Shown here: positions 1 to 64,000 of the stretch, piece by piece
Layout: each line of letters starts with the position of its first letter
Numbering within the stretch: position 1 is the first letter of the stretch
Assembly: GCA_036362985.1 (NCBI GenBank)
Contig: JAYGXS010000005.1
Span: 1,959,361-2,023,360, forward strand
From: Ligula intestinalis
Taxonomy: Eukaryota; Platyhelminthes; Cestoda; Diphyllobothriidea; Diphyllobothriidae
Direction of reading: 5' to 3'
Length of the DNA stretch: 64,000 nucleotides
Notes under the pieces: generated by a model
What the model saw: the letters and a program-made list of their open reading frames with translations, nothing else
Database searches by the model: none
Told to the model about the DNA's origin: nothing
Translations under genes and position numbers: made by a program

Positions 1-1
1 C

Positions 2-316
2 TTCAACCCCACACGCATCAACGTCAACGGAGCCGAACTGCAGAACGTGGACAACTTCACTTACTTCGGCAGTACGCTTTCCCGCAACACAAAAGTAGAC
101 GACGAGGTTGCCCGCAGAATCTCCAAAGCTAGCCAAGCCTCCGTATGGAATCGTCATCGTCTTCAATTGTCAACTAAATTGAAGATGTACAAGGCTGTTG
201 TGCTGTCAACACTCTTGTACGGAGCGGAGACTTGGACCGTCTATGCTAGTCAAGCGCGGAAACTGAACCACTTTCACATCAGCTGCCTGCGCCGCATATT
301 AAAGGTGAAGTGGCAG
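2..316 (+). pseudogene. RTE-type reverse transcriptase, C-terminal fragment
   Basis: The reading frame is open from the left edge of the window. It encodes the post-catalytic part of a non-LTR reverse transcriptase. The motifs seen are YFGSTLSRN, a charged helix with [11 protein letters not shown], then [11 protein letters not shown] and [10 protein letters not shown], in the order usual for RTE-clade C-termini. Recognisable similarity stops after KWQ near 316. The frame stays open to 472 but that part looks unrelated. The catalytic YADD region would lie left of the window. It is a dead 3' fragment of a retrotransposon. RTE fits better than CR1 because of the YGAETW and LRRIL blocks, but the clade is inferred by eye. 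Confidence 0.7.
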
Positions 317-319
317 TTG

Positions 320-1060
320 TCGTATACTCTTCTTCTGAACTGCTTCCTGGAACTCGCATATTCGCTCCTAGCAGCAGTAATCACTATCTTATGTAAAGGA
401 GCCGAAGGCCTAGGGGCTTCTGAGTGCCTACAACCGATACTGCCTTCATTGCTTGTTTCAGCATTGACCTAAAGGGTAAACAACCAATGAATGGTCTGCA
501 CACCCGACGCGAAACGTCTCGTGCCTGTGCGTCCTCAAATGTGCTGCTCAGGTCATGCTCTTCCTCAGCACGCACGTCAGGAGGACCTGTCATAATCTGC
601 ATTTCATTTAAAAAAGACGACTTTAAAAGTTTAACTGCATGAGTAAAATAGTGGCAGACCGCCGATGGATTAAAAGCTGAAAGAGGTCACTTTTCGCAGG
701 CGGACAGATGTGAGCAGCGTTTGGTGCAGACGTCAGCAGTCGAAAAACACTCTGCACCATCGACAGCTCTATCGATCGACATTCACCGAATAGCCCGTGG
801 ACTGGGCGTGAGTTGATGTAAAGTGAGGCAGACTTTCACTGCACCTGCCACGCTCTTCCTTCACCTACCTGTTTCCGGTAGCAAGGCAACATCCAGATAA
901 AAAGTTAATCAAACGCGTGCCGTGAGCCAGACTGACACTAAGTTTGGTCCAGCGCAGCCGGTTGTGAGCACTGCATATATTGTATAACCTGCCAAACACT
1001 CAAGTTTTAATCTGGAATTATCGGGTGGGTTGGTCAGAGCACATGTTCTTCGTTGCAGAC
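320..1060. other. unassigned intergenic or intronic stretch
   Basis: I see no recognisable coding similarity, tRNA or terminal repeat here. Short open frames on both strands overlap one another and show no domain motif. It lies 3' of the last visible lectin exon on the minus strand, so it may be intron or downstream DNA of that gene. Confidence 0.3.
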
Positions 1061-1066
1061 AAGAAT

Positions 1067-1089
1067 CACACACACACACACACACACAC
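1067..1089. repeat. (CA)n microsatellite
   Basis: A pure CA dinucleotide run of about 11 units. It is a simple repeat with no coding role. Confidence 0.95.
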
Positions 1090-1289
1090 GACGACATTTC
1101 GACCGTCCAGTTCGAAGAATGGTGCCACGAGCCTCAGTAGGCCAAAGCAACGCGGTGACTCCCGTGGGATTGCAGTGAAAGAAGACTTGCGGAGAATCTA
1201 CCCCACCCTTGCACCACTCCAACACCCGGACTCGGTGTCAGGACAAAAGTCTACAAAGCCGGAGATGGGGGGAAGGGTGCCACAACAAC

Positions 1290-1560
1290 ACCAACTTGCT
1301 ATTTAGGCTCCTTTGTACGTGTACGAGCACCATAAAGGCCACATTGAAAGGGGGCCATTGAGCCTGACTCTCGGACCGCAGAAAGCCACTCCACATAGCA
1401 AGACACACACTGGATTGACCACGCGGTCGCAGTTATCCCGTCACTTGGCAAACCTCCTAAGCGCCGGCTTTTAGCGCACTGTGATAGCTTTAAGCGCATC
1501 AGATTGTTTTTCGTGAGGAAGAAAAAGCACTGAGGGTCGACGTCAATCTCTCTCCCCTAC
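1290..1560 (+). repeat. dispersed repeat related to the jockey 5' region at 62.9-63.4 kb
   Basis: The blocks gagcctgactctc and cttttagcgcac, followed by a CACTGAG and pyrimidine-rich stretch, recur in the same order at 62,880-63,440 and inverted at 60,115-60,320. The copy at 63 kb sits just upstream of an endonuclease ORF, so this repeat is probably a fragment of a jockey-like element's 5' untranslated region. It abuts the lectin exon at 1628. Confidence 0.55.
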
Positions 1561-1627
1561 CACCTGAGGTGGGATGGATGCAGTGCTTAGATGGAAAACG
1601 GAAAGGCACACGCACACGCGACATTAC

Positions 1628-1770
1628 CTCATTTCCTCCATTGGGTTCGGATGCCATCCAATTGGTGAAAGTCACCGGCGCCCCATTGTCCCACCGGTGT
1701 TCCTGGCCGCTCCCGTGAAGGCCGATCCAGGTGGGGATGGCTTGGTTAGCGAGCAGAGCGGTGACATGAT
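1628..1770 (-). CDS. C-type lectin domain exon (central part)
   Basis: This minus-strand exon is 143 bp long. It is preceded by a pyrimidine tract ending in aacag and followed by gtaatg. It supplies two bases to the incoming codon, then 47 codons, and ends in phase 0. The peptide carries the WIGL core, a RWDNG turn, the PVTFTNW block and EPNGGNE. These are the beta-strand and EPN-type ligand-loop signatures of a CTLD. EPN is known in the family to favour mannose-type sugars with calcium, so sugar binding is an inference. The incoming phase does not match the exon at 9134-9249, so at least one exon is unseen or this belongs to a further CTLD. The continuation lies left of the window or was not recognised. 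Confidence 0.85.
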
Positions 1771-1916
1771 CTGTTGAAAGAAAAAGAAAACAAATGAAGG
1801 AGGGCACTTACTTGAACGAAGGTACGGTGGGGGATGTCAACCCCGCAAACTAACTGGTAGATGTGGCTCAGGAGTGAAGCCGATGTAACAGGCTATCGGG
1901 CATAAATAACATCGGC

Positions 1917-2876
1917 ATGGAGTTCACAGACACAGACACGATAGTTCGACCGTCGATTTCAACGATATCCACTGCGACCTTCAACGAGGGAACAGTGAGA
2001 TCAGGCTTGTGGAGCACCTACTCCCACTCTCTGAACATCCCCCAACTTAGCCTGGTAGCCATTAACTGGGTTCTCGGGAAGGCCCTACAAGAAGGTGACG
2101 GTATTGAGCTTGCACCCGGATGCCGGTTGACTTATTTTGACTATGCCGATGATATCGCCTTACTAGCATCAAGCATTGGCGATCTCCAGTCTATGGTGTC
2201 ACAGGTGAACGAAGTCACGAAAACGGTCGGCTTGCCCGTAAACGCTGGGAAGACCAAAGTGTTTTCATGCTGCATCCCAACCGAAGAGAAGGCATCTCTC
2301 GAGATTAGTGGCTGTCAACTAGAAGAAGTCGACAGTATCAAATACCTCGGAGCGAGATTGCTGCCGAACGGACAGAGTAAGGATGACACCGCGTGTACCA
2401 TGTATCTGTGCGGTCCGTTCTCCTATACGGATGCGAATGCTGGGTTATGCGCGTGGAAGATGAACAGAAACTGGAAGTCTTCGACCACTACTGTCTGAGG
2501 AGCATCCTTCGAGTGAAGTACACCGACTTCGTCTCCAATGAGACAGTCTGCACTCACTGTGACAAAATCACAAGGATATCCCAGGCCATTCAGGAAAGAC
2601 GGCTGAGATGGTTTGGACACGTTCTTCGTCGCCGACCTCAAGAACTCAGTGCTACTGCCCTCGACTTGAAACCGGTGCCTAATTGGAAATGTCGAAGAGA
2701 GGGTCAACTCAAAACCTGGCTCGACTCGGTCCGTCAAGACATGGAAGTGGTTCTCGGACCTTCGGTATTTGGTCTCTGGCGCTGGCGAAGAAAATGAGTT
2801 GAACTGTCCAGGTCTGCGGCCATGGATCGTCGCGCTTGGAGACGCACCATTGTGGACAGAATTGAGGCCGGCTAGA
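1917..2876 (+). pseudogene. RTE-type reverse transcriptase, frameshifted
   Basis: A plus-strand frame carries the RT catalytic motif FDYADDIALL, followed by LPVNAGKTKVF and IKYLGARLLPNG. The frame is lost near 2400 and resumes in another frame with LLYGCECW, LRSILRVKY and RLRWFGHVLRRRP. It ends at a TAG after RTIVDRIEAG. This is the palm-thumb and C-terminal part of an RTE-clade LINE. The N-terminal endonuclease is absent, so the copy is 5' truncated, as is usual for target-primed reverse transcription. The frame break and an extra stop near the end mark it as a pseudogene. It lies beside the lectin exon at 1.7 kb on the opposite strand, probably within intron or flanking DNA. Confidence 0.88.
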
Positions 2877-2894
2877 TCACTCATGATGGCAGCC

Positions 2895-2914
2895 GTAACA
2901 AGTAAGTAAGTTAG
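2895..2914 (+). repeat. short TAAG tail at the 3' end of the RTE copy
   Basis: Immediately after the RT stop and a 20-bp untranslated segment the sequence ends in aacaagtaagtaagtta. A short tandem tail is the usual 3' terminus of RTE elements, so this marks the insertion's 3' boundary. Confidence 0.6.
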
Positions 2915-2924
2915 TCTGGTGTCA

Positions 2925-3035
2925 AGACAAAGTCAAAAAGACCGAAGCTGGGAGATGACGCAGTTGGCTGGCGCGACCGAGGTCGCTCTTGTGCGTGCCA
3001 CCACGTTCCCACCCCCCCCCGTGTTCGGAATTTTT
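2925..3035 (+). repeat. dispersed repeat shared with 62,155-62,250
   Basis: The string gacaaagtcaaaaagaccga, a block reading GAGATGACGCAGTTGGCTGG, and a downstream GTGCCACCAC block match the stretch at 62.16-62.25 kb. A shorter match begins at 10,742. It contains a 9-nt C run near 3012. The origin is not recognised; it may be part of a LINE. Confidence 0.5.
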
Positions 3036-3506
3036 TATGACCCAATGCGCCAAATAACGCCGACCCGATTACCGTCTTCCGTATCCTGATCTGGCCCCCG
3101 TGTTGGTCCAGTGCATCTACCGCGCGGCCCGTTTAGGGGGCCAAGAAAGACACACACAGAGATTCGAAGTAAAGCGCTTTGGCGGTTTCAATGTTGCCAT
3201 GAGACGGGCACCTGGGGCTCCAAGAGCAATGCAGTGGATGGACAGGTGTACAGCTAAAAGGTGTGTGACCATCGAATTCAGTGAAGTACACCAAGTGCAC
3301 CAATGGGTTGGTGCAGAAGATGACAGCCTCAGGGGATAGATTAGAGTAATCGCGGACATACTTAGCGCCAACGACACCCCTCACCTTCGGTCGGAGTCAA
3401 GAAGACTAAACGCGACCTGGCAAGCCAGGAACACCGCCTGACGTAGTCTGAAGTGATAGAAGGTTTTTGTTATCTAGGAGGTTTAGAAAATTTGCATAAT
3501 TTGGTC

Positions 3507-3738
3507 GACCCAATGGTGAAGAAAAAACTCACGGCATTCTGTGGAATTTGAATCAGCATAGAAGGGAAGACCTTTATGCGAAGCGGGCGGGTAAAATCGA
3601 TTCAAGTGTGATTAAAATCATGGTGCTAGACCTGTAGCTCAACTGGTAGAGCATTGGCTTAGTGTAGAGGTCTTCCCCGCTATACGGGTGTGAATCTCAC
3701 CGAATGCCGCGAGTTTTTTTTCGTTCTACAATTGGGTC
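3507..3738 (+). mobile_element. foldback element with apical tRNA-like sequence (copy 1)
   Basis: The left arm (3507-3573) and right arm (3668-3738) are imperfect reverse complements. Matching blocks are gacccaat/attgggtc, ctcacggcattc/gaatgccgcgag and ggaagacct/aggtcttcc. The loop contains a tRNA-like sequence on the plus strand with a textbook A box, TAGCTCAACTGG at 3635-3646. A degenerate B box lies near 3686-3697, partly in the right arm. No catalytic protein is encoded, so it would be non-autonomous. The arms are the most diverged of the three such elements in this window. Confidence 0.6.
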
Positions 3739-4904
3739 AAATAAAATAAAGTAGCCTTTTGCGCTGCTGCTACTGCACTACCCCTCAAAGCTTAGTCCAA
3801 ACTTTTTTAGCCTATTGCAGTCTCAGCAACACTGTTGTCCTCTATTACCGGTACTAGTAGCCCACCTATTTAGAAAGATGGTCTCACCTCCGACTAATGG
3901 TAGCGTTAGAGATAGCACAAGTTCTACTACACTTATTACTGACATGTGGAGATATGAGCTCAGAGTTGACTCTAATGACTACTCTACAAACGGTATATTA
4001 TTGTCCAAATGCTAATCACTATTACATCCCACAGATTGGGAGTGCATACTGGGTGCGACTCCTTAAAAAGCATACACAGGCAGTACTAATATTATACTAA
4101 GTACTGGCCTTAGTAAACACGATTACTTGAATTAGCACTTCTTGCATAGGCATGTAGGTGTATCGGCATTACCTTAGTGCGTACAGCTCCATGGATAGAG
4201 ATGAGAGTGCGTAAACCATGACAAACGCGGCCTTGCGCATGACCCTAAGCATATGCTTACCCAAAATAATCAAATCCAGATTCACACTCCCTGTTAAAAC
4301 CAAGGGGATATGAGCCCTAACGTTGGCTAAACCAGCGTCACCTCTGATAAATGGTGACGTCAGTGCCAGCACCAATAGTACTAGACCTCCGGTCGTGATT
4401 TAGGGGATATGAGCCCAGTGCTGACTTAATCAGCGTCACTTCTGACGTACAAAACAGTCAGTACCAGTACCAACAATTACTATCACAAAGTTGCACCCTT
4501 GTACGTAGTATAAGAAGTAAGCAGTGCCAGTCCTGGTTTACCTAAGGCTGGCCCGACACCTACTATAGGTGAGTGAGGATAGATAGCACAGTAGCACCCG
4601 CGCAAAGTATACTGTCACTTTAAGACTAAATTAGGCGGTGTATTGGCTTGCATTTGATACAGCAGCCGCGTCGGACCCCGTCTAGCCTTCGAGACTCATG
4701 GGAGAAGGTGAAGAGTGCGGAGCCGCTAACTACGTTCTCTATAACTTAAAAATAAGCCCTGAGGCCGTCACCTCCTGTACCAACCTGTTGGTGCACTTGG
4801 TTGACCTCATCGAAACCGATGGGCAGACACACACTGCACTACTTACCCTCGCTTACCCTTAGTAGGTGTCGGGACAGGCCCAAGGAGACCGAGACTGATA
4901 TGGT

Positions 4905-5193
<289 letters not shown>

Positions 5194-5589
5194 GAATATC
5201 AATGTATCCAAGCCTGACGCTAGCATTAGTCAGAGGTGACGCTGCTTTGACATCATACCTCCTTTGTTCTCAACAAGGAGTGTAAAATCTGGGTTTTCTG
5301 TTATTTGTGACATGCATCCCATTTTTGTCGAAATAATAACATCAGGCGCACTAACTAACGCCACTGTGAAACACGTCGATTGTGCAACTGCCGCTGACGC
5401 ATCAACTTCAGCGCGTGCGCACGCGCGTGAGTGGGTGTTTTGCGCAACATTGACAACAGCCCCCGGTCACCGAAAACATACTGCGGGGGCGGGTTGGCGT
5501 TGACGACTGCGCTATGTAAACAAGCACAGAACATGCGTTCGCACTTGTGCGTGTGTGTGTGTCGGTGATTCAAAAGTAGCAGATAAATC

Positions 5590-5614
5590 GGGGGGCAGGG
5601 GGGTGGGGGGCGGG
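5590..5614 (+). other. G-quadruplex-type G-run cluster
   Basis: Four G tracts of 6, 6, 6 and 3 bases are separated by loops of 2, 1 and 1 bases. This satisfies the standard G3+N1-7 quadruplex pattern with very short loops. No gene start is evident beside it. Confidence 0.7.
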
Positions 5615-5802
5615 TCAAAGTCCGAAAACATTTCCGCCTTGGCTATTACCTCATCATTTGAAGCGTCAATCCAGGACGCCCGAAGAGCCGTGCACATTCA
5701 TTATAATTTAAGCAGATAGACAGCTGTCTAAAGGTAGGAGACGAGATCCTTCTGCAGGCCTGCTCGTTTAGACAGATAGTACTGCCAGCAGAGACAAGAG
5801 AG

Positions 5803-5850
5803 ACTGGCCATTTCTGGCTTATTAGCCGTCGTCAGCCAGTCGTACGTTCA
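5803..5850 (+). repeat. isolated arm of the 7.7-kb foldback family
   Basis: The block ggccatttctggctt followed by agccgtcgtcagccagt matches the left arm of the foldback at 7653-7914. No opposite arm was found nearby, so this is a fragment. Confidence 0.55.
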
Positions 5851-6174
5851 CCGACCGCTAACGGAACTCGTCCCGTTTAGTTTATCTGCGAGTTGTCGGT
5901 TCTGAGCATAGTGAAACGGCCCTCAATGCAGGCAGGAAGGTTCGTGAGTCCAACGAATAAGCAGTCATGGGTCGTGCGGTGCTAAGGCCTTCTTCGGGCG
6001 CAGCAAATTGGTCATTTCTAGCTGTCTGGTTGCAGCTCTCTCTCTCTCAAAGGGACCCATCCATTTTTCAATTTTAACGAGGGCGAAATCCTCGTAAGAG
6101 GTGACAAACGCGCTAGCCTTCACCAACCTAGGCAGGATCGGGCGCAAGGGGCAACTATCTAAACTTTTCAGCAA

Positions 6175-6275
6175 AAAAATGGCTCCATTCACGGAGAGCA
6201 AGGGATAAGGTAAGGTAACAGGTCACAGAATACTCAAAGTGCAAGGGGTTACACGTTATTCACATCTGTTATGGA
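6175..6275 (+). repeat. dispersed repeat shared with 39,957-40,085
   Basis: Both copies contain atggctccattcacggagag, then a purine-rich stretch, GTAATACTC-type and cacatc...tatggaga blocks in the same order. The nature of the repeat is not recognised. In this copy a tRNA-like sequence follows within 70 bp. Confidence 0.5.
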
Positions 6276-6344
6276 GATTCGCGTTAAGATAGCATACGTA
6301 AACATCAACACTGGGTTGGGCGGGAAAATCGGCCGAAGTGTGAG

Positions 6345-6420
6345 TAAATACAAGGCTCTCGGTGAGCACTAAAGCCTTCCATGCTGACGTGGGTTCGAAT
6401 TCCACAAGGGCCACACATTC
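6345..6420 (+). repeat. tRNA-like sequence (SINE-type relic)
   Basis: A near-consensus B box, GGGTTCGAATTCC, stands in a T-arm-like setting. The A box upstream is degenerate and no full cloverleaf can be drawn by eye. It resembles the tRNA-like loops of the foldback elements nearby but has no convincing inverted arms. It is probably a tRNA-derived repeat rather than a working gene. Confidence 0.4.
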
Positions 6421-7652
6421 CTTCACAATTGGGTTAATTGAATTATTTAACTCTGTCAAACCCATCCTCATAATCAATGGGACAATTGGTGTAAACACCA
6501 AATTTGCAAACCAGGATGTTTGGTGAGCAGACACAAGTCTGAAAGCACTGTGAAGATCAGCGGGTGAGTTTTGTCTAGAGTGAGGGAGGCTCTCGAAGCA
6601 CTGCCTAACTACGCAGTAGGTTTATATGCCTCCTCCCCCTTTCTTTCTCTCTCTCTCTATCTCGCCTAAGTGGCGGAGAGGACGACTGAAGCTCACTGGA
6701 AATTCGGAGATGGATCCCAGTGGCTGCAAAAAACTCCCCTGTTTTTTCCTGAGTGATAGGCAATATTTTACAGGCCCTTTGCGCATATTGCCGGACCAAT
6801 CCCTGCATATGCTGGTCTTACAGATGTTGGCCGAGGTGTTGACGAGGTCTCTCGGTACGCTTAGGACAAGGATGCAGTCAGAGCAGAGGCGGATTAGCAT
6901 CAGCTCGGTACTACTGACGGCTGTCTTTAACGGCGACCCCGTCTCGTATATTACCCCTAGACAAACTGGGACTGTCCGCCCAGTGAGTATTTTTTCGTGA
7001 AAATAGCAGACTATTATGGTTTGCGTGGTGGGTTGGTCGCACTCAAACCGTGGTGAATACGAAGATCGAGCGGGGCCACGAGCGTTTGCTATCAGTGAGA
7101 GTATTTGCACTGGGGAGGGGGGGGGGATTGGTCGGCATTGCTCCGTGGTTTTGAATTTTTGCAGGTTTCCAGTTTTGTCTTTGTTTTGAAAGCCGTTATT
7201 CACCATTTTTATGACAGAGCAGCGTGCCTTAGGGTTATGCATGCAAGTCTTTCTACGATTTTTGCTTGATTCCCAGGCAGTCGAGTACAGGATCGGTTAC
7301 CGAGGCGCGCAGTATGGGTGGATGTAGAACACACTCAGTTATGGTGTCATCAGGGTGCCGTCATTCTTTTGTAGCAGAGATGGCGACTACTGGAGACTTT
7401 GGTGTTCGCCGGAAGATCAAAATCAGATAAGGTGTGCAGCTACGGAAGGTATTACAGCACTAAAATCACTTAGTAGGCCTTGCCGCGCTTACTGATCAAG
7501 GTGCAAGCTAGGCAACTATCAATACCATGAACGCAGGGCAGAAACGAAGTCTATTTGCAGTTAGTTACTCAGTGACTAAGGCCAAATTCTGCATGGAGTT
7601 GGGTCTGAAAACGCCAGTGGCAGCTTTTGATCGGAAACACATAATGTTTTGG

Positions 7653-7914
7653 AATGGATTCGACAAAGCGAAATGAGATCGGATTGACCATTTCTGGCTT
7701 TTCAGCCGTCATCAGCTAGACAAACCCAATCTTAAGGATCGAAACCTCCAAAATTCGAGCCCGGGACCTTTGGTCACTGAGTTTACCACTCTACCCTTGC
7801 ACCACGGATTCGAATCTTGGGAGTTCCGACCCTTAAGTTTGGGTATGACTGGCTGATGACGGATAAAAAGCCAGAAATGGCCATTCCGATCTCACTTTGC
7901 TTTGTCGGATCCAT
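7653..7914 (-). mobile_element. foldback element with apical tRNA-like sequence (copy 2)
   Basis: The left arm (7653-7760) and right arm (7806-7914) are reverse complements at roughly 80% identity by eye. Shared blocks include ggccatttctggctt, gtcatcagc and cgacaaagc. The apex holds a minus-strand tRNA-like sequence with A box TGGTGCAAGGG (7794-7804) and B box GGGCTCGAAT (7753-7762). Arm fragments of the same family recur at 5803 and 47,150. No protein is encoded. The architecture matches the elements at 3507 and 19,357 although arm sequences differ. Confidence 0.7.
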
Positions 7915-8399
7915 TACATCCCATCCTACTAGTTATTACGTCACTGCCTGCTTAGGCTCTAATGTGAGCTCCAGAGCAAAAACGCAAATTGATTGTTCCA
8001 TTACCAGCTCGGCGATGCCCACATCTTATAATGTTTTTGTTGGGTTACTGACAGGAAGAACCAGTATACAAGCGTCCTCCGTAGCAGGCTTTGCTGGGTC
8101 AAACCAATCATTTGAGAGGTTTTGTTTTGATGCAACATGTGCTCCGAAAGTGGCCAGAAGGACTAAGTCAAACTGGCGTAGGCGCAGAAAGCTCACGTCA
8201 GGTCACACAGGACTGTTCGTAATGCTGTTTCACCATATCGCAATTCTACTTGGCACTGCTAATATCGTGCTTAATGTAGCCGACCTCAAGCTTATCGCAA
8301 AGCATATTTCTCCACGCATGGTACTCTGTGATTGTGTATCTGGAGACAGAATAGGGGAGAGGTTCAAGAAGCCCTTTAATGTTCGGTGGACTGCGCCGA

Positions 8400-9130
8400 G
8401 TTAGGCCTTGAAGTGAACTCCTCAACGACGCCTCTAGGCGTATAGCGGCATCGCATCAAGGGCAGCAATACTGAGCCATGCGGCAAAAAATCGTACAACG
8501 TGCCTAAACCACTTCAGTAATTTTTATGTGGAGATGGTGGGGGTGGTGTTTTCGTGATTTTTTTCCGAGCGAGTGCACCTCACCCGCAGGATGATGCTCA
8601 CAGAACGGTTGTAAAACACCTCCAATATGACTTTAGGGGGAAAACACACAAACAAGTTGTAGACTGAGCGGAGACAAGAAAGGTGGCTTTTCGCAGACAC
8701 TAACCCTGTAGCTGCATAGACGAAATAGTCACCAGATGGCCTGGCGTCTTCAAGTCCTTGCAGGCCTTCCTTGCTTCGTGCCAGGGTTTTTTATCCTCTT
8801 GCCGGAGGAAGAACTAAAGGGAGTAGAACGATAATTAGTTAAACGGCTTCTACAGACAATTGTACAATAAAGGTTACAAAGTAATGAGCAATAGTCGAGA
8901 GGAGGAAGAGGAGAGCAGTTGGTAGCAACTTAGGGGTAATAAATTGAGTTATAAAACAGAGGAATATACTGCTGTGAAGAGCCCAGCTGGGGTTAAATCC
9001 GGTTTTCTGCAAGCCTGTGGTTGGGGAACAACTAGCTGACGACATTCACTAGACCGGAAACGGCAATTGCAGTCTGCCTTGGCTTTTTCGGTGACACTTC
9101 TGTCGTATGTACTGCTAATTATGACAACCA
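8400..9130. other. intronic stretch without recognised feature
   Basis: This lies between visible lectin exons on the minus strand. No domain similarity, tRNA-like sequence or terminal repeat was recognised. Confidence 0.3.
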
Positions 9131-9133
9131 TAC

Positions 9134-9249
9134 CTGGTATTGATCTGCAGTTCGTTCACTACTGCAAAACTGGCCGAAAGATGCGAACAGACTTCGCCAT
9201 TCCCGCTTGAGCACAGTGATTGGTAAGTACCAGCGTCTGTCAAGCCCTG
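9134..9249 (-). CDS. C-type lectin domain exon (second CTLD, N-terminal half)
   Basis: The donor ACCAG|gtatgg is clear at 9134. The acceptor is one of two adjacent cag triplets, so the exon starts at 9249 or 9246, in phase 0. This agrees with the phase-0 exit of the exon at 9604-9761. The peptide includes EVCSHLSASFAVVNELQINT. That is the Cys plus alternating hydrophobic pattern (C..L.A.FAVV) of the first CTLD helix and strand. It exits in phase 2. The preceding exon ends with the first two cysteines of the same domain (CPEGYFLLNRRCLA), so together they begin a second CTLD. The usual Trp before the cysteine is not evident, so the 5' boundary is the weakest part of the call. Confidence 0.6.
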
Positions 9250-9603
9250 CTGTGGCAGCCCAGAGTTGCGGGCTGAAAATATGATTGATCGTCTGTACAC
9301 AGTCTGCATGAGTAACAGCCTTACTGCTACAACCCTGCCAATCACAAAAAGGGACTGTTGGGGAAAGGGTTGTTTTTGAACGAACTACTGGTGGGAGTCA
9401 GCCAATCAGCAGCAGACTAACTGTGAAAGGTAGTCTGGATGAATGTGAGTGCGAACGTCTGGCAAGTAGACCATAAATAGGAGGTGATCTACGCTAGGTT
9501 GTGATGAGCCAGAGGGCCGGAAATGGGGCCAAAAAGTCGCCTGTGGTAGAAAAAAAAACGAAACTATCTTGGTATAAAAAGCGGTTAATTTAGACACACG
9601 TAC

Positions 9604-9761
9604 AGCCAGACACCGACGGTTGAGCAGAAAGTAGCCTTCGGGGCAGACCAGGGTCTGGAAGAGCGGCAGGAAAGGGCTCTCTGGTTGCTTATTGCTCGTC
9701 ACATTCCCACAAATGAACGGATGCTCCTCGTTACAGTCTCGTGGTTCCCAAGAGCCATCAC
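9604..9761 (-). CDS. C-type lectin domain exon (end of CTLD 1, start of CTLD 2)
   Basis: This 158-bp minus-strand exon has acceptor ttcctag and donor gtacgtg. It enters with two bases that complete a Gly codon with the exon at 13,505-13,655, and leaves in phase 0. Residues DGSWEPRDCNEEHPFICGN form the WND-like and final Cys block that closes a CTLD. A linker of about 14 residues follows (TSNKQPESPF and so on). Then CPEGYFLLNRRCLA opens the next CTLD. The exon therefore shows that the protein carries at least two tandem lectin domains, as in mannose-receptor-like or secreted multi-CTLD proteins of parasitic worms. Calcium-dependent sugar binding is inferred from the family. Confidence 0.9.
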
Positions 9762-10839
9762 CTAGGAAGTTAAATGAGGTGGAGACTGTGCTAAGTTTCG
9801 AAATAAAATGCAACATGATGAGCCTAAGCGTCAAGCGCTTAAATCGAGAACTAAGGGCATGAAAGACACCTGAAAGTGTTCGTAGTGAAAACAAGGACCA
9901 TAAAAACGGGATCGCGATTCTACTGATCTTTTGCGACTAATCGTAGGGAGAAAGGAGGAGCAAGGCCAATTCCGGTTTACCGTATTCTGTCGAAATTCAC
10001 AGACCTACGTTCATCGAGACCCCCCCCTCCAACAAATTTTGAACGGAACACGTAACAAGGCTTTATAAATACCTACCTGCATAGGTTACGCAGCAAACAT
10101 GTCCTCCAAACGCATCAACTTCCCTTAGGAATGACGGTACCGGCCAAATCATTCTGGAAATTTGCACTGATCAAAGTAAACATATAGGGCAGTGTATTAC
10201 AAAGTGCATACTGCACGTACATGTAGAGCTACTGTTCACCACCTACCCACTTCGCCTCCGAGTTGCCGAACACTTGTGAGCGACTTTCTGTAACTGCTTT
10301 GAGACCATTTTGCTTGCTTACAATGGGGTACTGTACGATAAAATCTGAGTGCAATATATCGCTCTCAAGCAGCTATGTACCGTAGATACATCTCAAATCA
10401 ATTAAACATTCAGGTTATGAAGAGTAGTGTTTTACAGCACACAGTGAAATAAAATATACACAATACTATAGAAGAGCAGTCGTGTTACAGTATAAGAAAT
10501 AATATACAGGTAGTAGTCTCGATCGGCTGATCCTGGGAAGGTAAGCGAAGTAAATGGCGCACGAACTCCGTTTGTATTTCACAATACGCGGTAGTAACAT
10601 ATATGTGTAAGTTCGACCACTGTAATCGGTGATGTCCACTACTTGCCCGAGAGCAGGGACGGTGACTGTGACCAGGTATAGTGAAAGTAGACGAGCTACC
10701 ATTCACCCCACTCTAAACCCTCTTCGCTGCTTCAAACGGTGACAAGACAAAGTCGAGATGACCGAGCAGGAATCAGGCGTAAGCCGCTTTCTACAGATGC
10801 AGCCAGAAACGCCGCCTACAATTAATCTTTAGTGACAGT

Positions 10840-11410
10840 AGACTTTGTGCGGGTACTACTGCACTGTCTACCCTCGCTCACCTATAGTAGGTGTCAAGCC
10901 TGACTCTAAGAAGCCAGGGCTCGTACTGCTACTACCACTACTACTATTTCTGATACTACTACTAGGGTGTAGCTGAGTGATATTTTTGCTGGTACTATTA
11001 CTGACTGTATGGTAAGTCAGAAGTGACGCTGGTTAAAGTCAGCGCAGGGCTCATATCCCCTTAATCTCAACAAGAAGTGCATTTGTACTGGTGCTAGCAC
11101 TGATGCTACCATTTGTCATCGGTGACGTTGACTGGGTTTAACTATTTCGGGTAAGTAAATGCTTGGGGTCCTGAGCAAAGCTGCGTTCGCCTGGGTTTCC
11201 GCACTCTCAACTCGATCCATCGAACTGTACGGACTAAGATGCTGCTGTTATAGGTACTTGCCTATGCTAGAAGTGCTAATTCTAGTAATCATGTTTACTA
11301 AGGCCAGTAGATAGTATACTATAATAACTGCCTCTGTATGCTTTTTAAGGAGTCGCACCCAGTATGCCCTCCCAATCTGTGTTAGGTAATAGTGATTAGC
11401 ATTTTAATAA
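10840..11410. repeat. dispersed repeat, short copy inverted relative to 4010-4590
   Basis: From 10,855 the sequence reads as the reverse complement of the 4.0-4.6-kb copy, including the tgctttttaaggagtcgcac block near 11,340. A degenerate CTA array lies at 10,918-10,970. No coding similarity was found. The two copies lie in neighbouring introns of the lectin gene, in opposite orientation and about 6 kb apart. Confidence 0.6.
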
Positions 11411-11574
11411 TAATAATAATAGACCGTTTGTAAAGTAGTGCACAAGTCCTACCATGCCCTTATGTTGAACATTTTGCCGTCTATAGACTACATTTAGGCG
11501 TAATAAAGTGTCTATCTGGAGTATTACGGGGTGGTGTTGATACTAATCTGACACTCGTTCACCCTCTTTCCGCT

Positions 11575-11690
11575 CATTCTTGTTGATTAACATTCATCCC
11601 TACCTTATCACACTCGTTGATTACAGTTCACCCCTACCTTCTTACACTCGTTGATTAACATTCACCCCTGCCCCCTTACGAACGCTTGAT
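11575..11690 (+). repeat. short tandem repeat, about 34-bp unit, about 3 copies
   Basis: The core cactcgttgatta plus catt/agttcacccctacctt recurs three times in a row with small differences. It is a minisatellite of unknown role. Confidence 0.75.
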
Positions 11691-11699
11691 TTTTGCCTA

Positions 11700-13200
11700 T
11701 ATAACCGCTCTTCATCCCTTTTTAGTTCGTGTACAACAATTATAAGATGAGTAAAGCCCAATTCTAGGGTACTCAACTTGTCATTCTTCTCGACTGTTCG
11801 GCTATTGCGTACTGAATAACTCGACTATATCCCAATCACGACATACGGCAAGACAGGATCAGGGAGGTATAGTAGGACAGCCTAAGTCAGTGCAACAGGA
11901 ATACAGTTCAGTTCAGTTTGATTAGGGAGATATAGGTCAATACCTTTGAACTCCCCCTTTGTACAATATTGGCAAAATTGGTGATGCTGATAATATTTAT
12001 GATACATATATGCAGTCTCATTGAATACAGTAGGCAAAACATTGTTTTTTATAAGAGCACCCTGTATGTGTTACCATCCTTAACAAAACTTGCCAGTCAG
12101 GTCAATAAATCTACAAAGACAATAAGAAGCGAATTTGTGAAGCCGCACATTATCTGATTCTGGGAAACCTGCAAAAGCCCAAGACCTTCAGGGCCTTTAA
12201 CGCTCGGAAAGGGGGAAATGGAGCATAAAAAGAGGAGGCAATAGGTGGCCGCTACCAGTTGCGCCTAGGACGTATGTCCGAAAAGACCGCTAGCGAAAGA
12301 TTAAGATGATGACTAATTTTGTGTCTGAAAATTGATCTCGGGAGCACCCATTTGCAGACCGGTTTTAGCAAGTCACAGAGTATGTGGCAGAAGCACTTTA
12401 TGCGTCTGCAACAAACTAATCAGTCAGCACAGGCTAGGGAGCTGAGATGTCACGAATTGTGGTGAATATGCGAGTTCCAGATGTATGTAGACGTATGGGA
12501 AAAGTCTGTTTGAGCCGTAGCCATTTTGATCATGTACAGGAGGTCATCGTCAGAGATAAAATTGACAACAAAGCAGGCAACATTCAGAGGGATGGCGCGT
12601 CAATAAAATACCAGTAGCGCCAGTCCAGCGGTGAATGCGCATGGCTGTGTATGTCGGTGCCAGATCGATATATCGATTAACTAAATTTGCCTAGTAGACC
12701 CAGGATTCACCCAAATCGCGGCTCGCCTTGCTTTTGGCGAAGGCGATTAGCTTGTGGTTGCAAATTTAAACTCATTGCCTATTTCGTAATCATGGACAGC
12801 AACTTGTGATAATTCGTCAGCCCGTCGACAGTCAGCAACTTTTTTATGAATGCGCGAGCCAAGCATGCATCCTGTCTGACCTGTGCGGGTACAAGGACAT
12901 TTTAGGCGTGGGATGCAGCTGACCGCTTACTGAGACTTAATCGGTCCTTGATGTTTATGGTGCTGCAGCGTATGGAAGCTTTGGGTCGGTGTGCAATTTC
13001 GATACCTAGGTCCGCAGTTGCCGCATTTTATCTCTTAGGATAAACTCCTGTGCGGGTTTGATTGCGGCAATCGAACAAACTTCTTATTCCCTAATTCCAA
13101 GCCGAGATATATCTTGATCTGAAAGGAGAGCAAGTCCGTGCGCGGTCACGATGCCTCGAGTTAAAGTGAGCCATGACCTCTGTTGTTATACATTGATATT
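11700..13200. other. long intronic stretch without recognised feature
   Basis: This stretch is AT-rich. I see no LINE, tRNA or TIR signature. A short open frame near 11,969-12,157 is hydrophobic at its start but lacks any domain signal and lies on the strand opposite the lectin exons. Confidence 0.3.
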
Positions 13201-13210
13201 CTCTGCACAC

Positions 13211-13290
13211 TCAAACATTCATTCGTTATGCAAATACGGGCTCCAGTCGATAAGCCGTCATGAAATCTGTTGGATATAATAAATCTTACT
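13211..13290 (+). repeat. diverged Penelope-type terminal repeat fragment
   Basis: The order attcgttatgcaaatacggg, gataagccgtcatgaaatc, then aataaat follows the right arm of the Penelope-like element at 55,275-55,340, at roughly 70% identity by eye. It is a degenerate solo fragment. Confidence 0.45.
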
Positions 13291-13504
13291 GCACATCCTA
13301 TTTTAAGGTCACTAAAATATTAGCATTATCATGACCTAACTTAAAGACATCATTATGTTCTTTATCTGTTAAGCAGAAATCAGTGAACAGCTAAGAGGGC
13401 ATATTTATTCATAAAATATTCTATAAAATTCTATGAAATATTCTACAATCGAATGCGGACACCTTTATCGGGTGAGTTATGATAAGAGTTTAACTACGAC
13501 ATAC

Positions 13505-13655
13505 CAGACAGTATGGAGATGCATTCGGGCGAAAGACGTCGGCTGGGATCCTTCCAATGTGTAAAGGGGACGGCTGGATAGCCGGAAACCCATTGGAGCA
13601 TAGTATGCGACCAGCGTAAACCGATCCAGTAGTGTTCTGGTTTTCCTTTGGCATG
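13505..13655 (-). CDS. C-type lectin domain exon (CTLD 1, central part)
   Basis: This 151-bp minus-strand exon has acceptor ctttctatgtggcag in phase 0 and donor G|gtatgt in phase 1. Its 50 codons include EHYWIGLRW, LQWVSGYP, FTHWKDPS and ECISILS. These are the WIGL core, the turn tryptophans and the fourth Cys of a CTLD. The entry phase matches the exit of the exon at 15,719 and the exit phase matches the exon at 9604-9761. The three exons therefore form one continuous domain. The canonical EPN/QPD ligand loop reads KDPSRR here, so classic Ca-dependent sugar binding is doubtful for this domain. Confidence 0.88.
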
Positions 13656-13659
13656 CTGC

Positions 13660-14840
13660 CACATAGAAAGACTGTCTTTAGGCCAGCAATTTCATAACAA
13701 AAAACACTGAAATATACAAACTCTGGATGCGGGATCGACGTTTATTATGTGTAGCAGAGTAACTAGTGTCGCTGCATCGCCTTCTAGCTAATGCCAGTAG
13801 TAGCATGTTTGGGAAGATACTATTCGGTGCTGTGGTTATTATTTAGATAAGCCCGGCACAAAGTTGATACCAACAACGACCAAAAACGTTGCAAAACATT
13901 TCAGAAATAATTTTTTAAAAAAACTTCCTTTTGTTCTTCTGCTCTCCTGTACATATTTGCATTGTAAAAGGTCACTATATCGACTTTGTAGAAGTCGAAA
14001 AGTGGACGCTCGATTTAAGCAGCAATGGTAATGCATAACCTACTTACAAAATAAATTTAAAGAATGAGAAACACAAGATAGGTCCGTTTTCGACGAAGTA
14101 ACAGATGCTGTGTTGGTTAGAACAAGACAGGTTGGTGAAAGCAACGGCAGGCAATTTAATGAACGGATTTTCAGGATTAACTATGAAATTAGTCTGCATG
14201 GAGCAAACGAAAACTCAAAATGTCTTGCATTTTTGCTGAAATTAGAATAAAACCAGTCCTTTGCATTACGTCTACTTATCGCAACGATTTTTTTATACGG
14301 TAGGTCTTGGAAAGACAAAATATGGCGCGAATTAAATTTTCTACTGTGATCATAAAATGGTGTTCAAAACTGCATCAGAAGGCGAATACAGTACGAAGCA
14401 ATGAATTTAGATCCAGGCAAAGAAAGCATTGTCAAATCTTTCCTTCGTTTACAATGTTTTCTTCTCCGAAACAACATGAATGCGAGGCATTTTTGATGCT
14501 TTTTCTTTGTTGCTGTCTTGAGAGATTGTAAAAAGACGAGAAACCGTCATAACGCTGTTGTTCACTTCGGTTGCCGCGACGCACCGCACAGACCACAAAA
14601 GTAACTACCCAATTGAATATCATATTTTTCATGTTTCATCAATAGAGGGTAGGGAACGGATGCATGAAAACCCTTTCTTTGCAGCCACCGGACATATGAA
14701 AGTGTTCAGCTTAGACCAATCCCCCCGCCAAAGCAGGGGCACCCCCGTGAACGGTACAATTTACTGTTCAAATAAGGCGTCGTATTTCTTCTTGAACCCA
14801 GCAACTGTGTCAGCAGCAACAACATCGGGGGGAAAGATTG
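13660..14840. other. intronic stretch without recognised feature
   Basis: An AT-rich intron of the lectin gene. No domain similarity was recognised in the small frames at 13,839-14,632. Confidence 0.3.
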
Positions 14841-14844
14841 TTCC

Positions 14845-15142
14845 GTGCATTCACGGCACGCCTTGTTAGTCGATAGACATGCGGGAGGCCATCTGTCCAT
14901 TGTACCACCAGTTTGAAACAGTGTCCGCGCATAGGCGTATCAACGGCCAGTTTGAAGTACTGTGCGATCTCCGGAATGTCACCGCAAACGATCACTCTGT
15001 ACATTATGAGTTGGTCGCCTCTGGAGCGTCGAAATTCTAGGGTAAACAGGTCCAGTGCTTTACAGCACTCCGGATATGTCAGCCTCCTCACTTCGGGCAA
15101 CATTCTTGACTCCATCCGTTGCACATATTCGATACCGGTCAT
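14845..15142 (-). pseudogene. CR1-like LINE C-terminal tail fragment
   Basis: The minus-strand peptide contains YVQRMESRMLPEV, CCKALDLFTLEFRRSRGDQL and, near its end, a decayed RRAVNARNNL. This is the LFxLExRRxRGDLI block followed by the RVxxAWNxLP block that ends many CR1 and related LINE ORF2 proteins. The RT catalytic core is missing. It lies in an intron of the lectin gene in the same orientation. Confidence 0.75.
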
Positions 15143-15718
15143 CTCGCCCTTCGTACACGGGAACCAAGCACCTTTAAGTCACTTAATTTGTCACTTTATT
15201 AAGGGAAAAGGCTTTCGATATGGTGCTTGGGCACTTTAAACCCGTTGGGGAAAGTTGGGGGTGATTCCATCGATAGGAAAGTCGGTTAACATTGCCGCAA
15301 GGTACAGTGAATATGGTGCATCAAAAATTAGTGCAAACGTTTCAAGGAAAAAGGTAAACTAGGTTTATTTTCGAAACATCAAAACAGTACACAACTTTTA
15401 AAAGAAAACGGCACAGCAAATAAAACAAGAGTCTATATAAGATTGAATAACATTAATAACTTATCCGGTGACTTTCATGACTAAGTTCATTTGAATGTGG
15501 CATTTTTCTATATTTCGCATCACCGTTTACAAAAATGAACGGTTTCGTTCGAATTGCAAGTTTTGAATGTTATCACACGCTTTTATTAATTGCTTTAAGT
15601 TCAATGATATTGAAGATTAGCTTGTTTTTTGCGTCAGTTGTTTTGTGTAAGAAAATTAAGACATTGACATGCAGGATCATGCTTAGGAAAAAATATGAAG
15701 CATGGTGTAGCGACTTAC

Positions 15719-15885
15719 TTTAGCCACAGAAGCTGCAATTGAATTTTGCGACTTAATCGAAAGTATCGTAACAAGATCTAGATTCCTCCTCTTGCACTCC
15801 GCTAGTGCAGCGGAGAACGACCGTTTTGCGTCAGGTATGGACCACGAAACAGTATTCCCGTCTTCATCAGTAAAATCTTCGGCAG
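15719..15885 (-). CDS. C-type lectin domain exon (CTLD 1, N-terminal half)
   Basis: The 3' end is sharp: GCTAAA|gtaagt at 15,719, leaving in phase 0. The peptide VSWSIPDAKRSFSAALAECK, then RRNLDLVTI and NSIAASVAK, gives the Trp, helix, Cys and DLVTI strand pattern of the first half of a CTLD. It joins in phase to the exon at 13,505-13,655. The 5' boundary is uncertain. Possible acceptors lie near 15,858, 15,875 and 15,910, none with a strong pyrimidine tract. The upstream exons with the first cysteines and the signal peptide were not identified and may lie right of 16 kb or beyond the window. Confidence 0.8.
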
Positions 15886-16482
15886 ATTTTATCAAAATAT
15901 AAAAAAATAGGTACTGTTTATAAAATTTCGGTCTCCTGAAGCTTCGCAGGAAGTAAAATGCAATAAAAACAGTAAAGAAATAAGAGGCTTCATCAGTAAG
16001 GCATCTGAATTGACTACGGCGTTTTCAAAGTAGATAAACAAATGAAAACCAAATTATCCCAGCATGATTTCATTGTTTATCATCTACAGACATAAATACG
16101 GTATTTTCTTGTCTATTTTTGTACTCAGTTTGTCCTTCTCATCTTGCTTTTGATGAGCATGGTCTCTGTGGCCGTTTATGCCCTCGTATCCAAGTATGGG
16201 AAATTAATCTGCATACTTAATAAAAGCGATCGTTTGGTTCTGTCCCGTTCCTATTCCGTTTTTGATCGGCTGGCGACAAGATTCATAGGTTTGTTCGCTG
16301 ATAGCATAGTTTAAATTTGCCATACACGCGTGTGTGTCCGCCGCTGTCGGGAACCGCTTTTGCGAGCTGTCTATCCTATGCTCCGTATCAGCAGTTTCAG
16401 GCAGACTCACTTACCATAAAAACGCTTGTCTTCTTCCACGCATACCCTCTATGTGGCCTAGGCCACATGAACCATTCACACC

Positions 16483-16720
16483 CCCCCGCCGCCGACGCAG
16501 CGAGGGATGAATCCGCTGGCTCCGGCCATTGAACGCTTAAGTGTCTACCTGTCCACTACATATGTCTACTCCACATCTGTCCACTTCTTCAGCGGCCAAA
16601 TAAAGCAATATCATCCCCCGCAGCCGACGCAGCAAGTGCTAGATTTGCTTCCTCTGGCCATTAAACACTTAGGTGTCCACCTGGAAAATGGCCAACGGAT
16701 TTACTTTATGAAATAATACA
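16483..16720 (+). pseudogene. Helitron Rep fragment with internal tandem duplication
   Basis: Residues LAIKHLGVHLENGQRIYF match the equivalent block of the larger Helitron near 26,640 (VEHLSVNLENGQRVKF). The preceding 70 bp (16,483-16,553) and the coding stretch at 16,612-16,682 are near duplicates about 130 bp apart. Only a sliver of the protein remains. Confidence 0.65.
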
Positions 16721-16914
16721 TCATGCATCAATTGCAAAATCCCAAACGATATGAGATAGCTACCCATCTTTGGTTTGGTGAGAACAAACTGTTCAAATAA
16801 TATGCTTTGGCGGTTGATCTTTCAGATTTTTCTAATTATTTAATCGAATTCCTACACAGTTTAGTGATATCCGGCGTTCCAGCAGACAAAGCTAACTCCG
16901 AAGGTTGGTGCACA

Positions 16915-17080
16915 CAACCGCTGTCGCGCGGCTGATGTCATACATTACAGAAGCCACAATTATGACCGGTTGTGCAACACAGGGGTCTGTTTATATCCCC
17001 CGCCATTCAAATCGTCCCGTCTGTTAATACCCTTCCTTTCCGATGACTTGAATTTGCAGTGACTGTTTGTTTTGCGGCTG
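16915..17080 (+). pseudogene. Helitron PIF1-type helicase fragment
   Basis: The peptide RLMSYITEATIMTGCA then VYIPR follows the C-terminal helicase block seen in the larger Helitron at 28,415-28,490 (RRLMSYLIEATIITGCAKGE). Stops follow. With the fragment at 16.5 kb it marks a second, older Helitron copy in the same orientation, with most of the middle deleted. Confidence 0.7.
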
Positions 17081-17758
17081 GCGTCAAGAGATTTGACATT
17101 AAAAAACTAATACATCAGTCATACGGAAAAAAATTCAAACTTTCCTCCGAATATTCCTATGCAGTTTGCTTAACTAAACCACACTTACCAAATCTGTTTT
17201 TTGCTTTTGGCTTAGTTACCGGCAGAGCCCAAAAAAACGTTCTCCTGTTAACGGAAGCCTTAAAGCTGACGCCCAGGTCTGATTATCGTCAGCCCAGATT
17301 TTTACTTGACTGGCAGCTGACTCCGTACCGCTAGAACAAAATTCCCCTTGGAACTCTCCCCTCCCCGTTGTTCGGGTCATCGCAGCAACTTGAAGCACGC
17401 ATTCAATCTTTGCCGGCTGCTGGCGTAGAGGCGCTGGCCATACCGCACTCGGGCTAATTCCACTAAGACTCCCTTCTAAGACAGCAGTCGGTAAAACAGC
17501 TGCTTCCTGCCAAGAGAAGTGAGTTGACAGTCCTGCTTCTGTTCGTCCCACCTTTTAGGCATTTTCAGCGGATATTCCAGGTTGGCACGCTTACATTGAC
17601 ACACTAGCGTTCAAGCCTTTGCGGACTGTTCACCCCCTTTTCCCCAACGCGCACACAGTAAGATTGAAAAGGTTCAGCTTTCACTCTAAATATTTTCTGT
17701 TTCTGGGTCTGGTATGTGTTATACAGATAGATGTCAATAAGCAAACATTAAATTTCTT

Positions 17759-18620
17759 TGGATAAGAAGACTCGAAGCTGGTCTATGCTTTCTGTTTCGC
17801 GTTAACAATAGTCCTAATCTCCCACAAATTAACGCTCTCCTTCCAGTAGACTGACCTTTCGCCCCTCGTAACTCTTCCATGATAATTTTACCACCTCGTA
17901 GATCCACATCTACTTGTTATCGCTTTTTTACCTCCAAATATGCTTTTATTTGGAACAACCTTCCTCTCGATATTAGATTTTCTTCTACACTGTCGATTTT
18001 TAAAGGCAAATTATAAAAGCATTTAAATTTAGAGGAAATAAAGTCATTACTTTCTGTTTCCTTTCCAAACACGCAAGTTGTAGATTTTGAAAAGGGTCCT
18101 CCTGGCATTTGAAGCTCTTCCCAAGGTACTAAAATGGTTTCTAAATATGTTAGCACTTCCCTCTGCAGAGTCAAGCATCACTTCCAAGGGCTGCGAATTC
18201 TTCTCCGTTTTTGCAACCTTCGCTGTGGTCTTCGAGATTGGCTCTGGAATCTGGTGGGTCGCAACTCGATGATGTTGCCTTGACTTCTACTGCCTTCTCC
18301 TGCCTCCCGGATGACCCCTTCTTAACTCAACGATATATTTTTTTTTCCCATGACCATAAACGTCCCGAACCCTCAACATCAGGTCCCAAACTAACCACAT
18401 CAAACCCTTTTATCTATTAAGGCAGTTTTTTCTCCTAAATTTTTTTGGAACTCGGTGGCCCGCTGAACTCATCCACCGATCTAGGAGTTCTTTTTACGGC
18501 CGATGACAATTATTTTATAAGAGTTCACTGCTTATCATCATTATTTTTATTTTCATGATAGCACTAAGTTTGTAACGAGAGAGCCCCTTGGGCCTTAAAC
18601 ATACAAATTATTATTATTAT
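17759..18620 (+). pseudogene. CR1-like LINE 3' end (same family as 37.7-42.5 kb)
   Basis: The frame RRLEAGLCFLFRVNNSPN, KYAFIWNNLPLDIR and NTQVVDFEKGPPGI (ending near 18,110) matches the C-terminus of the minus-strand LINE at 37,708-38,238, with a few internal stops. About 500 bp of 3' untranslated sequence follows. It ends in the block gagccccttgggccttaaac and an ATT-rich tail near 18,620. The same terminal block recurs at 32,950-33,010. This copy preserves the family's 3' terminus, which the 37.7-kb copy lacks. Confidence 0.82.
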
Positions 18621-18705
18621 ATTATAACCTGGGGCTGAAACCGCTCCCAGCCGTTACCGTAAACGCGCTAATCCTAAAGCTCATTTCCTTAATCTTCTAA
18701 ACCAG

Positions 18706-18733
18706 CCCCCCCCCCCCCCCCCCCCCCCCCCCC
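18706..18733 (+). repeat. 28-nt poly-C tract
   Basis: An uninterrupted run of 28 C lies inside the second tandem repeat unit. The length may be uncertain because of homopolymer sequencing error. Confidence 0.9.
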
Positions 18734-19356
18734 ATGGGCAGCAGGCAGTAAAGCAGCTGCCTTCTGCCAAGAAGTGAGTAAGTAGTAATGCGTCCGCTCG
18801 CCCCACCGTTTAGGCGGTTCAGTGCAAAATCCAGGTTGGCGCGATTACACTGACACACTCGCGTTCAAGCCCTAGCTTCCATATTCACCCCCCTTAACCC
18901 CCTTCCTTTCTCGACGCGCACACAACCTTTGGCGCTGAAATCGCTCTCGGTCGCTGCCATAAACGCAGTAACCGTGAAGCCATTGACCTACATTCACTAG
19001 TCCCCACCCTCCCCTCCTAAACCTCTCCTCATCCAAGCACAGCAGGCTTTCAAACAGCTGCCTTCTGCCAAGAAGTGAAAACGCTCCCCTCTTCTAAGAC
19101 ACCCAATTAGACAGTAATGCGCCCGTCCATCCCGCCATAGGCCTTTTTGTTGCACAGATCAGTTTGCCCAATTAAAATACTTTTCGGCCAGCCCTAAGTT
19201 GCGGTGAAACTGCCCACCGTTTAAACTTTTTTTCACATCCGAACCGAACACATTTCCATTATGCACGACAGTACCGATGACAGAAATGCTATCAACGCGA
19301 AACTTCTGCTCCCGATGGGCCTACGGCTTAAAGTATCGTTGCAAATATTTTATTCT

Positions 19357-19645
19357 AATTTTTATTACTGGCAAGAGTTAGGACTCTGAGATACGCGTAT
19401 TTCTGGGTCATTGCCCTTCATCGGTCAGAGTTACCTGATTTAATTATAGCCACAGAAACTGCCGCTACACCAGGTGGCTCAGTGGATAGGACGGTCGTCT
19501 CTAGCTCACTGGTCCCGGGTTCAAAACTCGAGTGTAGCGGCAGTTTCTGCGGCTATCCTTGAATCGGGTTACTCTGACCGATGAAGGGTAATGACTCAGA
19601 AATACGCGTATCTCAGAGTCCTAACGTTTGCCAGTAATAAAAATT
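19357..19645 (+). mobile_element. foldback element with apical tRNA-like sequence (copy 3, best preserved)
   Basis: The left arm 19,357-19,470 and right arm 19,532-19,645 are each 114 bp and near-perfect reverse complements, sharing aatttttattactgg, gactctgagatacgcgtatt and gccgctacac among others. The 61-bp loop carries a plus-strand tRNA-like promoter pair: A box TGGCTCAGTGG (19,475-19,485) and B box GGTTCAAAAC (19,518-19,527). An 8-bp direct repeat, cttaaagt, lies at 19,327-19,334 and 19,651-19,658 and could be a target duplication, although 22 bp separate it from the left arm. No protein is encoded. It sits just upstream of the Helitron. Confidence 0.85.
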
Positions 19646-19849
19646 GATAACTTAAAGTTGGCGAGTAACATAATTGTTTCGTTGAGTAAAAAAGTGGAAG
19701 TGTTTACAAATTTGCCAGACGAAACAAGCCAGGATTGGTGAATCCTGAGCGAGATCGGAGTACACCCATGTACTTATATTTTATGCTTTTACTCAATGCT
19801 CCCATTCGTTTGCAGGTTCTACCTTACTGGAAAGGAGACAAAATACAGC

Positions 19850-20877
19850 GGCCGCCAGAAGTCAGGTAAAGGCAAACGAACAGAGAGGGAGTCGAAGAAG
19901 TAGGCGGAAATTCGCCGAAGCTAATAGGCGTTCGCAGGAAGCAACAGAAGGAAGAAGGCTACGGCTGGAGTCCCGCGCCCTGCGTAAGCAATTTCGACGC
20001 TCTTAAGAAACCCCCGCCCAAACCTTTCAAAGAAGGCAGCAAGATAGGACAAGACATTCACAAAATCGACAAACCGAACCTCCTGCCCGTAAGAGTGCCC
20101 GTCTGGCTAAGAGAACAACACAAACAGCAACGCAACGACAAAACAAAGCTGCTAACTCCAGCCTCAACTCTAATTATACGGTTTGGTAACTTTATCCCGT
20201 CGGCGGCTTCTGCAACTGCTCGGCAATGGTACAATGCCGCTCTGAATAACAATCCAAACCTTCCCTTTGTCGGAGACACAAATGTTTGCATTGGTCGGAC
20301 GGTGGAAGTTTGCGGGCATTGTCAGGCAAAAACGGCCTAACGAAACCAACGGCATGTGCTGCTCTTATGGCAAAGTTTTACCGGATGGCTTCCCTCATCC
20401 ACCAGACCTGCTCCAAAGTTGACTTGACGGTGAAGCCGACGAGTCGAAACATTTTCTATCAAACATAAGAAAATACAACGGGGCCTTCCAGATGACCTCT
20501 TTTGGTGCCAAAATTGTTGGTGGGATTGTATTTATGCCAACCTTTAATGTGGAAGGTCAAGTTGGCCACCGGATTGGATCGTTGCTACCTCCGCCTGACG
20601 GCCAGCCAAAATTTCTCCAAATATACTTCGTAGAAGACGTCCACCAACAAGCCCAAACCAGATCAAGTGTGTTTCCTGACCTGAAACGTCATGTAATAGT
20701 CTCCCTTCAAGAGATGCTGCACAAACGCAACAGCTACGTGAACACTTTCAACACTGCGTTGGAGGTGCACGCTTCCACTGACTTCACCATCTTTATAAAC
20801 TCCGACAAACGTTTCCGGGGAGAACATCAACGGAGATGTTATGCTCCTGCATGCAATGAGGTTGCCGTCATCATGAC
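19850..20877 (+). pseudogene. Helitron RepHel, N-terminal segment (5' of the gypsy insertion)
   Basis: The first part is a basic, Arg/Glu-rich stretch with ANRRSQEATEGRRLRL and ARKSARLAKRTT, typical of Helitron N-termini, followed by a Cys-rich block near 20,310-20,360. From 20,492 a cleaner frame reads MTSFGAKIVGG, HRIGSLLPPPDGQPKF, LQIYFVEDV and INSDKRFRGEHQRRCYAP. These are the conserved leader blocks of animal Helitron Rep proteins. Stops and frame changes occur before 20,492. The frame is cut at 20,877 by the gypsy element and resumes in phase at 25,342. The 5' TC terminus of the Helitron was not located. Confidence 0.85.
20873..20877 (+). other. target-site duplication (atgac), left copy
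   Basis: The 5-bp sequence atgac flanks the gypsy element here and recurs at 25,337-25,341. Five base pairs is the usual Ty3/gypsy duplication length. Confidence 0.9.
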
Positions 20878-21225
20878 TGTTATGTCCCCAGGACTAGTAA
20901 GTGGAAGGAGGCAAAGCTGGTCTGATCGTGACAGTCTTTATTCAGGCTAACATAGAGATAGCAGAAAGATGAATCGGCGCGTCCAGTACAGCTCTTTATA
21001 AGGGACTGGTCCTTCAAGACTGTTTCCGGCCTATTGAAAGAGTGGGGTGGTTCTGGCGTGGTTCAACGCCGCGACACGCTTTGGAACATCGCAGTGCACG
21101 CGAGGGCGGGCGTCACGTGTGCTCACGCTGCGCGCAGCCGGTCTGCCGGTCTGCCGGCATGGCTTATCTGGGGTGCACTGCCAACTCTAAGCCCTGAGTG
21201 CGTCACCGTTCGCGTCCCCATAACA
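20878..21225 (-). repeat. 3' LTR of the gypsy element (full length)
   Basis: This 348-bp LTR starts TGTTATGG and ends CATAACA in element orientation. It holds a TATA-like box (cttataaag) and a polyadenylation signal (aataaag near 20,943), which is a normal U3-R-U5 layout. The polypurine tract aaaagagggagg lies directly upstream (21,226-21,237). Confidence 0.9.
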
Positions 21226-21335
21226 CCTCCCTCTTTTGAAAGATGGACCTCATACTTCTTCCTGCTTGGATCCACGCCGAGGTGTTTAGGCCGTTGAACT
21301 TTTCGATTACTTTTACTGATAGGCAGTGGTGACGA

Positions 21336-22130
21336 CTATGTCTCTACCCTGGGTGGCGGGACCTCGAATGTATCACATAGCACATCGAGTGCTATTTGGC
21401 CACCCGAAGATACTCTGCATCTCAGTTGATTTGCGTGCCGTTTGATTCTTCCTGCTGCCGTTTCGACCTCAAAAACGACGCTTCTCACCTTTCTGACAAC
21501 GCCGTCCATCCCTGGTTTCTCGCCGGCTTGTAATTTCGGGCAAACACATATTCTCCCTCGCGAAAGTACTGCTTTGGCGGGCTGGTTGGCCGATCTTTGG
21601 GTTTTATTTACTGCAGCCGTACATCGGGTTGTCGGCCCAAAAACCGCTCTGCTGGTGTTTGACCACCCAGATCTCCTCTCGCAGTAGTTCTGTACGCTAG
21701 GAGACACGTGTTCAAGCAGTCCATTTTCACCCCAGCGGCCCAAATTTTCCTCATCACTCTCTTGAATGTGTCCACAAACCGTTCTGCCTGCCCGTTCGAT
21801 TGGGAATGAGAGAGCGGTGAGGTTACATGTTGAACTCCTAATTGTTGGCATAACTATTGGAACAGCGATGATGTAAACTGGGTGCCATCATCGGTCACAA
21901 TCTCCTTAGGAATGCCATATCTAGAGATAAGCTCCTCCACCCCTTTTGCTGTGACCTCCGTGGTAGCTGCTGCAACATCATAAACTTCCAGCCACTTCGA
22001 CAACGCATCTACTACAACTAGAAACATTCGGTTGAAGAATGGGCCGGCGAATTCCATGTGAACTCGACTGCACGGTCTTATCACCTCTGGCCATGGCACA
22101 GGTTGTACTTTTGGGGGATTTTAAGCCTCA
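21336..22130 (-). pseudogene. gypsy integrase core and C-terminus
   Basis: The frame at 22,099-21,854 contains VHMEFAGPFF, VVVDALSKWLEV and IVTDDGTQFTSSLF. These provide two of the three catalytic acidic positions of a DDE integrase (the first aspartate of the canonical block reads E). A frame break follows. The next frame holds QSNGQAERFVDTF with the catalytic Glu, then CLLAYRTT and a C-terminal basic segment to about 21,350. This is gypsy-type integrase. The break between the second D and E makes it inactive. Confidence 0.88.
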
Positions 22131-22226
22131 CGGCTAATGGGCCGCAAATTCGCACGAAGGATTCTACATCACGAATTGAGGCAAAGGTTCGCATCCCAGG
22201 TATGTGCATAGATTGAGAAGAAGCAG

Positions 22227-22837
22227 GTTCGATCACTGGAATCGGAGTTTTATTTTTCTGAGCTTTCGAANNNNNNNNNNNNNNNNNNNNNNNNNNNNNN
22301 NNNNNNNNNNNNNNNNNNNNNNNNNNNNNNNNNNNNNNNNNNNNNNNNNNNNNNNNNNNNNNNNNNNNNNNNNNNNNNNNNNNNNNNNNNNNNNNNNNNN
22401 NNNNNNNNNNNNNNNNNNNNNNNNNNNNNNNNNNNNNNNNNNNNNNNNNNNNNNNNNNNNNNNNNNNNNNNNNNNNNNNNNNNNNNNNNNNNNNNNNNNN
22501 NNNNNNNNNNNNNNNNNNNNNNNNNNNNNNNNNNNNNNNNNNNNNNNNNNNNNNNNNNNNNNNNNNNNNNNNNNNNNNNNNNNNNNNNNNNNNNNNNNNN
22601 NNNNNNNNNNNNNNNNNNNNNNNNNNNNNNNNNNNNNNNNNNNNNNNNNNNNNNNNNNNNNNNNNNNNNNCCCCCCCTACCCCTGTTAATTTTGACTGCT
22701 TTCGTTGACGGTTACTTGCCCCCTCTTTCCCCTTATATATGTTGCCTGCTTTCGTTGACGGTTTTATCTCTGACGATGGACTCTCGCAAGAGTTCGAAAG
22801 CTCAGAAAAATCAAACTCTGATTTCAGTGATCGAACC
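22227..22837. repeat. inverted repeat spanning the assembly gap
   Basis: Bases 22,227-22,270 (ggttcgatcactggaatcgg to ctgagctttcgaa) recur inverted at 22,793-22,837, one on each side of the N run. The stretch 22,672-22,855 does not read as gypsy pol. It includes a 17-bp block, tgctttcgttgacggtt, repeated 52 bp apart. Either a further foldback insertion or an assembly artefact lies here. Confidence 0.6.
22271..22670. other. assembly gap, 400 N
   Basis: Four hundred N bases inside the integrase region of the gypsy element. Confidence 0.98.
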
Positions 22838-22854
22838 GGATTCTACATCGTCAT

Positions 22855-24571
22855 CAATTCCTGGCCAATATATGTACCTCCGGGCCAGTTGTTTCATACG
22901 GGTCATGCCTTGATGTCCGGCGTGGAGTTCTCGTTAAACCTGTTTTTTTATGTCTAGCTGGGATCACCACTCTGCCGTCATACATGATGCACTCTTTGGT
23001 TATGTGCAAGTGATCCTTCCGTATTTTGAAGGGCTTTATGGCTGGGTGTATCTTGTCTTCCCTGGGCCAAACCATCCGTATAAAGTCCTTTACCTGACAT
23101 AATAAAGGATCTGCTGCAGTGGTTGCCCTGATGTGTTGGGCTGTGAGAGGTAGCTGTCGGATAACACTTCTAAACTCGTCGTCGTCTTCTATCAAAGTGC
23201 TTGCGACCAAAATGTCCTCCTGGTGTTCGTCACCTCCACTCAGTCGTGATAAAGTGTCTGGAGCTCCAAATGTCTGAGTGGGCACGTACTGGATTGTGAA
23301 GTCATAACTCAGGAGAATATTACTCCATCGTTGTATCCCCTTAGCCGCATACTGCGGCACACTACGATTCGTGCCAAATAAAAATGTAAGTGGTTGGTGA
23401 TCGGTGTGAAGCGTAAAGTGTCTTCCGTAAATGAATTATTGAATCTTCTGTACTGCGAAGATAAGTGCCAGGGCCTCTTTCTCGATTTGACTATAGTTTC
23501 TTTCTGCTTTTGTGAGTGACCGGGTGGCATGCATCAAGGGCAGGATGTTTTCATCGGTTCCTTTCTGAAGAAGGACGCCGCCTAGCCCATACTCAGATGC
23601 ATCCACTTGTACTATCGTTTCTTTGTCGGCTTCGAAACGTGAGAGCACAGTCGACTCACTAATCTTCGCCTTTATTTTTTCAAAGGCATCTTGACAGTCA
23701 GGGGACCATTCAAATTTCACATCGTTACAAAGTAGCCGGTTTAAAGATGGCTTTAAACTATTTAGTCCCGCAATGAATGGGGAGTAGTAGCTGACCAGGC
23801 CCATAAATGCTTGTAGCTCTCGAACATTTTTAGGTACCATCACATTCTTTAATGCGTCAACTCTCTCTGGATATTGTGATCGTCCTGCCTCGCTTACCAC
23901 AAAACACAAGTAGTGAATTTCTTTTTGTAGGAACTCGCTCTTTTCCATGTTGATTTTTAGGCCACAGTCAATGAGATTTTCCATGACCTTGTCAAGTCTC
24001 TCGAGCAACTCCTCGTCCGTACGACCGACAACCAAATGTCATCCAGATATGCCACAGTTCCAGGGATATTTGTAAGCATGGTGTCCATTAACTGCTGAAA
24101 AATACTATGTGCCGTCTCGATGCCATAATTTAGGCGGGTATATTTGAACAACCCCTTATGTGTGTTAATCGTCAGCATTTTTTGCGCTGCTTCATCAACT
24201 AGTAACTGAAGGTACGCCTCTGAAAGGTCAGACCTCGGGAAAACCTGCTTTCCATTAAGGGTGGCAAAAATGTGTTCTACAGTCGGCAAGGGGTAGTGAT
24301 AGTCTTCCAATGCGTCACTCAGCCCGGTCGAGTAGTCTGCGCATAGTCTTATTCTACCGTTAGGCCTCTTAACGGTGACAACGGAAGCAGTCCATGCTGA
24401 GTAATTTGTGGGACAGATTATGCCTTTCTGCTGCAAACGCTCCAGTTCTTCCTCGACCGCTGTTTCTACGGCAAATGGGACGCGTCTAATCTGTCTAAAG
24501 ACTGGTTTTTTCCCAGGCTTTACCCTCAAGCTTACTGTAGTCTTTGTATACGTTCCGGCTGACATCTCCAT
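22855..24571 (-). pseudogene. gypsy reverse transcriptase, RNase H and integrase zinc region
   Basis: Reading right to left: FRQIRRVPFAV, CADYSTGLSDALEDYHYPLP and LPTVEHIFATLNG lead to the catalytic YLDD at 24,050-24,039. The frame breaks just after YLDD and continues as VVGRTDEELLERL, LKINMEKSEFL, FMGLVSYYSPFI, then the RNase H motif VDASEYGLGGVLLQ. A stop near 23,437 separates this from HTDHQPLTFLF-type RNase H sequence and the connection region with DTLSRLSGG. The integrase zinc domain ends abruptly near 22,855 (VHILARN) where the foreign gap-flanking sequence starts. It is a recognisable Ty3/gypsy pol, inactivated by at least one frameshift and stops. Confidence 0.93.
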
Positions 24572-24598
24572 CTGCTTGGCATGCTTCTGCTTCAGGTC

Positions 24599-25157
24599 CT
24601 ATTCTGTAATGGTTACCGCACAGCATATCTCCTGAAATGGCCGATTCCAGAGACCCAGTTGGGATATAATCTTATTTCCAAGGAGATCAATGTTCGATTT
24701 TGATACATAAATGTCAGACAGACAGGCCTTTTCCTCGAAAACGATAGTGGCCTGGAAATCATCCTCAAAAATCATTTGTGTATTATTTGATGCCCAGGCA
24801 CGGACGGTCGTATGCTTCAGTTTTGGCATTCCCGGGGCCTCCCACATGCCTTAACTTATTATCGTAAGGTCTGATACTGTGTCAACCAGCAACGTAATAG
24901 GTTCTCCATCTAGGCTGACGATCAAATATTTTCTGTATTCGCAACTAAGGACCTGTGATTCACTTTGGGTTATGGCATTCCAGCTCTTTCTTGGACTGAG
25001 GGATTTTGCGCGACAATGGGTTGCCTTATGACCGAGTTGGGAGCACTTGTAACACTTTCTTCTGCGATTAGGGCAATCGGATACAAAATTCCATCCTCCA
25101 CATTTCCAACAGACTCTTTTTGGTTTCCTTGGGGAACTATAATTCTTCCTCTTTTGA
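24599..25157 (-). pseudogene. gypsy gag nucleocapsid and aspartic protease
   Basis: Two zinc knuckles are visible. CYKCSQLGHKATHC is an intact CX2CX4HX4C. The first, CWKCGGWNFVSDC, has Asn in place of the zinc-binding His. Downstream, LLVDTVSDLTIIS is the protease active site with the DTG glycine changed to Val. The C-terminal protease frame (IYVSKSNIDLLGNKI, QLGLW) follows after a stop near 24,850. Gag upstream of PPRFQKRK is missing because the LTR is fused here. Nucleic-acid binding and polyprotein cleavage would both be impaired. Confidence 0.9.
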
Positions 25158-25336
25158 AAGCGGGGTGGTTCTGGCGTGGTTCTCACGCCACGACACGCTC
25201 TGGAACATCGCAGTGCACGCGGGGGCGGGCGTCACGTGTGCTCACGCCGCACGCGGCTGGTCTGCCAGCATGACTTATCTGGGGTGAACTGCCAACTCTG
25301 GGCCCTGAGTGCGTCACAGTTCGCGTCTCCATAACA
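25158..25336 (-). repeat. 5' LTR of the gypsy element, truncated
   Basis: It matches the first 180 bp of the 3' LTR from TGTTATGG onward, then stops at ctttcaa, where gag coding begins. About 160 bp of LTR (including the TATA and poly-A region), the primer-binding site and gag N-terminus are lost. Confidence 0.9.
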
Positions 25337-25341
25337 ATGAC
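25337..25341 (+). other. target-site duplication (atgac), right copy
   Basis: Matches the atgac at 20,873-20,877 and directly abuts the CATAACA end of the 5' LTR. Confidence 0.9.
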
Positions 25342-28300
25342 TGAAACCCAGCATGACCACAGGGACATTGTCTTGCGATGCAGAGACAATAGACTTCAAA
25401 GGATATATGAGACTCATCGCTCATACGACGCCTTACAATATCCTTTCATGCGTGTCAATGGAGAAGACGGTTACCACTTCGGCATACCTCAGGCTGGCAC
25501 CAATAAAACGGTGACTTGAAAAGCTTTCTACTCATATAATTTTATGCTTCAAAATAGGACTTACAACCTTCTTTTTCGATTCAACACGTTGTTTTTTTTC
25601 AGTTTGCTGTTGATATGTTTGCCAAAATGGAATCTGAACGTCTATGTTATTTCCGCACTACCAAGTAAGAGCTTTGTGGGGACAATTACATCCACCTACG
25701 AGACAACGTCCTAAATTACGGGGATAATATTGGTCGCTGTCAACTTCTCATCTTACCGTCAAGCCACACTGGGTCACCTCGCTATATGCATGCGAAAACT
25801 CAAGATGCTTTGGTTTACGTTAGAGGTTTTGGTCACCCAGGCCTATTTATTACATTTACCTGCAACCCTTCTTGACCTGAAATTGCTGCTGAACTGTTCC
25901 CCGGTCAAATTGCTAATGATCGACACGATTTATTGGCGCGGGTATTTCAGTTGAAGTTGAAAACCATGATGAAACTCATCACAAAATTTAAAATTTTCAG
26001 TCAGCGACGGTGTCATATGTATCCTGTCGAGTGGCAAAAGAGAGGATTGCCACACGCGCACATTTTGGTCGGGCTTCAGGAAAAATTGCATTCTCCTGAT
26101 GTTAAACAAATTCATATGTGCGGAGTGACCCGACCTGGCAGCTGACCCTGTTCTGTTTGAAACAGTCAAAACGCAGATGGTGCATGGTCCATGTGGTGAG
26201 CTGAACCCCAGCAGCCCTTGCATGAAGGAGGGGAAATGCACTAAAAAGTATCCCAAGCGGTTCATTGACACAACGCAGTCTGACACAGACAGCTACCTTC
26301 TGTACAAATGAAGACGGCCTGAGATGTGTGGGTTCATAGCTGTTGTCAATGTAAGCCAACACGGACGTGTGGGAATTGATAAACGTTGGATTGTGCCGTA
26401 CTGTCCCCTTCTATCAACTGTATTCAACGCCCACATCAACGTTGAATTTTGCACTTCTGTGAAATCTATCAAATACGTCTGCAAATACATTACAAAAAGG
26501 CTCCGATGCAGCCGTGTTTTCTCTCAACCACCGTTCACGCAGCGATGAGATTACTCAATAGGTAATGGGCCGATATATCAGCAGCAATGAGGCTTTCTGG
26601 AGAATCTTTGGTTTTGATATCTACAACCGATTTCCGGCCGTCGAACATTTAAGCGTCAACCTTGAAAACGGCCAACGGGTTAAATTTACGGAGAAATCCT
26701 TAGCGGATCAACTTCGAAATCTGAGGGACACGACCTTAACTGTCTTCTTCAAATTGTGCCAGCAAGATGTATTTGTCTGGACGCTTTGCTATGTTGATGT
26801 CACCTCCGACTACACTTGGAAACAACACACGTGGGCCCGGCGAAAGAAATGAATGGTGGTTGAAGTACATTCAGGAATCAAATGCTATTTTAAACTGGGT
26901 CGGATATACACTATTCATCCATCTTAACAAGAGTGTTTCTTCTTACGAATACTTCTTCACGAGGTTCGGGGTCCAACATCTTTGGAAGATCTCAGAATGG
27001 TGGATGGTGTTCAACTTACAGAGAAGGCTTCATGATGCATAGTTTGCTTGAAAATGACAATTATTGGGAGAATACCATTTCTGAGGCTGTTATTACTAAC
27101 ACTCCAAACTAACTGCATCGCCTTCTAGCTTTGTTGATTAAGAGTTGTAAGTTGGCCTGCCCTTTCAGCCTGTGGTTAAAGTTCGGAAATTGTATGTCTG
27201 AAGACTACCGGTTTCAGCTGCAGGTGCAAAATGGCGATGCTCACATCGGATTTAATTCCACCATCTTCAACATTGCCCTAATTTCCATTAAAGACATCTT
27301 GGTTGGCAAGGGTGGTGAGCTTCTTCATACGTACGGATTCCCTCTGCTTGACAGGAGCGTTGGAAATCAGCTCCCCACTGAACAACAGCGTGAGCTTTGC
27401 TACAATGTTACCGAGCTGGCAGCATACGTTTCTCTGAACAAACTAAGGCAACTGGTCGACGAACTGCACGCATTCAACACTATTCTTGACAGTATCAATG
27501 GTCGCAGTAAAGGTGATAATGTTTTCATTTCGGATGCTCCTGGTGGAACTGGAAAAACTTTCGTCCTCAAGTTGCTCCTTGCCGAACTGCGCAAAGACGG
27601 CAAAATTGTTCAAGCTGTTGCATCGGCTGGTATTGCAACGACGTTGCTTCCTGGCGGCAGAAATGGTCACAGTACCTTCAAGCTTCCCCTTAGGTAAGCC
27701 GACGATGGTACTGCAACATGCCAAATAAGCAGAGGAAGCGGTTCAGCTGAATTGCTGAAGCGATGCTCGGCAATAATTTGGGACGAGTGCACAATGGCAA
27801 ACAGAATTGCACTGGAAGCGCTGAATAGCACTCTGCGTGATATCACAGAAAAGACCGCTCCGTTTGGTGGCATCATAATGGTTTTATCTGGTGATTTTCG
27901 TCAGACTCTACCCGTGATTTAAAGGGGTATCAGAGGTAATCAGGTAAAGTCCTGCCTGTTATATTCACCACTATGTTCAACGGTTAAGCCGTTGGAACTC
28001 ACAATATCTTGAAGATATTGGTGAAGGTAAAATCGAAACCGAGGCAACCGGACGCATCCCCCTTGCTTTTGTTGCAACTTTGATGAGCAGTGGCGAAGAC
28101 CTAAGAGAAGAAGTTTTCCCTAACCTCCAAACCAATTTCTCCGGCATTGAGTGGCTCTGCGAAAACGGAATTCTGGCCCTCACAAACAAATTCGTCAATG
28201 CCATTAACGAGAGACTAACTCACCTTCTGCTGGGTGTGGAAAAACTGTACAAACTCTACGATTCAACAGTTGATCCCACAGACTGCGCTAATTATCTTAT

Positions 28301-28760
28301 TGAATACCTGGTGTCCCTTCCCGTAAAATAATTCTGAAAGTTGGCACGCGGATTATGCTCAAGAGAAATTTGGATGCACCACGGTTATGCAATGGTACTA
28401 GGTTGACTGTCCGTCGTCTGATGAGCTATCTGATAGAGGCCACCATTATTACCGGTTGTGCGAAAGGGGAAATTGTTTACATTTTCCGCATCCCCATCAT
28501 ACCGTCCGATACCTCCTTCAATTTCCGGTGACTGCAGTTTTTTCGTGAAGGTTTGCTTCGCAATGTCCATCAACAAGTCCCAAGGTCAAACCTTCTAGGC
28601 AGCTGCACTTTACCTTGAAGATTTCTGCTTTTCCTACGGCCAACTCTACGTTGCCATATCTCGAGTTGGTTAAAAACGGAATTTATACGCCTGGGTACCC
28701 AACGGGATTTAGAAGAATGTTGTTTACCACGAAGCGTTGGTCTGACGGTTATATCTTCCA
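25342..28760 (+). pseudogene. Helitron RepHel, C-terminal segment (Rep and PIF1-like helicase)
   Basis: The frame resumes with HDHRDIVLRCRDNRLQR and SYDALQYPFMRVNGEDGYHF. The rolling-circle Rep domain follows: FTCNP near 25,850, then the two-His motif GLPHAHIL (26,047-26,067), HGPCGELNPSSPC and KSIKYVCKYI with candidate catalytic tyrosines near 26,470-26,490. The helicase has Walker A GGTGKT (27,543-27,560), GIATTLLPGG, Walker B IIWDE (27,773-27,787), SGDFRQTLPVI, and C-terminal NKSQGQTF and LYVAISRVG (to about 28,670). Many stops and frame changes interrupt it. Animal Helitrons encode exactly this Rep-helicase fusion and move by rolling-circle replication. This copy is dead but nearly complete in domain order. 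Confidence 0.93.
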
Positions 28761-29117
28761 CTTCCTTCCGTTTCCTATTAATATCCCACCGAGGACCGTC
28801 TCACCTGTGATTCCTTACTCACTTAAAATTTGGCTCTTTTTGTTCCTCCCTTTCCGTTTTACCCTACCTCCGTCCTTTCCATTATTACTTTCACTGTTTC
28901 CTCCCTACTGTTCCCTTTTGACATCTGTCCCGTTTTCCCTTAATTAATACGTGCGTTACTCTCTCCGGTGCCACAGTTACAGTTGTCCGTCTTTCCATAT
29001 CGTTCTACATTACTGTTTGCTTATTCTTCGTACGTACTTATTGTTAAAAAAGATTTTGCTGCAGAAAACACTTGCCTTTTTCCTTCATAAGGTACAACAA
29101 TGGGTAAGGAAGCCAAG

Positions 29118-29140
29118 GCGAAGCCGGGCTTCCGCGCTAG
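29118..29140 (+). other. Helitron 3' terminus: hairpin plus CTAG
   Basis: The palindrome gcgaagccgggcttccgc (29,118-29,135) is followed two bases later by CTAG (29,137-29,140) and a flanking T. A short GC hairpin just before CTRR, with T after it, is the standard Helitron 3' end. It fits as the terminus of the RepHel element upstream. Confidence 0.85.
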
Positions 29141-29369
29141 TAAATAAATAAAAAAGTTTTGTTTTGTTTTATTTTGTCTCGTGTTATCAAAGGCACTACA
29201 GCAATTAACATATTTGAAGGAAATAGGTACGCTTATATCAAAGCATTCTCTGTTGGTCTTTGCCGTTGGTGTGCTCAGAGCAGCATAATTATGACAACGA
29301 GTTCTGTAATGGAAGGGAAGGTCAAAGAGCAGTAAGAGTTGTTTACTGTATACAGAAACGTACTGCTCG

Positions 29370-29565
29370 TCTGAAGGCCCATGCGCGGCAGGCTCGCGTC
29401 CTACGCACGCCCATCTTTTTTGACGCGAAGTGGGTCTGAATGCGTTTATGTAACAGGGAGTGAGTTACTGGTCACTTGGTCAGCTGCTTGGCCAATAGCA
29501 GTCTATGGCACGTGTGACTGCGTGATCACGTGACCGCTTGTGTGCGCACCACAGATTGCGGAAGT
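29370..29565 (-). repeat. LTR-like repeat, family Y (inverted)
   Basis: The reverse complement contains tagactgctattggccaagc, a CGCATTCA block and gcctgccgcgc. It matches 56,698-56,905 in order. It is probably part of a solo LTR. Confidence 0.55.
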
Positions 29566-29599
29566 CGCTAGAACTCTCCACGCGCCACTCCCATTCGCA

Positions 29600-30380
29600 C
29601 ACCCGGACACCAGGGAAAAAGAGAGTTCGACTTTGTGTGAACGATTAAATGCATGAGTGAGACCAATGCTCATGGCAATTCAAGTGCGAGCTGATGGCGA
29701 CAGAAATTGAGGCAAAACTGTTGTCGCTAACTGTGCAGAGGCAAAATCCACAGAGTGTTCTGGAGTGATCTCTTTGACCTGTGTCGATGAGTCAGCGCTT
29801 TGATATGAGAGGGAAAGGTTTGTGCCTCACAGTAAACTGCAATTAAGACTAAGCCAGATGAATCCTTCAATTGATATTTTATTTATTGTCATCCGGTCTT
29901 GAAGATGTAAAAACCCACATAGCGTGTCAAACGCAGTAGAGTTTAATCTAGTAAATCATGGAAGGGGATTGAACGTTTAATTAAAATGCCGATGTTGAAG
30001 CAAGTGTGCGGCAGGGGAGGAAGAATTCGGTGGTTATGTGGCTAAAGCACCGCTCTCACGGTATGGTTGAGACCTCATGAATGATGTGTAATGACGTCAT
30101 CTTCATTCCTCACAATGTATGGGCTTTCGCGTTTTCCTGTCGATAGACATGAGAAATGAAGCACGCAAAAGCTGCAGATGAATTATAGTGGGCTGTTCTT
30201 GACGCTGGCTTATAGGCTCGTCTGGAGGTTGCGATGTGAACATGCCAGGTTCACAATTTTTAAGGCTATAAGTCATGGGTGCGCTCAGAGGACTAGGATC
30301 ATTACGCATTGTTCCGTTGTGAGTTAAATTCCATTATGAACCCCCACTTCTTTACTAAAAAACAATATCTAGACAGTTTG
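29600..30380. other. stretch without a recognised gene
   Basis: Apart from a weak tRNA-like string near 30,035 (gtggctaaagcaccgctctc) nothing was recognised. Confidence 0.3.
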
Positions 30381-30384
30381 GTCA

Positions 30385-30640
30385 CTGGACTTCTCGCAGC
30401 CATTTTATAAAGTCTATATGTTGATTATGATAACTGTCCAAACAAAACTGCCCTAGTTGATATTTGAAAGTTGTTGCTGTGGCTTTTACTCTAGGACTTA
30501 TTCGATCGATGTCAGCAGAATTGAATTCGCCTAGGAGAATTACATTCTCCTTTTAACAGATAACCGTCAGTGAACTAAGCAGTTCAACGTCGTCGCTTTC
30601 GCTCGAGTCGGGAGGCCGATAGACAAAACATAGATTGAGC
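30385..30640 (-). pseudogene. non-LTR endonuclease fragment
   Basis: The minus-strand frame reads LCFVYRPPDSSESDDVELL, a stop, then ENVILLGEFNSADIDRISPR. YRPP and ILLGDFN are the conserved strands of LINE apurinic endonucleases; here the catalytic Asp of GDFN is replaced by Glu. It is a short remnant. Confidence 0.75.
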
Positions 30641-31084
30641 GCCTTCTTTTATTTTAAGACTGGTTTTGCCTTTGTTCGTTCGGTCGTTTAGTTCGTTTAT
30701 CAAGCGTTGAATTTTCTTTCGGTCTTTTTTGGTTTATAGTCTGGCTACACGAAATATCTGTCATGCATGATCCGCAGAGATGACTTTCTTTGTAGCAGAT
30801 CATGTGCCTGCTTTTCGCTATTCCAAAATACACTTTATGGTCGTCGCCGAGATCTTGGATCAGTCGACGGTTGAGCATTACCTGTTCTAGGTGTTTTAAG
30901 AATTTTATCGACCCAGTGCCTCTTAATATTCATTCGGCGTACTGTCGAACGCGTGCTCGATCTTGCTCTACCTTCTCCCCAGCAATATTAAACGTTGGTT
31001 CTGATGAACCCTGCATCACAATAGACCAGACCGCTTTTGCATATTTTCCAGTTGTTATTTAATCGAGCCCTGACTGGAAAGTTG

Positions 31085-32430
31085 CGAAAATATATCATAT
31101 TCACAAGGCTGAATCAAGAACCAGATCGAAAAACTATCGGCCAATGAGCCTAACTTACATTTATTGTAAAGTTTTGGAACGGATTACTAGAAAGGTCACC
31201 ATGAAGTTTCTCGAAGAAAAAGACTTCTTTGACAGTGCCCAACGTGGATTTCGAGGACGAAACTCCTGCCTGACAAATATTCTGTATTCAATAAAGCAAT
31301 GGTCAAGATAATTAGACGAGAATACTAACGTTGACATTGTTTACATTGGCTTCAGAAATAAGCCTTTTATAGTGTCCCAAACTAATGGCTACTCCACAAG
31401 GTTGGCGAATTCAGGATAAGAGGAAATTTACTATATTGGATAGGGAATTCTTTAATAGGCCAATCGCAGTCCATATGCGTTTGAAACGCGAAGTCCACTT
31501 CAGTGCCAGTTGCCAGTGGTGTGCCTCGGGCTCAGTGTATGGGCCAATCTACGTGAACGACCGCATGCATGGACTGGACAGTAATCGAGTCCTGGCTGCA
31601 CATGATTTTAACCTATCAAAAAGACTTATGACGAAAACAACTCTGCAAGAAGGACTTAACCGTCTAGGTGAATGGTTCGAAAATGGTAACTGTGGTGTGA
31701 ATTTGAGTTGTGTGTCAAACTACGGCTCACAGCGAAGAAGGCGTGCGCGAAGCGCAACTTTCACAAATTCTTACCGGATGGCAGGTGCCTGTTGAACGTA
31801 AGCGAACAAAGGATCCTGGGAATGACAATCATGCCATCTCTGATACCCTCTTCTCAATGCGTTATGGTTGCCAAGAGGGCGACGAAAGTTCTCTTTGCTA
31901 TTAAACTAACATTTGTCGATATCGATAAAGCCCTATTTGAGAAATTATACGGAACATTTATTCTTTCCCATCTAGAATATGAAGTCCATGCGTGGAGCTG
32001 ATGGTTACAAAAAGATAACAAGGTACTGGAAAGGATGTAAAGGAGAGGAAAAATGTGATGAAGGGCCTTAAGTCCTTATCCTTCGAATGCAGACTTAATG
32101 TACTTAACCTTTCTCGTCTTGAGTTCAGACAGATCCGAGGTGATCTCATACAGACGCACCGGATGGTGACGAATCGGAACTATTTCCTGCAGTTTGATGG
32201 CTTCTGCCCATTCGCTTCATCAACTAATCTCCGTCAGAATTCCCTCAAACTCTGAGAAATCGGTGCCTGGAATGGACTGCCCGAGGAGGTCATAATGGCG
32301 AACACAGCAGACACATTTAAATGCAATCTCGATGTATATTTACTTAACAGATAACGTTCATATGCACAGGAAAGAAACTTTAAGAACCTATCAACGCTTC
32401 GCTTGCACATACAGATGAAATAGCTTTCTG
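31085..32430 (+). pseudogene. CR1-like LINE reverse transcriptase
   Basis: The plus-strand frames show CKVLERITRKVTMKFLEEK, QRGFRGRNSCLTNILYSI and ENTNVDIVYIGFRNK (the VYIDFRKAFD block, decayed). Then come LRLTAKKACAKRNFHKF, YGTFILSHLEYEVHAWS and SRLEFRQIRGDLIQTHRM, ending with GAWNGLPEEVIMANTADTFK and LLNR-stop at about 32,352. The catalytic YADD is decayed (LAAHDF at its place). This is the RT half of a CR1-type LINE. The endonuclease is absent. Confidence 0.85.
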
Positions 32431-32819
32431 CTATTCGACATTTTATTGTACGATCCCCAGGATGACTACGCGTAAATTTTGTTAGGGCCCAGCTTAACTC
32501 AAAGTGCATGCCGCTCTAACGAGGCGTTTCCATGGGAGACCGCATGTCCACCCACACAGAGTGAGGACGTGCAAAGCGCGGCAAGCACAGGACGCCACCG
32601 CAAGCCAGACAACCGGTCCGCCCATACACACAAAGTGCATTATATGAGGCAGCTGCGCCCAGCTCTAGCTAAGCGGTAGATTACCACGCCAACCCTCATG
32701 ACTCAAACCGCAAACTAAGTCATGCCCTTCTAATTACCACCATCTAATTTGTACCCCCTTGCACAAACGCATTCGCTTGCGTTAAAGTATGCTGTACTAG
32801 GTTATCTTAAAGACTTCTA

Positions 32820-33012
32820 CTTTAGTCCACTTTTTGTCCTACTCTTCCTTAGGGGCTCACACAAGGTTAAGCGTAGACGACGATAACGCAGCTTTGGCCA
32901 CGGTTTAAACATAAGAGTTCACTGTTTATCATTATTATTTTAATTTTCACGATAGGACTAAGTTTGTAACGGCAGGACCCCTTGGGCCTTAAATATACAA
33001 ATTATTGTTATA
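32820..33012 (+). repeat. LINE family 3' untranslated end
   Basis: The blocks agagttcactgtttatcatt, gataggactaagtttgtaac and accccttgggccttaaatat match 18,505-18,620, the 3' end of the LINE family at 37.7-42.5 kb. It is a 3'-end-only insertion, the shortest class of LINE truncation. Confidence 0.75.
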
Positions 33013-33249
33013 TGTCACTGTTAAAATGTGCACATGCGCTACTTACATATTTATTTTATGTTGGCTATATTTGCATACAGTTTTCAAAAGGGTCTTCAAA
33101 GGCATTGCCTACTACCCTCAATATACTGAATTAAGCCGGTCTCAGGGAGGAACTATGGTGTTGGGGTATCCGAAAGGGCCAGAGTAGGCTTCAATGCAGG
33201 TGCCTGTCCGGCAAGGGAAATACGTTTACCTGTCCTGTCTATTTGTCCT

Positions 33250-34524
33250 GATACAGTGACTACCTAAGACTATTATCAATCTTTGTTGCCCTCCGTTGCA
33301 CTTGCTCGAGAAGGTCCACGTTCTTCGTTATCTATGGTGTTCGAATTGACATTTCGTTGTCTAGATATGATCTCACGAAGGCGCCGTACATTCTTCTGAA
33401 TAGATCAGTTGGGAATATTTTGTAGGCACATTTGATCTAGTGCAGCGTACTAGTTGCCTTCTAGACTGCCTTTTTACACTGCTCTGATGGCAACATGTTC
33501 ACGATTATCCACATGCCCAAATCCTTCTGCGTATTCACGTTTCTAAGTGTAGTGAGATTTATAAAATGATTGCGTTCCTGCGATACTGTTCGACTGAAAC
33601 CAAGGTGTAGGACTAGATACTTGGGTATATTAAAGTTAAAAAGCGACCATCAGTTTATCTATATTCGAAGGCCACTTCTTTGCGTCGTTAGCGCAGTTAA
33701 CTTCAGTCCTTATTTTATTTCATCCACCAACATGACAGCTGCCCACTCTAAGTCATTGAAGCAGTCGTTTACGTCGATAAAGACGAGTAATGGGACCCAA
33801 ACTGGACCCTGTGGTCCATCCATTTCTACTTTTAGTCATTCTGAGTTTCCAACAGTGGCCATCTGTTCTCCGAAAAACAAGAACTTGCTAATTCACTCAA
33901 AATTTTATTAAATTCCCACATCCAAATCTTCTGGAAAAGAAGCCTGAGCCGTATATTATCGAGGGACTTCATGAAATCGAAATATTTGACGAGGTCCTCC
34001 GGGCCTAAAATATAAAATATATTCATATATTCATTAAACTCCAGTCCCTAGGATTCTGCGCCCTGATTTTTGTTGCGTCACGCAGACATTTTACAAACGG
34101 CCGACTAGGATATTCTCGACATTGTTGGGCATTTCGCCTCCGATATCTATGATGATCAGCTTGTTCAGGAAACGCTGATGCGGAACCATACTGAAGACCT
34201 TCCGGAAACCAATATAGGTAGCATGCACAGTGTCCAGACTTGCCTCGTTTGAAGTTAATTTGACAAGCCATATGTTCCCCATAGGGAAGCCTATGATGCG
34301 CTGGGCAAGAGGTTACTGCTTTTCGAACTACTCTTAAATACTTTTGGGTGTTTTTTGCATAACTTGCGGCAGACGGATGTCAGACTGACGGGTATATAAC
34401 TGGTCGAATGTGCGAGGCTATTTGTTTTGTGAATCAATGTAATGTGGGATGTCTTCCAGTCTGTGACAAAAAATTGGTAAGCCTCCTTACAAACGACACA
34501 GTGACATAATTTACATGACGTCAT
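33250..34524 (-). pseudogene. CR1-like LINE reverse transcriptase, opposite strand
   Basis: In the minus-strand direction: TDWKTSHITLIHKTNSLAHS, SYIPVSLTSVCRKLC, then TVHATYIGFRKVFSMVPHQ and a partly repeated YFDFMKSLDNI block. Near the end come LFRRMYGAFVRSYLD and KNVDLLEQVQRRATK (about 33,300-33,400). These are RT blocks in order, from the palm entry to the C-terminal QRRATK segment, heavily frameshifted. It forms a tail-to-tail pair with the plus-strand copy at 31.1-32.4 kb. Confidence 0.8.
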
Positions 34525-35084
34525 AGTTCACTTCTATCTTCCACGATCGCGCAGTCCAGAAATTGAGGGTACTCGAGAAAGAAAACTGTAGCGAAACGGA
34601 CAATCACTCCAGGTACGCCCATATTCATAACCTATCTGAAGAAGATATTCATCTTTAACAGAGCCATATGCGGCCAATTTAAATGAAGGACAGTGGGATC
34701 ACAGCTTTCAGAACATAGAGTTGAGATGGTCTTTTGACGGCAGGAGTCATTGGCCTTTTAACACCACAGATCGACATTTAGGCCTCGGTATGCTGACTCA
34801 ATGTCCATCATCATTGGAGTAAACTATGTGTTAGTATTCACAGTAACCATGACACAATAATTCCTGGCATTCAAGTTAAGATGAATGAAAAGCAACACAA
34901 TTGGCCTTTCTCAGTGTTTCAGGTTAACACAACTAGGACCCCTGGACCCCTCGCCTAGAAGTCGAGCGCCTACCTCGCTTCGCCATCACGAGATGCAGTG
35001 ATAGTTTCTAGTTCCGTTACTTACTACACAAACTCGATCTAGAAGTACTTTGAAATCTCATCCTGCCAAGCGAACTAAAAGTCG

Positions 35085-37080
35085 TAAAAGTTTAAGGGAT
35101 TAAACTCATGAAGATGAAGCCTCCACATCATATTTTACCCTTTTGAACAAATTGACAATCCTTGAGAAGGTGGTTAATAGTCTTAGAGTGAAGATGGAGG
35201 AGCTGAAAAATGTCTCTCTATTTCTCCCTCGTGAGGAGAAACCGGCGATGCGTGAACTTTAGCGAGGAAACCTAACGTACGGAGGAGCAAAATCCCTCGC
35301 CGAAGTGTCTATGCACAAAAATGATCCGGCAGCCAGGGTGCTTGATAAAGTTGGTAGTCTGCCATGGACAGGGGAAACGGTCAACCCACTGGCTTCCAAG
35401 AGAAAGAAGAAGCGCTATCGGGCTCCCAAAAAAGGCCAGCCAAGCCCAAGTGCTTATATAAGTTGGCCGAGCTTGAGCACGAGCCAAACAATAAGGGCAC
35501 CTTCGCAGGCCAAAACAAACATTAGCGTTGAACCTCGGAGCGAATCTGTCCTAACAAACCCTAGAGAATCAGAAGGGGACAACAGTCGGAAGGTGACTAC
35601 CACTCGTATAAACTGCATAGTCATAAAAGGCGTGACAGAAGGTACTTCCGATACCACAAAATGAAGATTAGAAGAGGACAGGAAGTTATTTAAAGAATAT
35701 CCGAAATTCCTCCTAAAGGGTGAGGAGAAAGTCAAAGTTCTAAAGGCATTCCGAATGGGCCGTATAACAGAATCAAAAGATGAACAACGCCAACCAAGAC
35801 CTTTGAAGGTTGTTCTGTAGAGTGAGGCTGAGGTCCAGCTATTGTTAAGCAGGAAACCAATACTTAGATACTCACACCCGACGGTTTTTTTTAAGATGAA
35901 TTTTTCCCCGCGGAGCGGGAGAAATGGAGGTTGCTAAAAGTAGAACTTCACAGGAGATGTGAATTCTGAACGGGGAGATCATCCATGTTCCGAGGTCACT
36001 CCTTTGGAGAAATTCGATAACACTAACGGCATAGTTGGGATAGACAACAGACCATCTCCATCAGCACCGACAGCTCCCTGCATGCCATCTCACGCAAGAG
36101 GCAACCGCCTGAATAAAGTGGTGACTAAGTCTAAATTGAGCTTTCTTTACACTAATGTCCAAAGTCTTCCCTCAAAAATTGATGAACTCAAGGCAGTTCT
36201 TTTGGAGCGGAAACCTGATGTAGTTGCCATAACGGAAACATGGCTAAAAACAGAAATCGCATATTCGGAGATTTTGATTCTAGCATACCAGCTTTTCCGC
36301 AATGACCACCTAAACCGACAAGGAGCTGGAGTTGTCGTGTATGTCAGAGTATGAGTCCGTCTGGTTTAAGATCAAGAAGGCGAATTCACATAACCTTGAA
36401 TTCCTGGCCATTTACCGGCCACCAAACATTCTGAGTGGAGCCGACGACTCGCTCCGTGGTCTGTGAAAGAAGCTGCTAGCCACCAGGAGGTTCTCATCGT
36501 TGGTGACTTCAACGCCCCTGCAATTGAATGGAACAACCTGACAGTGGCGGCGGAGTCAACTTACTTTAGTTCCAAACTAATGAATCTCACGCTTGACCTA
36601 TCTCTAGTTCAGAACGTTAAGGGCACAACCATATTTCAAGAAAACCAGCGAGCTACTTGTTTGGATCTCATTTTCACGAAGGATTCATCCTACATAGATG
36701 AAGTGCATTCAAGTGCTCCGCTCAGTAAGGGTGACCATACGACGCTAATGTGGGATTGCTCACTCCATACTGAACGGCTGAGGAAAACGGAGGACCAGCC
36801 AAACATATGGAAGGCAGATCTCAATTCAATGCAGAATGCACTTCCGTCCGTGAATTGGGACTGCCTACTCAAAGGGGATCCGGAGGAGGATTGGAGATCA
36901 CTCAAGAGGGTTGCATCAGATCTGATTAAGCGCTTTTGTCCGGTGAAAGTACACAAGACGACTAGTCGTCATACCTGGTTGACTAGAGACCTTAATAGGC
37001 AACTGGTTGGCGTTGTTCATCTTTTGATTCTGTTATACAGCCCATTCATATTCACCAACATATCATCGTTTTTAAAATAG
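35085..37080 (+). pseudogene. LINE ORF1 and endonuclease, 5' part of a CR1-like element
   Basis: Residues LLNKLTILEKVVNSLRVKME (35,140-35,200) look like a coiled coil. A basic KRKKKRYRAPKK stretch follows, then an RRM-like segment INCIVIKGV with FPKFLLKG-type and RPLKVVL blocks. These form a LINE ORF1 interrupted by stops. ORF2 begins with LSFLYTNVQSLPSKIDELK, PDVVAITETWLK and NRQGAGVVVYVR. After a break it reads VLIVGDFNAPAIEWNN, CLDLIFTKDSSYI and SKGDHTTLMWDC. These are the catalytic blocks of an apurinic endonuclease, in order to the SDH-like motif (here GDH). No RT follows, so the element is 3' truncated or broken by the next insertion. Confidence 0.85.
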
Positions 37081-37707
37081 AAGTCAACACTCCCTGAAGC
37101 GCATGGTGAACTAAGGAGGAAGCAGTGGAAAAAAACTCCTAACATTAGAGCTGGAGCAGAGTTCAGCGAACCCCCGCTTAAAAACAAAACCTAAGAGAAA
37201 AAAACTGCTTCATAAAAATTAAAGGGGTTGGTTGAGAGGATTGATTGAAGTGCAAATGAGACATGACTGTTGATGAGAACGTATGAGGGTTGGAAACGCT
37301 TCTTGTGATTGGAGAAATCATATAACAGCAGAGGCTATCGTTCACCACTGTAACACCGCCTGACTGGCTTCATGATCAACAATCAGGGAAGTGAGACTGG
37401 AGGAGGCCATCGCAGACAGCAGGGTTGACAAGATGAGGGAATGGCAGAGGTCACCTGATTATCAACGAAACGCCAGAGATGTGACCTTCTGGACTGCGGA
37501 GTCCAGCGACGAGCTGGCGAAAATAGCAAAACTGCCATGAGCATGACTAAGGACCATGAAGCTTATCGTCAGGGTTGTAAAACGGAGAATGAAGAAACGG
37601 CGATGATGACTGGACAGAGAAGTGGACAAAACATCGTTGCAAATATCACTCAAAGGAGGAAGAAATAGACATGTTTGGAAAAAAAATTTGATATAAACAT
37701 AACCACC

Positions 37708-38238
37708 TCAGATACCAGGGGGACCCTTTTCAAAGTCAAAGAGTTGTGTGTTTGGGAAGGAGACGGATAACAAGGATTTTTTACCTTCCGAAGTTAAGTG
37801 TTTACGTAATTTGACTTTAAAAACTGCTAAGTTAGACAACAGCCTAATTTCGAGAGGAATATTATTCCAGAGGAAGGCATATTTGGAGGCAAAGAAGTGA
37901 GAATGGTTCGAAGTGGAGCTAAAGGGAGGGGGTGCAATAATCCTGGAGGAATTACGAGTGGTATAAGGTCTATCTGCGGGAATAAGAGCGCTGATTCGTG
38001 GAAGGTTAGGGGTAGAGTTAACGCGAAAGAGGAAACAGAGGCCCGCTTCGAGTCGTCTGACCCAAAGAAATGTCATGTTCGCTAACTGACATCCCTCCGT
38101 ATAAAAATTAGTGGATCGAGGAAGAGCGAATATTGTGCGAGTAAATACCCTCTGCACATTTTCAATCTTACCGCGGTCAGAAGCATTCATTGGACCAAAG
38201 AGGGGACAGCAATATTCTAGGATGGGTAGAACATTCAT
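37708..38238 (-). pseudogene. LINE family A C-terminal tail
   Basis: An open 176-residue frame starts LPILEYCCPLFGP and contains KIENVQRVFTRTIFALPR, RRLEAGLCFLFRV and YAFLWNNIPLEIR, ending FEKGPPGI-stop. It is the post-RT tail common in these LINEs and the reference for the copy at 17.76 kb. Confidence 0.85.
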
Positions 38239-38255
38239 GCGATACAGTTTTAACT

Positions 38256-39540
38256 TTATTTCCAGCAGGAAGAAATTGTGTGAGATAAAACCACATACCT
38301 GTGCAGCCTTCGCAGATATTCGATCCGCATGGGAGACAATGCTAGTTTATTTGTATAGCTTAGACCTAAGTCTTTTATAGTGGATCGTTCTAAAAGTGGA
38401 GTATTTTGAAAGACTAGGCGACGAGGAAGCTTGGTGGGACCGAAACACATGAAACTACACTTGGATGGAGAGAATTCCATCTGCCAGGTAGCACTCCAAC
38501 GTGAGAGTGTAAGTAGGTCCGCATTTATATTATCAACGCATATACCTGCCGTGTCCTTAGAAAATGAGTAAAGGCATTTGAGATCGTCTGCATAAATGAG
38601 ATTTTGTGAATTTTTTAAAACCGTCGAAATTTCGTTTATGTATAGAATGAAGAGTAAAGGACCCAAGACAGTGTCTTGAAAAACGCCACTCGTGATCAGC
38701 TGAGCAGTGAAGTAACTATCACCTACTAGGACCTTCTGGCTGCGGTTAGACAAGTAGGAACCGATGAAGTCAAGGAGAGGGCACGGATGCCAATGGCTTC
38801 CAATTTTACCAGAAGCCGTCTGTGCGGAACCTTGTCGAAGGCTTTGCTCAGGTCCAAGTAAATAACAACCATGGATTGCCGCTCGTTACGGAGGGGAGTG
38901 ACGTGGTTAAGAAAGGCTAAGTGACACGTCTCGCATGATCTTCGGGGTAGAAAACCATGCTGTGAGTCGCTTAAAAGCTTAATTTTTAGGCAAAATCGAG
39001 AATTTGAGTAAAAAGTATCTTCTCCAGAAGTTAAGCTAGTGCCGGGGTTTATGAACACCGCGGTAGTTATTTATGTCCGAACGAGATCCTGATGTAAAGA
39101 CTGGAAGAATAATTGATGTCTTCCAAGTGTCATGAAAGAAACCATTTAAGAGATAGACTGAAAATATACGGCTAAGTAATTTGGGAAAGGTTGGCATTCT
39201 TTTGATAACTGAATTGGGGATACCATCAGTTCCCGAAGAGTGTGAGTTTTTTTTTAGACAAAGTATATGCTAACGAATTAATTCTATGTAGAAATCAATG
39301 TTCCCGAGAGTATTGTCTGAGTATGGTGGAAACGACGGGACCGGTTCGGATTCTGTCGTAAAATGCTTCGCAAAGAAAGCATTGAATAATTCAGCCTTAT
39401 CAGACTCATCTAGTGCAAATGTTTTATTTTCATTCAGCAATAGAGGTATTTCAATTGCTCGTTTTGCGGAGGACCTACGACGAAACAGTTGTGCAACCGG
39501 TTTGCAGAGTTTGACTCGCTCAGGGCGCAAGATTTCCTGT
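38256..39540 (-). pseudogene. LINE family A reverse transcriptase core
   Basis: Blocks in order: ELFNAFFAKHF (39,400), then SDSQHGFLPRRSCETCHLAF, MVVIYLDLSKAFDKVPHRRL, SGVFQDTVLGPLLFILYINE and NLIYADDLKCLYSF, which carries the intact YADD active site near 38,600. LSRWSATWQMEFSPSKC follows. At least two frame changes (near 39,250 and 38,740) break the ORF. The motif order is that of CR1 and jockey RTs. Confidence 0.92.
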
Positions 39541-39956
39541 GCTCGTCACGTGCAAGACGAATCTTTGACGCTAATTCGAAGACCTCTGCGATCTTTAGAT
39601 GCACAGACAGCGAACTAGTAGATCAATCTTTCAGCTGCCTCCTCAATTTCTTTAGTCTGGGCAAAATAAAATGAGGGACGGTCGATTCTGGTGTGTAGGG
39701 TTTCGCAATTTTAGTTGGCACAAATTCCAGCATTTTATTAGAAACGACCGACATGAGTTCAGAAAGATATGCAGCGTCGTTAATGAAGGAGACACTTTGC
39801 CAATCTAATGAGTCAAGAAAATTGTTGATTGAGCTAATATCTGCGAGGTCATATGCATGAAAGCTGCGACTAGCACTAGCCTTTTCCGTAGAAGGAAGCG
39901 GAAGAAGAAGAAGAGGAATGCTATATTGAGGATTTTACAAACCTGAATTGTCAGCA

Positions 39957-40085
39957 AAAATGGCTCCATTCACGGAGAGCAGATGGTAAGTTAAATAAAG
40001 GATCATTTATAAAAGAAAAAAGGTAAAAGGTCATGTAATACTCATAAGTCAAGTATTTCACGACATTCACATCAACTATGGAGAC
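39957..40085 (+). repeat. dispersed repeat shared with 6175-6275
   Basis: Shares atggctccattcacggagag and the downstream cacatc...tatggagac block with the copy at 6.2 kb. It interrupts the linker between endonuclease and RT of the LINE. Confidence 0.5.
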
Positions 40086-40379
40086 AAATCGGCTTTCAAC
40101 TTCTCCATTTCCGCTTCTTCACACGCTTTTTTTCTTCGTGTTGTCATCCTACGGAGAATTGTCGATGTTGGTTAATTGCATATGCGACAGATTGGCCGCA
40201 ATGGACAAATATTGGGTTGGTGATATGTTGTAGATAAAATGAATTGTTTTCGTTCATTTAAAAAGGTAGCAGTGCACTGTAGATATGACCTCATGATCAC
40301 AAATGCAGACAAACAAAGCAGAGGATTAGAGAGGATGGTTAGGATAATAAATTAACCCGTGAATGGGGAGCAAAAGAAT

Positions 40380-41092
40380 GGGTGGCTCAAATTCGAAAGC
40401 CGCGCGAAGGGAACAGTGAATTAATGTGTGATCACTTTGAAAGATGTCCTGCTTAAAATCAACGAAGAGAGGGGCAATACCGTTTGTGAAAATTAGATCT
40501 AGGATATGATTCTGCCTTGTTGGGGAACTATCCAGTTGAGACCAGTTAGAAAAATTAATGATATCTAGGAAAGGCTGAAATCTAGGTGGACAATAGTTTG
40601 AAAGCCAGTCGATTTCAGGAAAATTAAAATCTCCAGCAATGATTTATCTTCGAAAGAGGCTTCTGAAATAAACTTGAACATTTCACACAAATTTGCATCT
40701 TCTTCAGATGAAGAGTTAGTAGGATTATATACAGATCCGATAATCGCCTTTTGCCGGGGCGACAGGATAATAGAAGTGAAACAGTAATTTCCACAGAAGG
40801 ACGTGCTATTTAGATAGAACGGAAAGTGTCTAAATGACGTCCTAATATAGAGAAGACAACCACCACCACGCTTATTAATGCGATCGTGACGATAGAGATC
40901 ATACTCGTCTATGATAAGGGAGAAGTCAGAAATGATTGGATGGGTCCGAGATTCTGTTATGCACATAACATCGGGCGTCATCTCAAAAGCAATAGCTCGC
41001 AGTTGAGCCATTTTATTTATAACAGACCTGGCATTAAGCAATATGACATCTTGTGTGTTTTGAGTGGCAGTACTATGGCTATCGTTATTCAT
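40380..41092 (-). pseudogene. LINE family A endonuclease domain
   Basis: Reading right to left: DVILLNARSVINKMAQLRA, PDVMCITESR, DEYDLYRHDRINKRGGGCLL and SVYNPTN. The GDFNFPEIDWL and DLIFTNG blocks follow in another frame near 40,620-40,490. These are the N, E, D and DLIF motifs of an apurinic-type endonuclease. TESR replaces the more usual TETW. A frame change lies near 40,600. Confidence 0.88.
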
Positions 41093-41285
41093 AAAAAAGA
41101 ATTTGAACGTGAGTAGGCAAACTGTAGGCCGTTATTATTTGTGGAATAAGTACTGAAGGGTATGGAGCTGTTAGCATACGGGTAGCCAATAATGGATGGC
41201 TGATAAGGTCTGAGATATCTAGGGGCCTCGCTTTCTGGCAGGAAAAAATGAGGAGAGGATAAACCTAAATAAGCTTCTGGGGAGT

Positions 41286-42500
41286 TTAAGAGGAATGGGG
41301 GGAGGCGAGAAGGCATGTAGGAGTTTGCAGGTTTGGGTGGTAGATGATGGGTAAAGGAACTGATAGGGGGGACGGTGACATAAAATTAGTTTTGGGGCCA
41401 CTCGCGTAATGACTAGTGGTCTTAATCAGTGAATTTCCTGTACGGCAACTCCGATTAGATTTAAAATTATAACAGTTTGGGTTACTGCCGTGCAAATTAA
41501 ATTTTTCGTGGTTCGGGCCCGGCGTGTTCAATAACGCATTATGCGGGGGAATAATATGACTTGCATGGTCAAAAGAGGAGCTTGGTTGTGGTGGGGAAGC
41601 GCTCGGCCTAAACGCTTTCGATGGTGTTGGCGACGTTCTTGATGAGCTTGTTGCCGAGTAAGAGGCAGCGGAATTTATCGATCGTTGGACAGAGAATGTA
41701 TTTAGACTAGTTTTAATCGTAGAAGATGATGGAGCGGCGGGGCTTGACGGTCCCGACATCAAGAAGGATGGCCTATGAATTTACATTCGGGAGGCAGGGA
41801 TAGCAGGTGTACTGACGGTTACGGGACTATGAATAGACATCTGGGAGGCAGGGATAACGGGTGTACTGCCGTTAGTGGGTGTATGACTAGATATCCGGGG
41901 TGGAGGATTAGCGAGTGCATTTACCCTATCGGGACTACGAACAGATTTTGGAATAGTAGGCTGAGAAAGCATTGGTCTATTGGACTGGAGAGCCTCATTT
42001 CTTCGCTCCATTGGTGTAAGAGCTCGACAGAGGAAACTTTTAGTCATTGCTTAACATCGGGAAATGGGACCTTGTTGAGCAAAGATTGAGTCCACCTCGA
42101 TCGGTGAAAATAATTTAACTAGGATGGGCGGGTTTTCGCTACGCGATTGGAGGCGCTTTGCTTCCGCAATTTCGTAGTTGAAACCACTCGAACATAGAAA
42201 AGCTTTTGCAATATCCAAAGGGCGACTTAATATGAAGGCATTTTGGTATAAAGTTAAAGTTTCGCTTCTGTCTATCAAAAGCTTCAGTGGTTATAAAATG
42301 GACGAGGGAGTCTAACTTTTTACAATCTTGTGAGGGCACAGCTGATAACTTACCATCAAACAGATTGCCTAGTATTGACAAAATAGAACCAAACTTCATC
42401 ATGAAGTCATTACAGTCTTGTAATGCAGATAAATCAAATTGCTTTGCCTTGACAATGGACTGCATTTTGATATCAAGGCATTGACTAGTAGGCGTGGTCA
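41286..42500 (-). pseudogene. LINE family A ORF1
   Basis: The N-terminal part (42,465-42,139) is helical, with ALQDCNDFMMKFGSILSILG. The next frame, SETLTLYQNAFILSRPLDI and KAFLCSSGFNYEIAEAKRLQ, resembles the RNA-binding middle domain of LINE ORF1 proteins. A long Ser/Pro/Asn-rich tail follows (41,762-41,286) with a possible reduced zinc knuckle, CYNFKSNRSC. Several frame changes are needed to read through. Its role would be RNA binding in the transposition particle; this is inferred from position and composition. Confidence 0.65.
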
Positions 42501-42534
42501 GGCACCGCTTGGGTCTGGGGGCAGATATCTTACG

Positions 42535-43740
42535 ATGAGCTATAATTTTCGTTCTATAATTTTTATAGTTTTCTGCTTTAAATGTGAGAAGATTTAGAAA
42601 AGTTCAGCCTATATGATTTTACCGCAGCTGGTTGTTAAAAATCCCTTAAAATTGTTGAACAAACTGTTCAGAAAAAACCACTTGATATGATTTTCAGATT
42701 ATGACTTACGACAAATAATTAGAGTTAACTTAACAAATACTGTAGCTTTTTTAAATAAACACTTTAAATTTATTTGAAAAAGTGTATTCAATATTGGGAA
42801 ACGACTCAGCCTTTGAAGGTCTCGAGAATATGCGGATCTTGACGATTTCGGTAACTAGGCCGCGAATTTGTTGGTTTGAAGATGTTGCGTCTCGGTAGAA
42901 TTGGTTGGAAAACAACATCTTAAATTCCGACTTCAAAAGATCGGCAACGAAGAAAAATAATTCCAGAGATGCAGGAAAAAATTCTATACGTACGGTTGCA
43001 GCCACAATATCCTAGATAGTAATTGATGGGGGATATCGATGTAGAAATGTCCTATGAGGAGCGTGGGGAAATATCAACTGTGATCTTGTAGGGCCAGATG
43101 GTAACTGACGGATATAATTAGCAAGTTAAAGAATTTTAATGAAGAGGGTTTCAATATGAAGAGGAAATGAAAGATTAGATGTCAGATTAACAACAAGGTA
43201 CCTGGATGAGGATACCTCACTGGGATTTGGGACTGGGAGATGATAATCGGCTACAGAAGGTTCCACAAGTCAGAAGTCAGTATGACCAATTCGGTTCGAC
43301 AGGGTTCTGGAGAAAAAAGAGCTAACAAAGTGCTCTGCAGAAACAAGCTGCTCAAAGTAAACACGCCAGGAGACGTGGGCGTGGTCTGTGCCTATGCACG
43401 CGGCTTACAGGATCTGGGGGCGCCCTCCAGCCAAACAGGAGAAGGTGCAAAGCTCGCAAGACAAAAGGTAAGTCATCAAGACGACCTTGAGGCATCAAGT
43501 AACGAGAGGTGAACAGACACGTGTGCACGGTTCGCGGGCAAAGGCATGGCGAGTCACGCGGGGCGCTCCAGGGAATTGTCCATGAGCGCGCGGGTGGCGG
43601 CGCCCAGCTTGATAGCGAAGGATACGTGTAAACGCAGGGAGTGATATCCGGACCACCACAGACTGACTTCTGATTATTCAGTAGAAGACTGTTGCCTAAC
43701 GACTATGCTTAGACGTGATCCAGGCCATATTTTAGAACCT
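42535..43740. other. stretch without a recognised gene
   Basis: A minus-strand open frame (43,005-42,751) shows no known motif. A GC-richer block at 43,340-43,640 was not recognised. Confidence 0.3.
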
Positions 43741-43749
43741 GGAGATGTA

Positions 43750-43900
43750 TCTAACTCTTAAGAGTATGACCAACAACCATATCATCAATATGCGTAGCAC
43801 ACAATTATTCATTTGGCGATCATAGGTAATCAGTGTGGTGGAAGATGATATGAGGGGATAAAATAGATCCTTGTAGATCTTCGTGGTTGTTGGCAGAGGC
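43750..43900 (-). pseudogene. reverse transcriptase active-site fragment
   Basis: The minus-strand peptide GSILSPHIIFH, then LCATHIDDMVVGHTLKS, resembles the QGSILSPLLF...YADDMVV region of a non-LTR RT with IDD at the active site. Only about 50 residues are visible. Confidence 0.5.
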
Positions 43901-45080
43901 CGTGAATTTTCGCTTGCCACACTGGATAAATTGAGTGCGGCAAGTGAAATAATCACCAAGCCGGTAGGAGTACCTCGTAAAGCCGCCTGGGGGGCACGCT
44001 ACGCACGCCCCTCGGTCTTACGGGCTCCTGATTTTAGGGGACGAGGACGGGTGTGGCATGTCAAGGAACAAATGAAATCGTAATAATTTTGTAAAATAAA
44101 AAAGTGGTGAGGCTAAGTTGGAGCGCGTGCTCAAACCTTGAGCGGGGACACTGAAGCACGCTTTAATATCATCACTGATTCTCCACCAGACCAACGGCAA
44201 GCGCAGGTAGGTCAGGCAGTGGGCCATCTCCTCGGGCGAGGTCATTAGGGTAAATTTTCTAGTAGTATCACTAACCCCAAATAGAATAAAGGCAAACGAG
44301 TGAAGAAGGTTAAAGGTAGTGGAAATTCACCCTTCTTAAAACTTGGAATTACTCGACTATTCCCGTGGTTAATTTGAAAGTCATGTTTGCTTAGTATACT
44401 GACTTCGGCGGTTATTCTATGGGGTTGGCTTCCGAGGACCACTCTGCAGTTCAATGTCATCATTTAATCCCTATTGGGTCAACGAAATGATTGTGAGTAA
44501 TTAAACCTACTTAACATTTGTAAGTAGGTGATCATAATAACTAAAGACTCTTCTGCGCCCCCAGAAAGTTCTCTTACCCAGACGTTTTATTAAGTAGGAT
44601 ATAACGTGAAATATTACAAATGGTTGATTATTAGTCAAGAAATGCACATGCGTACGCACGGCAACACTTTTCTAACTCTCTTAGAGCAGAATGGGTGACA
44701 GGGGTACTAGGCCTGGCCTTCTAGGCAAATTGCAGGGGATTGGAAGAAGAACAGCGTAGTTAGGTTTAAGGCAACTCATTTTGCAGGTTTCAGTAACGCG
44801 GAAGAGCCGATCATCGGACGGAATGATTTTGGACCAAAAGAAAAGGCTTTTGGAGACGGGAGTGCTTATCACTGAGAGCCAATCGTCCAGAATCTTGGTC
44901 TCCATGAAACACAAGTTCATAAGTTATGTTAGGGCTGAGGCTAACTGAAAACATTAAGATTTGGGGAGAAAAGGTAAAACACCATCTGGCCCGGCAGCTG
45001 TTTCACCTCGAACCTCTTTAAGGTGTTTACCCACTGTTGCCACAGACACAGGAGAACATACATTTGGTGATAAGGAAATG
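43900..45080. other. decayed retrotransposon-like stretch
   Basis: Weak LINE-like strings occur on the minus strand, such as NSRVIPSFKKGE near 44,330, without continuous support. Nothing else was recognised. Confidence 0.25.
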
Positions 45081-45082
45081 TG

Positions 45083-45394
45083 GTCAAATATGGAGCTCCA
45101 CAAGGGCCAATTCTTGAGTCGCTCCTTTTTATCATCTACGTAAACGAAATAAGGCTAGAAGTTCAATCTGATATAGTTATCTTTCCAGAAGATCTAAGAC
45201 TGTGGATAGTCATAAGAAACGAAATGGACTCCCAGCCACTACAAAAGGATATATACCAGCTGCGCTCATGGAACAAGGGTTTTTGCATGAATTTCAATCC
45301 CAAAATGTGCAGCAATGCACTTGTTATCAGCAAGATGCCGAAGTGCGGCATTCTCAGGAAAAGCTATCTTGGAACAAACCACTTGAAACCGTGA
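45083..45394 (+). pseudogene. LINE reverse transcriptase fragment
   Basis: KYGAPQGPILESLLFIIYVN is followed by VQSDIVIFPEDLRLW and LRSWNKGFCMNFNPKMC. These match the PQGS(V/I)LGPLLF, YADD and FNPxKC blocks of a CR1-like RT. The active-site YADD is replaced by FPED, so it is dead. Confidence 0.8.
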
Positions 45395-45399
45395 GTGTG

Positions 45400-46110
45400 T
45401 AAATAGACCTTGGCGTAAGCACGACCTAAGTGCCGCAGTAGAGTGCTCCAAATTTGCAACGAGAGCAATGTCAACTATGCGCGCTATACAGAGAATATTT
45501 TTAACTTGAATGCAAATATCTTCGAAAAAGAATATGGAGCATTCGTGTAGACACACCTGTAATATAAGGTATAGGTTTGACTGCCTTGACTTCGGAAAGA
45601 CACGAGGATTACCGAATTCTTCCAACATCATGTTATAAAGGCAGTCACTTAACTTAAACATCTGACGTACGAGCAGCGCATAACTGTATGGGATATGGAG
45701 TTAATTTAACGTCGGGGTCAACAATGTGGGATACGATGTGGTCCGGCCAGATAATAGGCGATCTACCGTATCCCAACATGTATAAGCTAGTGGATAGTAT
45801 AAGACGTGAAAGGCCATAGTGTCAGGGAGAATTTACTAAGGTAGGAACGAGCGTAGTATGCAAGCACTAGGAGAAGTGACTTCCACACGAGTGCAGTCCA
45901 GAATCGCATTCCGGCAAGTCGATCACCGGGTCTGGAGGTCTGCAACCGAACAGTGAGTCGTCGGCTCTGGAAGCGAATGAGCGCAAACAAATCATCCGCA
46001 TCTCGGGCACTGGTCTCACCTTGAGAAGTGGTTGGCTAGTGAGACCAGACCGCCTTGAGAAAGCCAGACAGGAGTGACCTTGAACGGAGGCCTTGACTAT
46101 GCTGTCTTGC
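45400..46110. other. stretch without a recognised gene
   Basis: No recognised coding or repeat signal beyond likely LINE debris. Confidence 0.25.
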
Positions 46111-46112
46111 GG

Positions 46113-46240
46113 AGGCGTGGTGGTCACGCCAGACATGACCTAGTCCGCGCGTCGTCCGAGGAAAGCATGACTAAGAAAGGGGGTCACTACAACTGTCTTA
46201 ACTCCCTATCCTCTCAACTCTAGACAAGACACAGGTGACC
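46113..46240 (+). repeat. direct repeat R1, left copy
   Basis: Starts with the palindrome gcgtggtggtcacgcc and runs through tagacaagacacaggtgacc. It recurs at 46,970-47,097 at about 93% identity by eye. Confidence 0.85.
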
Positions 46241-46251
46241 TTATAGCAAGG

Positions 46252-46530
46252 TTTCAGTATCAGTATCAGTATATTGAGGGTATGTAGGAAAAATTCCTTT
46301 GAGTGCCCTATTTGTACATATGTGCAGTGGTAGCAAAAAATTTGTTGCTTAGACTGTTGGCGAGGCCAGTTGTCCTGAGTCATAGGATGAAAATAGGAGC
46401 AGACAGTGAAAAAACTCCTCAGGGATTTTTAGGAGAAAAACTGTCGCCCTTGTGGGGGTAATGCGTGGGATTTAGGAGAAAAACGGGGGTTCCAACTGGG
46501 GGAGGGGCATTGCAAAGGTTCCCAGGATCA
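46252..46530 (+). repeat. direct repeat R2, left copy
   Basis: Begins with (CAGTAT)n, contains gggatttttaggagaaaaac and ends aaggttcccaggatcatc. It recurs at 47,621-47,925. In the left locus R2 follows R1 directly; in the right locus the two are 520 bp apart. Confidence 0.85.
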
Positions 46531-46872
46531 TCATTATGTGGAAGCCGCGTCCTGATTCTTCCTTGCTGATTGCAAAGTCTGCCAACGGAAATGGAAAAAC
46601 AAAGACATCCGTCCAGATCGTCGACAGTCCGCTTTGGGTCGAACCAAGGGTGACTGTTTAGACCGGCAGGTCTGGCTGATGAGATCGCCAGCGGGTAATC
46701 ACGGTACGCAGATAGCCAAGTAGGGTAGACCGCGGAGACCTTCGCATGAGGCTATGCGTGGGAGGGCGTTATAAATAGCAAACGTGAATGGATATAAAAA
46801 CTAATACTACTGAAAAATTGGAAGTAGCATTTTTGTTATTGCAAACTGTCAGTACCGATCCATCGTGCACTG

Positions 46873-46965
46873 CTATATCGATCCAGTTTTCGCTTAAAAC
46901 CCTCTAGCGATTCCGACATGACAACGTCCTGAGGAAGCGCATTCCACGCTCTGATCACCCTTCTT
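46873..46965 (-). pseudogene. CR1-like C-terminal AWNALP block
   Basis: The minus-strand frame reads RVIRAWNALPQDVVMSESLE then GFKRKLDRY. This is the terminal block of CR1-like ORF2. The R1 repeat copy starts immediately upstream, cutting the frame. Confidence 0.75.
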
Positions 46966-46969
46966 GGCG

Positions 46970-47097
46970 TGGTGGTCACGCCAGACATGACCTAGTCCGC
47001 GCGTCATCCGAGGAAAGCATGACTAAGAAAGATGGTCGCTGCAACTGTCTTAACGCTCTATCCCCTCAACTCTAGACAAGACACAGGTCACCTTAAG
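46970..47097 (+). repeat. direct repeat R1, right copy
   Basis: Second copy of R1, see 46,113-46,240. It abuts the LINE fragment at 46,873-46,965. Confidence 0.85.
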
Positions 47098-47149
47098 GGC
47101 AACTGATCCGGGTGTTAAGTGAAAATCTTGACTGGGGCACCAATGGGCG

Positions 47150-47225
47150 CTGGGTATGACTGGCTGCCAACGGCTAGTAAGCCGAAAATGGTCATTCCTG
47201 CCTCCCTTGTCGTTGTTGGCAATAC
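47150..47225 (+). repeat. isolated arm of the 7.7-kb foldback family
   Basis: gggtatgactggctgccaac followed by agccgaaaatggtcatt matches the right arm of the element at 7653-7914. Confidence 0.55.
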
Positions 47226-47620
47226 TATCTGCGAGAAGAATAAAACTCGATCGCTGGGACAATATGTTCATTCGTCTGACGTTTCGATATCTGTCGCGGC
47301 TTCGTCATCAGAGACATGAGTAGCTGCCTACAATACTAACTGGTACTGCTGATGCCAGGGCCGAGAAATGAGGCCTAAGGCAAAGCCGGGGTAGGAGAAG
47401 TGAGTTCCGTAAATGATCGGTGAACGTTCATCATCGAGGAAGGAGCTCCTTCAAACGGCCCCAAAAGGGAACCTCAGAGGAAGAAGGAACTGAGCCGCAC
47501 ACTTCTCTCAAAGGATCATTCGACCGTGGAACTCTTTGCCAACGTCTGTTTTACATTTATTCCCTGTATGTGTTCATTTACATTTACATTTGCCATACAA
47601 GCCTGGAAAACTTGGACAGT

Positions 47621-47925
47621 CAGTATCAGTATCAGTATATTGAAGGATATGTACGAAAATTACCTTTGAGTGCCCTATTGGTACATATGCGTAGTGGTAG
47701 CAGAAAAATGGTATCTCAGACTGTTGGTGAGACCAGTTGTCCTGAGTCATGGGGTGGAAATCATAGAAGCAGACACTGAAAAAAGTCCTAAGGGATTTTT
47801 AGGAGAAAAATTGTCGCTCTTGAGGGGGGAGGACCGTGTGGGGTTTAGAAGAAAAAAAGAAAAAACGTCCGATTTGGGGGGCGGTCTAACGAGGGGGGGG
47901 CATGGCAAAGGTTCCCAGGATCATC
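47621..47925 (+). repeat. direct repeat R2, right copy
   Basis: Second copy of R2, see 46,252-46,530. A CR1-like tail follows at 47,970. Confidence 0.85.
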
Positions 47926-47969
47926 AACGACAGAAAAACCCTTGGTGCGGGGCCAAGCGTACCTTCCTT

Positions 47970-48292
47970 ATGATACACCACTGACCAATCTTGACTTATT
48001 TCCTCTGGAATACAGACAGCTACGCGGTGACCTAATACAGGCATTTCGCATGATGCGGGGTCAGGATTGTTGTCGAGCATCCAACGATTTCTTTGAGCTG
48101 GCCACTACCACTAGCTGGCGAGGACAACCTCTCAAAATACGTGTGACCGGGGCAAGATTGGATACACGAAAAATCTTCCTGACTAAGAGGGTAATTGAGG
48201 CATGGAATGCTCTGCCCACGGACATTGTCATGTCCCCATCTGTTGACACTTTTAAGATGAAGTTATACCACTATAGAAAACACGTCCTCTGA
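47970..48292 (+). pseudogene. CR1-like LINE C-terminal tail
   Basis: The open frame includes LDLFPLEYRQLRGDLIQAF, then LTKRVIEAWNALPTDIVMSP and a stop after YHYRKHVL. Both hallmark blocks of the CR1-like C-terminus are intact. RT is absent. The R2 repeat lies directly upstream and may be part of the same truncated insertion. Confidence 0.85.
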
Positions 48293-48862
48293 ATTGAAGC
48301 TAGGCACGACAGAGTAATTACATTTTATAAAAAACATACTGATCGCTAGTTTTCAGTAATATGTTTGCTTAAAATAACTACATCATGCATTTTCCTTTAT
48401 ACAAATTTCATCAATCGCCTCCGCCGAACCTTGTTGTCCTAGGCTAAGCGACCATGTAAAGTTCTTCCTAATGGCTAAATGACCGACTGCTGAGGTTGGT
48501 GGTGGAGTCCCGGGTTTTGTCACCTGGCAGGCCCGGTAACCAGCGAGGGCGTACGATAGGCGCCTCGCCGACACTCGGTGATGTTCTGGTGACCTCTGCG
48601 ATCTCCTCCCCATTTGACCCTAAGGATATTGATAAAAAGCACGATGAGCTCGTCTTGACATGCTTCAAACACTTTCAGCAGCAGGCCATCCGATTTGCAA
48701 ATACTCTGCGTCTGTTTTTCTCCTTAAGATCCTGCAAGTGGCAGTCCCCTAAAATTCTGAACAATGCCTAAGGAGTATTTCTTTACTGTCTGCCCTTTTT
48801 ACGCAGTTCGATTACTCGCAACGCTACATGTTCTGCATCATAGCTGATGTGTACCAAGGTAT

Positions 48863-49313
48863 TTGTGGCGGGTTGTGCCTGGCTGACTAGCTCGCGTCGA
48901 AGTGCATTTTCTCAAAGGCTTACCGATGCGGTTTCTCGACGTCTCGATCAGCCAATCATAGTCCCTGCATCTACACGGATTGGGGAGGCGACGAATGGCA
49001 TGCTTGCACGCGTTCCTGACGCAAGCTCTCTTTGCCCAAAAACTGCAGGCCGGCCTAGCCAATGAAAGCTCTCCCTCTCTGTCTTCTGACCCGACTACTC
49101 TCAGCCCTCACTTGGGCCCGGTCAACCTACTGATCGGACGTGTCTCTCCATAGTCAGTCTACTCTCATCTACTCTCCTCTCCGTTGTGTACACAAGACAT
49201 TCTTCCTACTACTCTGGCCTTTAAAGACTTCTCTTCTGCACTTAGAAACCATGGTCTGAAGATCGCAGTTGCGCGGTTTAAATCACATAACTCCTGCAAT
49301 ATTGGTGACATTC
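48863..49313 (+). repeat. LTR-like repeat, family X (plus orientation)
   Basis: It starts tgtggcgggttgtgcctggc and holds gactagctcgcgtcgaagtg, ccaatgaaagctctc, ccgttgtgtacacaagacat and tctgaagatcgcagttgc in the order seen in the copies at 58.26 and (inverted) 61.55 kb. It is about 450 bp long with TG at the start. It is probably a solo LTR or similar; no internal pol sequence adjoins it. Confidence 0.65.
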
Positions 49314-49319
49314 CGACGT

Positions 49320-51345
49320 GAGATGAACACTTAACCTCTGATGTGGCCTGCCTTCCCGACCTATCCCAACGCAGTTCCCTGCGTATTTGGCGATTTATGG
49401 ACCTGTCCCTACGTATTTGGTGATTGGCATTCGCGACTTACTGCCGATAGCCCATTCAGCCTAGGTCATGGTTACTTCCCAATCCAACATAGATGCCCCC
49501 TTATGAGTGTCAGCACCCAGACCTCCTTCTCAATCTCCACCTTTCCTTCTACTGCCAACGATTCTTCTGGTTCAACTCATACTGATTTCCGTAACTCACT
49601 CAACTCCCTGTGATATATTTACCTATATTTCCCTAATAAACCTGGCTTGAACTGGCATGAAAGTTTGTTTGGGTGAACATTTCAGTCAAAAAGCAGTGAG
49701 TGTTTGACACTGCCAATTCGCTACACCCTACCTTTTTAACCATCAACATTTACTAAATATTTTGTAAATTTTTGTACAAAAAAGCTGTATGTATCCATTT
49801 TTGCATAATTACTACCTCTCATATATTCCTGTGCCGTTTCAAGCGCATTTTTAAGAGCTTCTGCCATTTACTCCAAATATACGGACTGGCTGATTCTAAC
49901 TCAGTTAAGAAATTCCTGACGCCACGGCTACTAATTCTGCTTGATCTTTTCATGTGTGCGTTAATTCCACCATGTCTGTGTGCAGCAATAAAGCCTTAAG
50001 ACAAGGTGAATTCAGAGAAAAACATATGTAGACGGTTGCGACATGTTTGCGAGTGTGTTTAGGTGCATATCGTGTGCAGCAAACTGAGCTAATGCAACAA
50101 AATAGATTTTTGCGGAGGCGTTTGGAGCGACTTGTGGAGCTTTTGTGTCAGACCCGTCACTGCATGTATGAAAACGCACGGTTGATACAAGTCCGGAAGA
50201 TAGGCAGAAGGGCGCGTATGGAGAGAAGCAAGTGGAACACAAAGCGAACAGGTGAGGTAGACCGCGAGAGGGGTTGAAGAGGAAGAGCATGAAGAGACGA
50301 AAGGTCCAAGAAGGCACAGAAGGGAACGAGGGAAGAAAATCTGCAATTGGTGTGTAAGACCCTGTGGAATCTCTTCAGCCACGTGAATCTCACTTTCCTA
50401 TTCCGATTTCGTCATTTTATCGATCTACTAGCGTTCAAGTCATCTTATTTTTTTCTAGCATATCTCCACTCCAAAAATACTTATTTGCATAGTTCGCCTG
50501 CCATGTAGAGTGTATTTGTGAAGGGCCGTAGTGTCCGTTTTTTATTACCTCACAAGCCTTACAATGACCACTTTGCAACCAGTTAAGGACAGAATTATTT
50601 GAGTGTCAGTACTCGCGTGTACTATGTGAAGAGTTGATCGAAAAGGTTTACCAAGATAAATTGTTGCTCTTCTGTACAGTTCGGCACAAAGTTATTAGTG
50701 TTACTCTATAGCGTCTCCAGAGTGCGCATATCCTCCGCGTTTAGCACCTACGTCATCCTAGCGGACGGATGCGCCTGCTGTCCGTGCCCAGGCCGCGCGT
50801 GCAGGGTTCTGAATAGACTGTGGGAACTTGTTGCACTGACTCTGCTTTCGCTCTGCTAGGGCTGACACCCGTACTTTGTCATCTACTCCGCGTGTTATCG
50901 AACCACTCGCCCCTGCATACGTGCATACACTCATGAGTAATCAATAATTCCGCCTCATCTGATTGGCGGCAGGCAAGGTTTGACTGCAGCAAACACACAA
51001 CTTCACAGACACAGATGCAGAACAGACATATTGGCAGTTGGCGCACAACACAGCCTCCGCACTATCTACTTTCCGGCATTAAACTTTTGTCCAATTTTGT
51101 CTTCCTTGACTTGTTATTTGGGGGACCGTTCTGATTTTCGACACTACTAGCTGCGACAAGACCACCGGGGTGTTGTGCAGAATAGACCACTCCTACTGGT
51201 GTCTTTCCCCTTCTCCTTCTCCAAAATTGGACTGGACCATAATTATTGTGGTGTCCTGAGTAAACTGAGTACTTACAGAACGGTGTAAAATTCGTGTAAT
51301 ATGCCGACACATGCGAAAGATTGATACTCTCTCTCCCGCTCTCTC
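49320..51345. other. stretch without a recognised gene
   Basis: A possible AATAAA signal lies at 49,634. Part of 51,150-51,270 resembles 56,915-57,000 (family Y). A CT-rich run lies at 51,330-51,356. No coding similarity was recognised. Confidence 0.3.
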
Positions 51346-51349
51346 TCTC

Positions 51350-52277
51350 TCTCTCGCTAATTGGCATTGAGTAAGGTTGCAATGCTGATCATCACGTAGT
51401 CTATTCTGAAGTTATTTCAGTCACGATAGGATGCCGGCTTTTTAACGAGCTTCTTTCTGACCGTTAACAAAACGTTTGGACTGGAAAGAGTGGTTACTTC
51501 AGTAGTATGCAACTTTGTGATTGATTTTGACTGCTCTTATAACTTCAAATACATGTTATGGAAAAATAAACGAAAAAATTATTCCTTGTACTCGTTTGGT
51601 AGAAAATAAGGCCTTCTTTAAATTTCATACTTAAGGAAAGGGTATCCATCGGTTCTAAAAAAGTTTCTAGATTGCCGAATAATTTTGAAACCTACTTACT
51701 GCTACACTTAAATTCAAGATTCAAAAACTGCGCACTGTGTACATCCTGTTTAAGGAAAAGAACTTTTTCGTCTACGGTTTGAGGAAGAAGTCACATAGGT
51801 CTCATAAAATGACGCAATATATGCGGATCATGCTCCATACGTTAAAGGCAACATTAATAAATTGATGAACACCTCACAATCATAAAAAAGCTCATAATTA
51901 GACAATTTTTTAAAACCGTAAGATACCGCTTCATTAGGTCTAAAATTTAAAGAAGGCGTAATTTGTTAACAAACCAGTACAAGAAATATTTCATGCATGT
52001 TTTCCTTAAAATATATTTGAATTTATAGGAGCAGTCAAAATCAATCATAAAGATGCATACTACTGAAGTAGCCACTCTTTACGTTTTGTTAACGGTCAGA
52101 AAGAAGCTTGTTAAAAAGCCGGCATCCTATCGTGACTGAAATGACTTCAGAATAGACTACACGATAAGCAGTATTGTGAAACATCTTCTCCCAGGAAGAA
52201 ATTTGGAGGAAGCATATTTGCCATAGTTGCTTGCTTCAAATAAGCAGTATTATAACCTTACTCAATGCCAATTAGCG
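51350..52277. mobile_element. large AT-rich foldback element
   Basis: The outer block cgctaattggcattgagtaa at 51,354 recurs inverted at 52,254-52,277. The blocks gatgccggctttttaacgag and agtggttacttcagtagtat recur inverted at 52,118 and 52,060. Pairing continues inward to about 51,651 and 51,925. Arms are about 300 bp with a 270-bp AT-rich loop. No protein is encoded. It resembles a long-TIR MITE. A 64-bp insertion interrupts the right arm. Confidence 0.85.
52176..52239. mobile_element. 64-bp insertion related to Penelope-like termini, 12-bp target duplication
   Basis: ataagcagtatt flanks the insert at 52,164-52,175 and 52,240-52,251, and the left arm of the foldback lacks the insert. The insert contains ttctcccaggaagaaattt and gccatagttgcttgcttcaaa. 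These match the two outer edges of the Penelope-like element at 54,707-54,746 and 55,340-55,361. Confidence 0.8.
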
Positions 52278-52894
52278 AAAGAGTACTGGCGTCTTGAGAC
52301 GTTTTGCGTTCTTTGTCTGAGAGAGCACAAAGGGTCATGCATGGAGGTGTGCACATGAAGTCATTTTTGCCAGCTACAAGAGTCAAACTTAGCCGAACGC
52401 GTCGATGGTTATTTCTGTGGCCAGTTTGTGACCCTTAACCGTAATAGAAGGGCCTTCAAAGCAAGTTGAGCGATTAAACAGTTGGCTCGTGTGTTTATTT
52501 TGACGTTCAGAGTGATACGAAATCAGTAGAGCTTATGCAAAAACTTACCTATAGCACAGTTATTTGAAGTAGGCTAAGCAGTAACTGCGCGATGGCCCCA
52601 CTTCCAGCGCTTGTTGCAACCCTGCGTCTCTCGTGCTCAGTCTGCTTCTCGATCAATCACAGATATTCAAGTGGACCAATCAACGTTAAGACTGACTCAG
52701 ACATGCCCTCGCTCAAGATATCGACAACGCACGCACTCATGGCACCCGACCTGTGCGCTCATCCTTCTGCCGACTTACTCCACCCTCTTCTCCAAACATT
52801 CTTTACAGGATATAATACTGTATTCTCAATAATCGAAAATATGAGAGGCCCAGATAATTGAAAAGAAGGCGGAAAACGTTCTCTGAGACCAGCA

Positions 52895-52960
52895 TTTTAT
52901 TTGCCCGACGTTTCGGACTCTCACTCGAAGCCATTGATTTTGCAGTGGTAAATTCACGTC
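52895..52960 (+). repeat. possible Penelope-like repeat fragment
   Basis: Contains gcccgacgtttcggactctc then actcgaagcc. The GACGTTTCGG...CGAAGCC pattern is common at Penelope-type repeat boundaries. Only a short remnant is seen. Confidence 0.4.
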
Positions 52961-53162
52961 GGTTAATTTCAGCAGCCGGCCGCCTGAGAAAGGCATTTTT
53001 GCTAGCAGACGTGACGAGGGTTCCCTAAAAAACAACACCCTAGCTTACTATAACATTACTTATTATTTATTTCGGTGTAGTTTTGTATGACGTATTTCAG
53101 TTATTAGTTTATTAGCCTGACTTATTATTTTTGGTTTAATTTAGTCTAGCTTAGTTTAGATA

Positions 53163-53950
53163 TACAGGGTGTCCCAGAAGTAACTGGCCCTTTTGATTTG
53201 CCGATAAATCGAAAACTATAAACGCTAGGATATTAAAACTTGTTGTATTCGAAAGAGAAACCTTTTTATTTTTGATTGGAGCTAGGTTTTGAATACAATG
53301 CCTTTTAAATGATGGCCGTGGTTGTTTCGGCAACTAAGGGTTCGTTTCTTTGGAGTTTCCACAACGCTCCTTAGTGTATCAGGCGATAGTTGTCTTATTT
53401 CAGAACAAATGCTGTTTTTAAGTTGTTGCAGATTTGTCGGATTTGTTACATAAACCCTTGACTTCAGGTATCCCCATAAGAAGAAATCGCGTGGGGTCAA
53501 ATCTGGAGATCGAGGGGGCCAAGGAATGTCACCAAATCGTGAAATCAAATGATTTGGAAGGCACTTATTTAACAATGTCGTCGTTTCTCTTGTTGTATGG
53601 GCCGTGGCTCCATCCTGTTAAAACCAAGTATTGCGTAAGCAATGTCTCTCAATTTCAGGAATAAGAAATTTACTAATCATAGTTCGGTATCTTTTACCAT
53701 TGACTGTTACTGTTGCGCCATCATTATTTTAAAAAAATTATGGGCCAATCACATTGGAAACAGTTATTCCGCATCACACTGTCGCACAAAGAGAATGCAG
53801 CGGCATTTCTTGAATTTCTCTTAGATTTTCATCGTAAAAAATTCTAGAAAGGGTTTTCTTTCGAATAAAACAAGTTTCAATATCCTAGCGTTTATAGTTT
53901 TCGTTTTATTAGCAAATCGAAAAGGTCAGTTACTTCTGGGGCAGCCTGTA
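53163..53950 (-). mobile_element. mariner/IS630-type DNA transposon remnant
   Basis: The element is 788 bp long and bounded by TA on each side. Its ends are inverted: tacagggtgtcccagaagta against tacttctggggcagcctgta, and pairing continues about 75 bp inward. The minus-strand frame has QDGATAHTTRE, then ISRFGDIPWPPRSPDLTP and FFLWGYLKSRVYV. The second and third catalytic aspartates are therefore present, separated by 36 residues. A stop precedes QDG and the N-terminal DNA-binding domain is missing, so it is non-autonomous. Family assignment within IS630-Tc1-mariner is not certain. Confidence 0.9.
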
Positions 53951-54429
53951 TAAACGTTCCCGTTCCAGGTATTTGCATGGATAAGGAAGAAGACTTGCGA
54001 TCCGGTGCTCAAAAATTCTTCTTTCTTAGTTTAAGTAGTTTCGTTTATATTTTATTAGTTAGTTATCTTATCGTAAACTACGGTGTTGCTTATAAGGGAT
54101 CCGCACTGAAGACGCTCTCGGCCTAGTGAGCGAGACAAAACTGCACATCCACAAGTTTTGGATCCTCCGTTTCGTTCAAGTCAACATAATGGCGTCAGTC
54201 CGATAAAGACAAGCTGGCAGCGTTAGTAGAAGGATGATTGGTCGTTTTGGAGCTATCTGTCCTCGAAAGGTCCAACCGAAAAACGCAAATTTTAGGCCCA
54301 CAGCCGCCCATGTTAGGAGTCGCCCTAATCGAATCAGCTGGCAGCAAAGCTGATGTCAGCGCGCAAGCACGCAGCCAGGCAGCGAGCGGCGCTCACGGCA
54401 TGTTATTGATCCGTCCACACGTGGCGCAC

Positions 54430-54560
54430 GTAAGCTGGCAATCAATTAATAATTTAAAATTTAACGACACGGTCAACCGCTGAATCGCAAACCAATCGTA
54501 TCACTACTCGCTCCAGGACAGTATCTGACTGGTCCAATGGACATGGCTGTACACGCGTTG
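54430..54560 (+). repeat. dispersed repeat shared with 58,930-59,080
   Basis: Both copies have agctggcaatcaattaat-like, aaccaatcgta-like and ctccaggacagtatctgact-like blocks in the same order. The origin is not recognised. Confidence 0.55.
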
Positions 54561-54741
54561 TTTACCCGAAATATGTTTTACCAAGAACACTAAAGAGACT
54601 TCTGCTCATTGCACTCTTCTTGTCGTGTTCTTCCTTGGGGAATCACACAAGGTGTAATGAGCGATGACAGCTCAGCTTTGACTATAATTACAACAACTTA
54701 AACACCTTTTCCCAGGAAGAAATTTGAAGCAAGCAAATATG

Positions 54742-54788
54742 GCAGAATTTATTCGATCAAATAAATTTCGTGACGGCTCGTCAGCTGC
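54742..54788 (-). ncRNA. candidate type I hammerhead motif, left arm
   Basis: Mirror copy of the motif at 55,296-55,342, here on the minus strand and therefore sense to the GIY-YIG frame. See that entry for the fold and its weak point. Confidence 0.4.
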
Positions 54789-55295
54789 GGCCCGTCTTTG
54801 CATGAATGAATAACAAGTGGGTTATAGCACAATTTGAATATCAACAAAATCGATAAAAGCAAGGTCAAATTTACGCGTAAGTGAACATTCATATTGTCAA
54901 CTTAACTCGGGAAAGGGCGGAAATTTGGGGGGGAACAACACAAAAACAAACAAAAGGTGACTTAATGTAGGCCTATGGACCCCAAGGCAGCTGTAGGTTA
55001 GCCACATGTTCTAATTGCTTACATAGGTCGGGTTTCTCCCGCCGTATGTAGGCTGCTTCCATGTAGCGTAATGTCCGGTTTGTTCGTGCTCGAACAAGAA
55101 CTCAGAAAGATTTTTTCGGATCGACAGAGTGACCACTGTCCAATAGATGTTTTGTAATAGAGGACCGAGGTACTTTGTTTTCTTGTTTAAAAAGCCAAGA
55201 GGGTAAATGTTCAGCTGCCCTGGTCGCCAATTGCCTTTGTTGATATACAAATTGTGCTATAACCCACTTGTTATTCATTCATGCAAAGACGGGCC

Positions 55296-55342
55296 GCAGC
55301 TGACGAGCCGTCACGAAATTTATTTGATCGAATAAATTCTGC
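55296..55342 (+). ncRNA. candidate type I hammerhead motif, right arm
   Basis: In order: GCAG (55,296), CUGACGA (55,300-55,306), GCCGUCAC, GAAA (55,315-55,318), a 7-bp hairpin AUUUAUU/AAUAAAU (55,318-55,337), U at 55,338 as the cleavage position, and CUGC (55,339-55,342) pairing with GCAG. Core boxes, helix I and helix III fit a type I hammerhead, which Penelope-like elements are known to carry. Helix II is weak: only its first G-C pair forms, then C faces A. Confidence 0.4.
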
Positions 55343-55552
55343 CATATTTGCTTGCTTCAAACCTAAACACCCCTGCTTAGTCGTAGCGTTATGGGAGATG
55401 ACTTTATGTAGATGCTAGATTAGAATGTGCACCTATCCATGCTCACTTATCCTGAATTTCAGGCATGTGCCGGGTAATGGGTGACGCTCGTCGTCTGTGA
55501 TCTTTTTATGGTTGACCGATTCATCAGATTGTTTTCTGAAGGTAGCGTTGTA

Positions 55553-55930
55553 GTGGTCCTGTAGCGCCACTTCCTTCTCCTCCCGCCACACATGAGGTCA
55601 TGTGATGGCAATCTCGTTTGCCCGTGATGCCGCAAACTATGCCAATGCTCGATCGTTTGTGGTGACTAGCGTGCCTACAAACCAACGCCTGCCTCACCAA
55701 GTCTGGCCAATCGTCTTCAATGTCGCATTATACAAAGGCCGCCTTGTGAACGTTTGTCACGACTGCCAGGCTCAAACACTTCGGATTCTGCTCCACTCGG
55801 GTGCAGACCTATGCTCTGCCGATAGTAAACTTCCTCCAAGCTATTCTCCACTCCTGCTGTGCAGAATAAACTCCTCCTTCCACTCTGACCTCAAACTTCC
55901 TTTCTCTCGGACCTGAAAATCTCACTGGCT
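55553..55930 (+). repeat. LTR-like repeat, family Z
   Basis: Starts tgtagcgccacttccttctc-like (from about 55,560) and has gcagaataaact near 55,860, matching 57,871-58,230 in its start block and in its signal-like aataaact. It is probably a solo LTR with its polyadenylation signal. Confidence 0.55.
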
Positions 55931-56697
55931 AGGGTTTGTGGCGGAAGGCCAACAATACCGTCCCCTTTCCTTGTTCGATGCCGGTCACCCCAAACGTAAT
56001 GTGTCTTGGCAGGCGGTTGTTTCCGACTAGCTGACCTGAAAACCCTTGACCGACATCATCGCTCGCATACGGGCGCTCTTACGTGCGTGTTCAAATCATC
56101 TTGGCTGCCTCATGACTACTTGAACATGCGACCCTTGGCCAACGCAGCAGTGGCCCTTTATAGGCGAAATCCTTTTGCGTACAACAGCAAACCAATCGCA
56201 CACCATTTGAACTCACTTAATGATAATATAAAAGCAAACACCATTTCTCATACTCACTCTCAGACACAACTGGACGCAGTTAACCCCAGCCTGGCTTCGG
56301 CAGCGACCACTGCTGCGTGAGACAGTAGCTTAGGCTTCTGCGCACAGTAAAGCCCTCATGCTGGTGACTTCAGTCTTTTAGCCTTAATATGGGATTCGTT
56401 CTGATGATTTTACTGATCTAAGCACATCCGCAACTTAGATCGAAAGTTCAGGATAATAACCAAATTGATTCGATGATCGACCATCCTTCTATCTTACCCA
56501 CTACTTAGATCCTACAGGTTTTGCTTATTAACTTAACCCACTGCGACAGCGTTACCACATGGTCAGACCGGAGAGTCTGATTCCTTTACGGCGGCTCTAC
56601 TATCCGCGACGCAAGGGATAGACCAGGACTAGGCTACCAGGTAGACCCGGCTTCACAGGGCGTTTATACGCTCCCGGATAGCCACGAAGAATGCAAT

Positions 56698-57005
56698 ATG
56701 TGTAGCGCCGGCACCAAGTCCGCAAACCGTCAGGTGACTTCGCTTCTCTATCTGCTACAGGGCCAGCTAATCACAGGTGCCGTAGACTGCTATTGGCCAA
56801 GCAGTTGAACAAGCGGCCAGTGATTCACTCTCGCATGACGTTTACACATTCACGCCCACAGACAGACGCGCCCGCAGGGCATGGGGCCTGCCGCGCTTCA
56901 GATTACCACTGACTTCTTGTACACAATAAAAAACTCCTACTGGTCTTACCCCTCTTTCTCCTGTAGGAAAATGGGCGTGATAATTGTAGTGCTCTGAACA
57001 GACTT
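56698..57005 (+). repeat. LTR-like repeat, family Y
   Basis: Starts tgtagcgccggcaccaagtc, has tagactgctattggccaagc and gtacacaataaaaaactcct, and matches the inverted piece at 29,370-29,565 and part of 51,150-51,270. An AATAAA signal lies at 56,924. It is probably an LTR. It abuts the inverted family X copy at 57,008. Confidence 0.6.
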
Positions 57006-57007
57006 AT

Positions 57008-57200
57008 CGCAGGGGGCTAAGTGAGTTAAACTCCAGCAACGGTGATCGTCAGACCATGATTACTTAGTAGAGAAGCAGTCGGTAGAACCCAGAATAGTAG
57101 GAACAGTATATTGTGTACACAGAGGAACGGAGAATAGATGGAAAGCGATTTGACTTGGAGAGCTTACAACCGGCCAGAAGAGCCAGTCGAGTCAAAGTGG
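57008..57200 (-). repeat. LTR-like repeat, family X (inverted, partial)
   Basis: Begins atcgcagggggctaagtgag and runs through tattgtgtacacagaggaac. It matches the 61.55-kb copy for about 190 bp and then diverges. Confidence 0.6.
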
Positions 57201-57870
57201 GGGTTTTTTGCAGCAGGCATGCAAGCGGCAGCGCGAGCAGGCATTGTCTGGTTGCCTTGAAGGTTACTGGCCGGACAGCCTCTATCGACCTAGGCGTGCT
57301 TGCGCCTTATTCGTAGCCAAGGGAGACCAGCTTTTGTGGGATCTGTGCTTGGCTGTTTCAGAGGCCGCCTTCAGTGCAGACGCACGCGTTAGGAGTGGTG
57401 GGCCTTCGGGTATGCTTGCTTATGTAGAGTGAGTCACCAGAGACTCACGGCTTAAACCCCCTAAATATGTACCACATTTCGGCAACTCTCACTGTTGTCA
57501 CGACACCTGTACAGAAACCGAATCAGCGCATAAGGGGAGGCTTCTAGAAGGGAAAAGCTTCCCATCTTCAGGCCGATCGGAGCGCATTTCGTCCACATAA
57601 CCTGTCGATATGATACTTCCCAATAATTACGTAAGCAGAAATAGGCGCAGTCGCTGGAACAGTAACTTAAGTCGCCTTACGTTTCGGAGTCCCTCGCGGA
57701 TCCCTCACCAGAGATCCCGTTTCTGCCACTGTCTCTGATTATGGTTTCGCGCGACAGAATCCGACACTTCAGGCAATAATAAAGTTCTTGTTTAAGCGAT
57801 CGCGCCCCTTTCTTCTCAACGCAATATGTCTTGTGCTGCTGCGTTCCCGATAAAATTCCGGACTACTATG

Positions 57871-58230
57871 TAGCGGCCCTGTAGGGCCACTTCCTCCTCC
57901 ACCCGCGTCACGCCACACATGATAGCAGTCTCATTCGTCCGTGGGTCAGCCAATCACAATCGCCAACGCTGCAACTCCATGTGGCTGCTAAGAAGTACGC
58001 ATGCACCAGCCAATCATTTCACTGTGGCTGATGCACAAAAGACCTCACTGCCACGTTCTCACACTTCGAATGCGACCATCTAGCTTCATCCGATAGCCAA
58101 ATTCCTCCTATCTATTCTCCACTTCTTCTGTACATAATAAACTATTCCATCCATCTTGCATTTCAGTACTTCTCTGCCACAAGAAACCCGCCCTGAAGAT
58201 TGCACCGGCAAGGGTTTTCCCATTTAACTT
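57871..58230 (+). repeat. LTR-like repeat, family Z
   Basis: Starts tgtagcggccctgtagggcc and contains tgtacataataaactattcc with an AATAAA signal. It is related to 55,553-55,930. The tail-to-head neighbour at 58,262 is a family X copy. Confidence 0.55.
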
Positions 58231-58261
58231 AACCCTTATCCCCCCCTTGCGGTAACGATGT

Positions 58262-58690
58262 TGTGACTAGCTCAAGTCGAAGTGAACTTTCCTGAAGGCC
58301 CACGGGCACTAGTCACGAAGTCTGGATCAGCCAATCACATTTCCCGCATAGATGTCTTTTTGGGACGGCGACGAATAGCAAGGTCGCACGCGTTCCCGAC
58401 GCAATCTATCTGTCTGGCCAAAAACCTCAAGGCCGACCCAGCCAATGAATGCTCTCTCTCTCTCTGTCCACTGGCCTGACTGCTATCAAACCAGCACTTG
58501 GACCACGGCTGGCATCCTGGCTGGTCGTGTTCACCCAAGTCAGACTTCTTCCACCTATTCTCCGTTCCTCTGTGTGCACAATATAATGTTCCAACTACTC
58601 CGGCCTTTACCGACTTCTAATCCACCATGTTACCATGTTCAGAAGATCGCAGTTGCTAGGGTTAAACTCACTTAACCCCCTGCGATAAAT
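58262..58690 (+). repeat. LTR-like repeat, family X (plus orientation)
   Basis: Contains gactagctcaagtcgaagtg, gatcagccaatcacatttcc, ccaatgaatgctctctctct, tgtgtgcacaatataatgtt and tcacttaaccccctgcgata in family order. About 430 bp. Confidence 0.65.
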
Positions 58691-59099
58691 ATAATGGGTT
58701 GTAGTGCAGCTGTGCTTGACAAAAACGAGAGACGTGTTAGTGATCACGGTACGTGTTGATCAGACCACGCAGACCAGTCCGTGCGAGCCCATAACTACCG
58801 CCATTAGTGGGGGGGTTGAGGTAACGCGCCACCGTGTAAGCCACTGCGTCTAACTTCATCCCTAGTTGGTTGATAGTCGGTAGTGTTATGAGCAGCTAGC
58901 TAGCAGCGCTCACAGAAGGCTATCGATTAGCCTACACGCAGCGTACGCAGACTGGCAATCAATCAATCAATAAGTTAACAGTTAAAGCTGCAGCCAGCGG
59001 TTAAGTCACAAACTAATCGTGTCGCTACTCACGCCAGGACAGTATCTGATTGGCCCGATTGAAACGGCTTTACATGCGTTTGTTACCTTAACTCTCGGC

Positions 59100-59820
59100 T
59101 ACATCTACAAAAGGTAGGTGCATGTGGGAGAGACGGTACTGGTGAGGCTGTCACTGCGGTATGCTTACTCACACATTAATAAATACGGTAAATCCGACGT
59201 ACTGGTATCCATCACAACCCGCTAAAATTCGTGACTTGAGAGGCTGCCCAGCAGTGAGATAACTCGTTCCTTCCCAGTACTCAGTGTCAGACTACAATGG
59301 CTCCTTTTAAATGGGCTCTTTAAATCACCCCCACCACACCTGTGAGATTATAGCCGCCCTTAAAGAGCTCTTGTGGGGATCAGGTCTCGCGTGGCACGCG
59401 TAGACGAGCTAATTTTGTAAGTCACTGCGCTCGAGCCCGACTCCGGTCGTTTTGTCATTGGTGGGTGCGAATCCAAAGACCGGCAGAGCCCAGCTGGCAG
59501 TAACCGGTTAATCAACGCCAGGGACTCAACCCAAACTAATTGGGATTGTCACGCTGATTCGTGAGCAGCTACTACTAAGCATAGGTTATAGCCTTATCAT
59601 CAATGCTCTCAGGCACCCCAAGCCTTGTTGATTGTGACTTTCTTCCCTCTGCAGTACTGCTTATCCTTCTGTCATTAGAATTACAAACACTACTAGCCGA
59701 AACCATAGTCACTGCAGTCGCCTCAAGCAATCCACGACAATTCTCCGTTGACAGCCCCGCCCACGGACGTCAACCGGCAACGAAACATGGGTAGCGCCTT
59801 TCAGCCGATCACTGAATGGT
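59100..59820. other. stretch without a recognised gene
   Basis: No convincing coding or repeat match. A short minus-strand-like relation to the 1290-1560 repeat begins only at 60,115. Confidence 0.3.
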
Positions 59821-59825
59821 TACCC

Positions 59826-59882
59826 GTCTCAGAAGGGTGTTGGCCCAGGCTTCGTGCAGTGCTGCTCTCACCCTTCTGAGAC
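59826..59882. other. perfect 14-bp stem inverted repeat
   Basis: gtctcagaagggtg at 59,826-59,839 and its exact complement at 59,869-59,882 enclose a 29-base loop. No transcript context is known. Confidence 0.7.
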
Positions 59883-60114
59883 CCAATGTCTGTATGCATA
59901 TGCAATGCCAGACCTCGGCAAACCACGGTCCCTGTGGCCTGGTAGGCGCTGGCACTTTCTCTCGGTTCTGATTCCTGCTCGGTGTATGTGTTCGCCCTCC
60001 CACTGGGTCTCAGGCCCTAACTCAGGTGTCCGAGAAGCTAGGTGGTCATTAGACGGTGGGGGAGAGTGAAAGCGACCCTCAACGCGCTTTCTCACTATAA
60101 TCAATCAGATTCAC

Positions 60115-60320
60115 TTGCAGCTATCACGGCGCGCTAAAAGCCGTGGCTTGGAGGGTTTGTCAACTGACGGGGAAACTCGGGCCACCTACGTTGCTGCTCC
60201 TCTTGTACGCGCGTGTTTCTGTGTGCGTATGGGAGGAGAAGGAGGACTGAGAGTCAGGCTGCAAAGGCTCCCTCTTAATGTGGCCTTTATGGCACTTCTG
60301 CGAAGGGGGGAGCATACCTA
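60115..60320 (-). repeat. jockey 5' region repeat, inverted copy
   Basis: gcgcgctaaaagccgtggct and ctgagagtcaggctgcaaag are the reverse complement of blocks at 63,360 and 62,920 and of the copy at 1290-1560. Confidence 0.6.
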
Positions 60321-60548
60321 GCGGGTTGGCTGAGTGACTATCGCGCCAGCCACCTACACCCTCCCTCATACCTGGTTTTCTTGAGTTTGTCTTTACACCG
60401 GAAACGGAGGTGGGAGTGGCGAGCGAGTGTGCAGATACTCCGCAAGTCTGCCTTAACTCTTGTTTTCGTTCGCGATAGTTTGCTGCGTTGCTGCAGTCTG
60501 CTGTAGCCTTCGTGTTGCTTGTCCAGCTTGCCTCAATGTCTGCTTCTA

Positions 60549-60790
60549 TCGCAGGGGATTAAGCAAGTCTAACCGTACACCTGCGATCTTCAGACCATGG
60601 CTACTTAGTGCAGAAGGGAATTCAGTAAAGGCCAGAATAGTAGGAAGAATGTATTGTGTACACAACGGAAAGGAGAGTAGATGAGAGTAGGTTGACTAGG
60701 GAGAGCCACGACCGCCAGGGAGAGTGACCAAGTCCCAAGTGAGGTTTAAGAGCCATTAGGCCAGGAGCCTGTGATTGGTTGGACATCGTG
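60549..60790 (-). repeat. LTR-like repeat, family X (inverted, truncated)
   Basis: Begins atcgcaggggattaagcaag and contains gcgatcttcagaccatggct and tattgtgtacacaacggaaa. It ends in agcctgtgattggttgg, about 200 bp short of the full copy. Confidence 0.65.
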
Positions 60791-61014
60791 CGGGTGGAGA
60801 GTGTGTGGGTGAATAGCGTATGGCATTATGGCTTGATTAATTCTAGTGGCAGTTCTACCGTCGATTTAGACGATGTCAACAACGAACTCCAGCAAACTGA
60901 AGACAAACGCGGTGACTTGCGCTGGATAACAGTGAATGTAGACTCACGCAGGATCTAATGCGCGCTCTTAACTCCTGACTACGTATCTCGACACAGCACA
61001 ACCACTATTTATCA

Positions 61015-62098
61015 GCGGTCAACCCATTGAAGAAGTTAGTTGCTTCCGCTATTTGGGTTCGAATATGCTAGCCAACGGACGGGCCAAAGATGAAATCAAG
61101 AACCGAATCGCGCAGGCTAGAAATGCATTTAGGCTGCTAGCCAGATCACTCTAGTCTGGCTCAGACATCAGCTTACGTACTAAGCTACTGATATGCAAAG
61201 CATCAATCAGACCGGTGTTGGTATATGCCTGCAAAACATGACCAGTGAGGAAGGCAGACATCCTATCGCTAGAAGTCTTTGACCGTTGGTGTCTTCGACG
61301 CCTCTTAAGAGTCTTCTGGCAGGATCGAATTTCCAATGTCGAGCTATACTGCAGATGTTTCAAACTACCAAGTCTAGCATCGTACATCCAGCATCGCCGA
61401 CTGCAATGGTTTGGCCATGTCCTGCACAAACCATCGACGGACCTCTCAGATTGGTCGTGAACTCCTTTCGTAGTGCAAGCTGGAGATACCGATAAGGCGG
61501 TCAACTGAAGACATGGCTCAGCACCATCAAGTCGAAGGGATCGGCCTATCGCAGGGGGTTAAGTGAGTTAAACCGTGCAACTGCGATCTTCAGACCATGG
61601 TTACTTAGTGCAGAAGAGAAGTCCATAAAGGCCAGAGTAGTTGGAAGAATGTATTGTGTACACAAAGGAGAGGAGAATAGATGGAAGAAGTCTGACTTGG
61701 GAGTAAACGTCCGCTCAGAAGATTGACCGGATCCCAAGTGAGGTCTGAGAGTACTCGGGCCAGAAGACAGAGAGAGAGCTTTCATTGGCTAGTTCGGCCT
61801 GGAGATTTTGGGCAAAGAGGCAGCTTGCGTCGGGAACGCGTGCAAACTCGCTATTCGTCGCTGGTTCAAACCGCGTAGATGCGTGAACCGTGATTGGCTG
61901 ATCGAGACGTCGAAAACCGCGTCGGTGAGCCTTTGGAAAAGTGCACTTCGATGCGAGCTAGTCGGCCAGGCACGACCCACTACAGGCCTGGAACAAACAA
62001 TGCATTAAAATCTGTGAAGACCTCGCTTCCGACCGCCGCCAATGGGCCGCCACTATCCGTGACATCCGTGAAGCCGATTCATCCAACAACAGGAGCTA
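61015..62098 (+). pseudogene. RTE-type reverse transcriptase C-terminus, split by an LTR-like insertion
   Basis: The plus-strand frame reads FISGQPIEEVSCFRYLGSNM, ANGRAKDEIKNRIAQARNAF, a stop, then ICKASIRPVLVYACKT, DRWCLRRLLRVFWQDRISN and HRRLQWFGHVLH. It breaks at 61,542 and continues after the insertion with ICEDLASDRRQWAATIRDIR and stop at about 62,098. This is the same domain order as the copies at 2 and 1917. Stops in the first half show that it was already decaying or decayed later. Confidence 0.87.
61548..61984 (-). mobile_element. LTR-like family X insertion with 5-bp target duplication
   Basis: A 437-bp segment flanked by ggcct at 61,543-61,547 and 61,985-61,989. Removal of the segment rejoins RTE coding blocks. 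In its own orientation it starts TGTAGTGGGTCG and ends CCTGCGAT. It contains ccaatgaaagctctct and tgtgtacacaatacatt. Length, TG start and 5-bp duplication suggest a solo LTR, but the 3' end is not the usual CA. Confidence 0.8.
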
Positions 62099-62154
62099 AT
62101 CGGATAAAGAACAAGTAATTACTGCACGCTCTTCCCACTCCCCAAGCTGTGTAA

Positions 62155-62880
62155 CCGGTGCCAAGACAAAGTCAGTAAGACTGAAGATGGGGGAGAGCGC
62201 ATGTGGCTGGTGCGGCCTAGTCCGCCCATATGAGCGCCACCACACAGGATTGGCCGCTCAGAACTGCGGCCAGCAGTCCTGGTGGACCTGTTCACAACCT
62301 GGCCATCCGAACCACCATCGTTGCAACGCTCCTGAGCCTAGCCGTAACGTTCGGAAGTCTATCCGAGGTCTCCACAAGGCAGCTGTCGCCTCGTCTCTCT
62401 CGGATCTACCCGTTGATGGCTCCGTCATCAGGACAGGCTACCAGCGCCTTCACCAGAGAGCCGATGTGGACGCTAAATCCAGCTACCACCCCCCCGGTCC
62501 TTCTGGGTGGCTATCCACCTCCGATTGCCACCTCGGAATGTCATCTCCCAAGGGTGACTCGCTGTACCCTGGCGCAGCTACGCAGTGGCTACTGCATGCT
62601 CCTTCGCCAGCACCAACACCGACTGGACCCGTCCATACCAGACTGCGGCGTCTCGCCGTATGACTGCCGTCATCTCTTCGCCTGCAGTTCCCGGCCAGGC
62701 ACCCAACTCACTCCCGAGGACCTTTGGCTCAAGCCGGCCGAGGTCGCCGCTTTTCTCCGTCTCCCATCTGCACCCAGTTTTGACTCCGGCGGGAACCCCT
62801 GATCCAACATGAGCTACTAACCAACCATTGGCCGCTCCTCGAATGCACGACACAACACCGGGCTGTTATCCCACTTAAAT
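62155..62880 (+). other. GC-rich stretch with overlapping open frames; start shared with 2925-3035
   Basis: The first 95 bp repeat the block at 2925. Two overlapping plus-strand frames (62,187-62,663 and 62,230-62,802) encode Pro/Ser/His-rich peptides. One begins ACGWCGLVRPYERHHTG and has a few Cys/His pairs, but I do not recognise a domain. Long frames are expected by chance in GC-rich DNA. It could be ORF1 debris of the jockey-like element downstream. Confidence 0.3.
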
Positions 62881-63545
62881 GGGAGTGCCGTTACAGGCGC
62901 ACTAAGGAGCCATTGCAGCCTGACTCTCAGTCCTCCATTTAGCTACTCCGCTGTAAAGACCCGCGCCAGGTACTTGTAATTTGCCCAAACTCTGAGCTTG
63001 CCCAGTTGTTGTCACGAGCACCCACGGAGCAGCAAGGGAATTCAGTAGGCCAGGCGAAGAAGTGTATTCACACAGAACATGCTAATGCAGCAAAATGCAA
63101 GTCACTCTTACAAAAGGCTGCGGGGTATTTATTCAGTCCGCTCCACGAGCAGGCGTCAGCGACAGGGGACCACCCAGCTATGACGAAAAACCGATAGTCA
63201 CCGCGCGCTCTCTCATGACAGCTGCGCCGAGTTGCACTCGGAGGCCTTTCTGTAAGATGAGTAACCATGAGAATCGGCGCATTCTCAACGGTTTCACAAC
63301 ACACACTGTGTTGGCCGCGCAATCTGTGTGCCCGTCAGTCGACAACCTTTCAAGCCATGGCTTTTAGCGCACCGCAATAGCGTCAAGCACGTCAGATAAA
63401 AATGCACTGAGCTGTCAACCTCACTCTCTCCCCCCCCCTCCCAGCTGTCCCGTGCCCCCACCGATCTCCATGCCTCCAACCCGTCCGGTCCTGAACCCAA
63501 ATCCTCTGGTCTCCGACCTTGCCTCACCACCTGGTCTTAAGATCT
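62880..63545 (+). repeat. 5' region of the jockey-like element
   Basis: gcagcctgactctcagtcct and ccatggcttttagcgcaccg recur at 1290-1560 and inverted at 60,115-60,320. Its position just upstream of the endonuclease frame suggests the element's 5' untranslated region. Confidence 0.55.
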
Positions 63546-63551
63546 TATAAT

Positions 63552-64000
63552 TCAACGCCAACGGCCTCCTTGAGAAGCTTGACCAGCTCCTGGCCTTCAT
63601 GCGCTCGCACAGCATAGCTGTGGCGGCTATCCAAGAGACAAAGTTGTCTAACTCCACTAAGGTCCCTTCCTGTGCCGATTACACGATTGTCCGTCGCGAC
63701 CGCGGCCGCAACAAAGGCGGAGGTTTGGCCTTCCTGGTGGACAAATCCATTGCCCATCACCAGCTACCCCTGCTTGGAGCCGATCCCACGGAAGTACTGG
63801 CGATTTCCCTTGACATTGGCCCGGCGCCGCTAACCGTCGTGAACGTGTACATCCCTCCAACTTCCAGTTGTCCTCCCGGTTTCACCGCCTCTATCGCTCC
63901 CTACTTACCTTCTGGAGACAGTTTGGTGCTAGGTGACTTCAACGCCCACCATGACCTGTGGTGCTCTAACTTGGCAGCCGACCCCCGAGGAGAAGCTCTG
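63552..64000 (+). CDS. jockey-like LINE endonuclease domain, runs off the right edge
   Basis: The plus-strand frame is open from about 63,552 to the end of the window without a stop. It reads FNANGLLEKLDQLLAFMRSH, VAAIQETKLSNSTK, RRDRGRNKGGGLAFLVDKSI, VVNVYIPP and LVLGDFNAHHDLWCSNLA. These are the N, E, GGG, YxPP and GDFN catalytic and structural blocks of an apurinic endonuclease as in jockey LINEs. The first ATG is at 63,599, inside the domain. The true start is unclear: a stop lies just upstream (TTATAA at 63,544). No stops are seen in 450 bp, so this is among the least decayed coding segments here. RT would lie beyond the window. Confidence 0.85.

Follow-up and report, generated by a model that had tools for sequence, protein, structure and literature searches.

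We analysed the whole of a 64,000-nt stretch of Ligula intestinalis DNA (the window), in which three loci carry a repeat facing an inverted copy of itself. A scan of the 64 kb for inverted pairs (seed 10, length ≥16, distance ≤150) returned seven, three of which are these loci; the other four consist of short palindromes that overlap, and two of these lie within locus 1. The initial annotation had described locus 1 as two 114-nt arms around a 61-nt loop holding A-box-like and B-box-like sequences, and this description holds: the arms are 91% complementary and both sequences can be read in the loop, where by the Pol III box consensus we take them to be A and B boxes. It had also rightly recognised a common plan with different sequences at the two other loci (arms of 114 nt, 83% complementary and 41 nt apart at locus 2; arms of 63 nt, 75% complementary and 72 nt apart at locus 3), each with a tRNA-like part. 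Its limits for locus 1 (19357..19645) have to be revised, as the true insertion is 19357-19775, flanked by 12-nt repeats with 11/12 identity, and the right end reported before is an internal alternative end of the repeat unit. At locus 2 the flanking duplication is a perfect 9 bp, and its sequence occurs three times in the window against 0.69 expected.

Table 1 Coordinates of features at the three loci (window positions; u, position in the repeat unit; S and L, short and long 3' end).
Feature	Position	Strand	Remark
Locus 1, left target-site duplication ATATTTTATTCT	19345..19356	.	Score 10; 11/12 identical to right copy
Locus 1, inverted repeat arms	19357-19470 / 19532-19645		
Locus 1, left arm: F1 u97 to S end (~u206), 5'-truncated	19357..19470	-	19361-19470 aligns to F1 at 91%; 19357-19360 extends the S end
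Locus 1, right arm: F1 u34 to L end (~u337-339)	19469..19775	+	19469-19774 aligns to F1 at 93%
Locus 1, A-box-like TGGCTCAGTGG in loop	19475..19485	+	Read against the Pol III box consensus
Locus 1, B-box-like GGTTCAAAACT in loop	19518..19528	+	Read against the Pol III box consensus
Locus 1, putative hammerhead-like motif	19572..19618	+	Regular-expression match; predicted cut 19612/19613
Locus 1, internal alternative (S) end position in right arm	19641..19645	+	
Locus 1, right target-site duplication ATATTTTATGCT	19776..19787	.	
Locus 2, left duplication ATAATGTTT	7641..7649	.	
Locus 2, inverted repeat arms	7650-7763 / 7805-7918		
Locus 2, left arm: F2 u35-192	7650..7807	-	Short outer end
Locus 2, right arm: F2 u79-194 (to 7920), then older-type long tail	7805..8027	+	
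Locus 2, putative F2 hammerhead-like sequence	7847..7891	+	Partly decayed; by eye
Locus 2, right duplication ATAATGTTT	8028..8036	.	
Locus 3, left arm: F3 repeat	3497..3584	-	
Locus 3, inverted repeat arms	3522-3584 / 3657-3719		
Locus 3, right arm with tRNA-like part: F3 repeat	3585..3750	+	No target duplication recognised at the window copy

A 339-nt unit with two alternative 3' ends

Searching the genome (644 Mb) with 19357-19645 gave at least 124 matches when 40 of 689 first-look candidates were scored, many of them consisting of the loop and right arm alone. In an alignment of 23 copies of this family (F1), conservation continues past both sides, repeating head-to-tail. The F1 unit, for which genomic copy L018 served as reference, is noncoding, 339 nt long and ends in GTACTAA, which the next unit adjoins in tandems. 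Its landmarks are an A box at u40, then a B box, a hammerhead-like core at u143 and an alternative end near u206. F1 has two alternative 3' ends, S (~u206) and L (u339), and its units are found solo, in direct tandems truncated at the 5' end, or with two such copies head-to-head.

The F1 sample comprised 43 loci picked by likeness to the window copy, and is not a random one; with three duplicates removed, the remaining 40 loci gave 43 chains of at least 100 bp. Twenty-five of these were head-to-head, eight were direct tandem only, ten were solo and none was tail-to-tail (L005 and L010, split by a 25-bp gap rule, are counted in the direct-tandem-only and solo classes). One outer end was S (u202-219) and the other L (u337-339) in 24 of the 25 head-to-head chains, the sole exception being L022 (outer ends 339/325). 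By our own arithmetic the chance of at least 24 such pairs in 25 is ~8e-7 if S and L are independent and equally likely. The two outer ends are 133 nt apart in the unit, and the L ends showed neither poly-A nor a simple 3' repeat.

The foldback apex falls at many different unit positions in F1 copies, contrary to the earlier placing of the promoter exactly at the apex; the apex promoter is a truncation accident where two 5'-truncated copies meet. The 10 solo and 8 direct-tandem chains among the 43 are without a left arm, apart from a few with a second arm too small for BLAST to pick up. One of these is L013, scored as solo: the preceding 22 nt are an S end, and GATTTTTGCTG precedes this end and also follows the copy. 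The initial annotation had itself named separate occurrence of loop and arms as evidence against its element, and in many copies the loop and right arm indeed occur without the left arm. The inverted repeat is real but probably an insertion product rather than a foldback element. What stands of the proposed mobile class is that all three loci belong to dispersed mobile repeat families; the foldback itself is not the element.

The same anatomy in two further families

Locus 2 has the anatomy of locus 1. Its unit (F2; reference L066) is 309 nt long and occurs also in direct tandem. Forty-eight F2 loci were fetched, chosen by likeness to the window copy, and after 8 duplicates had been dropped the 40 kept gave 45 chains: 30 head-to-head, 6 tandem, 9 solo and none tail-to-tail, making 0 tail-to-tail pairs in the 88 F1 and F2 chains. 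Judged by eye, 18 of the 30 F2 foldbacks (18 of the 20 resolved) pair a short with a long outer end, namely L031, L032, L036, L038, L040, L041, L064, L069, L070, L072 and L073 and, among older copies, L030, L034, L037, L039, L047, L048 and L057; the exceptions, also by eye, are L049 (short/short) and L077 (long/long-like). The end pair is not resolvable in the other 10 (L033, L035, L044, L045, L046, L050, L051, L056, L065 and L071, several beside N runs), and some outer ends of L044, L045, L065 and L071 are unreadable because N runs lie near the AT repeats at the foldback ends. F2 outer ends are 111 nt apart in the unit, and most young F2 copies are embedded in (AT)n.

The genome search with locus 3 (3497-3750) gave at least 53 matches with 40 of 1797 candidates scored. 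Six loci of this family (F3; L092-L097) were fetched because both orientations stand close together, and these relatives show the same anatomy. By eye, L092, L093 and L094 each have one longer and one shorter outer end, with AAATAACAAAA, AATATGCATGT and TTTATTTT, respectively, repeated at both sides; L095-L097 are less clear. A T-run adjoins the 3' side of the tRNA-like part in F3.

Duplications, apex overlap and shared variants

Target duplications were counted at a score of at least 8, with 600 mismatched flank pairs as the control. A duplication was found for 14 of the 25 F1 foldbacks, compared with 2.8% of control pairs, and the other 11 have no clear one. None of the 18 solo or tandem F1 chains, at least one of which (L013) has a short second arm, reached this score. 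The test is uninformative for F2 because its young copies sit in (AT)n. The arms mostly join through short microhomology: an overlap of at least 2 nt at the apex was present in 84% of the F1 foldbacks (n = 25) and 63% of the F2 foldbacks (n = 30), whereas simulated blunt joins reached it in 27% (n = 299) and 28% (n = 295) of cases, respectively. Arms of the same locus share more derived bases than arms of different loci, in F1 (0.33 versus 0.096; 21 pairs, 4 sharing none) and in F2 (0.24 versus 0.108; 25 pairs, 11 sharing none), to which subfamily structure could contribute. Given the one duplication, the apex overlap and the shared derived bases, both arms most likely go back to a single event and a single template lineage, while their start sites differ.

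tRNA-like head and putative promoter

ARAGORN reported no tRNA in the window or among the relatives of loci 1 and 2 (n = 13), and tRNA genes in three of the six relatives of locus 3 (L093, L094 and L096). The 5' termini of the copies concentrate 6-24 nt in front of the A box, an interval chosen after the list of ends had been seen. It holds 14 of the 43 F1 ends outside u35-206 (expected 4.9, p 2e-4) and 12 of 25 F2 ends (expected 3.5, p 5e-5), with ends at u1 (5 in F1, 9 in F2) dropped as boundary effects. Such clustering would fit RNA starts from a tRNA-type promoter, and the A-box-like and B-box-like sequences suggest that Pol III may transcribe the units. The lack of TTTT in the sense strands of the F1 and F2 reference units has no significance, as 49% and 57% of shuffles, respectively, lack it likewise.

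A hammerhead-like motif

Two of the three families, F1 and F2, probably carry hammerhead-like motifs, which the initial annotation did not mention, nor did it give the true outer ends. The order in F1 is ACTCTGA, CCGATGA, GGGT-AATG-ACCC, GAAA, the palindrome TACGCGTA, TC and TCAGAGT, and that in F2, in its intact-looking form, is GACTGG, CTGATGA, GGCT-AACA-AGCC, GAAA, the palindrome TGGCCA and CCGGTC. A further repeat family, F4, has GCTTGG-CTGATGA-AGGCTAATAAGCCC-GAAA, and L036 holds, inside another repeat, one copy whose stem II differs (GCCT-AATG-AGGC). The helices differ between these motifs but their pairing is kept, which argues for a real structure. Applied to 262 kb of loci, in which overlapping ones count double, a regular expression with rules written after the families had been seen matched 91 times; it had no match in a 2-Mb Markov control, and the motif of locus 1 is its only match in the window. 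By eye, no hammerhead was seen in the six F3 loci.

Rfam gave nothing in the window at gathering level and, at E≤5, no hammerhead in 12 F1 loci or in F2 itself across 20 F2 loci. The latter contained two weak Hammerhead_HH9 matches (24.9 and 19.9 bits against a cut-off of 52), both falling on the hammerhead-like motif of F4, a repeat next to F2; other Rfam matches were to miRNA-like hairpins and unrelated families. In the F1 and F2 motifs the helices are paired, but the core and stem II deviate: F1 has C at core position 4 in the usual hammerhead numbering, and the first pair of stem II is mismatched in F1, F2 and F4. Cleavage is predicted after u177 in F1 and after u159 in F2, and the S end lies ~30-40 nt past the predicted cut in both. 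Copy ends within 3 nt of this cut number one in F1 (u179) and zero in F2; with almost no ends there, the templates were therefore not just linear monomers produced by cleavage. PMC6155905 describes the hammerheads of Penelope elements as minimal forms without helix III, and the loop-less palindromes of the present motifs would fit that form.

Penelope-type genes in the genome

At least 20 GIY-YIG matches above the cut-off were found in the genome with 150 of 2606 candidates scored. Three of the loci (L098, L099 and L101) are ~90-92% alike over shared stretches, and L100 has a different GIY-YIG frame. In L098 and L101 the GIY-YIG is preceded by reverse transcriptase (RT)-like frames, which we take from their motifs to be Penelope RT. 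A Penelope-type piece has 15 protein relatives, the named ones from Sparganum, Spirometra, Dibothriocephalus and Schistocephalus; one relative (P0001) has a single weak RVT_1 match, below its cut-off. Pfam did not recognise two RT-side pieces of L098, and two Penelope pieces had no match in the PDB. The 309-339-nt units contain no RT and GIY-YIG reading frame, which is present elsewhere in the genome, and no sequence is common to the units and the four GIY-YIG loci examined.

Interpretation and alternatives

It is likely, in our judgement, that each foldback is a single insertion of a short noncoding retroelement, made in the way of Penelope-like elements. The best reading is that tRNA-promoter SINE/retrozyme families are moved by Penelope machinery. 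A tRNA-like promoter, presumably used by Pol III, would yield a transcript able to span tandem units, and a Penelope RT/GIY-YIG protein would cut both target strands. S and L would be two fixed internal RNA sites at which reverse transcription begins, each of them serving to extend one of the two cut strands, and both probably lying on a single RNA molecule. Each cDNA would then halt at a variable point, and a few nucleotides of microhomology would allow the two to be joined, leaving two head-to-head arms, one ending outward in S and the other in L, within a short target duplication. The template may be circular, multimeric or not cut at all, and the units may have ribozyme activity. If each priming site is used once per RNA, two-armed copies should nearly always be S/L. 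That Penelope machinery mobilises these tRNA-headed families, with one RNA primed at two internal sites, each used once and one per target strand, is a proposal for which we see an even chance.

A LINE could instead move a SINE by twin priming, in which a second internal priming inverts the 5' part; this also yields head-to-head inversions within one duplication and microhomology joins, and LINE reverse transcriptases are present in the genome (Pfam). Twin priming splits one RNA, however, and here the arms often hold the same unit stretch, both outer ends are fixed sites, and the L ends are free of poly-A or a simple 3' repeat; we regard it as unlikely. By snap-back, one target-primed cDNA would fold at its 3' end and copy itself. 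Head-to-head arms, short apex complementarity and shared variants would follow, and self-priming, on an antisense template, is favoured for Penelope palindromes in PMC3846280; yet identical outer ends are predicted, whereas 24 of 25 F1 foldbacks have two different ones, and we think it very improbable. Snap-back at the tRNA head was dropped once the outer ends proved unequal.

Two different ends are what a second, independent insertion next to an earlier one would give, and repeats are often nested here. A single duplication nevertheless encloses both arms, which share derived bases and overlap precisely at the apex, and tail-to-tail pairs are missing from all 88 chains, so that such coincidence is hardly credible. 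The design first proposed, a foldback or MITE-like DNA transposon centred on a Pol III promoter, has in its favour the long inverted arms around a tRNA-like loop at three loci. Its termini, though, differ in sequence (133 nt apart in F1, 111 nt in F2), many copies have a single arm only, the apex lies at varying positions, and direct tandems of units occur; we give it practically no weight.

Comparison with known elements

Penelope-mediated insertion, the reading we prefer, can be set against published systems, as described in the papers cited. Penelope inserts have adjacent inverted pLTRs, 8-10 bp duplications and an optional tail on one inverted pLTR (PMC3846280). A Penelope enzyme cuts both strands and starts their extension at two neighbouring sites within the RNA, which set the tail; its start site did not differ between strands, a dimer is predicted, and the later steps of insertion are still to be validated (PMC11167929). 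The present units resemble Penelope-like elements in their partial tandems, inverted 5'-truncated copy and short target duplications (PMC3846280, PMC11167929), and also in the tail at one outer end, the putative hammerhead motif and the AT-rich targets. Unlike those elements, they are 309-339 nt long, noncoding and tRNA-headed, share no sequence with the Penelope loci examined here, and have tails of 133 nt (F1) and 111 nt (F2) rather than 30-40 bp. The S/L pairing agrees with both PMC3846280 and PMC11167929 and adds a coupling rule.

Metazoan non-LTR retrozymes are similar in size (~170-400 nt), tandem copies, a type I hammerhead (putative in the present units), duplications of more than 4 bp and a suspected Penelope mover (PMC7229834, PMC7761336). 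Penelope-like elements are proposed as their movers in both papers and called a "strong candidate" in PMC7229834. The head-to-head S/L insertions and tRNA-like promoter boxes set the present units apart; the word "inverted" is absent from the accessible part of PMC7229834. Retrozymes seem to lack promoters according to PMC7761336, which leaves their transcription to read-through, whereas a tRNA-type promoter would explain the transcription of such elements. Schistosome Sm-alpha and Sj-alpha, compared by description, are likewise flatworm SINE-like elements with a hammerhead ribozyme and high copy number, Sm-alpha being tRNA-related, but no head-to-head structure is mentioned in the accessible part of PMC2770079. 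Short nonautonomous Penelope elements are mentioned without further detail for butterflies in that of PMC6685494, and in the incomplete open-licence literature searched no SINE or tRNA-headed element is named as Penelope-moved.

If correct, this interpretation would make Penelope and SINEs partners and would give a definite rule for how Penelope's inverted copy with a tail at one end arises. The many short insertions here would record both cDNA starts and the join, and so bear on how Penelope insertion is completed (PMC11167929) and on the mover of animal retrozymes (PMC7229834). The S/L pairing is a quantitative rule, testable on purified Penelope enzyme.

Other repeats nearby

The F4 repeat stands beside F2 copies at L031, L044, L049, L050, L058-L060, L064 and L072; it is abundant, carries its hammerhead-like motif and, like F1 and F2, apparently has two alternative ends next to (AT)n. 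Within the window, 5789-5845 (-) and 47151-47219 (+) match only the hammerhead-like part of F2 (83-84%), inside other repeats, and a second hammerhead-like motif with an ACGT palindrome was seen by eye close to the latter, at ~47265-47320 (-). An inverted repeat at 54723-55361, with 126-nt arms that are 99% complementary and 387 nt apart, does not belong to F1-F4, and a long one at 51380-52176 has ~290-nt arms in three pieces. Inverted termini bound 53161-53952, presumably those of a mariner-type transposon, which they resemble. Pfam identified retroelement remains (RT, RNase H, endonuclease and PIF1-like helicase) at 1878-2495, 22854-24595, 27113-27694 and 36400-38882.
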